DNA of 64,000 nucleotides from NCBI GenBank assembly GCA_947172415.1, contig OX359196.1:4466501-4530500 (forward strand), given 5' to 3'. The notes under the pieces were generated by a model. It saw nothing but the letters and a program-made list of their open reading frames with translations, was not told where the DNA came from and did not search any database. The position numbers and the translations under genes were made by a program. This document shows positions 1 through 64,000 of this stretch, in pieces. The stretch comes from Chondrosia reniformis. Lineage: Eukaryota; Porifera; Demospongiae; Chondrillida; Chondrillidae. Position 1 is the first letter of the stretch; every line of letters starts with the position of its first letter.

Positions 1-401
1 CCCCTGAGAAAATTATCAGCATTGCTTGGCTCACTATAGCAGCTGTTAGCTTGAGCGACAACTACAGGCGGACCTTCCCCAAGAAAGGAATAATACGGTA
101 TCCTGAAATATAATAAGAGGAAATTGAATAGAAACGAGTAAACCATTAAATTTGTATGCAAACAAACTCAATTACAACACAAATGTAACCCAATTTAATA
201 TATTGAATTGATATGGTGGATGATCTCGAGTTACCTTGCATGAGTCTGTGATTGATTATCCTGTTGGATTGTATCGTATGACTCAGTATTACTTGTAATG
301 CTTGTGTTCTGGGCTTGGATGTCCTCCTGTGATACCTCTGATGGTGCATGTGGATTTGGGGTTGCTAGCGATTCCACTGGATTGCAGTGATCATCCGCCA
401 T
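1..401 (-). CDS. WRAP53: WRAP53/TCAB1-like WD-repeat protein, N-terminal part (runs off window)
   Basis: Two exons are visible: exon 1 from the ATG at 401 down to 235, and exon 2 from 102 down to the window edge, with GT-AG signals and matching phase (a split AGG codon). The first 55 residues are polar and low in complexity (Asn, Gln, Ser, Thr), as expected for the disordered N-terminus of WRAP53. Exon 2 then reads IPYYSFLGEG, and later the peptide NADNFLRG. The NFLRG stretch resembles the start of the WRAP53 WD40 domain, where NFLRG is followed by a C-K-W-x-P-D-G-S block. WRAP53 is the Cajal-body/telomerase RNP scaffold that binds the CAB box of scaRNAs. Only about 34 informative residues are visible, so the family call is tentative. 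The gene is head to head with the beta-hydroxylase gene. Confidence 0.5.
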
Positions 402-422
402 TTAAACTTCAAAAACACAAAA
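402..422. promoter_or_regulatory. 21-bp gap between two divergent start codons
   Basis: The minus-strand ATG of the WRAP53-like gene (401-399) and the plus-strand ATG of the beta-hydroxylase gene (423-425) are separated by 21 A-rich bases. Promoter elements must lie inside the two genes' first exons or 5' UTRs, so the transcripts probably overlap antisense at their 5' ends. Confidence 0.5.
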
Positions 423-2057
423 ATGGCTCCTCGTAAAAGAAAAAATGAACGTGCAGCGCCAGACGATAACCTGCAGGTAGACAGTTCCGACAGGAAAACA
501 GAAGATCCTGATTCCAAGAAAAGGTCAAATTGGAAAATATGCATTTTTGTAGTTATTATTTTTGGCCTTTCTATATATGTTGCGTACATTCTCCATCCTG
601 TGAATATGTCAGGATTGAACGGGCGCAATGACGCAGATGCAAAGACTAGTGTAAGCGATGGCAGTCAAACTATGAAGAGTTCCAATGCTCCGAAATCCAA
701 AACCTCGCCACGTCCATCATCTGTCACGAGTGAAGAAGGAACGAATGAGATTAGACTGTTGCGAAAGGCTGTCCCCGAGAACGATCCAGACCACGAATAC
801 GCCGCTAAAATTGTTGTAGCCGATCTATTACTGCACAGCAGAAAATTTCTCGAGGCGTTGGAAAAGTTTGATAGTATTCTATCTCAATCTCCCAGGAGTC
901 CAAGAGCTTGGCTTGGTAGAGGACTTGCCCTCGAGGAACTAGCCGAAATAGAACAGAGTAATAACAGATTAGATGCTTGCATTATAGCCTACAAGACAGT
1001 TGGTTTTGAACTGGAAAAGGTGAATACCGATATAAAAGTCATGGCATTAGAAAGGCTGGCTGATAGAGCTGCATTCAGAGGTAAACAAAAGCTCTCAGTC
1101 AAAGCAAGTGAAGAGCTGTATCATGTTACACCACGAAACCATGCAATAGCAAAATCATTGGGTGTCAACTACCTAATGACTGGAATGAATGATAAAGCTC
1201 TGTTACATTTCCGCAAAGTCCTTGAAAAATGGCCTGACGATGACTTTTCAAAGGCACACGTCGGTTTTATTTTATACAAGAATGAAAATTACAAAGAAGC
1301 ACTTCCATACCTTCTTTCTGGAATAAATCAGGATCCAGAAATAAGAAAAATGCCAAAATTCTTTGTCTATACTGGGGATACCTTGATGAGGTTACATAGG
1401 GGGGAAGAGGCATACGATGTGTACAGGGAGGCTGTTAAGATAGGACTGTTTCCAAATATCTGGCAAAGATCACCCTACAATGAACCAAACCTTCGAGGCC
1501 AGCCTTGGTGGACCCCCAAAGAGACTGGATATGATAAAACTATAAAGAGATTGGTTAATGAATGGGAAGTCATTCGGAATGAAGGGCTAGCTGTTCTAAA
1601 CAGGACCTCTGGAGGATTCCAAATTGAAGATGAAAACCTAAGGGAGAGAGGAGATTGGTATCAGTTCACTCTTTACTCACAAGGAAGAAAAGACAAAAGA
1701 AATTGTCAAAGGACTCCTAAAACTTGTGATCTCATTGACACATTTCCCGAGGCTGCAAGCTGTAAGAGAGGACAAGTAAAGTTTTCCGTGATGCACCCAG
1801 GTACCCATGTATGGCCCCATACTGGACCAACCAATTGCAGGCTTCGCATGCACATTGGTCTGGTTATACCTGAAGGTATCTCCATCAGAGTGACCAATGA
1901 GATCAGAGGGTGGGAGGAGGGGGAGGCTTTCATATTTGATGATTCTTTCGAACATGAGGTATGGCATAATGGAACAGAGGCGAGACTGGTTTTAATTGTT
2001 GATATGTGGCATCCTGACATTCCAATAAACAGACGTAGAATGTTATCTCCAATATGA
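423..2057 (+). CDS. ASPH: Aspartyl/asparaginyl beta-hydroxylase (ASPH-like), intronless
   Basis: A 544-residue type II membrane protein. The first in-frame ATG is at 423; the open frame extends upstream only through a GTG. Residues 1-36 are charged and cytosolic, and 37-57 form one hydrophobic segment (signal anchor). Residues ~120-370 contain TPR-like helical repeats. The C-terminus is a complete Asp/Asn hydroxylase domain: HTGPTN near 466, MHIG with the first iron histidine near 477, FDDSFEHEVW with the second near 511, and Arg near 521, likely for 2-oxoglutarate. The ending WHPDI...RRRMLSPI is typical of the family. These Fe(II)/2-oxoglutarate enzymes hydroxylate Asp/Asn in EGF-like domains in the ER. 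The protein lacks the long acidic repeats of vertebrate ASPH. No intron is seen, which is notable beside intron-rich neighbours. Confidence 0.93.
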   Translation: MAPRKRKNERAAPDDNLQVDSSDRKTEDPDSKKRSNWKICIFVVIIFGLSIYVAYILHPVNMSGLNGRNDADAKTSVSDGSQTMKSSNAPKSKTSPRPSSVTSEEGTNEIRLLRKAVPENDPDHEYAAKIVVADLLLHSRKFLEALEKFDSILSQSPRSPRAWLGRGLALEELAEIEQSNNRLDACIIAYKTVGFELEKVNTDIKVMALERLADRAAFRGKQKLSVKASEELYHVTPRNHAIAKSLGVNYLMTGMNDKALLHFRKVLEKWPDDDFSKAHVGFILYKNENYKEALPYLLSGINQDPEIRKMPKFFVYTGDTLMRLHRGEEAYDVYREAVKIGLFPNIWQRSPYNEPNLRGQPWWTPKETGYDKTIKRLVNEWEVIRNEGLAVLNRTSGGFQIEDENLRERGDWYQFTLYSQGRKDKRNCQRTPKTCDLIDTFPEAASCKRGQVKFSVMHPGTHVWPHTGPTNCRLRMHIGLVIPEGISIRVTNEIRGWEEGEAFIFDDSFEHEVWHNGTEARLVLIVDMWHPDIPINRRRMLSPI

Positions 2058-2885
2058 TGTTTTTTTTACAGTTTTATCCACTTTGTAAACTGCAACTTAA
2101 TTGCATGCTAAAGTTATTTCTTCAAAAAAGGTTATATAATTAGTAGAAGTATAGGGATGACAGATTGCTTTATAAAAGCATGGAAGGATGCAGTGATTAA
2201 GCTATTAGGCTATAGCTATGTAGCCAAACTGAAAGTTAGCATCTTATATTACAATCAGGTTTCATACAATATTATGACATGAAACCTATTTAAACAAGAT
2301 AAACTGGCAGCTGGTTTGAAAGAATATATATACATAGGCTATATATGAATGCATATACATGTATATAATAAAATCATAAACGGGACTTTAAACCATCTAC
2401 ATGTTAATGTGTACTGGAACTATATATAAGCACTCTTTGAAACTTGCATTAATATTGGCAGTTCAAAAGGTTTCAACTGCATAAGTGCAAGTGCACATGC
2501 TGCATCAAGTTCTATTATGCCACTGATCACATTATAAGCTACAGCAGTTGCATATAAGTTATATAGACATGCTTTACATATACGTACGTATATAAAATCA
2601 TTTATACAGTACATATAACCATATGTTAGTGAAATATGATATAGCAAATATACATGTTTCAAATACGTACATAAGTACATATATACAACATTATATTAGC
2701 ATATGACTGTTTTCTTATTCTTTCAATGACGGGGTATCAGTGAGTAAGTAAGAGCACATTCCCTTTAATATACATACGTATCACATGTACATACTTGCAT
2801 GGTAGAGAAAGTGATAGACTACCTATTATATATACATTATTGTTCATAATAGCCTTTACATATACGTATACTTATTTAAATGTAG
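2058..2885. other. AT-rich intergenic region, no gene seen
   Basis: Low-complexity DNA rich in TATA, TACATA and TACGTA steps. I looked for a kinase exon here, because the truncated paralogue downstream would need one, and found none. Confidence 0.6.
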
Positions 2886-4872
2886 GAAGTAATAGGCAAT
2901 AAAGTTTCCTCAGGTAGTGGTACCGGTAATGAAGGATATTCCCCATACAAATGGAGAATGGAGGGATCTGAAGAAGATGGTTACTATGAGATATGTGGTG
3001 ATGAGTCCATGGAAAAAGATGTAAAACTCAGATGTGACTCATGGATCACTTTCAAATGAGAGCAAACTAAAACCTCAAAGCATTCCACCTCCTATTCCTG
3101 AAAGGGGAAAATCCCCAATGATAAGAAGTAGAAGTCACACAGTACCTACAATTTTAGAAATACCTGATGAACAGAAGCTAGTACCACTCCCAAAAAAGGA
3201 TATGCTACTGTCTCTAGGTAACATCCTCTGATTCCTGTCCCACAATAGGAAAAACCTCTTATAGAAAACAGGCAGCCATCAAATCTCAGACTGAATTCAT
3301 TAACACTTCTAAACAAATCAAAGTCTTTAAAGTCATAAAGAAGATAAAGGTTAGCACAAAATCTATACTAATAACTTTATATACTGTACCTCCTTTTAAT
3401 TACACTAAGGGAATAAATAACTATGGTTAAGTTATAACACTTTCAATAATGCTTCCAATTTCATGTGTATGATCATGAATTGACATAGATAGATAAAACT
3501 ATACTATCTTGTATATATGTACAATACCAACACTTGAATCAGTCAGTCCATAAGCTAAAGACAGACTGAAGAACTGATTCATTGGGAACCAACTGCCTAA
3601 TTAACTAGAAATGCATACAAAGAGAAATTTATATGACTTCCATGGCTACACACTAGATTGTAATTAGTACCCATCCCTGCTCTACAACAAATGATATCAA
3701 TTTAGCAATATCTATTATACATTTCAATCCCTATATACGTATATCAGGCTAATGGACAACTATCATGTAATGCTAACGAACTAGTTGTGCCTGAGAGGAA
3801 ATTCACTAATCCAATTAGAGTGAGAAACACTCGAGGTGACAGAGGATACATCTATGACAATATTTATGTTGGAGCCTGTTCAACCAAGTGCGTATAAGTG
3901 TACGTACCTTTTAACTATTTATGATACTATCTACTCTAAGTAGTGAATGTATAAATACATACTACATCATATGTATATACATAAAATTAAATTGTGATAG
4001 CCTGTTTTTACATAGGGCTATGGCTTGGTGGCTAATCATAAGCTAACCTGGGACTAACAGCATTTTGGAGTTGTATAATTTTTCATAGAGCTGCTTGGAT
4101 ACAATACATGTAGTGTAGTCAGGTTGCATGCACATTGCAGTGATCTGATTGGATAGTTTGCATACATGTACTAATTAATTTTTATGGTTTAGTGTAATAT
4201 GTCAGACACCTGATTTGTGAGACCACCTCGTCTGAAAAAGTGCCTTTGATTCAAAGGGGGTACTTCTGTACACGGGAGGTTTAATCTTCTACTTTTATCT
4301 GCAGATAAAATACATGATGTATTTGAAAAATAATATATAGTACTATTAGGCATGCTGCATGTTCCATTTCCTGTAGTTGAATTATGGTATTGCTCATTTA
4401 CCTAAAGAGGGTATATATCTTGATGAAGGCTTGCTATACTCCAAAAGGCAACAAACCTCAAGTATATTCCACAAAGATTGAAAAAGGTAGTCTAGAGACA
4501 TTGATGAATTTACAAAATTGCAAAGTTGTCTCTACTAAAGAAGGTATTCAATGTCCTTGGTTTATGATTGACCTTGGTGAACAAAGATTGGCAAAACTAT
4601 CTGGCTACTTTTTGCAGTGCGATGCCTATGGCAGCTATGGCTATCCAGTTAAATGGAAAATTGAAGCTTCACTTGATAACAAAGAATGGCTAGCTATGGA
4701 CAGTGTAACAGAAGTTAAGTCAGAAAATTTGGCATTTTGTAATATCAGTTGCAAGTTATCTGTCCTTTGTCGCTATGTGAGGATCACTCAGGTTGACCTA
4801 AATTCTTATGGAAATTGGAAATTTTGTCTAACTGGCATTGAGTTTTATGGAAGTCTTTATTCTTCTCTGTAG
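2886..4872 (+). pseudogene. Truncated kinase/discoidin paralogue (copy A), kinase domain missing
   Basis: Three blocks match the 3' two thirds of the paralogues downstream. Block 1 (2886 to ~3350) resembles the linker exons: an acidic EEDGYYE peptide, then a Pro-rich stretch in another frame (QSIPPPIPERGKS) and a basic KVIKKIK end, so reading needs a frame change after a TGA at about 3056. Block 2 (3748 to ~3887) matches the SH3-like exon (NPIRVRNTRGDRGYI). Block 3 (~4430-4872) matches the discoidin-like exon, including WFMIDLGEQR and FCLTGIEFYGSLY, and is open to a TAG at 4870-4872. No kinase exon precedes it. Frame breaks plus the missing 5' half make a decayed or 5'-deleted copy the best reading. 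A live gene with an unseen short 5' exon is possible, because the last exon is intact. Confidence 0.6.
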
Positions 4873-6816
4873 AAAACACTTTAACAAAAGTATTCACTCT
4901 AACCTTTAAGATAACTACGTATATATTCTCTCAAACTACATGTACTTTATCAAACAGTTAAGCATTTCACTCTTTTATGCCTTACAACTTTGACCTGTGT
5001 ACTGGTGTGTACTACTGTCTATCATAATGGTAATGCAAGTATATAATATAAATTATCTGTATATTATTGCTACCATTATGTACTGTACATCTACTAACAT
5101 GCTGTTTATATAAAAATCTAATACACCATTTTCCTACATGCTATGCCTACACTTTAAAAAAGCCTATAGGGAACTAAACCTGTAGAGAGCTTTGGATGAA
5201 GATACAGGTCCTGGAGACTTTTCTTTCTTTCCTCTTTTTCTTGTTCACCGGGAATTCCACCCTTCATCAGTGACCCTGGGAATTTTTGTCTTTTCTTGAT
5301 CTTGATCTTTTCTGAATCCTTGACATATATATATATGACATAAACCTACATCTTAATATGCATATATACAATATGAAAAATAGGGGACTTCAAGATCTGA
5401 AGCTGATCTTAAAGCTATGATGTCATCATCATTCAACTTGGTACAGATTATACCCCACACTCTCCTCATGCCTCATGAGAAGTACAATGAGTAAAGGGTG
5501 GAGCCAAAGTTCACTTGATGGGAACATAAAATCGAGCATTGAATGGTGACAACAATATACATACGTATATAGTTTGTACTATTTATAAGCTGATGACATA
5601 CGTAATTATATACGTATATAACATTCAGGGAATTTTAAACAGAACCTGATCATGCAAATACACTAGCTAGTGGGCACACATAGGGACTTTCAAAAGCTTT
5701 GAAATGTTTATATAAATGTACGAGCCATCCCACATACCATGTTTATATTTGTACATATTACATTTGTTACACACATACATATAGTTTATATTATGTACGT
5801 AGATGATACGTATATGGTTAGACAAATCAATATTTTATTTCACATGTGCCATCCGTTCTATATTGAAAGTGCTGGCTTGATCAGTAGGGATTCCAAAAAA
5901 ACCTTTCTGTGGAAAAACATCTACAATCAGCTCTTTAGGACTGGCTTTATACTCCTTTTATGTTCTTTATTATTCTGGACTCTCTAGACAGAATGATTGA
6001 AACAACAGAATCTTACAATTGCATACGTATATGCAATATACACATTTAGCTATGTATATTATATACTTTATAAAGCTTATATAGGCTGCCATATACAACA
6101 GAAGCAAATACCTATCAAGTACATACATGATTACTATATGCCATTTTGTTGTACCAATTACTCAAAATATATTCTATATCACACCTTTCCCTATTTTAAC
6201 TGGCTTGTATTCCCATTTCTCATATAATGCTGATGAAGACCTCCTATTCCCATATGCACACATTGTATACAAATATGGCCATGCACCAAAAGTAATAATC
6301 TGTTCTACATATATATTATATACATTCTCCATTCCATCCACACATTATCGTTTCATGTTATTAGGTACATACGTACGTACCTCTAAAAGTATCAAAATAT
6401 ACTGAATGTCATTATTTGTCTGTATAAGAGTAGAACACAACATCTATGAAAATATTTAAGAGTGCTAATTAGTTAGATAGCCTAACTGGAGCGCACTACC
6501 ATAAAAATTATTTACTTGTCAGTATTCAGAGACCCATTATATGGCAAACAGAATACTTACTGCAGCTGGTGATGTATATAACACATGATCATGACGGTTA
6601 TAAATAGGCGTATGTTTACCATATATTGCTTTATGGATGTTATCCCTTATTGAGTAATACTAAATATATAACTCTCTAAAATATCCCCTTTAACTTTCCC
6701 CTCTTTTGTATAGATAAATAGAAGCTGCTATATAAACACTAGATGTAGTGCCGTGTATAGATGAAACAGCTACTCTATAGTTTATGCTATATACGTACAA
6801 CCTTTACACTAGAAGA
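4873..6816. other. Intergenic, repeat-rich
   Basis: Holds one copy of the dispersed ~220-bp repeat R1 (5112-5322) and otherwise AT-rich DNA with many TACGTA and TATACGTATA motifs. Several short open frames lie here (for example 5739-5987 and 5997-6227), but their hydrophobic, Tyr/Ile-rich composition is what AT-rich DNA gives by chance. No conserved protein recognised. Confidence 0.55.
5112..5322 (+). repeat. Dispersed repeat R1, copy 1 (most diverged)
   Basis: About 210 bp from AAAAATCTAATACACC to TGAATCCTTG, sharing landmarks with copies at 31365, 43752, 45717 and 46370: GAACTAAACCTG, AGCTTTGGATGAAGATACAG, a CT-rich middle, and GGAATTCCACCCTTCATCAG. No clear terminal inverted repeats or tRNA-type boxes seen. 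Confidence 0.75.
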
Positions 6817-9428
6817 ATGGCACTTTCAAAGCTTGAAATGACACTTGAGGATGTCAAAGTAGATGACCACATTCTGGGAAAAGGAGCTTATGGATTGGTC
6901 CTCTCAGCAGTGTGGAAAGGAGTGAATGTAGCAGCAAAGAAATTACACGACAATCTAATAGATGCAACCAGTGAACACAATGCAATTGAAGAGGCCTTCT
7001 TCAAGGAAGCTGAGAGAATGACAAAGTTGAGACACCCAAACATTGTACAGTGCTTTGGAATCTACAACAGTGGTCGCGTTCACATTATACTAGAGAGGAT
7101 GCACTACAGCCTTTACCAGGTCCTGGCTAAAGAAAAGCACCAAACAATAACAAAAGTTAGCCACTTTGCTCTCTCTGTTGCTTCTGCACTGCGCTACCTC
7201 CACGAACAGAAGCCACCTATAGCTCATAGAGATGTCACTCCCAAAAATATTCTCTTCAACATTTGGGGTGATGCTAAGCTCTCAGATCTCGGAGTGTCCA
7301 AGCAGGTGTGGATGACAGGTTCTCAAATGAAGGCTACCAAAGGACCTGGTAATCCCAAGTATATGCCTCCAGAAGTAGAAGGAGATTTCAACAAGGAGTA
7401 TGCGCGCTATGATCCTGTAAGGATAGATTCATTCTCCTTGGGAGTTGTCATGTTGGAGGCTTATTCTGGGGTAGACATCACACCAAGTAACCAGTTTCAG
7501 CCAAGCAAGGAGGCTCCAGGAAGGTATGATCGCATTCCTGAAGTCCAAAGAAGACAAGCCTGCTTCAAAGCCATTTCCTCAAATTGTGATTTGACAAAAT
7601 TAATCTGCCAATGTATGCAAGATGACCCAAAGCAACGGCCGACTGCCTTAGAAATTCAACTGGAGCTGGAGAGTATAAGAAAGCAAGGAACTAATGACAC
7701 AAAGCAAACAAATGCCCAATCTTTAAATGAAAACTACAGTGATTTCTCTTCATCTACTATCAAACAGGTAAGAATAGAAATGATTAGTAAATGTGACTTT
7801 AGAGCTACATATAATTACCATATAATATATAAAGATAAAAAGACTGTAAAAACTGTACTATATATGCATATATATGTAGGATGAGCAATTACCACAAATC
7901 AAGCCACCAGTACCATCAAGAAGAAAGGCAATCAGCAGGCCAACTAGACCAAGCAGAGCAAACCAATTGCAATCGAATAATTCTGAAGCATATGAGATCA
8001 TGAATGAATCTCAGAGAATGTCTCAGGTAAAAATTAAGCATTTTTTGAAAACATACATTTATCTTTACGTATACCATACATTTGTCTTTACGTATATATA
8101 CATGTATAGGCATGCAGTAATTGTCATATCTTTGTACTACATATGCACGTAAATTACATTAATATTATCCTGAATGTACGTATACAGTATCAGAGTCTTC
8201 AAGAACAGGATGACAGTGGTTACATAGACGTTGATGAGCCTGAGTTCCCAAAACCTAGTGATCCTTATGATTATGTTCTTCAAAGGCCAAGAGGAGCTTC
8301 TGATGTACAAAAATCTACTCAGAAACCAATCAGATTTCTCAAACGTGCACCAAACACCTATACTGAAGATGAAATAAACCAAGCTTTACCACCCCTACCA
8401 AGCCAAGCTGTGGAGATGTATGAGGAGCCACTACCAAGCCAAGCTATGGAGATATATGAGCCACTACCAAGCCAGGATTCTGTTTATGAGGACATGGATG
8501 AACCCCCTAAACATTCCAGTCATTCAGGTGTGCTGAAAGTTACCAAGAAATTTAAAGTGAGGAAGTTTTAGCAAAAACTATATCATGTAAAATGAATTAA
8601 AAGAGTATAATTATTCTGTTAGTTTTACTCCAACTTTACTATATATTTTACAGCGTACAGGTTATTTATTTTGTAACACAAATGAAATTGTGGTTACAGA
8701 AAATAAGTTTGCAACACCAGACATTCAAGTTAGGAACACAAAAGGTGAAGGGGGCTATGTTCCTGATAAGAAGTTGGAAACAGTTCATCCACGTAAGCAA
8801 ACTTACTGTTATAATGTAATGTTAACCCAGTATATATGTACGTACATGCTTCATGCTATTAGGCTCAGTATATATATTTCAATTTTATGCAGTTGCTATT
8901 ACCTGTAATCCTCAAACCAAAAAGGGCATCATAAACCACATTCTAACTTGTGGTGGAAAACTGAAGCTACAGGATGGGATTAGGAGCACGAAGATTCACA
9001 TCACTCCTTCATCACTTGAAAAGGGGAATGTACAGAGCTTGTTAGACATGAAAAACCGAGATGTTGTTGCAACAAAGGAACTCCAAGATAGTTGGTTTAC
9101 AATAGACCTCGGTGAACAACGATTGGTACAACTCGCTGGGTATTTCTTACAATCTAGTCAATTAGGGAGCTATGGAGTTCCAAAATCCTGGAAAGTGGAA
9201 ATTTCACTTGACAAAAGAGACTGGAAACTCATCGGCAAAGAGGAGAGAAAGATTCTTCCAAATATGGTGATAATGGGCAAAGTACAGAGCCAAACAATGG
9301 GTCGGTACATCAAATTTACCCAAATCGGCCCTAACTCTGCAAACAATAGCAAATTTTGTCTAAATGGGATAGAGCTCTTTGGTAGCCTGTATACAGCACT
9401 TGAAGAAGAAAGTGTTGTGGTGAATTAA
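6817..9428 (+). CDS. Protein kinase + SH3-like + discoidin (F5/8C-like) protein, copy B
   Basis: Five exons with consistent phase: 6817-7767, 7880-8026, 8188-8556, 8654-8792, 8893-9428 (713 aa). Residues 14-300 are a kinase domain: Gly loop GKGAYG at 21, Lys41 in VNVAAK, alpha-C Glu64, HRDVTPKN at 137-144, DLG at 157-159 instead of DFG, and GNPKYMPPE. It looks tyrosine-kinase-like (TKL). Then comes a ~170-residue Pro/Tyr-rich linker with three PLPSQ units each followed by a YE motif (MYEEP, IYEPL, VYEDM). Exon 4 resembles the second half of an SH3 fold (VRNTKGEGGYVPDKK). Exon 5 ends in a discoidin-like domain (WFTIDLGEQR, WKVEISLD, GRYIKFTQI, GIELFGSLY). No signal peptide or membrane segment, so an intracellular signalling protein is inferred. 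The start at 6817 matches copy C; an in-frame ATG at 6784 would add 11 residues. Confidence 0.85.
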
Positions 9429-10580
9429 CTGTAACACATACGTAACTTCAACATCATTGAACATTCTATATCTGTGTGTATAAGTATATATGTATTTTTA
9501 TGATTGAGAGCTGATTGGTGGTTTATGCTATATAACTTCCGAGTCATAGCTATGTAATAGTTATACACTCCGCCCCTAGGCTTTTTGGTGTTTACTGAGT
9601 TATCGGCGGGATATTGCATTGTATAACTATTCTATCGCACTGTATTTAAGTGCCTTTTAACAACAGTTGTGGAATATAATTTGCCTTGGTTGCCCCAGCA
9701 ACGGAGTGTATAATAACCTCTTCAGATAGGGCACTGCATGTGCTTATAGGATAAGTAAAGCTATACAGTACTATATATATTACTGAAGATGTGTTTGCTA
9801 AAGCTAATGGAATAATTTAATTACATGCATGCTATTATCAATAGTTGTGGTTGCATTGATCATTGAAAACAATTTTATGATCTATAACTGGCTGGTTTCA
9901 GTGTTCATTTATTTTTTATTGAACTATTTTTATTAGGTAGACCAGCCTATTATGAGCTAATCAAATTAAAAGATGAATATTGTCAAATTCAATGATTAAT
10001 AGGACATAAGTCTTTAATTAAGGAGATACTTCGTGCATAAGAGTCTTGAATGCCTATTATACAAATGAAGTTAACGCCTTTGATCTATTTCTGAGTGGTT
10101 TATGATACTTGTTAGGCTTAATATAAGAGACCCTCTAAACGGTAAAGTTCAAACAGAATACTCACGTACACTTGTACATATTATGCATCAGCATGGTTAC
10201 CATCAAAACCATATAACTACAAACATTAACTCATGAAATGCTTGAAATTTAATTGTTACAATCTAGTTGGATTACATACAGTACGTATAATACATCAAAT
10301 TATTGAATACTTTATAAATTTTGTTTTATATAAACAAACATTAAATGGGTGGCAGTGATACGGCACATACCAACACTGCAAGGAATGCATGCAAGGTGTC
10401 TACAGGGTGAATACTAAAAACTCCCTATAATAATCCCTTAGAATGATCCTTCCAAATATGGGACAGTTATGCATTGTATGCATTCTATATATGTACATAA
10501 ATAAACATCAAGTACCCGTATATATACAGAAGTTGGATAACTCATAACTAGACTAAACTAATTTGCTATAGAAAGAAGTA
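9429..10580. other. Intergenic between paralogues B and C
   Basis: AT-rich with no coding signal. Contains a possible short MITE at about 9558-9712 whose ends carry TTATACACTCCG in opposite orientations. Confidence 0.5.
9558..9712. mobile_element. Possible MITE with 12-bp terminal inverted repeats
   Basis: The left end reads TTATACACTCCG and the right end CGGAGTGTATAA, an exact 12-bp inverted match about 155 bp apart. No open frame inside. Target duplications are not clear. Confidence 0.4.
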
Positions 10581-13429
10581 ATGGCACTTTCAAAGCTTGA
10601 AATGACACTTGAGGATGTCAAAGTAGATGACCACATTCTGGGAAAAGGAGCTTATGGATTGGTCCTCTCAGCAGTGTGGAAAGGAGTGAATGTAGCAGCA
10701 AAGAAATTACACGACAATCTAATAGATGCAACTAGTGAACACAATGCAATTGAAGAGGCTTTCTTCAAGGAAGCTGAGAGAATGACAAAGTTGAGACACC
10801 CAAACATTGTACAGTGCTTTGGAATCTACAACAGTGGTCGCGTTCACATTATACTAGAGAGGATGCACTACAGCCTTTACCAGGTCCTGGCTAAAGAAAA
10901 GCACCAAGTAATAACAAAAGTTAGCCACTTTGCTCTCTCTGTTGCTTCTGCACTGCGCTACCTCCACGAACAGAAGCCACCTATAGCTCATAGAGATGTC
11001 ACTCCCAAAAATATTCTCTTCAACATTTGGGGTGATGCTAAGCTCTCAGATCTCGGAGTGTCCAAGCAGGTGTGGATGACAGGTTCTCAAATGAAGGCTA
11101 CCAAAGGACCTGGTAATCCCAAGTATATGCCTCCAGAAGTAGAAGGAGATTTCAACAAGGAGTATGCACGCTATGATCCTGTAAGGATAGATTCATTCTC
11201 CTTGGGTGTTGTCATGTTGGAGGCTTATTCTGGGGTAGACATCACACCAAGTAACCAGTTTCAGCCAAGCAAGGAGGCTCCAGGAAGGTATGACCGCATT
11301 CCTGAAGTCCAAAGAAGACAAGCCTGCTTCAAAGCCATTTCCTCAAATTGTGATTTGACAAATTTAATCTGCCAATGTATGCAAGATGACCCAAAGCAAC
11401 GCCCTACTGCCCTACAAATTCAACAGGAACTGGAGAGTATAAGAAAGCAAGGAACTAATGACACAAAGCAAACAAATGCCCAATCTTTAGATGAGAATGA
11501 GTATTACATATGTGTCTCTTCATCTACAGAACAGGTGAGAAGATTACAAAGGTTTGGAAAAGCTAAGCAAAGAATTACATAATCTAAAATGGTTTATGGC
11601 TCACATGTCATTTGCTATTACCTAAGTATATATATACGTATAGGCTGCTAAATGATTTATGTACTGTACATATTTATAGGAAGAGAAAGTAACCAAATCC
11701 GATGGGCCTCCATCGAGAAGAAATGCAATGGAAGTACACAGCAGGCCAAAGTTACCAAGCAAAACCAGCAAGCCAAAAAGTGAAAAATATGAGATTATCA
11801 GTGAATCTAAGAAAACATCTCAGGTAAAACAAGTTTCTGTAAAAGACGTTTCCAATGATACAAGATTTTTGATGATGTTTGACTGATTATAATTGCAGTA
11901 CTTGTGGTTTGATTATATTTGACTATTCATAAATTCTAGCAAATGTAAGAGAATTATAGATAGAAATTTATACATAGAGCAACTCTTACTTTCATCAGTT
12001 GCAAATTTTGCAGTTGTCTGCATGTGAGTCATGATACCAGTTTTACTCTGGACACGTAAATTACAGTGTTATAAATGTATGTAGTATCAAAGTCTTCAAA
12101 TGGAGGATGACAGTGGCTATACGGAGTTTACAGATGAATATGAATTAGACAATGAATTCCCAAACCCAATTTGTGATATTTATGATGATGTTCTTCAAAG
12201 GCCAAGAGGATCTTCTGATGCACAAAAAGCTACTCAGAAACCAATGAGGTTTCTCAAACGTGCACCAAACACCCACAATAAAATAAAACGAGCTCTACCA
12301 CCGCTACCAAGCCAAAATCCTGAGGATTCTGTTTATGAGGACATAGAAGAGGCCCCTAAACATTCCAGTCATTTAGGTGTGCTGAAAGTTACCAAGAAGT
12401 TTAGAGTGAGGAATACATAATAACAATATTAAAGAAAATAAGTATATATTTTATTATTTTAAATCTAATTTCACTATATTTATTCTTCATATTTTATATA
12501 CAGCGTGCAGGCTATTTATTTTGTAATGCAAATGAAATTGTGGTTACAGAAAATAAGTTTGCAACACCAGACATTCAAGTCAGGAACACAAAAGGTGAAG
12601 GTGGCTATGTTCCTGATAAGAAGTTGGAAACAGTTCATCCACGTAAGCAAGCAAGCTTATATAGTATGAGTTAACAGATAAAATTTGTAATTATCATATG
12701 GAAAGCAAGATTAAAAGTGCCTTAAAGAATAAATGTAAATGTATGTAAGCTATGTACATGTACACTTGATGATGTATTATTGGCCTGCATGTATATAAAC
12801 TCTATCTACAAATCTACAGTACAGTCACCGAGACCCATAGCTATACTGATACAACACAATACGTACGTATAAATATATGCAATATTTCTGCAGTTGATTT
12901 AAGCTGTAATCCTCAAACCAAAAAGGGCATCATAAACCACATTCTAACTTGTGGTGGAAAACTGAAGCTACAGGATGGGATTAGGAGCATGAAGATTCAC
13001 ATCAATCCTTCATCACTTGAAAAGGGGAATGTACAGAGCTTGTTAGATATGAACAATCGAGATGTTGTTGCAACAAAGGAATTCCAAGATAGTTGGTTTA
13101 CAATAGACCTCGGTGAACAACGATTGGTACAACTTGCTGGGTATTTCTTACAATGCTGTGAATTTGGGAGCTATGGAGTTCCAAAATCCTGGAAAGTGGA
13201 AATTTCACTTGACAAAAGAGACTGGAAACTTGTAGGCAAAGAGGAGAGAAAGATTCTTCCAAATATGGTGATAATGGGCAAAGTACAGAGTCAAACAATG
13301 GGTCGGTACATCAAATTTACCCAAATTAGCCCCAACTCTGCAAACAATAGCAAATTTTGTCTAAATGGGATAGAGCTCTTTGGTAGCCTATATACAGCAC
13401 TTGAAGAAGAAAGTGTTGTGGTGAATTAA
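10581..13429 (+). CDS. Protein kinase + SH3-like + discoidin (F5/8C-like) protein, copy C
   Basis: Five exons with the same phases as copy B: 10581-11534, 11680-11823, 12085-12405, 12504-12642, 12894-13429 (697 aa). The kinase exon is almost identical to copy B (VNVAAK, HRDVTPKN, DLG), as are the SH3-like and discoidin exons. Exon 2 and parts of exon 3 are clearly different: the linker has only one PLPSQ unit and a single VYEDI motif. The kinase should be catalytically competent, since the ATP Lys, HRD Asp and metal-binding Asp of DLG are present. Function unknown; the Tyr and Pro motifs suggest SH2/SH3 docking (inference). Tandem with B and D on the same strand. Confidence 0.85.
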
Positions 13430-13842
13430 CTGTAACATTTTACAAAACATACTTAATTGACTGGCATATAGCCAATTATGTTTTATGCTACTATATATAT
13501 ATACAGTACTTTCAACATTCTATTATATATAAATAGTCTATGCCACTATAGTTAAAGCATTTTTGGTCAGACATTATTTTGTATCTCTGTAATTATGTGT
13601 GTGCATTTAATATAATCTTTTGAAAGCTGATTAATATTCATTATATGAGATTTCTAATAATGGTGATCAGAAGATTAAGTTTCGTTTGATGAGATTCCCA
13701 AAAGAGAGTAACAGCACTATATGCATATATAATGAAAGGGACTTTCAAAGGGGATTCACCAATTACATAAGAATCTACATCCTGTACACCTTCATATATA
13801 AGGTATTACTCACTTTATAATTTAGCTAGTCAAATTCCAACA
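13430..13842. other. Short intergenic gap between paralogues C and D
   Basis: 413 bp, AT-rich, nothing recognised beyond its role as 3' flank of C and promoter region of D. Confidence 0.5.
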
Positions 13843-16800
13843 ATGTCTGCTAAAGTGTCCACATCCAGCTTACATGATCGTACTAGCCTCAGTGGCATTA
13901 CTATCAACTATTCCAAGATATTAGGAAGAGGAGCATATGGAGAAGTACACGAAGCTGATTGGATGGGAGTCAAAGTGGCTGCTAAGACCCTACACAATCT
14001 CCTCTTGGAAGAACAAACTGATTGGTTAAGGAATGGCTTTAGGGAAGAAAGTATACGTTTGCAACAGCTTAAACATCCGAATATTGTGGCTTGTTTTGGA
14101 ATAGTTAAGGACAGGAGGGATAGAAAAGAGGAAAGGCTTCATATAATCATGGAAATCCTCCATGAAAGTCTCAATGACTTAATGTCTAGGACAAGAGGTC
14201 CTTTCTCAGTGGCCCAAATTTGCATCATTGGTATAGACGTTTCCTCAGCTCTACGCTTTCTTCATGAGGGAGAGCAGCACGTTGCCCATAGGGACATCTC
14301 ACCCAAGAATATACTTCTTACAAGAGATGGCCGAGCTAAAATATCAGATTTAGGCGTGGCAAAGGAAATACAACAAATCAGTAAACCCATCAGTGCTACT
14401 ATGGCACCTGGCAACCCAAAATATATGCCTAAAGAAGCCCTTCACGGAGGCCATTACACACCATGTAAGCTTGATATCTTCTCTCTTGGAATTGTAACAC
14501 TAGAGTTATTTTCTGGAGAGAGTGCTGATACAACAGGTATACCTGATCATGAGCCCTGCAATTCATCACCAGATAAATTCACTTGGATTTCTGAGGAGAA
14601 AAGAAGGGGAAAATGCTTCCAAAAGTTGCCTAAAGATAGTGAGCTGACTCAACTCATAATAAAAAGCATTCACACTAATCCAGAGGAAAGGCATACAGCC
14701 TGTGAATTCCAGAGGGATCTTCGTGTCATTCAAGAACAACTTCCAAGTGAACAATTTATTCAAGGTGTATATGACAAGGTATGTAAATGACAACATGAAA
14801 GTTAGTGGTCTTTTTACACTCTATAGTTATTGTTTATCGATTTTCAATTGTGGCTGCCACTCTGATTAATATTCCCACTAGTAAGTGTATTCCTAAAGAT
14901 TTTTATGAAAAGGGTTATCTACTACTTTGGAGTAGGAAAGCCACTTCTGAGAATCAGATAATCACCTCTACCTAGCTAACCTCTTCCATATTGAATGCAG
15001 ACACTATACATATATCAACTATGAATATAATTAATTGTTTGTTTGTTTATTTTAGAATGGGAACCCAAAGACCAGATGTTGCTAAGAAACCCAATTTAGC
15101 TGACAGGAATCTTCCAAATGACATTAAGCAAACAAAGGTTTCAGTAGGAAGTCCCAGTACTGGCATCAGCAACACTACCCAACCTAAAAAGGTTAGTTAT
15201 GACAGATATATACTAGTACAGTTCTTGTTCTCTATATGACTTGCAATTGCAATTGCTTAGGTATAGTTAGCTTAGAATGCACCAGCCAGATTAATATTCA
15301 ATATCAGAGGATGACCTTTATGACCCCAAATACTGGACTAAAAGCACATTCTTACATAGCTTAAGCACTCTAGGCCTGCAGTTGTTTTACAGACATTGAT
15401 AAAGTACACAACTACTGATGATGATAAGAAGCAAGAAATCTTGATCACAGTATAAATTGATCCTCTTACTGTATATACATTATCAAACCTTTACTGTATA
15501 TTAAATCCATAAATTTAAAATACATACTATTTGTAAATCTCTAGTACACTCTATTATTACAGGAGCTGCAGGAAACTAAACCTAAAGTTTTACATGGTGT
15601 TTCTGTCCTCCCAACACAACCTTCTAAGCTGAGTCCAGCACCTTATCAAAAGGTAATTATACAAAGATATACACAATGTTTTATTCAAATAGTCAAATTT
15701 CCTACACCTATATATATATGTACTGTATATGCATATTCCAAATTATAATATTAATTCATATATGTTAAATGGTCCAGAAAATTTCCTTCTGAAATGGGTT
15801 GAGATTATAACTGAATATTTACGAGAGTAATCATGGAAAGTGAATATTAAACAGTACCATTCTTCATTGATAATTGCAGAAAGCCTGTGGAGAGTGCACG
15901 CTAATATTAATAGACATATATACGTAGTTTAAACCTTACTTATAACCTATCTGATACTGTATAGAAAAGTAGCAGTTGATACAAACAAATCCATGACCAG
16001 CTTATACTCTGAGATACACAAAGTACGTCTAAGCCAGTGCAAAGGCTAGAAATAATCACTGGAATACTACGCTTGACCAACCAAGTGACCGAAGTCTGAT
16101 CTTGGTTGGAAGACTGAAGTCCTATTAAATGGAAACCAATGATCGCCTCCCAGTCATCCAAGATGACTAAAATCATCAAAGAACCACAGACAGCTGTTTT
16201 GTCCTCATTAGGGCTCACCAGTATGGTATACTAATAAGGACGAAACAACTGTCTGTGGTATAGCCAACTGCATGTGCTTAGCTTAGGTACGTATATAGTT
16301 TCGAACAGTTAGGCACTGCATAGTGTAAACACTGATTATGCACTGATTATATACGTATACTGACACTGTATTATGGTGTATGTAGGACGATATGCAACAA
16401 ACTGATGAAGACGATGGGTATGAATATATTGACTCTGTTGATCAGGTAAATCACCACATTAATATCTCAGTAAATAGAAAACAGTCTATAAATGTTAACT
16501 TAGCTTCATATTGATGTCAACAATTTTTATATTAAAATGGTGTTTTACATTATATATCAGACATATATACGTACGTACATACTGTACATATACATACATA
16601 GTTACTACGTACGTACACATATGCCAATGATTAGAGCCTATGTTTAATATATTATCTATATATACTACTTAAAATAGGAACATCCAAATGGAAAGATCTC
16701 GGAAATTTCTCATACAGAAGTCACAAAAACTGATTTCAGAGAAGCCAACAGACCAGATCCTCCTAATCATAGTCCTCATAGGCCTCACAAAGCTCACAGA

Positions 16801-18788
16801 GAATCAGTGATTACAAATGTGAGCTTCCAATAAATTTGACATTATTTGTTAATAACTTTTCCCATGCAATTGCAATTGTGCACTTAATTATATGATAATA
16901 TATGCTGTATATACGTATATATATAAAAGATTTTAAAGCAAACATACCAAATATATACAGTATTGTCTCATCGTTCAACTCTGGATTTTACCCCGCCAAC
17001 TCATGTCTCCTGAGGAGAATGTTTTCTTTATTGTACCACTGGCTACTAAGTACCATATAATATTAGTGGTCTAAAAATTTAGCGATTCTGTGCTAGACTG
17101 CGCAGCTGCCAACTCACGATCGCCAAATTTAATTCCTTGCCAATATTTCCGGCTATACAGTATGTATGTATGGATTTTTGTATTATTTTATTTATAATCC
17201 CTATTTTTCCATATCATATACTACTTTGCTTATATGTACATGTAGTCACCTGCAGAAACCCGTCACATTTATGTAAATTGGAAAAACATGAATGGAATTT
17301 CCCCATCAGGATCACCTCAGTTAACAAAACATCCCGCAAGATCTGATCCAATCTCTTCTGGTTCACCCACTACCCAAACAAAATTACGTCAACCTTCAAT
17401 TCCTATGTATACTCAACAGTTGGATGCAATGTCCTTAAATGATCAGGACAATGATCTCACTTCTAATACTTACGAGCCAGTTAATCCAACAGTACAGGAG
17501 AAACTCCAAACTGTTCTTAGAGTTCAAAAGTCACAAAAGGGGGTAAGACAACAAGGCATTAATACTTGATAGAGGTTTAGATCATGCAATTGCCATGCAG
17601 AGTGTGTGAACATTCATTAGTGGGGTCCTTGAAACTCCTAAAGTCAAAAGCAGATACACTGTACTAAAAAGACCAACTACAATTATTGATAGATGGATGC
17701 ATGATATGATAGATTGATTTTTAGAATTTAATTAACATATTACTGAATCCCTTTTAGCCATATTTAATACATAAAATTCACAAATATCTTAGAAAAAGAA
17801 CACTCAGTCTGACAAAATTTCTTGCAATGCAAAAGAGTTATTGGTAGTTATTGAGGAAAATGGAAAGGGTTCCACAATGCGGGTGCGCAACACAAAAGGA
17901 GAAGAAGGCTATATTTCAGAAGATTATGTAGGACCAATAAGATCCAGTAAGTACAGTCACTGCAATATATATGTACGTATGTCTTGAGGTAATTATACGT
18001 ACATACAATATGTGACATCGTATTAGAAAATTTCATGGATAAATTGTAATGTTTGAAATACTCCCAGTAAGCATGCACAAGTATAGCTGTAGTACAATAC
18101 CAACAATCCCTGTAATGAAAATGTGAACTTTAATTAGCATTCATATATAGTAAAAGCTCCACAATATGCATCAATGATTCTAACAAATATATAATTTGTG
18201 TTTTTTTACTGTATACTTTTTATTGCATTTGTTATTTCTACAGTTTTGCTAGAATATCCTGAAAATAATTGTGGTTCCATAAATCTTGGCTGTGGTATTA
18301 TAAATCACATTGTCTCCAGTAAATCACTTAAGAAAATTAGCATAACATCTTCAGGAATATCTAGAGGACCTGTGGATAACCTCTTAAACATAAGAGATCC
18401 TGGCATTACAGTGACCAAGGAAGATGCGTCCTCAGACTCTTGGTTCATGTGGGATTTTCAAGTCCAGAGGATTCTGGCAATAACCGGGTACATGCTCATT
18501 TGTGAGGGCTTTGGGAGTTTTGGATTTCCTTGCCAGTGGAAAGTTGAAGCCTCCTTAGATGGAAGTCAATGGACCATTGTAAGCCAAGGAAGTGGCAATA
18601 GTGGTGAATGGCCATGGGTCTATCGTAATGCAGAGATACACAAATTAGCAAGATACACCAAGATAACTCAAATCGGAAAGAATTCTAAGTCCAATATGAA
18701 ATTTTGCCTTAGTGGAGTGGAGTTTTATGGCCAGCTCTATACAACTGTTGATGAAGAGTACAGTTCACTTCCTTTGGCTAAAGTTTAG
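13843..18788 (+). CDS. Protein kinase + SH3-like + discoidin (F5/8C-like) protein, copy D (diverged)
   Basis: Proposed exons: 13843-14778 (kinase), ~15056-15191, 15563-15652, 16386-16445, 16678-16818, 17321-17542, 17793-17946, 18244-18788. The kinase has GRGAYGEV at 28-35, Lys48 in VKVAAK, AHRDISPKN, a DLG motif and GNPKYMPKE. The linker is split over more exons than in B and C and holds acidic Tyr motifs (DDGYEYIDSVD). Exon 7 is the clearest SH3-like segment of the family (MRVRNTKGEEGYISEDYVGP). Exon 8 holds the discoidin-like domain (WKVEASLDG, FCLSGVEFYGQLY). The join of exon 1 to exon 2 is unresolved: exon 1 ends in phase 0 at an AAG|GTATGT donor, while the open frame of exon 2 begins one base after its acceptor, so a short exon or another acceptor has been missed. 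The other phases agree. Confidence 0.72.
16180..16260. repeat. Imperfect hairpin in an intron of copy D
   Basis: ACCACAGACAGCTGTTTTGT and its near reverse complement ending CTGTCTGTGGT flank a ~20-base loop. The arms are ~29 bp with about three mismatches. It may be the end pair of a small foldback element. Confidence 0.5.
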
Positions 18789-19608
18789 AATATTTAGGAA
18801 GAATCTACTCTAGCTGTTATTGGGTACAAACCCTAACAAACTGTAAAACATGTCTGAAACTTATGCATATGCAGCAATTATATAAGTGTCACAGGTATTG
18901 TGTATGTTTAATATATTGTTAATTAAGTTGACATTACATTAATTAAGGCTTCAGCCTTTCATACCGGAAAATAATCTATAACCCAGTAGTCGTGAAGATG
19001 GAAATGACCCCACAATGTGGTGTGCAATACTAAGGCTACATTTCATAAGAATATGAATAAGATCCAGATATTATACACACCATCACTGCAATACATATTA
19101 TATGCAGTATAATCACCAATTGAAATTTTTTGTATACGAATATACATACGTACGTATATATATACACGAGGGTCTCAATATCATAAGCTGACTCACATCA
19201 TTTGCAAGTGTTAAATATATCTGCACAATTTAATTGATAAAAAGTTACTTTTGGCTATGGGAATCAAACCTACAAATTAGCTCTCCTATAGGTATATCAA
19301 TTCGCTTATGAACCTTGACCAGATCAATTGCAAGCCAGACGACTATAATTCCTGAGGGACATCTTAAACAGTGGGATAGCTCTCGTATACGTATATCAGT
19401 GGGATAGCTCTCGTATATATCAGTGGGATAGCTCTCGTATATATCAGTGGGATACTAGTCACCATCAACCACAGGAAAGTCGAATTAAATCTATGACTAA
19501 TATAATAATCAGACCACTATAGTTTAATGGTTGCATAAATACATGGAAATCAAATCAAATAATTGATTGAATTAATTGATGAATAGCTATAACAAAACGA
19601 TAGAGCAA
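18789..19608. other. Intergenic between copy D and the SETD6-like 3' end
   Basis: AT-rich. Around 18990-19090 is a weak echo of the SH3-like exon of copy D (matching words around CCACAATG and AAGATCCAG), probably a small decayed duplicate. A short minisatellite lies at 19376-19455. No gene seen. Confidence 0.45.
19376..19455. repeat. Minisatellite, about 24-28 bp unit
   Basis: Three units of GTGGGATAGCTCTCGTATA followed by a partial fourth. The first unit is a few bases longer because of an extra CGTA. Confidence 0.8.
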
Positions 19609-22600
19609 TTAATTGTGAAAATCACATTTCTCAAGTTTTTCAATTAAGGCTAGTAGACACTTTTGCTGTCCATGGCAAGTAATAGCAGCCATTTTTTCAT
19701 GAGCTGTAGCAAGAGTACCTTTTATAGCTTTCTCTGTGACTTCAAATGTTTCAGGAAACAAAAATAGCATCTTCTGAACAAGGCTAAATATTAATGATGG
19801 TACCGGTTGTATCATTGATTCATCCCACAAATACATTATTATACACAATGCACTGTATGTACATATATACTTCTGGCCTATTTTACAGAAAACTACTTTT
19901 ATGTAATTTCTGTTAACTTGTAAATAGTAACAACATAACAATTCACTGAGGATTGATGTACATACATACAGTACATACCTGCTCAAAACCTCAAGTTCTT
20001 TCTTTCTTAAGTTTTCAAAAGCATTTGCAGGTGAGTTGTCCTTACTATCTCCTCTGCAAACACCATCATCTTGAAGGTCATCTAGCTCGGTTGAACAGTG
20101 GCTTGAATTATCATCTTCCTCTTTACAACTGTTCTTCTGAAGATCTTCCAATTTAGCTTCAAATTCATTTCTATCCACCAGCAGTAGCTGTCATAGTGAT
20201 GATAACCATATCATATACGTAAATGTACATGAAAGACATTCAGAGCTAACTAGCATATAGATTCAATTTTGTTTGAAATAAATGATAACCAATTATAGGT
20301 AGTTATAGATTATAAAATGGATTCAACCAAGGCATCAAAAGATGTATCCAAGTAGCATGCAGAGCAATGGCAGCTTTAGCAGCCCTGGGCTGTTACTTCT
20401 TTTTAATTTGTTGCTGTTTGGAGCTTGTGGTTTGATTACGTAGTTTTTAGATCATTTAAGTGCATTTACGTAGGTACATACGTACGTACATATTGAATCT
20501 ATATATACACAAAAGAACCCAATACATGCATTCCCAGCAGTACTTTTATTAACTGTAGTATCTCCTCATCAACAATTCCATCAAGGTTGACTTCAAATAT
20601 ATCTTTGTTGCTGTATTGATCCTTTTTACATAAAAATATATATATAGGTCAACGCTTTTTAATATAAAGCATAGTCACCACAATGATATAAATACATATA
20701 CATATATGTATTTCTTACGTAGGTACACGACATACATACTTATATAGCATTTAACTACTGTTGAAGTACTAAGCAAGTAAATCTTGCTAACCAATGTTCT
20801 TATTGTTTATGTGTATAGAGAGTGCTTATTTAAACTAATTTGTATAATAGGGAGGCAATAACATAAATTAGAATGCACTGCAAGACACATAAATTAGTTG
20901 TCTTTGGAATGCATAAAAGCTGCTTCCCACATATTTTATCCTCTTAATGAATGTACAGGGCACATGTATAAATGCTTACTGCAGCAGTCAGTGCTTTCCA
21001 TCTTTCATTAACATCTTTCAATGTCTTCTTACTGCCACCCTCTTTCACTTGATCAACAATGGACAGTACAGGTACATACGCCTAACATAGAGCACTCAAA
21101 TCAGGTACATATTCCTATCATATACGTATATACATTATATATTTCAGCTCCTACATATAGTATATCCACCATAAATTACAAATACGTAACAGGCTAATAA
21201 TTCTGAAGCCAACTACTAGAGCTACTATATATGGCTTACAACATCAAAGGGGTTCTTCATATCTGAGAATCCATACATTTGTAGTAAGCTTGTGTTAGAG
21301 TGTCTACCATATGTGTTCATCACCTCCTCACCCTAAAAGGAGACCATTAGTTCACACAAGCATAATTAATAAGTAAAGGCTAGTTATAGCATATTAAGTT
21401 CAATAACTGTAAGTTTATTGCATGTCAAATAATTCATAACAGTTTGACATAAAAGTTCGTATACAGAATACAATCACAGTGGAACCTCACTTCAAAACTA
21501 TTACAGGGAATGGCAAAAGTGTTCTGATTTATAAAACACAATATATGGGCAAACCTATACTCTAAATATTCACAGTAAATTGATTATTAATTACGTAGTA
21601 TACAAATAGAGAAAAAACAATACAAGAGAATTCCCATTATATATAAAAGAAGTAGTAAAAGGGACTAAAAGATGGGCCTTACGTAAGGTTCTACTGAATA
21701 TATGAGTTGCATCCAAAAGTGTAGACTATCAATCTAGTTAATCGGAAGACACTATGTAAATACTGTACCTACCTTCTTAATTCTTCTTACAGCCACGAGT
21801 CTGAGGTAGTCATTATGAAAACTCAATTCAGCATGATGATCATAGTGATGATTCAAAAGGTCTATGACTGGCACCATCATGGTTCTCTGAAGCAGTTCAG
21901 AGTACACTTCAGAGTCGTCACTCTCTGCGTCATGTTCATCAGTAAAACTATATGACATTACAAAACTGACCAGCTTCTGGAAAAGTTGAAAACTAATCAG
22001 TTTTTTACTGCAGAGCAAGTGAAAAAGGCAATACTCCAGTACCTTAGATTTAAAAGTTGGTTAGATTTAATTTTTAGACTAATTAAGCTTACTAATCTAC
22101 TGCAGCAAACCCAATGTCTGAACATTAGATTGGCTGAAACATGAAACAGTGAATAATCTCATTAGGTCACTGTATAGGGAGTGAAAAGGATAGGCAATTC
22201 TGGCATGATTCTAGACTTCCATAGCTTAAAACTATGTACAATGAATACATATCATACAAGACTATCACCAGTAATGTTTCAGTCTCCCATCTCATTTCAT
22301 CTCAAATACGCTCAAGAGAGACTACAAACTCTGTCTTTAGATGCTCTAAAAGTCAATAGATGATCTTTTCAAAAGATTTAGTACATCCTAATGAGGTGCA
22401 TATGTAGTACATACATTCAGTACATTCAGTGTATTATATACTCTATGTAGCTGTCACCTACGCAAACATATCAGGATGTCTCTCCATGAAAGGTTTCACT
22501 ACTATCTCATAATCTTTCCGAATGTTCTCTAGATCATCCTCAATTCTGGACAAGAGGCTTGTTCCTGTCAGTAACCTCTCTCTTTCCATTTTACTCCACA

Positions 22601-23118
22601 TCATAGGAGGCTCCAAGCTCTCAGGATTTGGTACAAGTTGGAGATAGTGGAACCACTTGCCCTCATCTTCCTAAGTAGTATATAGTGAAACACTGACACT
22701 TTTAGAGTACTGGTATCCCTAGTATTCCACATACATATATAGTTTTAGTGGTATCCCTAGTATTCCACATATATAGTTTTAGTGGTATCCCTAGTATTCC
22801 ACATACATATATAGTTTTAGTGGTATCCCTAGTATTCCACATATATAGTTTTAGTGGTGCTATGAATGTGAAGTGCACAACAAAGTCTACCTTTTTGGGC
22901 CATTCAAACAAGAGTGCTAACAGCAGGGGGATCCAGTCACTCTTGTCCCTCATACACTTTTTGAACTCCTTATCTGTTTCCATGGCAGCCACAATATTAC
23001 TGTTGTGAGCAGACAAGACTGCATGTCTTGGGATGAGAGCCAGTTCCTCTCCTTCTTGGATATCCTCAGTAGCCAGCATTCCAATATTGGCACAGGAGCT
23101 CCTTCGAGACAGTATCAC
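19609..23118 (-). CDS. SETD6: SETD6-like lysine methyltransferase, exons 2-9
   Basis: Exons in coding order: 23118-22891, 22670-22462, 22007-21773, 21332-21240, 21081-20980, 20621-20526, 20187-19979, 19783-19609 (stop TAA 19611-19609). All phases agree. Exon 2 starts the SET domain (IGMLATEDIQEGEELALIPR). Exon 3 has the EPPMMW...RLLTGT...PFMERHPD pattern of SETD6. Exon 4 carries the catalytic core motif MVPVIDLLNHH and exon 5 NTYGRH...LLQMYGF, the SETD6 N-T-Y-G signature. The remainder is Rubisco-LSMT-like substrate-binding sequence with an acidic insert. SETD6 monomethylates lysines such as RELA Lys310 in vertebrates. Exon 2 begins in phase 0 with VILSRR and needs an upstream exon: the best candidate is 41150-41413, giving 536 residues in total (human 473). 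An in-frame ATG at 23181 could provide an alternative short start. Confidence 0.85.
22712..22855. repeat. Alternating tandem repeat (38 + 34 bp units) in a SETD6 intron
   Basis: GGTATCCCTAGTATTCCACA starts four units whose lengths alternate 38, 34, 38, 34, so the higher-order unit is 72 bp repeated twice. The difference is one ACAT step before ATATAGTTTTAGT. Confidence 0.9.
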
Positions 23119-23574
23119 CTTGACACATATACGTATATATACCTTATTCAGTATACCAGTATTCAAATACGTATACTGCATGTATATACTTAATAGCTGA
23201 AAAAATTGGTGGGAATAAAATTTGCCAAAATCCTGGCTAGCTGATTGTATGATGTTTGTTCATTCATAAATAAATATATATATAATATATACATATATAT
23301 ACAGTGCAAGTTACAATATACTAAGGTAATCTAATATAAATAAATAATTAAATAATATATAATATTAGATATACTGTTGGTGGTTTATAATTGGGTGGTT
23401 GACTCTCTAAATATAACCAAATCACTAAAATGCATTCTCCACCAACATCAGTAGAAACGTATGTTACATATATGTAGTGCAAGTTTTAAAATGCTCTAAC
23501 TCCTGAGATATGTACACGTACGTAGCTACAATCAAGTTAAATATCACTGCACTGTATTGCATTGTCACCACAAA

Positions 23575-24025
23575 ATATACTACTGAATGCAAAGTATACA
23601 ACTGGACATTGAGACATCGACATGATCACACTTATATATAAGAGCAATAACCTACAGATTGTAGGCTAGATCACATGGCTTATCAGTTACATTTTCACAC
23701 CTACTAGAGTGCAATTCCTATATTTCTATTACATTAATTCCAAAGGGAACCAGTCTGTTTAAGGGGTCTCAGTTAATGACAACATTTGATATGTATCTTA
23801 AGAGGAAGCTAATTATAATACCTATAATTATAATAAGACCTTGAGGTTTCATTACATTTACACACACACATAAATGCATGGTTAGTTGGGTTATAGACCA
23901 ACTATTTTGTAACATGCACACAAGGGCATAAAAAGCCAAAGTCTAAATTATAATGTAAACCACAAAATATAAGTGTGATCATGTCAATGTCTCAATGTCC
24001 AGTTTGTAGTTTGTATTCAGTATCA
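23575..24025. mobile_element. Foldback element 1, ~450 bp
   Basis: The left side carries ACTGGACATTGAGACATCGA then ATGATCACACTTATAT; the right side carries ATAAGTGTGATCATGTCAAT then GTCTCAATGTCCAGT, its imperfect reverse complement. Arms ~75 bp, loop ~320 bp. No open frame. Likely a non-autonomous DNA element. Confidence 0.6.
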
Positions 24026-24946
24026 TGCTAGTGGTACCCATAGAATACAGGACATTGACTAAATTATAATTAATATTTAGTTGATTGTAGTTATCTTAGA
24101 AGTCAGAACATTTCGTAATACAATATAGTACTTATATATCTATCTATCTATCTGTCTATCTATACCTGCAATGTTTGCTATCTGTATTATAATTATGTAT
24201 AATGTATGTCATTTATATAGAGGAGCTGAAAAAACTTATTACTTCCTATCCACTAACTGCATTCATAACCATTATTGCTGCATGCCAGGTAGGCATTAAG
24301 AATGTACATCTTCAAGGTAGCATTTTGGGGTATATCTTTCTAGAGTGAAACATTAAAAGGTCAAAGTCTAAGTAATTAACTACTGCAGCTGTTCTGTAAT
24401 CTAATTATTGGCAGATAATGTAGTGAGAGCTTTAGCTCATTAAGCAGTAACTCCAACTTAATTTTGGCATATCATCTTTAAATATTAAATTAGGATTCAA
24501 TGTAAAAGCAAATTACTTGCATAATGATTAAATATAAATTAGATTGTGAGACTATAAAAACATATAAAACTATATACTATCTCCTTATGAGAAGGTGGAA
24601 GGTAAACCTGTACATGTGTATATATGATAACTTATGTTTGTACGTTTATATAAGAGTGTGTTGGGATGAGTATATATATATATATATATGGGCTCCTGTG
24701 TACCTATTTCCTCATTTATATATATATATATAGGGGTATATAATTGTCCATGTGTAGGAATAAGGAGTGCTATATTAAGCATGTTTAAATACAATCAAGT
24801 ACTACACAGTGCAAGTTACAAAAATTTACATAGATGCAAGTGACTCCCAAGATAATCACACTGAGGTATATAATATAATACGGATGCAAATGACTCCCAA
24901 AATAATCACAATCAGGTATATTAAACGCTACAAGACTTTAGCCACA

Positions 24947-25800
24947 CTGAAATTCTCAACTGCTGCATACAGAGTAGTAGTCTCTACAGATCATATAAGG
25001 TTAAACACATGGCCTTCCAATTACCTTTTCACACCTTAGTATAGACTGAAGATGATGCATCTGCATGCCATTATCAGCAAAAATTCCAGTCTCAGGCAGG
25101 GGGTCTCAGCCAATAATCACCGCAGATTTGACTTGCCTTGAGTGTGAGCTAGGAGTACCGTTGGTTGCTTGCATGCATTCACATAAACAACAGGGTGAGA
25201 GACAATTTGGTAACTTGCACACAAGGGACATTGTTCATGAAATAAATTAAAGGCCCCAGCCTTTATGTCCCTTGTGTGCAAAGGATGGGGGAGGACTGAC
25301 TTACATCAGATGGGGAAAGAGACGCTGTCCCAGCACTAGTGGAACTACACTAGTGTATGAAGGTCTAACAGCTGGATCATACTATACTCACACTGGAGGA
25401 GGAGCTAACTATATCTGTATGACCAAAGAACCACTGTAACAGGGTTAGAGACCATTTTGTAACTTGTACACAAGGGACATCATATACGTATATAAAGGCC
25501 TTGGCCTTTTATGTCCTTGTGTACAAGTTACAAAATGGTCTCTAACCCTGTTGATTATGCAAATGCATGCAACCAACCGTCAGTATTCTTAGCTCCCTCA
25601 CAAGGCAAATCAAATCTGCTGTGGTTATTAGCTGAGACCCCTTTAAGACTGGAACCTTTGTTGATATATTGCATGTAGATGCATCATCTTCAGTCTATAC
25701 TAAGGTGTGAAAAGGTAATTGGTAGGCCATGTGTTCTACCTTGGATGATCTGTATCAACTACTACTCTCTATGCAGTAGTTGAGGATTTATATTAAAACC
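24947..25800. mobile_element. Foldback element 2, ~850 bp with ~300-bp imperfect arms
   Basis: The left arm includes AATTACCTTTTCACACCTTA and GATGATGCATCTGCATG; the right arm includes the reverse complements GGTGTGAAAAGGTAATTGG and GATGCATCATCTTCAGTC. The arms match over roughly 300 bp with scattered differences. A smaller near-perfect palindrome sits inside the right half. Confidence 0.7.
25438..25552. repeat. Nested palindrome, ~43-bp arms
   Basis: AACAGGGTTAGAGACCATTT at the left and AAATGGTCTCTAACCCTGTT at the right are exact reverse complements. The arms continue through TTGTAACTTGTACACAAGG with at most one or two differences. The ~25-bp centre is AT-rich around an AAGGCCTTGGCCTTTT core. 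Confidence 0.85.
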
Positions 25801-26131
25801 ACGTGCTATATTAATGAAATGATCACTGTGAAACTGACATATATATATCATGGTACCTGTGTATGACAAACGGCTGACAAAATATTGCTTAATTAAAATT
25901 GCAAATATAATAAACAAGGTAATGATTGCACAATCTGGTGATGTATAGTGATGTCTTTCTATAGGGCGTTTTCACATGGCGTCACATAATTAGTCGCTGC
26001 CATTTTGGTGCACAATTGTACGTAGTCCGATCTAGCCTTTATCCTCAGACCCTGCTGTGTACATATGTCTTTCCTACATCACTTGCTGACGCTTGCTCCG
26101 GAAGGGTCTGGGTATGAGACTAAGGCCAATC

Positions 26132-26716
26132 ATGGTAATCTGCATTGTTGTTGGATGTTCCAAGCGATCAGACAGAGATAAGGACATATCTTTCTATCGT
26201 ATACCATCGGTGAGGAAGGGCAGAAGCGAAAAGGAATTTGAATTGAGTAAGAAATGGAGAGAAGGTTTTCTGGCAGCAATTTCTAGGGCAGATTTGATGA
26301 CAAGTAAGCTGGAAAACGGCCGTATTTGTTCCAGACATTTCGTATCTGGACAGCCTGCTGATCTTTTTGATGAGCTGAACCCCGATTGGCTGCCAACATT
26401 AAACCTCGGCCACTCCAAGGTAAAGAGCTCATCGACAAGTATTAGATTATACACAAATAAGGAACCTTTTGGTAGACACTGTAGTAAAAGATCAGTCACT
26501 ATCACAAATCTCTAAAAACCAAAGCAGAAGGCTAAGAAAAAGTTGCAGAAGACAAGGAATGTCAATGTGTGCCATGTATGTTTTACAAAACCTGCAGACA
26601 GTACTAGTCTTGCTTGTGACTGTAGTCAATGGTACTACTGGCAATGTGTTAATCTGACTCAGTCACAGGCCAAGGAACTCGAATCATTTAAGTGCCCCAG
26701 TGGATGCCTAACTTAA
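26132..26716 (+). CDS. THAP-domain protein with PHD-like finger
   Basis: Exon 1 (26132-26419) encodes a THAP DNA-binding domain: VICIVVGCSK supplies the first Cys pair, ICSRHF the Cys-x2-His pair, followed by the DWLPTLNLG equivalent of the AVPTIF box. The frame then meets a TAA at 26513-26515. A GT at 26420 (TCCAAG|GTAAAG) and an AG at 26526-26527 (AAAGCAG|AAGGC) define a 108-bp intron, a multiple of three, that removes the stop and joins the THAP domain in phase to 26528-26716. That exon encodes a lysine-rich stretch then a PHD-like zinc finger: CHVC, CDCSQWYYWQC, FKCPSGC. The usual PHD histidine appears as Tyr and one spacing is C-x-C, so the finger is atypical. Predicted protein 158 residues. 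The role may be transcriptional or transposase-derived. ATG 26132 is preferred because THAP domains start at the N-terminus; an in-frame ATG at 26114 is possible. Confidence 0.65.
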
Positions 26717-27064
26717 TTTGTTCATGACAACAAGCAGTTACAGCTCTTTTATTATGCTATTCAACTTTATATTTCATTATCAACATTATTCTTTTTATAT
26801 ATTTGTCCAAATTTGCATGGGACAGATAATTATGACTATATACAGGAATTACCATAATTTCAGCATGATAAATTTCAGTGGTACAGTGTTACAGTGGTAT
26901 ACAGTGGCATACAGTGGTATACAGTGGTATGCAGCGGTATATACGCACGAACGACGAGACATGGGAAACGTCTTCAAACAAAGAACTTCCGCATGTTTCT
27001 AAGGTCGACCACGAATATTGCGCAACCAATTCATATCGTCTTATAGAAATTGTTCTGAGAGGCC
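26717..27064. other. Intergenic, short tandem repeat
   Basis: Contains about six 10-bp units related to ACAGTGGTAT at 26877-26941. Nothing else recognised. Confidence 0.5.
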
Positions 27065-27185
27065 TGCGTGGAAACTGACGTCGATCCGCTGATTTCGAAA
27101 GTCAAAAAGTATATGCAACTGTGCAACTATGCAAAACCTACAAATTGTTATATATCCTCAAAATTGAGTAGCTAGATTGTGGAAA
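27065..27185 (+). promoter_or_regulatory. Upstream segment shared by both DUF288 genes
   Basis: This ~120-bp leader is recognisably the same as 33254-33393: both hold GCGTGGAAACTGACGTC, then AAAAAGTATATGCAAC and CCTCAAAATTGAGTAGCTAG directly before the gene. TGACGTC resembles a CRE half-site. Conservation outside the coding part suggests the promoter was duplicated with the gene. Regulatory function is inferred. Confidence 0.5.
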
Positions 27186-29399
27186 ATGAGGTGTAACATT
27201 TGGAAAAATAGACACGTCAGAACGATATACATATTAATGGTCACCGTCTTGGTTTGCTGTATTTTGATGGCAATCAACCGGTTAAATAAACCATCACTTT
27301 TGGCCGCAATAACCGTCGAAAGGGAACAGGCAAAGTGTTACCTACTCGTAAAACAGCACCAGTCAGCGCCAGCAGAAGGAAAGAAGTATGACATTCCTGT
27401 CGAAAGAGTTGTCAGTGGCTATATAAAAGATTTAGAAACTGTGAGATACCTCGAATGGGACCCGTTTTCCCATTTAATGTCGTATACTTTGAAGAGATCC
27501 TTCCATCAAGAGAACTGCTCGCAGTGGGCTGTAGTGACCACCATCAATCCACCCACACAGGCCATCAAGCAAATAGAAGGGCTCGAGGACTGGTGCCTTG
27601 TCGTTGTTGGAGATCAAGACACTCCCGACAACTTTACACTAGCTGGACAGAGAAGCGTGTATTTAGGAGTCAGTGAACAGGAACATCTAACATACAGGAC
27701 AGTACAACTCACACCTTGGAGGACCTTCAGTCGTAAAAACATTGGCTATCTGTATGCTATACAACACGGAGCTGAAGTAATCTTTGATTTTGATGACGAC
27801 AATAAATTAAATTCAGATAAACTAAATATCCAGAAAATTTTGCACAGGAATCTTAATGTAGCGCGTGTGCGTGGAAATCTATGGAACCCTTATCCATTTT
27901 ACGGTTTTCAGGATGCGTGGCCAAGAGGCTTTCCACTCAACCTCATAAAGAAAACGTATACAACTGCACCTCCTGTCAAAAATGTAGCAGGTTATGGAGT
28001 TAAGCGCGTTGGTGCATGGCAGCTGCTTTCAGATGGTGACACTGATGTCGATGCTATCTACCGACTGACGCGTGGTATTCCTAACATAACATTCAGTCGC
28101 AAATTTAAAGGAACTAGACTTCCGCCTGGTGTTATGAGCCCATTTAATGCCCAGTCGACCTTTTTCCATCGCGATGCCTTCTGGAGCATGTCTCTTCCCT
28201 TGTCAGTACACGCTAGAGTAAGCGACATATGGCGAGCATACATGGCAGAGAGATTGATGTGGGAAGCCGGGCTAGGTGTTGCGTTTTTACCCTCTTTTAT
28301 CAATGCTACAGGTAGGAATTTTCACAAGCCCTACTTTGATTATCAAGCTGAGTTACCACTTTACCAAAAAGCAGGAATTTTGACAAGATATTTAACTAAG
28401 TGGAAATGCCTAAGGAACCTTCTAAAGGAATGTATTTTGCAACTCTATAGAGATATGTTTGAAGTAGGAATCCTAGAGGAGGAAGATGTGAGCTATATGG
28501 TTGCTTGGTTGAACGACTTATCTGCAATGGGATACATATTCCCAGCCATGCAAAATAATCAAAGATGGAGGATGGAGGATTGGAGGAAGATTCGACTGTG
28601 TGTAGAATTTAATACTAACTTTCCCTTGTTGGAGGAAAATATAAATTCAACTTTAAAGTTACTTCATTCTCACTATGCTCAATATTTTGATAGAATTTCC
28701 TATACTGGCCCTATTCCTAGACCAGATTACATTAGTAAGGACATTGAATACATTCAGTGCAACGAAAGTGAAACAGGATATTTACAACAGAAATGTATTG
28801 TTGCTCATTTGGAGTCTTTTCCAAGTGAAGAGGGATATCTCTATATAGCTGATGATACATTTATTGATTTTTCAAGGTTGTCTAAAATGCCACTGGATAA
28901 AATATGGATCAAGGAAGGTCAAAGGTATAATATTACGAATGCTAATGAATTTAAAGGTTGGTACTGGTGGAACTCAGAATATGGATACAATTCCTTGATT
29001 GACCATTGGGAGAAACTTCCGCAGAGCATGAAAGATAAAGTTGCACAAGCAACAGGAAGTGCAGACATCATCAGAACGCATGCTCTTGCAGATTTTGTGT
29101 ATATTCCTCAAGTCTCAAGAAAGACGTTTATAGAAGCTACCAAAGCACTAGCCTATGAAGACCCTCCGCTCTTTTGTGAGATCGCATTACCAATTATAGC
29201 AGACATTGCAGATGGACCTAATGTGATTCCATTGGAGGAGTGTCTGTTATGGAAAAAAAGACGCACAACAAGTAATCTAAGGGACTCTACTGTAAGTGGA
29301 AAATGTGATGTAGTGCATCCTTTTAAATTAACCAATACTAAGGAGAGGTTGCTTTGGATGGAACAAATGAGAGCATTAGAGGAGGAGTGGGTTTCTTGA
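27186..29399 (+). CDS. DUF288/STELLO-like Golgi glycosyltransferase-family protein, copy 1
   Basis: Intronless, 737 residues from ATG 27186. The preceding in-frame TTG at 27177 is not needed. A short basic N-terminus is followed by a hydrophobic anchor (~12-30), giving a type II, probably Golgi, topology. Residues ~70-390 carry the DUF288-like core: WAVVTTINPPTQAI, then VIFDFDDDNK near 200 (Asp-rich metal-binding motif as in GT-A enzymes), PFNAQSTFFHRDAFWSM and VSDIWRAYMAERLMWE, a pattern of DUF288 proteins in nematodes and of plant STELLO proteins. The second half (NCES-type Cys, Tyr/Trp-rich) is not recognised and may be a second catalytic or binding domain. Enzymatic activity of the family is not firmly established. 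A near-identical copy lies 6.2 kb downstream. Confidence 0.8.
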   Translation: MRCNIWKNRHVRTIYILMVTVLVCCILMAINRLNKPSLLAAITVEREQAKCYLLVKQHQSAPAEGKKYDIPVERVVSGYIKDLETVRYLEWDPFSHLMSYTLKRSFHQENCSQWAVVTTINPPTQAIKQIEGLEDWCLVVVGDQDTPDNFTLAGQRSVYLGVSEQEHLTYRTVQLTPWRTFSRKNIGYLYAIQHGAEVIFDFDDDNKLNSDKLNIQKILHRNLNVARVRGNLWNPYPFYGFQDAWPRGFPLNLIKKTYTTAPPVKNVAGYGVKRVGAWQLLSDGDTDVDAIYRLTRGIPNITFSRKFKGTRLPPGVMSPFNAQSTFFHRDAFWSMSLPLSVHARVSDIWRAYMAERLMWEAGLGVAFLPSFINATGRNFHKPYFDYQAELPLYQKAGILTRYLTKWKCLRNLLKECILQLYRDMFEVGILEEEDVSYMVAWLNDLSAMGYIFPAMQNNQRWRMEDWRKIRLCVEFNTNFPLLEENINSTLKLLHSHYAQYFDRISYTGPIPRPDYISKDIEYIQCNESETGYLQQKCIVAHLESFPSEEGYLYIADDTFIDFSRLSKMPLDKIWIKEGQRYNITNANEFKGWYWWNSEYGYNSLIDHWEKLPQSMKDKVAQATGSADIIRTHALADFVYIPQVSRKTFIEATKALAYEDPPLFCEIALPIIADIADGPNVIPLEECLLWKKRRTTSNLRDSTVSGKCDVVHPFKLTNTKERLLWMEQMRALEEEWVS

Positions 29400-30186
29400 A
29401 AAACAGTATTTTGATTTATAATAGAGCAACATATAAATGCTTGAATGAGCTTTAAATTCCAAGGAGTCTGATATTATGCATTTGGCTGATTTTATTCACA
29501 CAAGTCAACTTGACATTAGATTGATCTGTAGTATAGTTTCCCTTTTATAGTGACTCATGGGCCTCAACTTGGCCTTGTGCTTTTTTTGCATGTTTCATTT
29601 TAATAAATATTATTATTATTTATTATTATTATTATTATTATAAATATTTTATTATAATGGAAGTATAGTCTAATAAAACTATGATTAGATCGTCATTATT
29701 GCTGACAATTTGTATGGTAAGGTTTCTGATTTAATGGTTATTGATTGTGCAAATTTAAAGAAAATTGCACCAACTCTACTACTATATAAAAGAAAAAAAG
29801 AAAAATATATAAGAGAAAGTTGAGAAAAAAAACGATTTTTCGATCCATTCAAGAATAGCTTTTTATTGAACTTTGCATGTCTCCTTTTGAAGGCATTTAT
29901 AGTTGTATGATTAAGATTGAGTATGGAAGGTTTATTTAAGTCTTTTAAGCGACAATTCTTACCTAGGAGTGAAGATGTGGGTATAGGAGAGATTCTGACA
30001 CTAGCATTTTATACCATGCCCTTCCTTAGCATTTTAAAATTATAGCATAATATTTTATTTATGGGAAATTTGAGCACGCATTAATTTCCGGAATTACAGT
30101 ATAACTATTTTAGTGATATATACGTAGTTCTTGTTAGGTTCACTGCAATAATGCCTTCTTATAAAACCTAATTTTATATATTAGGA
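29400..30186. other. Intergenic, AT-rich, with a probable retroelement 3' tail
   Basis: A segment at ~29437-29643, absent from the otherwise matching 3' flank of copy 2, ends in an ATT/TTA microsatellite and carries CTCATGGGCCTCAACTTGGC, similar in style to the LINE 3' end near 33.05 kb. I read it as a small insertion specific to copy 1's flank. The DNA after it (to ~29880) again matches the copy 2 flank. Confidence 0.5.
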
Positions 30187-31122
30187 TTGTCGTCATCATC
30201 ATGGTGGGACAAGCTCTTAGTGTTGGGCCTGGATTTTGGCTATTTCCCCAACACGCAAAAGAGCGTGGTTGTCACAAAACCATCGTATCTTGAGGAAGCC
30301 ACCAGAATCTTTGCAGAACACAATGTGACGATCACAACGGATGGAAACAAGTACTTAGGGACGCCAATGGAAAGTGAAGCCTCTGTGAACGAGTCTATCA
30401 AGCAGAAAATAACAGAGTGGATTGAAGAAATCAAGCAACTGTCCCTCATTGCACAAAGTGAGCCACAGTCAGCCTTTGTGGCATTTACACACAGTATTGT
30501 TAGTGAGTGGTTGTTTTTCCTGAGAACCGTCCCAGCAACCGATGTCCATCTGGCCTCACTGGAAGAGGCTATCAGATTCATCTTCATTCCATCCATATCA
30601 GGATGCAGTGCCCTCGCTGATGGGGAAAGAAGTCTCCTGTCCTTGCCAACAAGGCTTGGTGGCATGGGAATCATCGATCCAAGAAAGTTGAAAGAAGAGA
30701 TCAGGAGGAGTAGAGAAGTCACACAACCCCTAACCAAGCACATTATCAAGAAAGACCATACCTACAGCAGTGAAATGAGAGCAAACCAACTGCAAGCCAG
30801 GAAGGAAGTGAAGGCAAAGAAAAGAAAAGAGAAAGAGGAAGAGACTGATCTATATACTCACACAAACTCTGGACGCACCACAAAAGCGAGCAATGATCCT
30901 GTCCCAAGAGAAAGGTGGCTTACTGTTCTTCCAATGACGGAACATGGATTTAGCCTCCACAAAGGGGCATTCCGAGACGGACTGTGCCTTAGATATGGGT
31001 GGAAGCCGGAAAGGATGCCTACAGCATGCATGTGTGGAAAACAGTTTAATGTTGAACACGCCCTTAGCTGCAACCGCGGCGGCTTTCCAATCATACGGCA
31101 CATCATACGGAAATTTAAGTAA
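30187..31122 (+). pseudogene. Reverse-transcriptase-derived ORF, 5'-truncated and interrupted at its 3' end
   Basis: An open frame of 311 codons with no ATG start (begins at TTG). GLDFGYFPNTQKSVVVTK and YLGTPMES match the end of the palm/thumb in RTs common in cnidarian and sponge genomes; LPTRLGGMGI and the basic KAKKRKEK region follow. The C-terminus has a Cys/His knuckle (CMCGKQFNVEHALSCNRGG) leading into RHIIRK, where intact relatives usually continue with an R-H-N-x-I-R-D block. The catalytic YxDD part is missing upstream. The frame stops exactly where sequence of the foldback element F1 begins, so it is a retroelement relic broken by an insertion. Clade not assigned. Confidence 0.7.
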
Positions 31123-31312
31123 CTTAACCATACACTTCTGTGTTTGGGCGCACCAAGCTGCAACTTCTGTATGATTAGCCTTATCTTATATTCACTGTAA
31201 TAAGCTTGTTTCAATACTTTTTGCAGATGTACTAGACCAGTCACTGCTAAACACTGCCATTCCTACTTCTAACATAATTTTCTTAAATGTTTTTATTTAC
31301 TTGAGTATATAT
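31108..31312. mobile_element. Collapsed copy of foldback element F1
   Basis: AAATTTAAGTAACTTAACCA and ACACTTCTGTGTTTGGGCGC match the inner left arm of the element at 53712-54087. CAACTTCTGTATGATTAGCC through TTTTTATTTACTT match its outer right arm. The outer left and inner right arms are absent, so this is a deletion derivative inserted in the RT-like ORF. Confidence 0.75.
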
Positions 31313-31364
31313 ACCTACTCTAACATTGATGTCCCCTTTAGTAATAAACAGGCCTTTATCAAAT

Positions 31365-31595
31365 GAAAAATCTAATTCCTACATGCTATATGCCTATTCT
31401 GTAAAAAGAGCCTATAGGGGAACTAAACCTAAAGAGAGCTTTAGATGAAGATACAGTAGTCTTTTCTTCCTTCTTTTCCCTTCTTTCATCTTCTTCTCCA
31501 CTGGGTCAGACAGCCGTTTCTGGGAATTCCACCCTTCATCAGTGATCCTGGGAGTCTTTGTCTTTTTCTTTATCTTGATCTTCTGTGAATCCTTG
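31365..31595 (+). repeat. Dispersed repeat R1, copy 2
   Basis: About 230 bp from GAAAAATCTAATTCC to TGAATCCTTG; contains AGCTTTAGATGAAGATACAG and GGAATTCCACCCTTCATCAG, like the other copies. Confidence 0.85.
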
Positions 31596-31803
31596 GCTCA
31601 CTATGCTAAATCTAGGGGCCTTATATACACTATTTTGGCGCCAAAAGTTAAATAAGGTGTTAACTAAGACACATGATGAAATTTAATTTTATGAAAGGAA
31701 TGTAGGTCCAATTAACTTTTATGAATTAATTATAAATCTATTAGTAATCTTGCTTGTACAGGTAAAACAGACTCAGCATAACTATAGACACAAGTAGGAC
31801 ATA

Positions 31804-32397
31804 TTACGTAAGTCTACCCTTAGGTCTTCTAGTAGTAACATTTCTTTGGAGGTGGGGTAACACAATATGGGGTAACACAAGACAGTCCTTAAGCATACTA
31901 GCTACTTTTTGCTTATACTTGATTCTAACTAGAGGCTGCCGGGATAGGAAGGTTTTAAAGGTTGATTTTAGCTTAAAGTATTTGTAACCCTGCTTAATAA
32001 GCCTACTGCATAACTGCAAACTTTTAGCCTGAAAACTGGAGAAGTCACTACATATTCTAGAATACCTAATTAGTTGTGAAATAAAGACACCATAGGCTGG
32101 GGTATTAGGAATATTACTATCTAAATGGGGGAAATTTACTATATCAAAGTTAAAGTCCTCTCGCTTATCATATACTTTAGTGATAAATTGATTGTTAGTA
32201 ATGGTTATATCTAAGTCTAAAAAGGGGGATTTTTTAGGGCTGGTATTTGTCTTTTTAAGAATAAGTTCAATGGGGTAAATATCACTAATTGACAGTTCAA
32301 AATCCTTGTTGTTAATACATAAAAGGTCATCAATATACCTATAAGTATTGGAAAATTTAATAGCTAGGGTGATGTTATCCTTAAGTAGTCCTTTCAT
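31804..32397 (-). pseudogene. Penelope-like-element reverse transcriptase fragment
   Basis: A 197-codon frame. RYIDDLLCINN holds the YIDD catalytic motif of an RT palm; SDIYPIELILKKTN, PFLDLDI, VYDKREDFNFDIVNFP and AYGVFISQLIRYSRIC follow in the order typical of Penelope-like or related RTs in invertebrates. The fingers region upstream is missing, so it is 5'-truncated. A GIY-YIG piece fitting the same element class lies at 36062-36330 on the plus strand, so the two are not one intact insertion. Confidence 0.7.
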
Positions 32398-32557
32398 AAA
32401 CTATACACTACAGAAAATCAATAATTCAGCAATAAAGGAATGGAATATGGATGTAGAAATCAATAGTCAGTCTGGTGGTAGGTTAGCTCTCTACAGACTC
32501 TTGAAAGTGTGACTCTCTGTGGAGGAGTATGTGGTGATGGGAGAGATTGACAAAATT

Positions 32558-32854
32558 TAAAGGAGAGTTCTGACATCTCTGAGGTGTGGATGCCTGCCAC
32601 TCCAAATAGAACTTGGCAGAATCCGACATCCTAAGGTGCCACTGGAGGACCAGGTCTATAGACTGTGTAACCTTGGTGAGATTGAGGATACCACACACTT
32701 TTTGATCACGTATCCCACTTTTAACAATCTTCAATGTAAGTTATTTAATGAATGCATTAACTATCACCTCCACTTCTTTTCTTTGCAAAAGTACCCTTTT
32801 ACTCTATTGTATCCTAGTAAACAAATCACCAATCTTATTTTGATATGTATTTAA
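32558..32854 (+). pseudogene. LINE ORF2 C-terminal fragment
   Basis: The frame gives LRCGCLPLQIELGRIR, then LCNLGEIEDTTHFLITYPTF, the Cys/His-bearing tail seen in jockey/CR1/L2-type LINE ORF2 proteins (one zinc Cys replaced by Tyr). It ends at a TAA followed by ~250 bp of likely 3' UTR. Confidence 0.6.
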
Positions 32855-33110
32855 AGCACAAATCCCTTAGCTAATTATTTATTATACATTTTCTTGGCTT
32901 TTTATAGAGCATGCATGTCTCCATGCACCTCTCACCCACCCCACCCTATAGATATACCTAGCTGTCTATTCCAGAAGAGCAATGAACTTCCAAGCACTAT
33001 ATATTTATCATGACTTTCCTTTGTAATGTGACTTATAAACCTGAACTGGTTGGGCCATCCTTATTAATCTTTGTATGGCATGTCACAATAATAATCAATC
33101 ATTATTATTA
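32855..33110 (+). mobile_element. LINE 3' UTR and tail
   Basis: After the ORF2 fragment the sequence runs to TTTGTATGGCATGTCACAAT and ends in an AAT/ATT microsatellite (to ~33110), the usual 3' end of CR1/L2-like elements. From 33254 on, the DNA matches the leader of DUF288 copy 1. Confidence 0.55.
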
Positions 33111-33253
33111 AGCAATGGATGGATGTATGGTAGTGTTACATGTAGAGCATCAAAGCATATAAAAATCGAATAAAACTGAAAGTGTATTTACATATATAAC
33201 ATTGAATATAGGGCCGATGTTTTTTCCTAATAAGCGGCCCATACGTATATAGC

Positions 33254-33393
33254 TGCGTGGAAACTGACGTCCACAAATGTGATATATATAATTTAGAAGT
33301 TTAAAAAGTATATGCAACAGTTGAACTGTGCTACTATGCAAAACCTACGAATTGTTATATTATCCTCAAAATTGAGTAGCTAGATTGTGGAAA
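33254..33393 (+). promoter_or_regulatory. Upstream segment of DUF288 copy 2
   Basis: Matches 27065-27185, including AAACTGACGTC and CCTCAAAATTGAGTAGCTAG. A few small insertions lie between the shared blocks, so it is slightly more diverged than the coding part. Confidence 0.5.
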
Positions 33394-35607
33394 ATGAGGT
33401 GCAAGATGTGGAAAAATAGACACGTCAGAACGATGTACGTATTAATGGTCATCGTCTTGGTTTGCTGTATTTTGACGGCAATCAAACGGTTAAATAAACC
33501 ATCACTTTTGGCCGCAATAACCGTCGAAAGGGAACAGTCAAAGTGTTACCTACTCGTAAAACAGCACCAGTCAGCGCCAGCAGAAGGAAAGAAGTATGAC
33601 ATTCCTGTCGAAAGAGTTGTCAGTGGCTATATAAAAGATTTAGAAACTGTGAGATACCTCGAATGGGACCCGTTTTCCCATTTAATGTCGTATACTTTGA
33701 AGAGATCCTTCCATCAAGAGAACTGCTCGCAGTGGGCTGTAGTGACCACCATCAATCCACCCACACAGGCCATCAAGCAAATAGAAGGGCTCGAGGACTG
33801 GTGCCTTGTCGTTGTTGGAGATCAAGACACTCCCGACAACTTTACACTAGCTGGACAGAGAAACGTGTATTTGGGAGTCAGCGAACAGGAACATCTAACA
33901 TACAGGACAGTACAACTCACACCTTGGAGGACCTTCAGTCGTAAAAACATTGGCTATCTGTATGCTATACAACACGGAGCTGAAGTAATCTTTGATTTTG
34001 ATGACGACAATAAATTAAATTCAGGTAAACTAAATATCCAGGAAGTTTTGCACAGGAATCTTAATGTAGCGCGTGTGCGTGGAAATCTATGGAACCCTTA
34101 CCCATTTTACGGTTTTAAGGATGCCTGGCCAAGAGGCTTTCCACTCGACCTCATAAAGAAAACGTATACAACTGCACCTCCTGTCAAAAATGTAGCAGGT
34201 TATGGAGTTAAGCGCGTTGGTGCATGGCAGCTGCTTTCAGATGGTGACACTGATGTCGATGCTATCTACCGACTGACGCGTGGTATTCCTAACATAACAT
34301 TCAGACGCCAATTTAAAGGAACTAGACTTCCGCCTGGTGTTATGAGCCCATTTAATGCCCAGTCGACCCTTTTCCATCGCGATGCCTTCTGGAGCATGTC
34401 TCTCCCCTTGTCAGTACACGCTAGAGTAAGCGACATATGGCGAGCATACATGGCAGAGAGATTGATGTGGGAAGCCGGGCTAGGCGTTGCGTTTTTACCC
34501 TCTTTTATCAATGCTACAGGTAGGAATTTTCACAAGCCCTACTTTGATTATCAAGCTGAGTTACCACTTTACCAAAAAGCAGGAATTTTGACAAAATATT
34601 TAACTAAGTGGAAATGCCAAAGGAACCTTCTAAAGGAATGTATTTTGCAACTCTATATAGATATGTTTGAAGTAGGAATCCTAGAGGAGGAAGATGTGAG
34701 CTATATGGTTGCTTGGTTGAACGACTTATCTGCAATGGGATATGTATTCCCAGCCATGCAAAATAATCAAAGATGGAGGATGGAGGATTGGAGGAAGATT
34801 CAACTGTGTGTACAATTTAATACTAACTTTCCCTTGTTGGAGGAAAATATAAATTCAACTTTAAAGTTGCTTCATTCTCATTATGCTCAATATTTTGATA
34901 GAATTTCCTATACTGGCCCTATTTCTAGACCAGATTACATTAGTAAGGACATTGAATACATTCAGTGCAACGAAAGTGAAACAGGATATTTACAACAGAA
35001 ATGTATTGTTGCTCATTTGGAGTCTTTTCCAAGTGAAGAGGGATATCTCTATATAGCTGATGATACATTTATTGATTTTTCAAGGTTGTCTAAAATGCCA
35101 CTGGATAAAATATGGATCCAAGAAGGTCAAAGGTATAATATTACGAATGCTAATGAATTTAAAGGTTGGTACTGGTGGAACTCAGAATATGGATACAATT
35201 CCTTGATCGACCATTGGGAGAAACTTCCGCAGAGCATGAAAGATAAAGTTGCACAAGCAACAGGAAGTGCAGACATCATCAGATCCAATGCTCTTGCAGA
35301 TTTTGTGTATATTCCTCAGATCTCAAGAAAGAAGTTTATAGAAGCTACCAAAGCACTAGCCTATGAAGACCCTCCGCTCTTTTGTGAGATCGCATTACCA
35401 ATTATAGCAGACATTGCAGATGGACCTAATGTGATTCCATTGGAGGAGTGTCTGTTATGGGAAGAAAGACGCACAACAAGTAATCTAAGGGACTATGCTG
35501 TAAGTGGAAAATGTGATGTATTGCATCCTTTTAAATTAACCAATACTAAGGAGAGGTTGCTTTGGATAGAACAAATAAGAGCATTAGAGGAGGAGTGGAT
35601 TTCTTGA
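33394..35607 (+). CDS. DUF288/STELLO-like Golgi glycosyltransferase-family protein, copy 2
   Basis: Intronless, 737 residues from ATG 33394, differing from copy 1 at only a few dozen scattered residues with no frame break. All motifs listed for copy 1 are kept: the N-terminal anchor, IFDFDDDNK, PFNAQST and VSDIWRAYMAERLMWE. Most changes are conservative (for example Arg to Lys, Asp to Gly after the Asp-rich motif), which suggests both copies are under constraint. The 3' flank also matches copy 1 except for the ~210-bp segment present only there. A recent tandem duplication is the simplest explanation; the retroelement fragments between them would then be later arrivals or part of the duplicated interval. 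Confidence 0.8.
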   Translation: MRCKMWKNRHVRTMYVLMVIVLVCCILTAIKRLNKPSLLAAITVEREQSKCYLLVKQHQSAPAEGKKYDIPVERVVSGYIKDLETVRYLEWDPFSHLMSYTLKRSFHQENCSQWAVVTTINPPTQAIKQIEGLEDWCLVVVGDQDTPDNFTLAGQRNVYLGVSEQEHLTYRTVQLTPWRTFSRKNIGYLYAIQHGAEVIFDFDDDNKLNSGKLNIQEVLHRNLNVARVRGNLWNPYPFYGFKDAWPRGFPLDLIKKTYTTAPPVKNVAGYGVKRVGAWQLLSDGDTDVDAIYRLTRGIPNITFRRQFKGTRLPPGVMSPFNAQSTLFHRDAFWSMSLPLSVHARVSDIWRAYMAERLMWEAGLGVAFLPSFINATGRNFHKPYFDYQAELPLYQKAGILTKYLTKWKCQRNLLKECILQLYIDMFEVGILEEEDVSYMVAWLNDLSAMGYVFPAMQNNQRWRMEDWRKIQLCVQFNTNFPLLEENINSTLKLLHSHYAQYFDRISYTGPISRPDYISKDIEYIQCNESETGYLQQKCIVAHLESFPSEEGYLYIADDTFIDFSRLSKMPLDKIWIQEGQRYNITNANEFKGWYWWNSEYGYNSLIDHWEKLPQSMKDKVAQATGSADIIRSNALADFVYIPQISRKKFIEATKALAYEDPPLFCEIALPIIADIADGPNVIPLEECLLWEERRTTSNLRDYAVSGKCDVLHPFKLTNTKERLLWIEQIRALEEEWIS

Positions 35608-36061
35608 AAAACACTATTTTGATTTAATAGAGCAACTTATAAATATTTTATTATGGAAGTATAGTCTGATAAAACTATGATAATAGATCGTCATTATTGC
35701 TGACAATTTGTATGGTAAGGTTTCTGATTTAATGGTTATTGATTGTGCAGATTTAAAGAAATAATAAAAATGCACCAACCCTACTACTATATTAAAGAAA
35801 AAAAGAAAAAAATAAGAGAAAGTTGAGAAAAGATGTTTTTTCGATCCATTCAAGAATAGCTTTTTATGGAAGAAGAAATTAATGCGGTAGCTGAACTTTG
35901 CACATCTCCTTTTGAAGGCATTTATTAAAAAGGATTAATAAAATTCAATTAAATTTTTGCAAGGTCACGTGTATATATGTACTTTTACAAGGCCAAGCTG
36001 CCAAGTAACATTTTCACCTGATAAACTGATAGTTGGATGATTTTTTAAGAGTTCAGTTACT

Positions 36062-36330
36062 GGTAGGACCTATCAAGTCTGTAGCCCTTATGGTCCTCTA
36101 GGATGTCAGAGTAGGAATATTGTATACCTTATAACTTGTAAACGATGTGATGTGCAGTATGTAGGAGAAACCTCTCAAATACTTAGAAGTATAGAATGAA
36201 CAACCATAGGATATCTAGTACCAAAGGTTTCAGAAGTATAGAAGTACCAAGGATTTTAAGGCCATTGTACCTCTATATGATCACTATAATTCTGATAGCC
36301 GGAGTTTCGAGGAATTTGATCTAGAGTAAC
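36062..36330 (+). pseudogene. Penelope-like GIY-YIG endonuclease fragment
   Basis: The frame gives GCQSRNIVYLITCKRCDVQ then YVGETSQILRS, the N-terminal half of a GIY-YIG nuclease as found at the end of Penelope-like elements. It stops at a TGA, and the expected R-M-N-N-H-R continuation is found in a shifted frame immediately after. A frameshifted relic. Confidence 0.65.
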
Positions 36331-36643
36331 CAATCATAATCGGCCGGATCGATTTTCGGCCACGATAATTTACGTTTTCCAATAGATTCTGTGTGATTTT
36401 GCTATCAAATGAAATGGAAAGTTGGCAAGTTACTTTATAGAACTATTAATCGTTATTCGGCCACCCTCTTCAATCGTCTCTAGCGCAAAGATGCAGTGAG
36501 ATAGAAATTCCTGATTGCGTACACTAGATGTGTTCTCTCAAAAAGGCCTGTGTAATGATGTTTATTTGAAGTTGATAGCTTTCGTAGTTTTTGAGATATG
36601 AGTAGCCGAAAATCGATCCGGCCGATTATTGATTGGATACTCT
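36323..36643. mobile_element. Non-autonomous DNA transposon (MITE) with ~40-bp TIRs
   Basis: The left end AGAGTAACCAATCATAATCG continues CGGCCGGATCGATTTTCGGC; the right end GCCGAAAATCGATCCGGCCG continues ATTATTGATTGGATACTCT, its reverse complement with few mismatches. Total ~320 bp with no coding capacity. Target duplication not clear. Confidence 0.8.
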
Positions 36644-37146
36644 ATTACTTTTTTTCGTTACCAGCTCGATACCTTCATCGTTTGTTAATGGGTGTCTCTC
36701 GTTGAAACACCTTTTTCTGTTTTTTAGACTTATGCTAATGATTAAAGACGTTATTAAAGCACGCGCTTCAACCAGCCTACCCAAATGCCAAACAAATTTG
36801 GTTCACTAAGAATTTCAAGTGGCAGATTTACTCGCTTCCAATAAAGATCGACCCCATGATAATAAGCCCCATGCATTAGATAAGCTAGATATAATTGAGA
36901 GCTGATGTCTGAATGGGTTCAACCGTGTATAACTAAGAGACTAAGCGTTTACTTTACACTGACTTTTACGAAAGAAAACCACAATTCTTTAAAATATGCA
37001 TTCACGCATGTAAAATGTGCAAGAGCAAAAGTGTGAGGAAAAATATTGCATAAAGATGAATGAAAAAATTAAGCAGACTGTAACCAGTCAATTAATCTGT
37101 TCAGATGCGAAATAAAAACATAAGTAGTTATTTAATAACTGTTACA

Positions 37147-39048
37147 TCAATGTCCGACTCTCTGAATGTTCTTGGCATTCAATCCAAAAAGTGTGATAGC
37201 TCCTACAACTCCTAGAACAGCTGCCCTAGCGCCAATTGGACTCCTAATTGGACCTCCAAGTCCTCCAAGACGACTTCTTGTCCTTCTACTGACATCAGTG
37301 ACAGATTTCTTTACATTAACTGACTCAAAGAGCTGAGGATGCCCAGGAACCACTTCAGAGGGTTTGACTTCAGGATGACTGAGCATGTAAGAGAGGGCTC
37401 CATTTCCACCCATTTTGGTCATCCCTGTTCCTCCAAGACCTTGGCTGATCACCAGACCAGGGAAAACACGGTAAAAGTGGCCATCATTCTTCCAATTAAC
37501 TGTACGAGCACAACCTTCCATAGAGAGGATACCAAGAAGACGATCACTTTGCCACATCTTCTTCATGCGAATAATGTTGTTCAGGGCATAAGTAGCTGGC
37601 ACAAACTCAGATCCAATATTGCCTCCCCCAGTAGTCTTTCCCAAGGTGACATCAATCTCTGGATTATAAGCAACCTCAGACCAGTGAGCATTCTGGGCAT
37701 CAATTATGGGAACTCTTCCTTTGATGAGGAAATATGATGAGAAACCAGCTGCCGTCGTCATGTGACCAACAGGTGCTCTCTTTACACTGGGACTATTCTG
37801 GAATAAGCCTGGACTACCTTCAACGGTGTAGTCAGCTGTGTACCCCAAGGAGAGAATAGCATTGGAGCAAGGCTGGAACCAGGTCTTGTCAGTTTTGGTG
37901 TCCTTCAGAAGGAGTCCTCTGACGCGATCCTTGTCAACATAAACTTTCTCTAGCGAGATACCTTCTGCCCAAGTGTTTCCTGTCTTTTGAACTATCCCTT
38001 TTAGAACTTTGTTCATGTCTGTCCCAATTCTGCCACTCTGTGGGTAGCCATATCCAGCGTGGACCTCATTGCTCTTGTTTCCTAGGAGATTACCAATGTC
38101 ATCCTTTGAAAGTTTCTTTGAGTGAATACCAGATGTCTTCTCCAAGATGTCACATTCGTGCTCTGTAATAGCCGCCTCTTTGGAATCAAATGTGACACGC
38201 AGGGATTGAGGTGTGTTACCATCCTCTGTGACACCAACCACCAGATCTTGATGCTTAGATTGAACTCCTAATTTCTTTGCTGCTTCTTCTAGATAACGCA
38301 GGACGGGGGTGGTCTCCAGGGAAAACCTGCGAGTATCAGTCCAATCTGTTTTGTTGATCAAACCCAGTGCTTCATAGGCAACATTGTAGAAGGTATGCCA
38401 GGCCTGCCCCGCACACACCATGGCTACTGATTTAATGTTGCTCCAAGAGCTGGAAAGAATTTCCTTTGTTGAAATATCAATACGGATATAGTTATCTTCC
38501 TTTGACAACTCTAGGGTTTTGGCATTGGATGTGAACAGCCTCTTCACAAACTCCTTCATTATCACATTTGGTCTGCAGGTTGGGTCTGAATTCAAAGCTG
38601 TGCTATGATGAACGTGCATAATATAGGCACTTGATCGAGCATTTGTGTGTTCAAAGTCGTGGGTGACAAACATGACCTTTTCATTCTGGTTGCGGTCTTT
38701 TGCATTAACTGCATTAAGGGCTGCTCCTACCATGCTACCTGGTCCGCCAACATACACAGTCAGGTTATCGGTATCTGTGACTGACTCATATTCTGTGCCT
38801 TCAATGGAGGCTATAGCCACTGGGTGCCTTGCTCTGTTGCCTTTACGCTCAAAGAATATTTTCTGACCATCAGTTTCTTCCGGAAAGTATGTCTTTGCAA
38901 ATTGTCTGAGCTTTTCATCTGGAGTGACCCATTTCTTCTCAATCATTTGTCCATTTAGGATCATAGTCTCCAGTTCCTTCTCCACTCCCTGAAGGCCATC
39001 TTTGGTAAGAGATGCAAATGGTTTAGTAGAAGACTTCTGACTTGTCAT
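37147..39048 (-). CDS. FAD-dependent-oxidoreductase-like protein, intronless, with C-terminal membrane anchor
   Basis: 633 residues, ATG at 39048, one exon. A nucleotide-binding-like turn VYVGGPGSMVGAALNA lies near residue 98, later than the N-terminal position typical of flavoproteins. The C-terminal part (GGGNIGSEFVPATYALNNII..., VFPGLVISQGLGGTG) resembles the end of DAO/GMC-type FAD oxidoreductases, where glycine-rich segments contact the flavin. Residues ~607-624 are hydrophobic (AAVLGVVGAITLFGL) and followed by a short basic tail, suggesting a tail anchor. The family is not confidently recognised; substrate unknown. The coding strand looks richer in GC than its surroundings and has no introns, which would fit retrocopy or horizontal origin. 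It lies within the proposed first intron of the SETD6-like gene, on the same strand. Confidence 0.5.
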   Translation of the reverse strand: MTSQKSSTKPFASLTKDGLQGVEKELETMILNGQMIEKKWVTPDEKLRQFAKTYFPEETDGQKIFFERKGNRARHPVAIASIEGTEYESVTDTDNLTVYVGGPGSMVGAALNAVNAKDRNQNEKVMFVTHDFEHTNARSSAYIMHVHHSTALNSDPTCRPNVIMKEFVKRLFTSNAKTLELSKEDNYIRIDISTKEILSSSWSNIKSVAMVCAGQAWHTFYNVAYEALGLINKTDWTDTRRFSLETTPVLRYLEEAAKKLGVQSKHQDLVVGVTEDGNTPQSLRVTFDSKEAAITEHECDILEKTSGIHSKKLSKDDIGNLLGNKSNEVHAGYGYPQSGRIGTDMNKVLKGIVQKTGNTWAEGISLEKVYVDKDRVRGLLLKDTKTDKTWFQPCSNAILSLGYTADYTVEGSPGLFQNSPSVKRAPVGHMTTAAGFSSYFLIKGRVPIIDAQNAHWSEVAYNPEIDVTLGKTTGGGNIGSEFVPATYALNNIIRMKKMWQSDRLLGILSMEGCARTVNWKNDGHFYRVFPGLVISQGLGGTGMTKMGGNGALSYMLSHPEVKPSEVVPGHPQLFESVNVKKSVTDVSRRTRSRLGGLGGPIRSPIGARAAVLGVVGAITLFGLNAKNIQRVGH

Positions 39049-41149
39049 TGCTGAGCGACTAATTTAAAACTATCCTTGATTTCTCACTCTGCTCAGTTGT
39101 GTCTATTTCTTATTGCTGTTAGCTGACCTGCTACTGGCCTTTTTATACTTGATGAACAGCATGACCTAACCACAAAATAAGAATTTAATTTAACCTTCCT
39201 ACCAGTGAGTCAGATTACACTTCCTGCTGTGAACCAAATATGGCGGAAAAAAAACTGAATAATGCATTTCCATATAAACCACAAGAATGTGATGTTAGTA
39301 TAGCATAATCCACTCTGCGCAAAAGTACCGACCTAGCAAGTTAGCCATAGATAACCCATTACCTCAAGTTTAGCTGACAGATCTAGAGGAAGTTACCTAA
39401 GTCCCAAGATTCCCAAAAGCTCACATAAATATATATATATATATAGAGTATGATAAGAACTTTTCACAAACAGTGGCTCTATTTCCAGGAATAAGTATCC
39501 ATTTTATAAAAGTGACCCTAGATTATTGACTGTTTCAGGAACAAGACAAGCCCTTTTGAAGAATGGCCTCTGATCTAAGAAGACAACTTCAAGAAACTTC
39601 ACATAATCAAAGACACTGATATATACTGTAGTATATTTTTCAATTTCCAAAATCAAATCTTGTTTAATGTTGGTCTGTGCATTACAAACGAGTACTAACA
39701 AATTCGGACCAAACATATATGAGCACACATAGAAGTGATAGAGGCTTGCATTACAAAGATTATTTCTGAAAGAATGGATGGCTGGATAAAGATATGTTTA
39801 ATATGCAATAGGAAATTGTGTTCATATTGTGTCAGTGTCAACGGTAAGCTAATCTAGGTAAGTTTAATTATACACTGTAGAATAACACCAAATAGTTTAG
39901 AAAGATGTGTCCAACAAGATTAATTATTGCCAAATTTACGAACATTGCTATATCGTATTAGTGCTTAGACAGAATGATACATAAGTTTAATCCTAATGTA
40001 ATTGAAAGCAATTTATTATAATTATGTCTGTATGTTAAAAATGGACGCTGTCAACGTTTAAAAGTGGCACTCGTAAACTGGGCCAACCGAGTTTACTAAT
40101 TCTAGTCCGTCGGTTCGCGTTTCCTTCCTCCGGCACACTGTTCAACACGCATTTAGTTCCATCGTTGATTCAAGGATTTCTACTGCGAGTATCGTATATC
40201 CAATCCGATATTTCCAGAAAACGGCATATTTCGCAATAATCAAAACTTCAACGCCTACGTATTCGGTCCCCGGAGGTCACCGGTACACGAAGTTCATGTG
40301 ATATAAGGTGTAATTAATAAGTAGGTTATCAACGTTAATGACGTAATACAGTTAATTAGACATAGCTCAACGATCACAGAGGTCCTGCCCCCAATACCAT
40401 GGTCACAGAAGGTCTTAGTTCAAGGGGAAAACTTATTATGTAAATAACTATCATTTCACTGGGCAGTATCTAACACTAGGGCAATCCTCCCTACTCTGAA
40501 AAGTCCTGTAGTCTCAATTGCATTACAGCAGTATAAAATGTATAATGATAATGTTAATTATCTCACTTTTCACATGGTCCCAAGGATGTTATAAAATGTT
40601 AATGTTAATGATAACGTTAATTATCTCACTTTTCACTGGGCACCTATATTTTGGCTAGTGGTTGTCCCAGTATAAATAAGATAACATATACAACCTCAAT
40701 TGTTTGAAAACCTTGTTAAGGTGGACATCTTTATGGTCCCAAGGATGTTAGCTTAGAGATGTTTCATTTTGTATAGATCTGAATATATTAAGAGTGCTTT
40801 TATTTCTATTGACAGTAACATTGTAACCTTGTAACATTACAAAAATGTAAATATTAAAGATAAATATTCAAAAAAAAATTAATATCTCAAATGAAATTTC
40901 TTACCTTACATGCCAGGTACTATTCATAACAGAAAGACTGGGTTGTAGACAAACTTAACTTGTCTAGACCATCTGACAACTCATGTAAATGATCTCTGTG
41001 AAACTATTTAAATTGACATATGTTTTAGTATGTAGAGTTGGCATTGAGGCTGGATGGATGTGTTGGCTCAAAATAAGTGCATATGCTTGGATGAATGGAT
41101 AGACAATCTACTGCATAGCTGTAAAATACATAAAGTAGTCATCACTTAC
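39049..41149. other. Intergenic (or SETD6 intron 1), no gene seen
   Basis: Holds the promoter of the FAD-oxidoreductase-like gene. A GC-richer patch at 40080-40280 (TCCGTCGGTTCGCGTTTCCT) gives no conserved frame. A short duplication around 40540-40640 repeats AATTATCTCACTTTTCAC. Confidence 0.5.
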
Positions 41150-41413
41150 CTTACTGCTGATCTTAATGCCGCATTCTGTACACCATCTGATGAAACTACT
41201 CAACCGTATGTCTTCTCCAGTGTCACATGGATGACTCTTGATACTTTTGGAGTTCTTTAACTTTCTTTTCTTTTTCATGATACCATCAAAGTTCAAGCTG
41301 CTTAGAAGAGATGAACTAACTGAGGGAGAAGAGACTGATTTTTTTACAATAGACTCCTTCTTGTCTGCTGAGATGATAGGGGCAGACTCCCTTCTTCTCT
41401 TTCTAGTAAACAT
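41150..41413 (-). CDS. SETD6: Likely first exon of the SETD6-like gene
   Basis: 88 codons from ATG 41413 to a strong donor (AGTAAG|GTAAGTGATG) at 41150/41149, ending in phase 0. After a basic, Ser/Lys-rich leader it reads RLSSFIRWCTECGIKISSK, matching the region just before the SET domain of SETD6 (F-x-x-W-C-x-x-x-G-x-x-x-S-x-K-V). Its residue order joins exactly to VILSRRSS at 23118, which is also phase 0. No second exon for it is visible nearby; the frame closes 14 codons past the donor. The exon is head to head with POLR1C, 104 bp between ATGs. Confidence 0.7.
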
Positions 41414-41517
41414 GGAATTGCAGAGACAATCAAACACAACGCGAGAGCAATGTATTAAATTAGTATGGATACCTTAGCCTACTTGTCGAATATAATATTT
41501 TTGAACATACAAGAAAC
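41414..41517. promoter_or_regulatory. Bidirectional promoter, SETD6 exon 1 / POLR1C
   Basis: 104 bp separate the two divergent start codons. No TATA box at a clear distance for either. The segment includes GCGAGAGCAATG, but no motif I can name with confidence. Confidence 0.5.
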
Positions 41518-44500
41518 ATGGCGATAAAATTGCAAGAATTTGAAGTAAAGGATGTAAGCGAACTTTTGATTTACATGAAGCTAAAAGTGAAATATCATTC
41601 TTTTTGTACACACATAGGTCTCAATAGAAGACGAATTTAAGAATTCCGACGAGTTTTTAGACCATTTTAAGAAGGTACGTACCATCTCTTCATCATGTAT
41701 TGTAAAGTAGTGAATTGTTACGTGCTGATGCAATTGTGCTGGTTCCACAGGAGTTTGATATTCAAGTGGTAAAGCTCGATCCATTAGATATGGAGTTTGA
41801 TATGCATGGGGTTGAGGCCCCAATTGCTAATGCTATAAGAAGGATTCTTATTGCAGAAGTAAGTTTCTGCCATCTAGCACCCACTGCTCCTTTGATGTGT
41901 TTGTATGCATATTATTGTTTTTGGTGTATTTCAATAGTTTTGTTTGTTCCTTTGTTTGTATATATCTGTCTGTTATTCCACTACAGTGCATGCTCTACAT
42001 ACATACTCTACATACAGCATGTGGTGTGGGTAAATGTATGCAAGGTGATGACTGTTTGATGTTGGTAGAAGTATATCTTAATAGGCAGAGTTTCTATGTG
42101 CTACCTATGATAGTTGGCAGTAAAGCCGTAGTTGAACAGGTCCATTTGGTGACTTTTATTACATTTTGTATAAAGTCTGTAAATGATATTTCAATGTAGC
42201 ATGTGCAGATGTTTTTACCCAATTCATTACTAGTGCAAATTGTTTCTGTTCTTGTGCTAGTCTTTCTTCTGTTTTGATGGGCACTCCTTGATTAACTTGG
42301 TGATGTTCTATTGTCTATTATAGGTTCCCACTATGGCAATAGAGAAAATCTACTTATACCAGAACACCTCAATTATTCAGGATGACGTATGTTGACTTGG
42401 CCCTTAGCACAGAGAGAGTGATGATCTCATGGTTTTGTGCAAACAGCGTAGACCAACAAAATCACAAAGACACAAAGACTGTGTTTGAAATTCACAATTC
42501 AAAACCCAGCAGTATACGTACTCACATGCAATCAATTACAAGCAATGTTATGAATGTAAAAAGTTAGTTTTAAAAAGTTAGTTTCAATCAAGTCATCTAG
42601 TCTGCTATACTCTGAACTTGTTTGTCAGTATCTATCCCAAGATCCCGCTAATTGCCAATGAGGGGGTGTTACGCTAGTAATGGAGAACTTTATTGAAATA
42701 ACAGCTAGGAAAGTGAAGGTGCTTCCAGAAGTTGAGAGTGTGAACAAATTGAAAAGATATTAACCTATGATATACCACAAAGTGTGAAATCTCTCTGTAA
42801 TTAGATTTCTGTAGTTAAGATATCAGGGAATGGACTTGGCATCCACTTTAAACTGACAAATCATAGTCCATAGGGGTCAGCTTGTATGTGGCTTAACACT
42901 TATATGTAACCCCTATTGTATTTCATCAAAGGACCTAATAAGGCTAACCCGCCCACGCAAATGGCAGAAAATCGCCCACGCAAACTTACATCATTAGGAA
43001 GTTATCCATATTATTTGTTTTGAATTATTATTATATATGTAAATGTAATAATAATATAACAATTAGGCTTCTAATTTCTGTGATCTGCCATTAAAACATT
43101 TAATGTAAAAGTATTTGATAACTTAAAAAGAACAATTTTGCCACTGACACTGAATTGTGGTTATTTCAGTTGTCAATTATTCCTATAATCATGTAAATAT
43201 AATAGTCAAAGAAGTTATTATAACACATTTAAAAGAATGTGTAATGATGTCAATTAGGATGCTATGCAATTTAAATACAAGGCTCATGATTAATCTGTAT
43301 TGTGGTGTTGAATTGGCCATTATTACACAATAGGCCAACAATTTTTTATTCAGTTTGACAATAATAACCTGTGTACAAAAATTAATGAATACCATTAATC
43401 TGCAAAATATGCCTCTTACATATTTAGATGAACTAACTGCATTTTGTAATCAAGGAATATGTTGTGTGTGTTTGAATGTTAAGTTACTATAAAATCTTTT
43501 ATGATAACATTCTTACCTAATATGTCTTCATGTTTCTTCTTTTAGTAAATTTTATGATATGAAACATGATACATAATATTTTTACGAATGCATTCTTATG
43601 TATGTACACTTGACTATTATTAGGTACTGGCTCACAGGATCGGCCTTATTCCACTGTTTGCTGATCCAAGGGAATTTATAATGATTAAAAAAGGTAATCA
43701 AAATGTTAACATTTACATCTACCTTATTTATTTAATATTTATGTACTGTATATGAAAAATCTAAGATACCATTTTCCTACATGCTATGCCTATTCTGTAA
43801 AAGAGCCTATAGGGGAACTAAACCTGAAGAGAGCTTTGGATGAAGATACAGGAGTCTTTTCTTCCTTCTTTTCCCTTATTTCATCTTCTTCTCCACTTGG
43901 TCAGACAGCCGTTTCTGGGAATTCCACCCTTCATCAGTGATCCTGGGAGTCTTTGTCTTTTTCTTTATCCTGATCTTCTGTGAATCCTTGGATATGCAAT
44001 TCTTAAATATTTTTTTCCTGTACGTACATAAGTATATTTACACACATATAATCTAGCTCAACTGGGGACATTTAAATGATATATACATTCTGATAGCTAC
44101 CTATTTATGCAGCTCAGTCAAATGCTATTTGTGTATAGTGAAACAATTCATTCAGGTTAATAAATTAGTTGATTACCCAAGATCTGCCTGGCTCGCATCA
44201 AGTGACATCAAATGTGTGTATGTTGATTAAAATATATACTCTATCACTGAATAACTTCCTTTTTGCAAAGGGTGATTTAATGAATTTTGATTCAAATACA
44301 TTTTATATAATAATTCCTAGTGGACAAAGCCTACAGCAAGTACTGGTCAATAAAAATGTAATAAACTTAGTGTACACATCATAGGAATCAATTCCTTTTG
44401 TTAATTGTATATTGACACTGATTATGTAAGGCATAGCACATCTAATACACTTTGGTACCAATATCCTAAATAAATCCTTTTTGTGTTGTCTAGGAGATGA

Positions 44501-47500
44501 GACTGAGGAGGAAAGTGAGGATGATCAATTCTGCAATGCCCCACCAGAGGTAAAAGAAGATGAAGTTTTGGAATTTAGGCTAAGAGTAAAATGTTCTAAA
44601 AATCCATCTGCCCCAAAGGAATCTACTGATCAAGATGCTTTGTACATTAATTCAAAAGGTAACTTCTTTTCTCTCTGCAAGTATACATATTGTGAGTATG
44701 TAAGTGTATTTAGGGAGTGTTTCATACCTATAGCATTTTTATTAATCCCTATTAATAACAGTACATACTGAAAGATAGGAATATGTATAGGAATCTACAT
44801 TTATTGAGCATAGGCAAATTCAAGGAAGTCTGAATAGCCGTAGGCAGGCTATAGTTAATAACAGTCCTATATATACCGTATGGGCGGAACCTTTGGTGGG
44901 GAATTTAGTTTGGCAGTTTTGAGAGCAATCCACCCAATTGAATGAATATTTCAACCACCAAAATACACTGAGTGTAGGAGAATAACTGTCATGTCAGTAA
45001 AATCACCAAATGCCCTAATTGGAGCAATCCACCTAATTGAATGAATATTTCAACCACCAAAATACACTGAGTGTAGGAGAATTCGAGCAATCCACCAATA
45101 TTCTTTCTGCCAAATACCCGGCCATACAGTATATACGTACAGTCCTATTAATGTATGTAGATCTGACCTAAGTTGTTAATCAATAATCTTTAGTGACCTG
45201 TGTATGACTTTAAAAGGAGGTCTCGATAATCCTTCTATAGCAAAGGGGATTTTGGCCTATGAGATACGCTCTTTGATATCTGAAGAACATCCATCCATAA
45301 TATAAATGAAGTCGAGGCATTTTTGAGGTTATAATTATTTAATATTTTATATCATTTCCATTATGCAAGTCATGTCCTGGCTAGTTGTATACTAGTTGTA
45401 AGATATAATATATATGAAAGGATTCTTACGTATATGTGTGCATGATGCTATGAAAACATACCTTTCTCTAAATATGTACTTTTAGGTTTGATTGAGGAAG
45501 TTGTTTCTTTTGCTTAGTTGGGCAAACAGGTCACCTGGTCATATATACAAGGTTTTGTTTAATAACAGTTTACAGATAATTGCATGATCCAACACCCACT
45601 GATTAGAATACAACAGAATGAGGTTATTTCTCAGAGATATGGTTGACTGATGTTGTGCAGTGACACCAGATCATTCTAAAGGAAATGTATGTATTACATT
45701 TTACTTGCGTATATCCATGAAAAATCTAAGATACCATTTTCCTAAATGCTATGCCTATTCTGTAAAAGAGCCTATAGGGGAACTAAACCTGAAGAGAGCT
45801 TTGGATGAAGATACAGGAGTCTTTTCTTCCTTCATCTTCTTCTCCACTGGGTCAGATAGCCGTTTCTGGGAATTCCACCCTTCATCAGTGATCCTGGGAG
45901 TCTTTGTCTTTTTCTTTATCTTTATCTTGATCTTCTGTGAATCCTTGTATGTTTGTAATATGTAATCAGACGCATTGTGCCCACTGCACTTGAGCTTAAG
46001 TATAACAACTGAAATGATCAAAGTATGTTAGGATTGTTCTTGTACATGCTTCTTCAGCTAAAATGACAAACAGACCGTTTAGAAATACTTATGCTTCCCA
46101 AGAAGAGTTTTACTCTCAACACTTGATCCCATACGTACGTACGTACGTACGTACATATGTAGTTTTGATACTGTCACACAACTTTTGATTTTACAGATTT
46201 TGTTATGTATTAATCAATCTATAATATACATGTACTCCACACCTTAAAGGTATACTTTAATATAGCTGAATTTTGTGTTTCAGAATTGCCAGCGCTTGAG
46301 CAATCACTGAGTTGATTTGATATTGCATTCCATGGCACCAAACTTTTGTATATAAGACCCATAGAGAGTCAAGGATTCACAAAAGATAAAGAAGACAAAG
46401 ATTTCCAGGGTCACTGATGAGGGGGTGGAATTCTCAGAAATCTATTTGGCCCAATGGAGAAGTAGAAGGAGAAAACTCTTGTATCCTCATCCAAAGCTCT
46501 CACTAGGTTTAGTTCCTTATAGGCCTTTACTCCAAAGTAGATGTAGCATATAAGAAAAATGGTGTATTAGATTATCATGGGGCTATATATATTTATGTAC
46601 ATATATCCATTTGTAAGCCTTGTCCATCTTCCTGTCTGTATAACCCTTCAAGTACCACAAAACTGACTGAGCCTGCATGGCTCCAGTGGTGATTGATTAA
46701 CACTAATTAGGGTACCAGCAAATTTAAAGGTACTTTTAAATTAAGAAGTTTAACCTGATTTCATAAATGTATACATATACCATGGCTGACTAAAGTTGCA
46801 CTGTCTCCATTGGTAATTGAAAAATATTTCTATGTTTGGAGTATTTATATAACATTTTTATGAAAACCAGTTTAAGCAAGTTTTACCTTACCCATTACAA
46901 TGAATATGAATATGCATTTTAAATTGGCTTCATTATTGTATACAGATCAGCTAACTTCTCTTATGATGTGATGTCAGATGGAAGTTTAATTATGGATGTA
47001 TACAGTACATATGGGCTGAGTATACATAGGTGTATGATCATTTTATCATTCTATAATAGAACACATATTAGTCTTTATCATTAAAGCACTATCATGAAAG
47101 CTCCTTGTAGCAGTAAATACACATATCATGCAATGCAACCTAGTTCCTTTATCTAAATCTTTGTACGTACATCAGGTGCTCTTTGCATGTTTTGATACAC
47201 TTTCTGATATCTTTTCATATAGACTGATGTTTTCCAGAGTGAGGTATAGGATCTTCTATTTACTGTTCTTTACTCTATTGTATGTTTGAGTTTATAAGTC
47301 ATGACCAACTAAGCAGAGGTTCTATCAATCATGTAAAGGGTTCACACATGTACGAACGTAGCAGCTTCAGATGTACATACATTGATAATGATACCTGTAC
47401 CTTAAAATCAAGCTTAGCAATTTGGGCCACTAGTCTAGCTACATTATAGATCTATAATCAATCCTACCCGTTATAAAAATAATAAAACTAACAGGGCACA

Positions 47501-50500
47501 TTTTTGAGTATATTCTGATGATATTCTACTGAGCTCAATGTTCACAGGATAGGAAGTCACACAATGGTGGGAAGCTTGTTAAAAATATTACATGTCACTG
47601 TCTTTGAAGTTTTTTAGTTTGGGTATATCCATTTTGAGATTCCCTATTCCATGTAGGCTGGTTCAATGAGGAAGATGATTTAATATTGTTTACAAGTTTT
47701 ACTAGCTACTTTTGTGGTGTCACTAACACCCACACTTCCTAAAATATTCACTTTGATGATAATTATATTATACTGATTTTTACTAAGAAAAATAGCTTTG
47801 GAGTACCAGTTTCTAGAGCTTTTGATGATTTGTTTTCTTAAGAAAACTGGAATAATGGAATTGATCTTCTGCATATGAAGCCTTACTAAGCCTTACATGA
47901 CCACTCTGTGACCCACTCTTTTAATGATAATACTCTGTACATTGTAATTGTAATATCTTTAGAGCAGCTACTAGCATGGTCATACCAAGAATAATATAGA
48001 ACTGAGACGAGAGGATACTACAACCGTATCAAGCCCTACCACTTTCATCTACATATGTTATAATGCTTGTATATACGTACGTATATGCCGTACAGATCTG
48101 TGGAATCAAGACTTGTTAGAATTCTTTGCAGGGACACTAATTAAAGGGTTCCATCCTGGACTCATTCAGACAACTGGGACTGAGTATAAGTCCTGTCCTC
48201 ATTGCGGACAATCTATCAGCCTTTGTGAACATTTGATGAGTTAATTGAGATCAGGCTGTTTTGCCTTGCTAAACAAATGTGTCATCTTTCTTCTCTTCTG
48301 TAGCAATTCTTCATAATGTATAGCTAACTGGGGGGTATAGGGATGATTTAACCTAAGTTCTAAATAACTGTACATGTATTGTATGTATTTGTAATTTGAA
48401 CAGGAAATCCTGCCATCCTTTTTTGAGAAACATACGTAGTTATCATGAAAAAGGATTATGTTTCATGATAGCATTAGGGATATGTAATATTTATAATTCT
48501 TTTAATTCACAGCATCTAGTGAGAACTTCATCTAATGACCCACTTTCCTGTGTCCTTATGAGGTCAATTCGTTATTGCCAACATGGTTGTAACATCACTA
48601 AGTGAATTTCCCCAATAGTTCCTGTATTTTATGTACATAGAATTGGCCTTGTTAGTGACCTCTCGGAGTGGTAAATCCTGGTTGCAGCCTTACACTGTCA
48701 CTTTCCACTAATTAATTTCCAAGTATATTGATAAATCTTATATATAATATAATTCCCCTTCATTTCAAAGTTCAAGAGAATTTTCATTTAGATACGTACA
48801 TACATATAACATTGACTATTAAAATGGGATGACTTTAGTAGACCTGTATCCTTTTGGGAAAAGCCAGTCAACTGCGCTTTTATATATATATATTCTGTAT
48901 TTAATGTCAAAATGTACGGGTCAGCCAGAGTTTGTGCGTCATCATCCACAGGAATGCTAATTGATTAAAATGTAACAATTAGTATACTCTCTCTAAACAA
49001 TGAAATATAATTTTGTGGATTCCTATTAACACACCAGCTGTACAAGATTTTTAAAATTGTTTATTTGATGAAGGAAGAATAACTACTTTAGTAAAATAAA
49101 AAAACATTCTCAGAACATATTAAGTGACCAACAGTCTACTAATATAGGTAACTGCACTAATTACAATTATCAACAGGAATAGCCATATTTGCTCTTATAA
49201 GAAGGTTTATCATAAAGTAGAATATCTATGTAAAGACACAGTTTTTTTAAAGAATCACTATAAATGTCTGCAGGTGTATACTCATAGGTGTCTGGGCAAT
49301 TTCACTACTCTAATTAAGTTTGTTGCAAGTACCTAACTTAGAGTTTAAGTCCTTTAAAGATACATGTACGCTTTTGATTACATATTATATAAATGGATGT
49401 ACATGTTGAAATTGATCCCACAAATGTTATGCAACTTGTCAATAATACAGTTACAACTGCAGACCTCAGGTGGAACCCACTGGGTAATCAGGCAAAAGTG
49501 TTTGGAGAACGTGGCATTAGGCCTGTTTATGATGACATTCTCATAGCTAAATTGAGGCCAGGACATGAAATTGAATTCATTGCACATGCAGTTAAAGGAC
49601 TCGGAGAAGATCATATTAAGTTTTCACCCGTTGGTAAGTATATATGTCCAATACTACACAAATATACATAAATAAGTTAGGTATTTGAAGGACTAACTGT
49701 TTAGTTTCATTATTTTTTCTGATAGTATTTAATATTTGTGGTATGATTATTTATTGATAGATATTTAATGTAAAAAATAATGAAATATTTTGTACTCTTA
49801 ATTGTGTTTGCTAAATACGTAGCTTCAAAGATTCGTAATATTAATATACATGTGTGCATTGTATGATAGCTGCCTTTTCAAATGAATTTCCCTTTTTCTT
49901 CACCAAGTACAAAGGTTAGGTACGTACTGTATATGTTTAGACTATCTTTGAAAGTTTGTGTTGTGAGATTTTTGGAGCCTCAGAAGTCATAGTTGGTTGG
50001 TTATAATTTCATTGAGGATATCCCCTTAGTGGTGTTGGTGGAGCCAGAGGTATTACCAGCCTGGCAGCTACCTGTGGCTTTAGATAATCCTAAAGGTGAA
50101 ACGTTAATATATTGATTGAAGGAGGTCGGTAGGCTTAGTATATAGTACATGCTATATTACTGTAGTTGGTAACAGTAAGTAGTAATTGATTTACCAATAA
50201 ATTTCATGGGGTCTTTGATTTAACTGGGTGGATTTCATGGGGTCTTTGGTTTACTGGGGTAGTTGGCATTTAACATGGCTGTGTTTTGTGAAAAACGACA
50301 TTTACTGAATATTTCACATTATTTATCACAGATGTTCAATTACTAGTGATAACATTTAGGGTTTCATGGACTTTAAGCTTCTTTCCACTGTTAATCCGTG
50401 AACTACAGATAGCCTTCAAAATGTGGCCCTTAATTTGTGTTACAGTATGTTATTTATTTGCTTTAGCTACTGCTTCATATCGGCTAATGCCAAAGATTAC

Positions 50501-52198
50501 ACTGCTGAGTGAGGTGACTGGGGAATTGGCTGAAAAGCTAGCAAACTGCTTTCCAAAAGGAGTAATTGAGTTGGATGAAACCAAAGAAGGTTATTGCTCC
50601 CACGTATGAAATTACAATGACCTGTTTATTGCAACTGAACCACCTGTAATAATCTACTATTTGTAATTCAATTAGAAGCCTATAACATTGTAAAAGCATC
50701 TACATTACACACTTTCAGTTTTAACCTTTTTACTTTGAGTGTTATTAATGATATACAACTTAATACACTTTTTATATCTCTATACAAAATATATAAAATA
50801 TAAATATATTATAAATATACATACGTATATATAATATTATAAATATATAAAATGCCCACCTAACCTCACCTCATGGAACACCTACTGTGTAGGTGTGAAA
50901 GTGGCACGTGTAGCCCGACCAAGAAGAGACACCTGCTCAAGGGAGGTTCTGAGACACAAGGTGAGATGAACAAGTGTTAGTTAGAAGAAATCCCTATCAA
51001 GTGTTGACCTACCTGTAGAATGTTGTGTCCCCTTTCATTCTGGCTACATTGCTTCTGAACTAGACCTATGTAGACCTAGTGTTAATTAAATATAGCCTAT
51101 TGAAATAGTTGGGGAATTTTTTATGTCTGTATGTACAAAAGTCATCAATGTTCTGTTGTTATGTGCAGGCAGTATGTATGTTCATATACCAGCATCATAT
51201 ACAGGAAAATACATATGTACTGGATATGTACACCTACTGTAGGAGTCAAACAAGTCTCACAATATCATGTAATGATTCCCATATTTGTTTACTGTAATGC
51301 ACATATGAATCAATTTCACCAAGAAATCCAGCAATTGTAAGCTGGCTTAACTGTTTGTTTAAGGAGGTGTACTTAACTGTTTACTGCCCATTTGGTGGAA
51401 TTAGGGCAATTATATGTTTGATATGTGTATAAACTTGCAGACATAGATTATTCTATATTGGTATAGGAACTAAAGGATATGGTTGAGCTAGCTAGAGAAA
51501 AAAGGCATTACATATGTAAGTGATACACAAATTAAATGACTATATTACATGCTGTCTGTGCATGTCGTGACTTTTTATGTATGTAACATGTATATCTGCA
51601 CAACCAGTTCCAAATGCTTGTAGATTCTTAACTTACTAGGAGTATTGTTATTGGCAAATGACATGAAAATAGGACCATGCTTGAATTATCCAAGAAAATA
51701 GAAAATATTTCCCATAGGTCTATAATTTTGGGATAGAATCTTGTGTGAAGCATAACCTAATACAACGTTCTGGACTATAGTATAATAGGGTTCTTCTCTC
51801 CTCCAGTGATTTCTGGACTTTACCCTTCCATTAGTGACCCTGGAAGTCTTTAGATTATGTACTCTAAATCCAATATTAGCTACCTGCAGTATTAACTGTT
51901 ATTTCATTGGATATCCAGTGACATTGTTGAAAGGGGTGGTCCCCGAAGGCTCCTGCTATTCTAGATCAATTATTGGATTTTCATGTACTGTCTGTAGTTG
52001 GTCTTGGTTCTATTGTTTTATTGTACAATTACATACTTATCTGTAACACAAAGGTCTACTTTCACAGTTTCTGTAGAATCTACAGGAGCCTTACCTCCAG
52101 ATGTTCTTGTTCTGGAGGCCATTAAAGTAATGAAGCAGAAATGTATGTCATTTATTGAAGAATTGGACAAAATCACACAAGCAATGGATGAAAATTAA
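41518..52198 (+). CDS. POLR1C: DNA-directed RNA polymerase I/III subunit RPAC1 (POLR1C)
   Basis: Eleven exons: 41518-41553, 41618-41674, 41751-41858, 42324-42386, 43624-43693, 44494-44658, 49463-49633, 50467-50589, 50893-50960, 51467-51515, 52068-52198. The phases are consistent and the total is 346 residues, the same length as human POLR1C. The alpha-like dimerisation part has [26 protein letters not shown] then [13 protein letters not shown]. The central part has [10 protein letters not shown] and [19 protein letters not shown], and the end has [23 protein letters not shown]1 pairs with RPAC2 as the alpha-like heterodimer that nucleates Pol I and Pol III. Exon 8 uses a weak donor (GAAG|GTTATT). 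Intron 6 is 4.8 kb and full of repeats. Exon 10 (49 bp) is present in two further non-coding copies downstream. Confidence 0.95.
43752..43990 (+). repeat. Dispersed repeat R1, copy 3 (POLR1C intron 5)
   Basis: Begins ATGAAAAATCTAAGATACC and ends TGAATCCTTG, ~240 bp. Very similar to copies 2 and 4. Confidence 0.88.
44920..45095. repeat. Tandem duplication, ~100 bp spacing
   Basis: GAGCAATCCACCCAATTGAA ... AATACACTGAGTGTAGGAGA appears twice, the second time with one C-to-T change, and a third GAGCAATCCACC starts after it. Confidence 0.8.
45717..45947 (+). repeat. Dispersed repeat R1, copy 4
   Basis: ~230 bp. The opposite strand is open from beyond the repeat through to a TAG near its other end and encodes a Lys-rich peptide ending [12 protein letters not shown], the longest open antisense frame of the five copies. 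Confidence 0.85.
46132..46154. repeat. ACGT microsatellite
   Basis: About five to six ACGT units in a row, an extreme case of the TACGTA motif that recurs in noncoding DNA through the window. Confidence 0.9.
46370..46572 (-). repeat. Dispersed repeat R1, copy 5 (inverted)
   Basis: Reverse-oriented: starts CAAGGATTCACAAAAGAT and ends ATGGTGTATTAGAT, with GTGGAATTCTCAGAAATC in the middle. More diverged than copies 2-4. Confidence 0.8.
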
Positions 52199-52860
52199 TT
52201 TCACTTTTTTCATTTCATGTAAATGTTCTTATTCCAGTATTTGTTGATTCATTATACTGTTTTGAAGTGTGATGATGCTTTAATAGGATGCAGTTTCAGG
52301 TGGCATAAAACTAATTTGAAACTCTTTGAACTGCATGCCAGGTTTCAAAATGTATATGAAAGGATGTATAAACTTGGAAAGGGGGCTGTTAAAATTTGAA
52401 ACCCATATATCTATTAGTGCATGTACTTGAGCACCTTTGAATATGGCTGCACGTTCAAAACATTTCAAATAGGTTTCATGCCATTGGATATGAACCGAAT
52501 CATAACATTTTAACACGGTGGTTAATGTTGGGGTATATTATACCCTCAGAAAAGTCAAACAGGACATGAATCAATTAAACAGTTGATTGAGATCATCTCT
52601 GGTGCTGCTGCAGTATAAAATACCTGACATTAGCCTAGATACATAATATTATGTAGTCTCTTACTGTATTCATATTGATAATATGTTAAATGACAGTGTC
52701 AACTATAATAGAACTCTAATACCTGACTAAAGGTGTGCTATGTATGTATCATGTCAAGTGGGTGGGGTCTCAAGTAAGTACATTTGATTCACCATAGACT
52801 ATGGTTCTTACATTTGTTACAATAGGACACGTCTACGTATATACATTATATATTATACTA
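51059..52860. repeat. Cassette copy 1: POLR1C exon 10 region plus inverted ATP5F1C 3' end
   Basis: Two blocks, 51059-51630 and 52389-52860, are continuous in the downstream copies. The 758 bp between them (with POLR1C exon 11) are absent there. The second block includes 52581-52860, a reverse-complement copy of the ATP5F1C stop-codon exon and its 3' flank (native at about 56213-55926). Confidence 0.85.
52581..52860 (+). pseudogene. Inverted copy of the ATP5F1C terminal exon end and 3' flank
   Basis: Reads [11 protein letters not shown] followed by TAA on the plus strand, identical in sequence to the last codons of ATP5F1C, then the gene's 3' flank (CATTAGCCTAGATACATAAT). No splice acceptor or upstream exons accompany it, so it is a non-coding duplicate. 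Confidence 0.88.
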
Positions 52861-53709
52861 GACCTACGTAGACTTAGTGTTAATTAAATATAGCCTATTG
52901 AAATAGTTGGGGAATTTTTTATGTCTGTATGTACAAAAGTCATCAATGTTCTGTTGTTATGTGCAGGCAGTATGTATGTTCATATACCAGCATCATATAC
53001 AGGAAAATACATATGTACTGGATATGTACACCTACTGTAGGAGTCAAACAAGTCTTACAATATCATGTAATGATTCCCATATTTGTTTACTGCAATGCAC
53101 ATATGAATCAATTTCACCAAGAAATCCAGCAATTGTAAGCTGGCTAACTGTTTGTTTAAGGAGGTGTACTTAACTGTTTACTGCACATTTTTGGTTGAAT
53201 TAGGGCAATTATATGTTTGATATGTGTATAAACTTGCAGACATAGATTATTCTATATTGGTATAGGAACTAAAGGATATGGTTGAGCTAGCTAGAGAAAA
53301 AAGGCATTACATATGTAAGTGATACACAAATTAAATGACTATATTACATGCTGTCTGTGCATGTCGTGACTTTTTATGTATGTAACATGTATATCTGCAC
53401 AACCAGTTCCAAATACTTGTAGATTCTTAAAATTTGAAACCCATATATCTATTAGTGCACCTTTGAATATGGCTGCACGTTCAAAACATTTCAAATAGGT
53501 TTCATGCCATTGGATATGAACCTGTGAATCATAACATTTTAACACGGTGGTTAATGTTGGGGTATATTATACCCTCAGAAAAGTCAAACAGGACATGAAT
53601 CAATTAAACAGTTGATTGAGATCATCTCTGGTGCTGCTGCAGTATAATATACCTGTCATTAGCCTAGATACATAATATTATGTAGTCTCTTACTGTATTC
53701 ATATTGATA
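52857..53709 (+). repeat. Cassette copy 2
   Basis: Near-identical to cassette copy 1 without the 758-bp exon 11 segment. Contains POLR1C exon 10 with its acceptor and donor (GTATAGGAACTAAAGGATAT) and the start of the inverted ATP5F1C piece, up to ATATTGATAA. There an unrelated ~0.98-kb insertion interrupts it; the cassette resumes at 54691. Confidence 0.88.
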
Positions 53710-53711
53710 AC

Positions 53712-54087
53712 AAGTAAATAAAAAACATTTACAAAAATGATATTAGAAGTAGTAATGGCAGTGTTCACTAATACATCTGCAAAAAGTATCGAAACAAGAC
53801 ACTGATTATATGATAAGGCTAATCATACAGAAGTTGCATATATACTGAAATTTAAGTAACTTAACCATACACTTCTGTGTTTGGGCGCACTAACCTTAAG
53901 TAGGAATGGTGAGCCCAAACACAGAAGTGTATGGTTAAGTTACTTAAATTTCAGTATATATGCAACTTCTGTATGATTAGCCTTATCATATAATCAGTGT
54001 CTTGTTTCGATACTTTTTGCAGATGTATTAGTGAACACTGCCATTACTACTTCTAACATCATTTTTGTAAATGTTTTTTATTTACTT
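53712..54087. mobile_element. Foldback element F1, ~175-bp arms
   Basis: Left arm 53712-53886 and right arm 53913-54087 are almost perfect reverse complements (AAGTAAATAAAAAACATTTA versus its complement at the other end) around a 26-bp loop. A collapsed relative lies at 31108. Confidence 0.92.
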
Positions 54088-54382
54088 GTATTCCCCCTTT
54101 TTTCCTCTTAATATTACTTGTTTTAAATTGATTTGAAAGTTTTCTTGGCGAAGATCTCAAAATAACGTCTTAGACAAGAGAAATATGCCGAAAACCATGA
54201 TCTCTTAATTAAAAAATGGCGTCCGAGAAGACCACAATTTTCGCTCTTCACAATTAACATGCTTATTGTAGAGCGCATTCAGATTTAGGGTTGTCTATTC
54301 CCTAGTTCCGAAATATTTATGACGATTTATAACTAGTACGTGCCCGCATAATTTCGCATATTAGCGCTAGTCTATTCAATAA

Positions 54383-54446
54383 AAGAAGAAGAAGAAGAAG
54401 AAGAAGAAGAAGAAGAAGAAGAAGAAGAAGAAGAAGAAGAAGAAGA
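54383..54446 (+). repeat. GAA microsatellite
   Basis: About 20 uninterrupted AAG/GAA units, purine-only on the plus strand. Confidence 0.97.
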
Positions 54447-54690
54447 AAAAATGAATTTTGGAAGTGGGTCTATTCCTAGTTAGCCACTTTTTGAACGCTA
54501 TAGAGCGTGTAGAGCGTCGAAACATGTTTTGGCATTTAGGAAAGCGTGCATTAATCGCTGCAAATAACCGAATATAACCGAAAATCGCTTCGTTGGCGAT
54601 TTATGAGGTGTTGATTGCTAATACATTGGATAGGGCGGCCATTTTTTTCCCCGGCCATTCCTACTTAGAGAGTACTACCGTACTCTCTGA

Positions 54691-55620
54691 TATGTTAAAT
54701 GACAGTGTCAACTATAATAGAACTCTAATACCTGACTAAAGGTGTGCTATGTATGTATCATGTCAAGTGGGTGGGGTCTCAAGTAAGTACATTTGATTCA
54801 CCATAGACTATGGTTCTTACATTTGTTACAATAGGACACGTCTACGTATATACATTATATATTATACTAGACCTACGTAGACTTAGTGTTAATTAAATAT
54901 AGCCTATTGAAATAGTTGGGGAATTTTTTATGTCTGTATGTACAAAAGTCATCAATGTTCTGTTGTTATGTGCAGGCAGTATGTATGTTCATATACCAGT
55001 ATCATATACAGGAAAATACATATGTACTGGATATGTACACCTACTGTAGGAGTCAAACAAGTCTTACAATATCATGTAATGATTCCCATATTTGTTTACT
55101 GCAATGTACATATGAATCAATTTCACCAAGAAATCCAGCAATTGTAAGCTGGCTAACTGTTTGTTTAAGGAGGTGTACTTAACTGTTTACTGCACATTTT
55201 TGGTTGAATTAGGGCAATTATATGTTTGATATGTGTATAAACTTGCAGACATAGATTATTCTATATTGGTATAGGAACTAAAGGATATGGTTGAGCTAGC
55301 TAGAGAAAAAAGGCATTACATATGTAAGTGATACACAAATTAAATGACTATATTACATGCTGTCTGTGCATGTCATGACTTTTTATGTATGTAACATGTA
55401 TATCTGCACAACCAGTTCCAAATACTTGTAGATTCTTAAAATTTGAAACCCATATATCTATTAGTGCACCTTTGAATATGGCTGCACGTTCAAAACATTT
55501 CAAATAGGTTTCATGCCATTGGATATGAATCTGTGAATCATAACATTTTAACAAGGTGGTTAATGTTGGGGTATATTATACCCTCAGAAAAGTCAAACAG
55601 GACATGAATCAATTAAACAG
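54691..55620 (+). repeat. Cassette copy 3 (with the tail of copy 2)
   Basis: 54691-54866 completes the inverted ATP5F1C flank of copy 2. From 54867 the third cassette starts, with POLR1C exon 10 again (around 55276-55324) and the same exon 11 deletion. It stops at CAATTAAACAG, where copies 1 and 2 continue into the ATP5F1C piece. Differs from copy 2 at only a few sites. Confidence 0.88.
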
Positions 55621-55900
55621 TCACCTTTTACAGTGCATGAAAACTACACAAAGCTAATAGTATTCATTGATCAGTTGCATCGCCATGGACAACGGTCAGG
55701 GTGTAAGTTAGAGCCCAGAGGAGAGGACAGTAGGGAGAATATACATAATATGAGGCTCCTCGAAGTGAAGGTGAGACCAAGTAATTATAATGGTGGAAGT
55801 CTTAATCCATTGGCTATAGCTCATTTATTTATAAAAGTTTGAAAGATGTACAACCTCAGAGCTAAGCGAACTTGCATGTCTCTCTTGAAGGAGCTGACAT
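55621..55900. other. Unique segment between cassette 3 and the ATP5F1C 3' flank
   Basis: A 69-codon plus-strand frame (55633-55842) starts at an ATG and includes QLHRHGQRSGCKLEPRGED. I do not recognise it and it may be chance. Confidence 0.3.
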
Positions 55901-56168
55901 TCCTTGCTCTGACCAGAGGCCTTTGCTGTATGCATAATATATAATGTATATACGTAGACGTGTCCTATTGTAACAAATGTAAGAACCCATGTCAGTGAAT
56001 CAAATGTACTTACTTGAGACCCCACTCACTTCACATGATACATACATAGCACACCTTTAGTCAGGTATTAGAGTTCTATTATAGTTGACACTGTCATTTA
56101 ACATATTATCAATATGAATACAGTAAGAGACTACATAATATTATGTATCTAGGCTAGTGTCAGGTATG

Positions 56169-59100
56169 TTATACTGCAGCAGCACCAGAGATGATCTCAA
56201 TCAACTCTTTAGTGATAGCAGCCTGTCTTGTGCGATTGTACTTCAAAGTGAGCTGGTCTATCATTTCACCTATAAATAGAGAGTATACAAAGATTCTGTA
56301 AGATGCACTTAAAGGTGTGGAAATTAGTGCTGGGAGATATGGACTGTCTCAGGGAAGTATCTTAACATAGCTGATGTATGGCGGGATTTGAATTATCCTA
56401 TAATAGACTATATATACTTACTATGTAGTAAAGATAGTCTACAATCAATTGACAATTAATCAGAAGGCAGAGAGGCAAAATTATAAACATGGTGGTTAAT
56501 CAAAAGTTGAAGAAGAAAGCCAGAAGAACAGCAAGATGTTTGTAATAGAGGACACTTTTGTAGGCTGTTCTCCATGATCTGTATACATTGGGTGGTGTTT
56601 CTCAGTGTACGTAGTTTAGGAGGAGCTAGCTAACTAAGAAACACACATTCCTCACTTATACAAAGAAGTATAGGTGATACTTCAATATGTACGTAGTTAC
56701 ACCATTAGCACCAATACACCTTGTGTACACTATAAGTCATTGCTAAAATATTTTATTGTGGGTGGCTCAAACTACAAAAAAATTAAAATCTAAAATTGAA
56801 TTTAAGGTATTCTGTGCTTAGCTAAATTACGAATATAAAGTGTACTAAATTAAGTTCATTTTAGATAGCCTTCTGTATCGTGTAATGTACGTCTACACGA
56901 TCACATGCATACTTATGTACATACCTGCATTCTTGCTGGCCCCATCCATAGCTGTCATTCTCGCACTAAGTTCACTGGCTGCACTCTCCTTCAGAGCATA
57001 GTACAGGAGACTGGCCAATGAGTACTCGTGATAGCTCCTTAGGACATCCTCATCAAGATTATCATACACATACATACTCTCTGGAGAGAGAAACATAAGA
57101 TGCATGGAGCACAATTTTAAGGCTACACATACACACAAACTTAATATACATACGTACGTATATACATACGTACGTATATACATACGTACGTATATACGTA
57201 CGTACAGTACAGGTACTCACCCGAATTACTGATAATGTCCAGTGAGTAGAGTGGTTGGCTGACTGTCTCATAGGACACAAGGTTTCTGTATATAGACAAA
57301 GGAAACAAAATAGTTCACTCATATTCTCTAACCAAGATAATCATCATAAGAGAAATCATGATTAAATACTTATACAGACATCATCATTAAAAAACAATGG
57401 TATACTTGTACATATGTAAGTTTGTTAATATGTACGTATATGCCATTAAGGCTACTCTAATGTAAAAGTAACATTATTTCATTAAGGCTAGAGATTTGGT
57501 TAGGAATTTCATGTTGCTCCAGCCACCACTTGCATCAGCCAGTTTAGTTAGCAAATGTTTGCACAAAACATACAATATCTTTTGATAGGATCATCCTTTC
57601 AAAAGATAAGCTTGACACAGTCAGAAGAAATCTTTACTCTATTATACAAGGTCTACTTCACCATTCCTTTAAGAATACCAGACAGTGAGCTCTTACAAGA
57701 AGAAATTGACCGTGGCAGTTGCCTATAATGCTTTATTATATTTATATGCAGTATAGCTACAAGATGTATACATTACCTACCATGCATAGATTAATACAAG
57801 TTCAGTGTTAAAATTCCAAACTCACTTAAACCTGTTATAGAGTATCTCTCCCGTATGAAACTCATATCCAGACTGCAATATTTCCCTTGCAATGAAAGAG
57901 GCCTCGTCAAAGGTGGGAGGGAAACGCCCAAATTCGGCAAAGTGGAGTACCAATTTATCACTAAAAACCCGCTGTAGTTGTCCTTTAACTCTGTCACCGA
58001 CACACACCAGACCCACGTCCTTGTCTTTGGGGTACTCTGCCAGCATTCCTTTGACCTTCCTGGCTACGTTGGCGTGAAAGGCACCACACAGGCCCTTGTC
58101 CGATGTAATGGCAATAATGAGGTGATTCCTGGTCTCTTCCGTATTGAACTCTACCTTGTCAAACAGTGCTAAAAGTAGGTACAAATGTACAAGAATCAAT
58201 ATACGTAACTACACATTTCAATCAACAGTCTAATCTAGTCAAATGGCAATCAAATTCACTTTTGCATGGGAAAAGAGAAAAGTAGGGTCTAGCAACTATG
58301 TACTGTGAATTTCACGAACGAAGTACACAATCACCACCTTTAGGTGCTTTTCAAAGATGACATAAAAAAGGTTTCATATGGCGAAGGTGTACTATGGTCA
58401 TTGATGCAGCCTCCAAAAAAGCTGGAGGGTATGGAAATGAGAATTGGTGATAGGGTAAATAAGAACCAGCTGGAAGTTATTGTAATTCCTCCCCAAGGTA
58501 TACCGTACATAATCTCAAAGGAGCAGTGAGACAAGCAAAAATATATATACAGTCGCTTCAACAAAATTGTCTCTTTAACCACTGCCACATGATGAAGCTG
58601 ATCATGAGGGTCTTATAATTCCCATGGAGGTTTGCAAGCAATGCAGCCTAGAAATTCCACTACATTGTTTGCCTCATCATTTGACTTCTTGCCACCCAAC
58701 AAAAGAAGTTTTATCAAATGTCATTGAATCTGAGGATGATACCATAATTCTGAAAAAAGTGCTATTTTAAGAATGCGAACTTTGCGAGACATTTTGTACA
58801 CACACTATTTAAAATGCATAAATAAGTTACGAAATTATTGGTTATGAAGAAACTTGGAGCAAGATGGATGACTTCTACTTATGATTATCTTTGCTCCAAC
58901 CCTACGATTGTTCGTGGTGGCTTTGTTAAACCTGGAATCATTGAAGCTTTGGAAGAGCAACTTAAAGATGAAGATACCGATGGAAGACCCTTTCAAAGGC
59001 CTTGATTAGTGAACATCTGGAAATGCATTGCACAACATTGCATCATTTGCAATAATTGCACATGCCTGTACTGTACTTACCTTATTGTAACTAACGCATT

Positions 59101-59916
59101 CTTTTAATAGCATTTACACTCTAAACACCAAATATGGACAAATCCACATTTTTAATTAAGCATTCTTTTCCAAAATTACAGTAACATAGAAGCTGCTTTA
59201 TCTCCATGGCTGGACACCACCATAGCAAGTCTACCAATGTCCACATTGACTCCAGTTAAAGAATAGGAGAAGCAAGAAGTTGTTATTCTTACCATAATTC
59301 ATGGGATCTCTGTTTGTTTGTCTATTCGCAAACTCCACATATAACTTGCTCTCCTCCAACACACACACACCCCTTCACATCAGTTAACAGTACACACCCT
59401 GCCTATTTGACATACGTACATACCTTTGGCTCCAGCACCGTATGCTTTGGCTTCTCTTAATTCCTTTTCAGCTTTGGAAAATTTAGCTGTTGAAACCACT
59501 TTCATGGATTTAGTAATTTTTTGAATGTTTTTTACTGATTTCAACCTCAAAGCGACTGTAGACGTAAGAAAAAGAACAATTTAAACCAATCTGCATTAGT
59601 AAATCCTACTTGACCCTCGAGAAACACTTAATTTGGGTCATGATATGTATAAGTTTAAATCAACACCGACATAATTTACGTCAAAGCCACTTAATTATGG
59701 CATTTCAACTATTAAATATAATTGTAAGATCCAAAGACGCAGGTTAAAGCAGGCAATGCTGTTACTCACTGTCTTTCAGTGTTGCCATGTTCCTCGTTTG
59801 TTGACTACATGCAAATTAACAAAGAGTACGTTTTCAGTAGCTGAAAAGTATACGAAAACCTAGGCTTACCATGTTGGACTTAAAAATTGCCAGGAAAACA
59901 GTCTGGCTGCAGCCAT
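56169..59916 (-). CDS. ATP5F1C: Mitochondrial ATP synthase F1 subunit gamma
   Basis: Seven exons in coding order: 59916-59870, 59804-59770, 59555-59424, 58168-57826, 57285-57221, 57080-56925, 56269-56169 (stop TAA). All phases agree; 292 residues. Two tiny 5' exons encode a presequence, [15 protein letters not shown] then [11 protein letters not shown], rich in Arg/Ser with no acidic residue, fitting mitochondrial import with cleavage before or near MATLKD. Next come [17 protein letters not shown] (N-terminal coiled-coil helix), [21 protein letters not shown], the [12 protein letters not shown] helix and [20 protein letters not shown] at the C-terminus, which together form the rotor shaft. 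Gamma couples proton-driven rotation of the c ring to the alpha3-beta3 catalytic sites. Head to head with TMA7, convergent with POLR1C. Confidence 0.95.
57140..57206. repeat. TACGTACGTATA-type simple repeat in an ATP5F1C intron
   Basis: Several units of CATACGTACGTATATA run up to just before the exon 57221-57285; the self-complementary core could form cruciforms. Confidence 0.85.
58844..59005 (+). pseudogene. DNA transposase C-terminal fragment (pogo/Tigger-like?) inside an ATP5F1C intron
   Basis: 54 codons from ATG 58844: [19 protein letters not shown] then [16 protein letters not shown] and an acidic end. The W...Y-D-Y-L...P-x-I-V-x-x-G-F-x-x-x-G-I pattern resembles the end of DDE-type transposases of the Tc1/mariner-pogo group. 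An open frame upstream (58344-58529, ending [17 protein letters not shown]) may belong to the same decayed element. The family call is weak. Confidence 0.4.
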
Positions 59917-59987
59917 TTTTTCAGTGTCGCACGCCTTATTACCTTTTCCGTATTCTAGCTCCGCATAATTATTGGGCAATCAATAAA
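59917..59987. promoter_or_regulatory. Bidirectional promoter, ATP5F1C / TMA7
   Basis: 71 bp separate the divergent ATGs at 59916 and 59988. The segment holds GTCGCACGCC and TATTCTAGCTCCGC but no clear TATA element. Two highly expressed housekeeping genes appear to share it. Confidence 0.55.
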
Positions 59988-61175
59988 ATGCCGGGACGAC
60001 AAGGTAGCTAAAAGTAGCCTAGGTCATTGACCATCTCTATTTGTGGCTGGTATGGTTAAGTGACAGCAGAGATTAATTATTATTGTTTCTTTGTCAAGGT
60101 GGAAAAGCAAAGCAGCTAAAGCAGCCCAAGAAAGAGAGAAAGGAAGCGGATGAAGTAAGACATGACACTTTTTACATCATCAAGTTGGTGTCCGTATTGT
60201 TTCCCCTATATAGGATGATGAAGCTTTTAAGCAAAAACAAAAAGAAGACGCGAAAAAGTTAGCTGAAGCCAAATCCAAAGCAAAAACTAAAGGACCCATG
60301 GGTAAGTGAGTTGTATCCACTGAGGGACCCATGGGTAAGTGAGTTATATCCACTGAGGGACCCATGGGTAAGTGAGCTATATCCACTGAGGGACCCATGG
60401 GTAAGTGAGTTATATCCACTGAGGGACCCATGGGTAAGTGAGTTGTATCCACTGAGGGACCCATGGGTAAGTGAGTTGTATCCACTGAGGGACCCATGGG
60501 TAAGTGAGTTATATCCACTGAGGGACCCATGGGTAAGTGAGCTATATCCACTGAGGGACCCATGGGTAAGTGAGTTGTATCCACTGAGGGACCCATGGGT
60601 AAGTGAGTTATATCCACTGAGGGACCCATGGGTAAGTGAGTTGTATCCACTGAGGGACCCATGGGTAAGTGAGTTATATCCACTGAGGGATCCATGGGTA
60701 AGTGAGTTATATCCACTGAGGGATCCATGGGTAAGTGAGTTATATCCACTGAGGGATCCATGGGTAAGTGAGTTATATCCACTGAGGGATCCATGGGTAA
60801 GTGAGTTATATCCACTGAGGGATCCATGGGTAAGTGAGTTATATCCACTGAGGGACCCATGGGTAAGTGAGTTGTATCCACTGAGGGACCCATGGGTAAG
60901 TGAGTTGTATCCACTGAGGGACCCATAGTGAGGCAAGTTATAGTTTTATAAATGACTTACTGATATAATGTTTATGTTACAAGTTATGGGCTGTAAATGG
61001 AAAGCATTTCTATCAATCTATAGTTTGTATCAAGTAATTTTGCTAGGTATATACTGTACATGTGTGTACTATGGGTATTAATGATGGTATGTACCTATAT
61101 TGAATCTATTGATGACATCACCTTTGTATGTACGATGTGTATTTAGGTGTTGGGGGAATGAAGAAGAGCAAGTGA
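59988..61175 (+). CDS. TMA7: Translation machinery-associated protein 7
   Basis: Four exons: 59988-60003, 60099-60154, 60214-60301, 61147-61175; 62 residues (human 64). Opens MPGRQGGKAKQLKQPKK, contains DDEAFKQKQKED and KKLAEAKSKAK, and ends GPMGVGGMKKSK, matching TMA7/CCDC72 from end to end. A small, highly basic, disordered protein associated with ribosomes. The third intron is unusual: from 60292 it consists of 19 tandem 33-bp units, each repeating the last bases of exon 3 and the donor (CCCATGG|GTAAGTGAG). Only the first donor keeps the frame, because every unit brings a TGA right after it (K-G-P-M-G-K-stop). Confidence 0.93.
60292..60925 (+). repeat. 33-bp minisatellite, 19 units, duplicating the TMA7 exon 3 splice donor
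   Basis: The unit starts GGACCCATGGGTAAGTGAGT and ends ATCCACTGAG. The start-to-start span of 627 bp equals 19 x 33, and a partial unit (GGACCCATAG) closes the array. Variants: GGATCC in five adjacent units near 60690-60830, and TTGTAT/TTATAT/CTATAT in the middle. Because 33 is a multiple of three, several long frames stay open on both strands, but these are composition artefacts. Confidence 0.97.
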
Positions 61176-61388
61176 CACAGCAAAACCATACTTCATTTAT
61201 TTTCTCACGTCTTCCTTAAACCTTATTTTATGTGTATTTTCAATCTAAAGCATTAATTCCTAAGTATGTCAATGCAGTCTATAGGGATACGCCGCCATTT
61301 GCAAACAAAACGTAATAATAAATTGTTCTATAGTATAAACTTGTGGTATTCCAGAGCATAGCAAGTCCTGAGGGTCTCAAGAAGCAAC

Positions 61389-64000
61389 ATGAAGAATAAA
61401 TTTTTGTTGTTTTGGATGTATGGCGTGATTATTTGTATTTGGATAATGGATCAAGCTTCCGCGAGCTACGAAGACGTGAAGTGTGATCTTTTGGAGATAT
61501 CTTCCTTTATCGAAGCGCGATTTGCTACCACGACGGTTCGAAATGTTATCACTAACGTGAAGAATGACTCCAATGAGGTGTCCTTTCGTTTCCAGCTTCC
61601 GCAAACGGCCTTTATATCAACATTTGTGATGTACGTATGTTTGTATATAAATTACTTGTAGCATATTCTTAATATTGTTGTTTACAATACAGACATTGCC
61701 TACTAGTATTGTATATATGTACTATTAACTCTTCCCTCAACAATAGCATGCTCTACTCATCAGAAAGTACGGTAATATTCTCTAGCTGGTAGGGTTGGGC
61801 CGAAATACCTGTTGACACACATAGACACTATAGGATTGATGAGGTGTATTGCTAATGTAGGTATTCTTAGTGCATCAAAAAGATATGATACTAGCCGAGT
61901 TACCTAAAAGTGGAAAGTCAAAAGCAGAGATGGTTTTGTCTAATTTTAAGAAAAAATATTAATATATCAATAATAATAAACAACAGGTATATCAACAAAA
62001 AAAGTTATTATTTTTTAATAATAACTTTTCTTATTTATAACTCTAATACTAATGCTGTTAGATTGCTGCTTCATTAGTGATGATCCCAGAGGGGTGTTGA
62101 TACCATATTACATCTTCTTCTTGTGCCTCTAATTTCAGGCTGATTTTAAGCCTTAATTATTGCTCAAGATATGGTATGTATGTACATATGCAGATTCTTA
62201 TGAAGATAACGTCCAAGATAATGTCCAAGTGTACATAGTTACATCTTAAAGTATTGATACAATCTGATTATGTCGTACTTTACATGCCTTGGTGTAACTA
62301 ATTCACTTGTAGTGAGTGCGTTGGTGTAACTTATTGATTCACTTGTAGTGAGTGCGTTGGTGTAGCTTTTGATGTACTTGTATTGTGTTTGTGGTGTTAT
62401 TGTAGGGAGACAGGGGGTCGTAGGTATTACGGTGTTGCTAAAGAGAAAGCCCAAGCCAGGGAAGAGTACGAAACTAGAGCCAAGGAAGGAGAGAATGTTG
62501 GATTAGTTGAAAGCAGGTAGGTACATGAGTATTGTGCTATTGAACTAAGCAAGAAGCCTTGTTGGTTTAATTTCACAACTGCAGCCAGTCCCTTAATTTT
62601 ATTTATTTATGTTAATTGCTGAGATTTATAGTTTTAAATTTACTGTACATTTCACAGTCTTGTAATAGTGAACTAATGTGCAAGTACGTAACTAGTATGA
62701 ATCATTTTAAATGTTTATATTGTCTAGAGGCACTGAATTGTTTCAAGTCCTTTTGAACGTTGGAGCTGGTCAGCAAGCTACCTTTGTACTCCAATATCAG
62801 CAACTCCTCACACGCTACCAACACAAGTATGCAACCACTGTCAATCTCAATCCAGGTTGTATTGTAGACCACATAAACGTAACCATTACTGCATACGAGG
62901 AGCAGGGAATTGATCAGGAATCTATTGGAAAGTCAGATTTTGCTTCCATCCTTGAACAAAGTGAAACCAGTGTGTCAGTGGAATACACTCCAACGATTGA
63001 AGACCAAAAATCTTTTGGTGATACGGGTCTTGCTTCAGATTTGTTCTTTGAATATGATGTTGTTCACAAGGAGTTAGATCCCGGACTGATACTATTTAAA
63101 GATGGCTACTTTGTGCATTTCTTTTCCCCAACAGGTCTCCCTGTACTCCTCGTCAGCATTGTCTTTGTGGTTGATGTGTCAGGGTCCATGGGCGGGGAAA
63201 AAATAATGCAAGCCAGGGAATCGCTTAAAGCTATAATTCCTCAACTCAACAATGAAGACTACATTGGTATAGTTAAATTTGACGGCACTGTATCAGCATG
63301 GCAAAACGATGTAGTTTCAGTGGAAGAATTCCGTGCGGAAGCCATTAACTATGTCACTCAACTTGAAGCTGGAGGCAGTACCAACCTGAATGATGCAGTG
63401 ATCACAGGAGTCAATATTTTAAAACGTTCCAGTTCCTCTACTCACAGCAGGATTCTAGTGCTTCTTACTGATGGACAACCCACAGCTGGAGAAGTCAATA
63501 CAGACCGTATAATCCAAAATTCAATATCAGTTGTCGGTGACTCTGGTGTATCCATTAACTGCCTTGGATTTGGTTTTGATCTCGACTACAACCTCTTGGA
63601 GCGACTGGCCATCAACAACAATGGCATAGTACATCGCATTTACACAGGACAGGATGCTACTGAGCAATTACAGGGTTTTTATCAAGAAGTCACGGCTCCC
63701 CTGCTTGCCCAAATTTCATTTGATTACCCCCTTGAAATTATAGAGTTTATTACTGCACTTAATTTTCCATATCTCTTTTCGGGTGGTGAAATAGTGATAG
63801 CTGGCAAATTTGAAGTGGGGCAGACTGGCCTCATACCCATAAATGTCACAGCATATGGTATTATTGACTCTGTTGTTTTCCGCGGAACCATAAACACTGA
63901 TATAACAAGTGATTATCCTCTAGAACAACTTGTTGCATATTACCGAATCCAGCAGTTGTTGGAATCTAGAAATAAAGAAGGTGTAAATGATACTATTGTA
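61389..64000 (+). CDS. Inter-alpha-trypsin inhibitor heavy chain-like protein (VIT + vWA), partial at 3' end
   Basis: Exons 61389-61630, 62406-62516 and 62728 to the window end, in phase (an ATG codon is split over the first junction). Residues 1-25 (MKNKFLLFWMYGVIICIWIM...) are a signal peptide. A VIT domain follows: FRFQLPQTAFISTFVM, then ETGGRRYYGVAKEKAQAREEY, the family's typical G-x-x-Y-x-G-x-x-x-x-K-x-x-A pattern. The vWA domain has an intact MIDAS: DVSGSMGGEK, GGSTNLND and LLTDGQPT. The segment after it fits the beginning of the ITIH C-terminal part. ITIH heavy chains bind hyaluronan and stabilise extracellular matrix in vertebrates; the sponge function is inferred only as a secreted matrix or adhesion protein. 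Confidence 0.88.
61631..62405. other. First intron of the ITIH-like gene
   Basis: 775 bp, AT-rich. Near 62280-62360 a short duplication repeats TTGTAGTGAGTGCGTTGGTG with an adjacent GTAAC. No other feature seen. Confidence 0.55.

Follow-up and report, generated by a model that had tools for sequence, protein, structure and literature searches.

A tandem array of 19 splice donors in a TMA7 intron of the kidney sponge Chondrosia reniformis, a probable exon-intron-junction minisatellite

Locus and gene features

The window, i.e. the whole stretch of DNA analysed here, comprises 64,000 nucleotides (G000:C8:4466501-4530500) of the genome of Chondrosia reniformis (kidney sponge), assembly odChoReni1.1. 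This assembly has 117.37 Mb in 14 chromosomes plus the mitochondrion, with a primary QV of 69.8 and a HiFi coverage of about 70x (10.31 Gb in 0.80 million reads) (PMC12181767). Its annotation comprises 17,340 genes; the HiFi reads (ERR10224860), the alternate haplotype (GCA_947172445.1) and RNA-seq run ERR10177766, filed under specimen code odChoReni1, are public. The genome as searched here consisted of 117,379,552 bases in 15 contigs. The plus strand of the window carries a gene for the small ribosome-associated protein TMA7, with the following features:

59988..60003, plus strand: TMA7 coding exon 1 (gene model)
60099..60154, plus strand: TMA7 coding exon 2, with acceptor TTTGTCAAG and donor GAA/GTAAGA
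60214..60301, plus strand: TMA7 coding exon 3, the final 10 bases being the start of array unit 1
60302..61146, plus strand: TMA7 intron 3 from donor 1, 845 nt (251 nt if donor 19 is used)
61147..61175, plus strand: TMA7 coding exon 4, encoding VGGMKKSK and the stop

The TMA7 domain (PF09072) spans residues 3-61 of the 62 residues of the predicted protein (Pfam; E 6.3e-22, 78.5 bits versus a cut-off of 27) and thereby essentially the whole protein, which places it in the family. When the genome was searched in six frames for this protein, two matches were obtained, both of them exons of the locus at 59988-61175, and no match was found among PDB sequences at E values up to 0.1. Introns 1 and 2 are 95 and 59 nt long. 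The neighbouring gene on the opposite strand is of the ATP synthase type (PF00231) and presumably encodes the gamma subunit; a gene with a VWA domain lies downstream of TMA7. Elsewhere in the window two plus-strand open frames of 740 aa each (27177-29399 and 33385-35607) start about 6 kb apart and are near-identical by eye, probably reflecting a recent tandem gene duplication.

Structure of the array

Positions 60292-60926 form a single tandem array with a period of 33, 19.2 copies and 97% matches (TRF), an arrangement that cannot be due to chance. Its features are:

60292..60918, plus strand: 19 tandem 33-bp units in register, with the donor TGG/GTAAGTGAG in every unit
60302 + 33(k-1), plus strand: first intron base of the donor in unit k
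60294..60303, plus strand: perfect 10-bp palindrome ACCCATGGGT spanning the donor edge in unit 1 and found in 14 of the 19 units
60307..60309, plus strand: in-frame TGA in unit 1, terminating all products except that of donor 1
60919..60943, plus strand: degenerate 20th copy without GTAAGT

The preliminary description had proposed that a splice donor with its exon edge was amplified 18 extra times, in an array that begins with the last bases of exon 3. Both statements hold: the 19 units in register carry the same donor, and unit 1 opens with the final 10 bases of exon 3, GGACCCATGG. Its count of 19 copies is right for full units and has to be supplemented by the degenerate 20th copy at 60919. 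The string ATGGGTAAGTGAG is likewise found in each full unit and nowhere else in the window, 19 times in all. The six bases preceding unit 1 (ACTAAA) agree with the ACTGAG of the unit at four of six positions, so that the duplicated stretch may extend slightly further into exon 3. The rarer GC-type donors have the consensus AG/GCAAGT, and the decayed 20th copy (60919-60943) contains the similar GAGGCAAGT.

Three of the 33 unit positions are variable, namely position 4 (C/T, 14/5), position 20 (T/C, 17/2) and position 22 (A/G, 12/7). The 19 copies fall into four unit types, no variant is a singleton, and the five units with T at position 4 are the adjacent units 13-17. With so few variable positions and no singletons the array is either young or homogenised, and the pattern suggests a turnover in which local copying would outpace new mutation. 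By chance alone, the three variable sites would all miss the donor with P 0.37; the identity of all 19 donors is therefore evidence of neither constraint nor decay.

An assembly artefact, named in the preliminary description among the things that could undo its reading, or a collapsed repeat is very improbable: the 0.64-kb array is far shorter than a HiFi read, the assembly has about 70x HiFi coverage and a primary QV of 69.8, and the dispersal of the variants over the units speaks against a simple misassembly. In a genome-wide search with the unit all nine of the nine matches scored (at least 9) lay inside the TMA7 array. No exact match of the 33-bp unit was found in the viral and prokaryote collections, from which near kin of this genome are possibly excluded, and an origin of the array from a symbiont or virus was rejected on this ground. 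Long open frames cross the array on both strands between 60180 and 60936 (248 and 225 aa on the minus strand, 205 aa on the plus strand), as is expected with a unit of 33 bp, i.e. 11 codons.

Donor pairing and predicted products

At least seven matches to U1, all above the family cut-off, were found in the genome (41 of 1348 candidates scored). Six of the seven have ACTTACCTG in the 5' region and one (L017) has ACTTACTTG. Against the sponge's own U1 5' end, UAACUUACCUG, the array donor forms a duplex of -10.9 kcal/mol, whereas a perfect match reaches -14.4 kcal/mol; the earlier characterisation of the donor as near-ideal is thus fair as to its strength, which is however not maximal. The donors of TMA7 introns 1 and 2 pair with -6.2 and -4.5 kcal/mol, respectively.

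Splicing in silico from donor 1 yields the 62-aa protein ending in GPMGVGGMKKSK. Splicing from any of donors 2-19, as well as retention of the full intron, yields one identical product of 55 aa ending in GPMGK. The first donor alone preserves the protein, as had been stated from the outset; that each of the others adds an immediate stop is correct with regard to the truncation and can be put more precisely, in that all 18 lead to a single truncated protein, the stop being located in unit 1. Transcripts from the extra donors differ solely in how much of the array they retain. With donor 2 the stop lies 25 nt ahead of the last junction, with donors 3-19 it lies 58-586 nt ahead. For nonsense-mediated decay a stop-to-junction distance of 50-55 nt is the mammalian rule, and for 17 of the 18 extra donors the distance exceeds 50 nt. 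Noisy or unproductive splicing of TMA7 from the array is accordingly possible. Where several strong donors compete in splicing models, it is often the intron-proximal site that is chosen, a preference by which donor 19 would be favoured.

RNA folding

The palindrome-bearing units are the 14 with C at unit position 4. Because ACCCATGGGT at the donor edge is palindromic, units can pair with one another, and one possible consequence, to which we give little credence, is self-masking: pairing between units would sequester donors 2-19 in hairpins, while donor 1, made before it has any pairing partner, would be free for U1. Windowed local folding gave an unpaired probability of 0.019 for donor 1 versus 0.0001-0.003 for donors 2-19. 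The value for donor 1 was steady at 0.019-0.021 with two to 19 units, and 0.023 with a single unit. Opening freshly transcribed donor 1 cost 5.0 kcal/mol with 200 nt and 2.1 kcal/mol with 150 nt of upstream sequence, compared with 6.3-11.6 kcal/mol for five of the six later donors tested; the sixth, donor 3, required only 3.2 kcal/mol. In the full-length equilibrium fold, however, opening donor 1 cost 10.0 kcal/mol, above six of the seven other donors tested (5.8-10.8 kcal/mol), so that its advantage in openness is an edge effect of the windows together with timing.

Shuffling of the units also argues against self-masking. Six-unit arrays of shuffled units were equally stable in 336 of 1000 cases and contained a palindrome of at least 10 in 52 of 1000; with the donor held fixed, the figures were 96 and 22 of 500. 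RNA structure as evidence of selection was therefore rejected, since shuffled units fold as well. We hypothesise from these folding models that structure could still aid the choice of donor 1.

Donor arrays elsewhere in the genome

A sample of 264 kb, made up of the window and 20 random 10-kb stretches, contains 33 further occurrences of GGTAAGT outside the array on both strands, which extrapolates to about 15,000 per genome. The 19 array sites correspond to about 0.1% of this number. The suggestion that the array acts as a U1 sink or decoy, titrating or storing U1 snRNP, draws on the presence of 19 sites of -10.9 kcal/mol within 627 bp; against the genomic background 19 sites in one transcript are globally negligible, which makes a bulk sink very unlikely. 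Neither AATAAA nor ATTAAA, at which U1 might act as a local protectant, was found at 60302-61144.

The same 264 kb hold 61 non-overlapping arrays with a period of 10-100, 24 of them with at least five copies. A donor of -9 kcal/mol or better is found in two of the 61 and, among the 24, in the TMA7 array alone; one 13-bp satellite accounts for several of the 24, which are thus not independent. Counted as overlapping triples rather than as arrays, GGTAAGT triples number 197 genome-wide versus 257 for the reversed-motif control at a spacing of 15-45 bp, and 189 versus 234 at 28-58 bp. At neither spacing is there a genome-wide excess over the reversed motif, so that the counts give no indication of donor arrays being favoured in this genome. 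A genome-wide selected family of donor arrays was rejected for this reason, and since the folding also lies within the shuffled range, nothing points to selection for donor arrays.

Among the matches listed, which run from C1 to the TMA7 array on C8, at least 20 arrays contain GGTAAGT triples, the TMA7 array included. Pfam searches on the three donor-strand frames covered 15 of the 19 others (all except L053-L056). Matches to S1, SR1P, Mucin-like, DUF6385 and Pro-rich were below the curated cut-off and were dropped. Two of these at least 20 arrays (TMA7 and PDI), and possibly that of L048 too, lie at a sense exon edge; no exon was assigned to 14 of the others, among which there may be further cases or none.

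The PDI array (L043; G000:C4:7651600-7653100, minus strand) is a clear second case of a donor array at an exon edge. A PDI intron of 277 nt, array included, begins at its first base with 4.9 copies of a 39-bp unit, giving five donors. The exon ends in ...AKEFRGR and the next exon resumes with IIFVRVNTDVENNN; the join aligns with solved PDI over 64 of 64 residues (E 1.8e-8). The first donor pairs with U1 at -7.3 kcal/mol and the four extra donors at -10.5 kcal/mol, each of the latter adding VSS and then a stop. End-to-end alignment with solved PDI is obtained from the first donor alone, despite its weaker pairing. As the protein-preserving donor is both first and weakest, order or exon context may outweigh donor strength, as suggested by two loci in one haplotype.

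A third array at an exon edge may be that of L048. For its exon no Pfam family was found, a KH_TffA match being dropped; the best match in one search was a bacterial protein at E 0.061, and another gave the exon itself alone. Two further arrays lie close to recognisable exons: that of L044 about 300 bp past a septin-domain exon on the same strand, and that of L038 beyond an exon with an MRP-S35 domain. A minisatellite antisense to an importin-5 exon (E 6e-16) is present at L045 (G000:C5:7225400-7227100) and stops 7 bases short of the inferred 3' splice site of that exon, for which it would supply a pyrimidine-rich stretch. L054 (G000:C7:6584800-6587000) consists of units of the form GTAAGT...TACTAATACT...ATACAG with AG/GT at each join. 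Each unit, about 30-55 bp long, resembles a complete miniature intron, with a donor, a motif which we take to be branch-like, and an acceptor. L052 (G000:C7:513900-515600) and L053 (576900-578600) are separated by 63 kb; both have 11 donors and, as far as listed, the same flank, and they may represent either a segmental duplication or a duplicated stretch of the assembly.

These counts and the PDI case also bear on the idea that the array is kept as a dosage rheostat, in which competition among 19 donors diverts a set fraction of TMA7 pre-mRNA to decay-prone isoforms, the fraction being governed by unit number or U1 level. The shared truncated product of all 18 extra donors, the position of the stop 58 nt or more ahead of the last junction in 17 of them and the strong pairing of the array donors with the genome's own U1 would all suit a rheostat. 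We nevertheless regard it as unlikely: GGTAAGT triples are in no excess over the reversed motif, the donors bear no sign of constraint, and the PDI array, in an unrelated gene, is equally compatible with recurrent birth of passengers.

Comparison with known systems

In the human gene IFI6 (6-16, G1P3) a minisatellite is reported to supply multiple splice donors (Turri, Cuin and Porter 1995, Nucleic Acids Res 23:1854), and two downstream repeat units reportedly serve as splice donors, giving three mRNA species (PMC4526556). The TMA7 array agrees with this kind in overlapping an exon end, unit 1 starting 10 bases before the end of exon 3, and in having a donor consensus in each unit (19 of 19, -10.9 kcal/mol). 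It is thus a further example of a kind already known. The TMA7 unit measures 33 bp, unlike the IFI6 unit of about 12 bp. Alternative units reportedly give protein isoforms in IFI6, whereas in TMA7 all extra units end in one and the same early stop; additional donors are on record as being used in IFI6 and may or may not be used in TMA7.

Internal tandem repeats at exon-intron boundaries that alter splicing are described from human segmental duplications (PMC2812944). They resemble the TMA7 case in being minisatellite expansions, with units of 30 bp on average, at an exon-intron boundary; in TMA7, by contrast, an existing donor has been copied, and the gene is at one locus. Intron gain through tandem genomic duplication (PMC4974935) is similar in that a tandem duplication changes gene structure at introns, and differs in that no new intron is formed in TMA7, where an existing intron acquires donors. 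Among the matches listed in the openly licensed literature, no donor array of TMA7 or of a sponge was found.

Proposed origin and significance

The array is best read, with somewhat better than even confidence, as an exon-intron-junction minisatellite whose extra donors are passengers, with donor 1 mainly used and some unproductive mRNA produced. From its anatomy, a 33-bp segment straddling the junction, with 10 bases from the end of exon 3 and 23 from the start of intron 3, would have been duplicated in tandem, and the shared, non-singleton variants suggest that it was then expanded and homogenised via slippage or unequal exchange. The extra donors would have been carried along as passengers. 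The splicing machinery presumably acts mainly on donor 1, as the conserved C-terminus of TMA7 requires this donor. Leakage to donors 2-19 or intron retention would give a protein truncated at GPMGK, as predicted in silico, and from donor 3 on, with 58 nt or more between the stop and the last junction, the transcript would be a target of nonsense-mediated decay by the mammalian rule. The cost of the array would be some unproductive mRNA, perhaps rising with unit number. Tandem duplication of the junction is one of several conceivable origins. Introns being short, simple arithmetic makes it fairly likely that a tandem duplication of 30-40 bp includes a donor, and no special mechanism would be needed for the birth of such an array.

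A wider and rather improbable proposal would be that junction minisatellites recur as a class in this compact genome (TMA7, PDI and possibly more) and are length-tunable, self-pairing donor arrays that are read on a first-come basis, unit number setting the amount of productive housekeeping mRNA. The donor array of TMA7 is real and most likely a passenger. With 19 identical donors, of which all but the first spoil the protein, it constitutes a natural experiment on the choice among equal 5' splice sites, i.e. on whether the first transcribed, the one nearest to the acceptor or a random one is taken, and the PDI intron adds a case in which the donor that preserves the protein pairs least well with U1.
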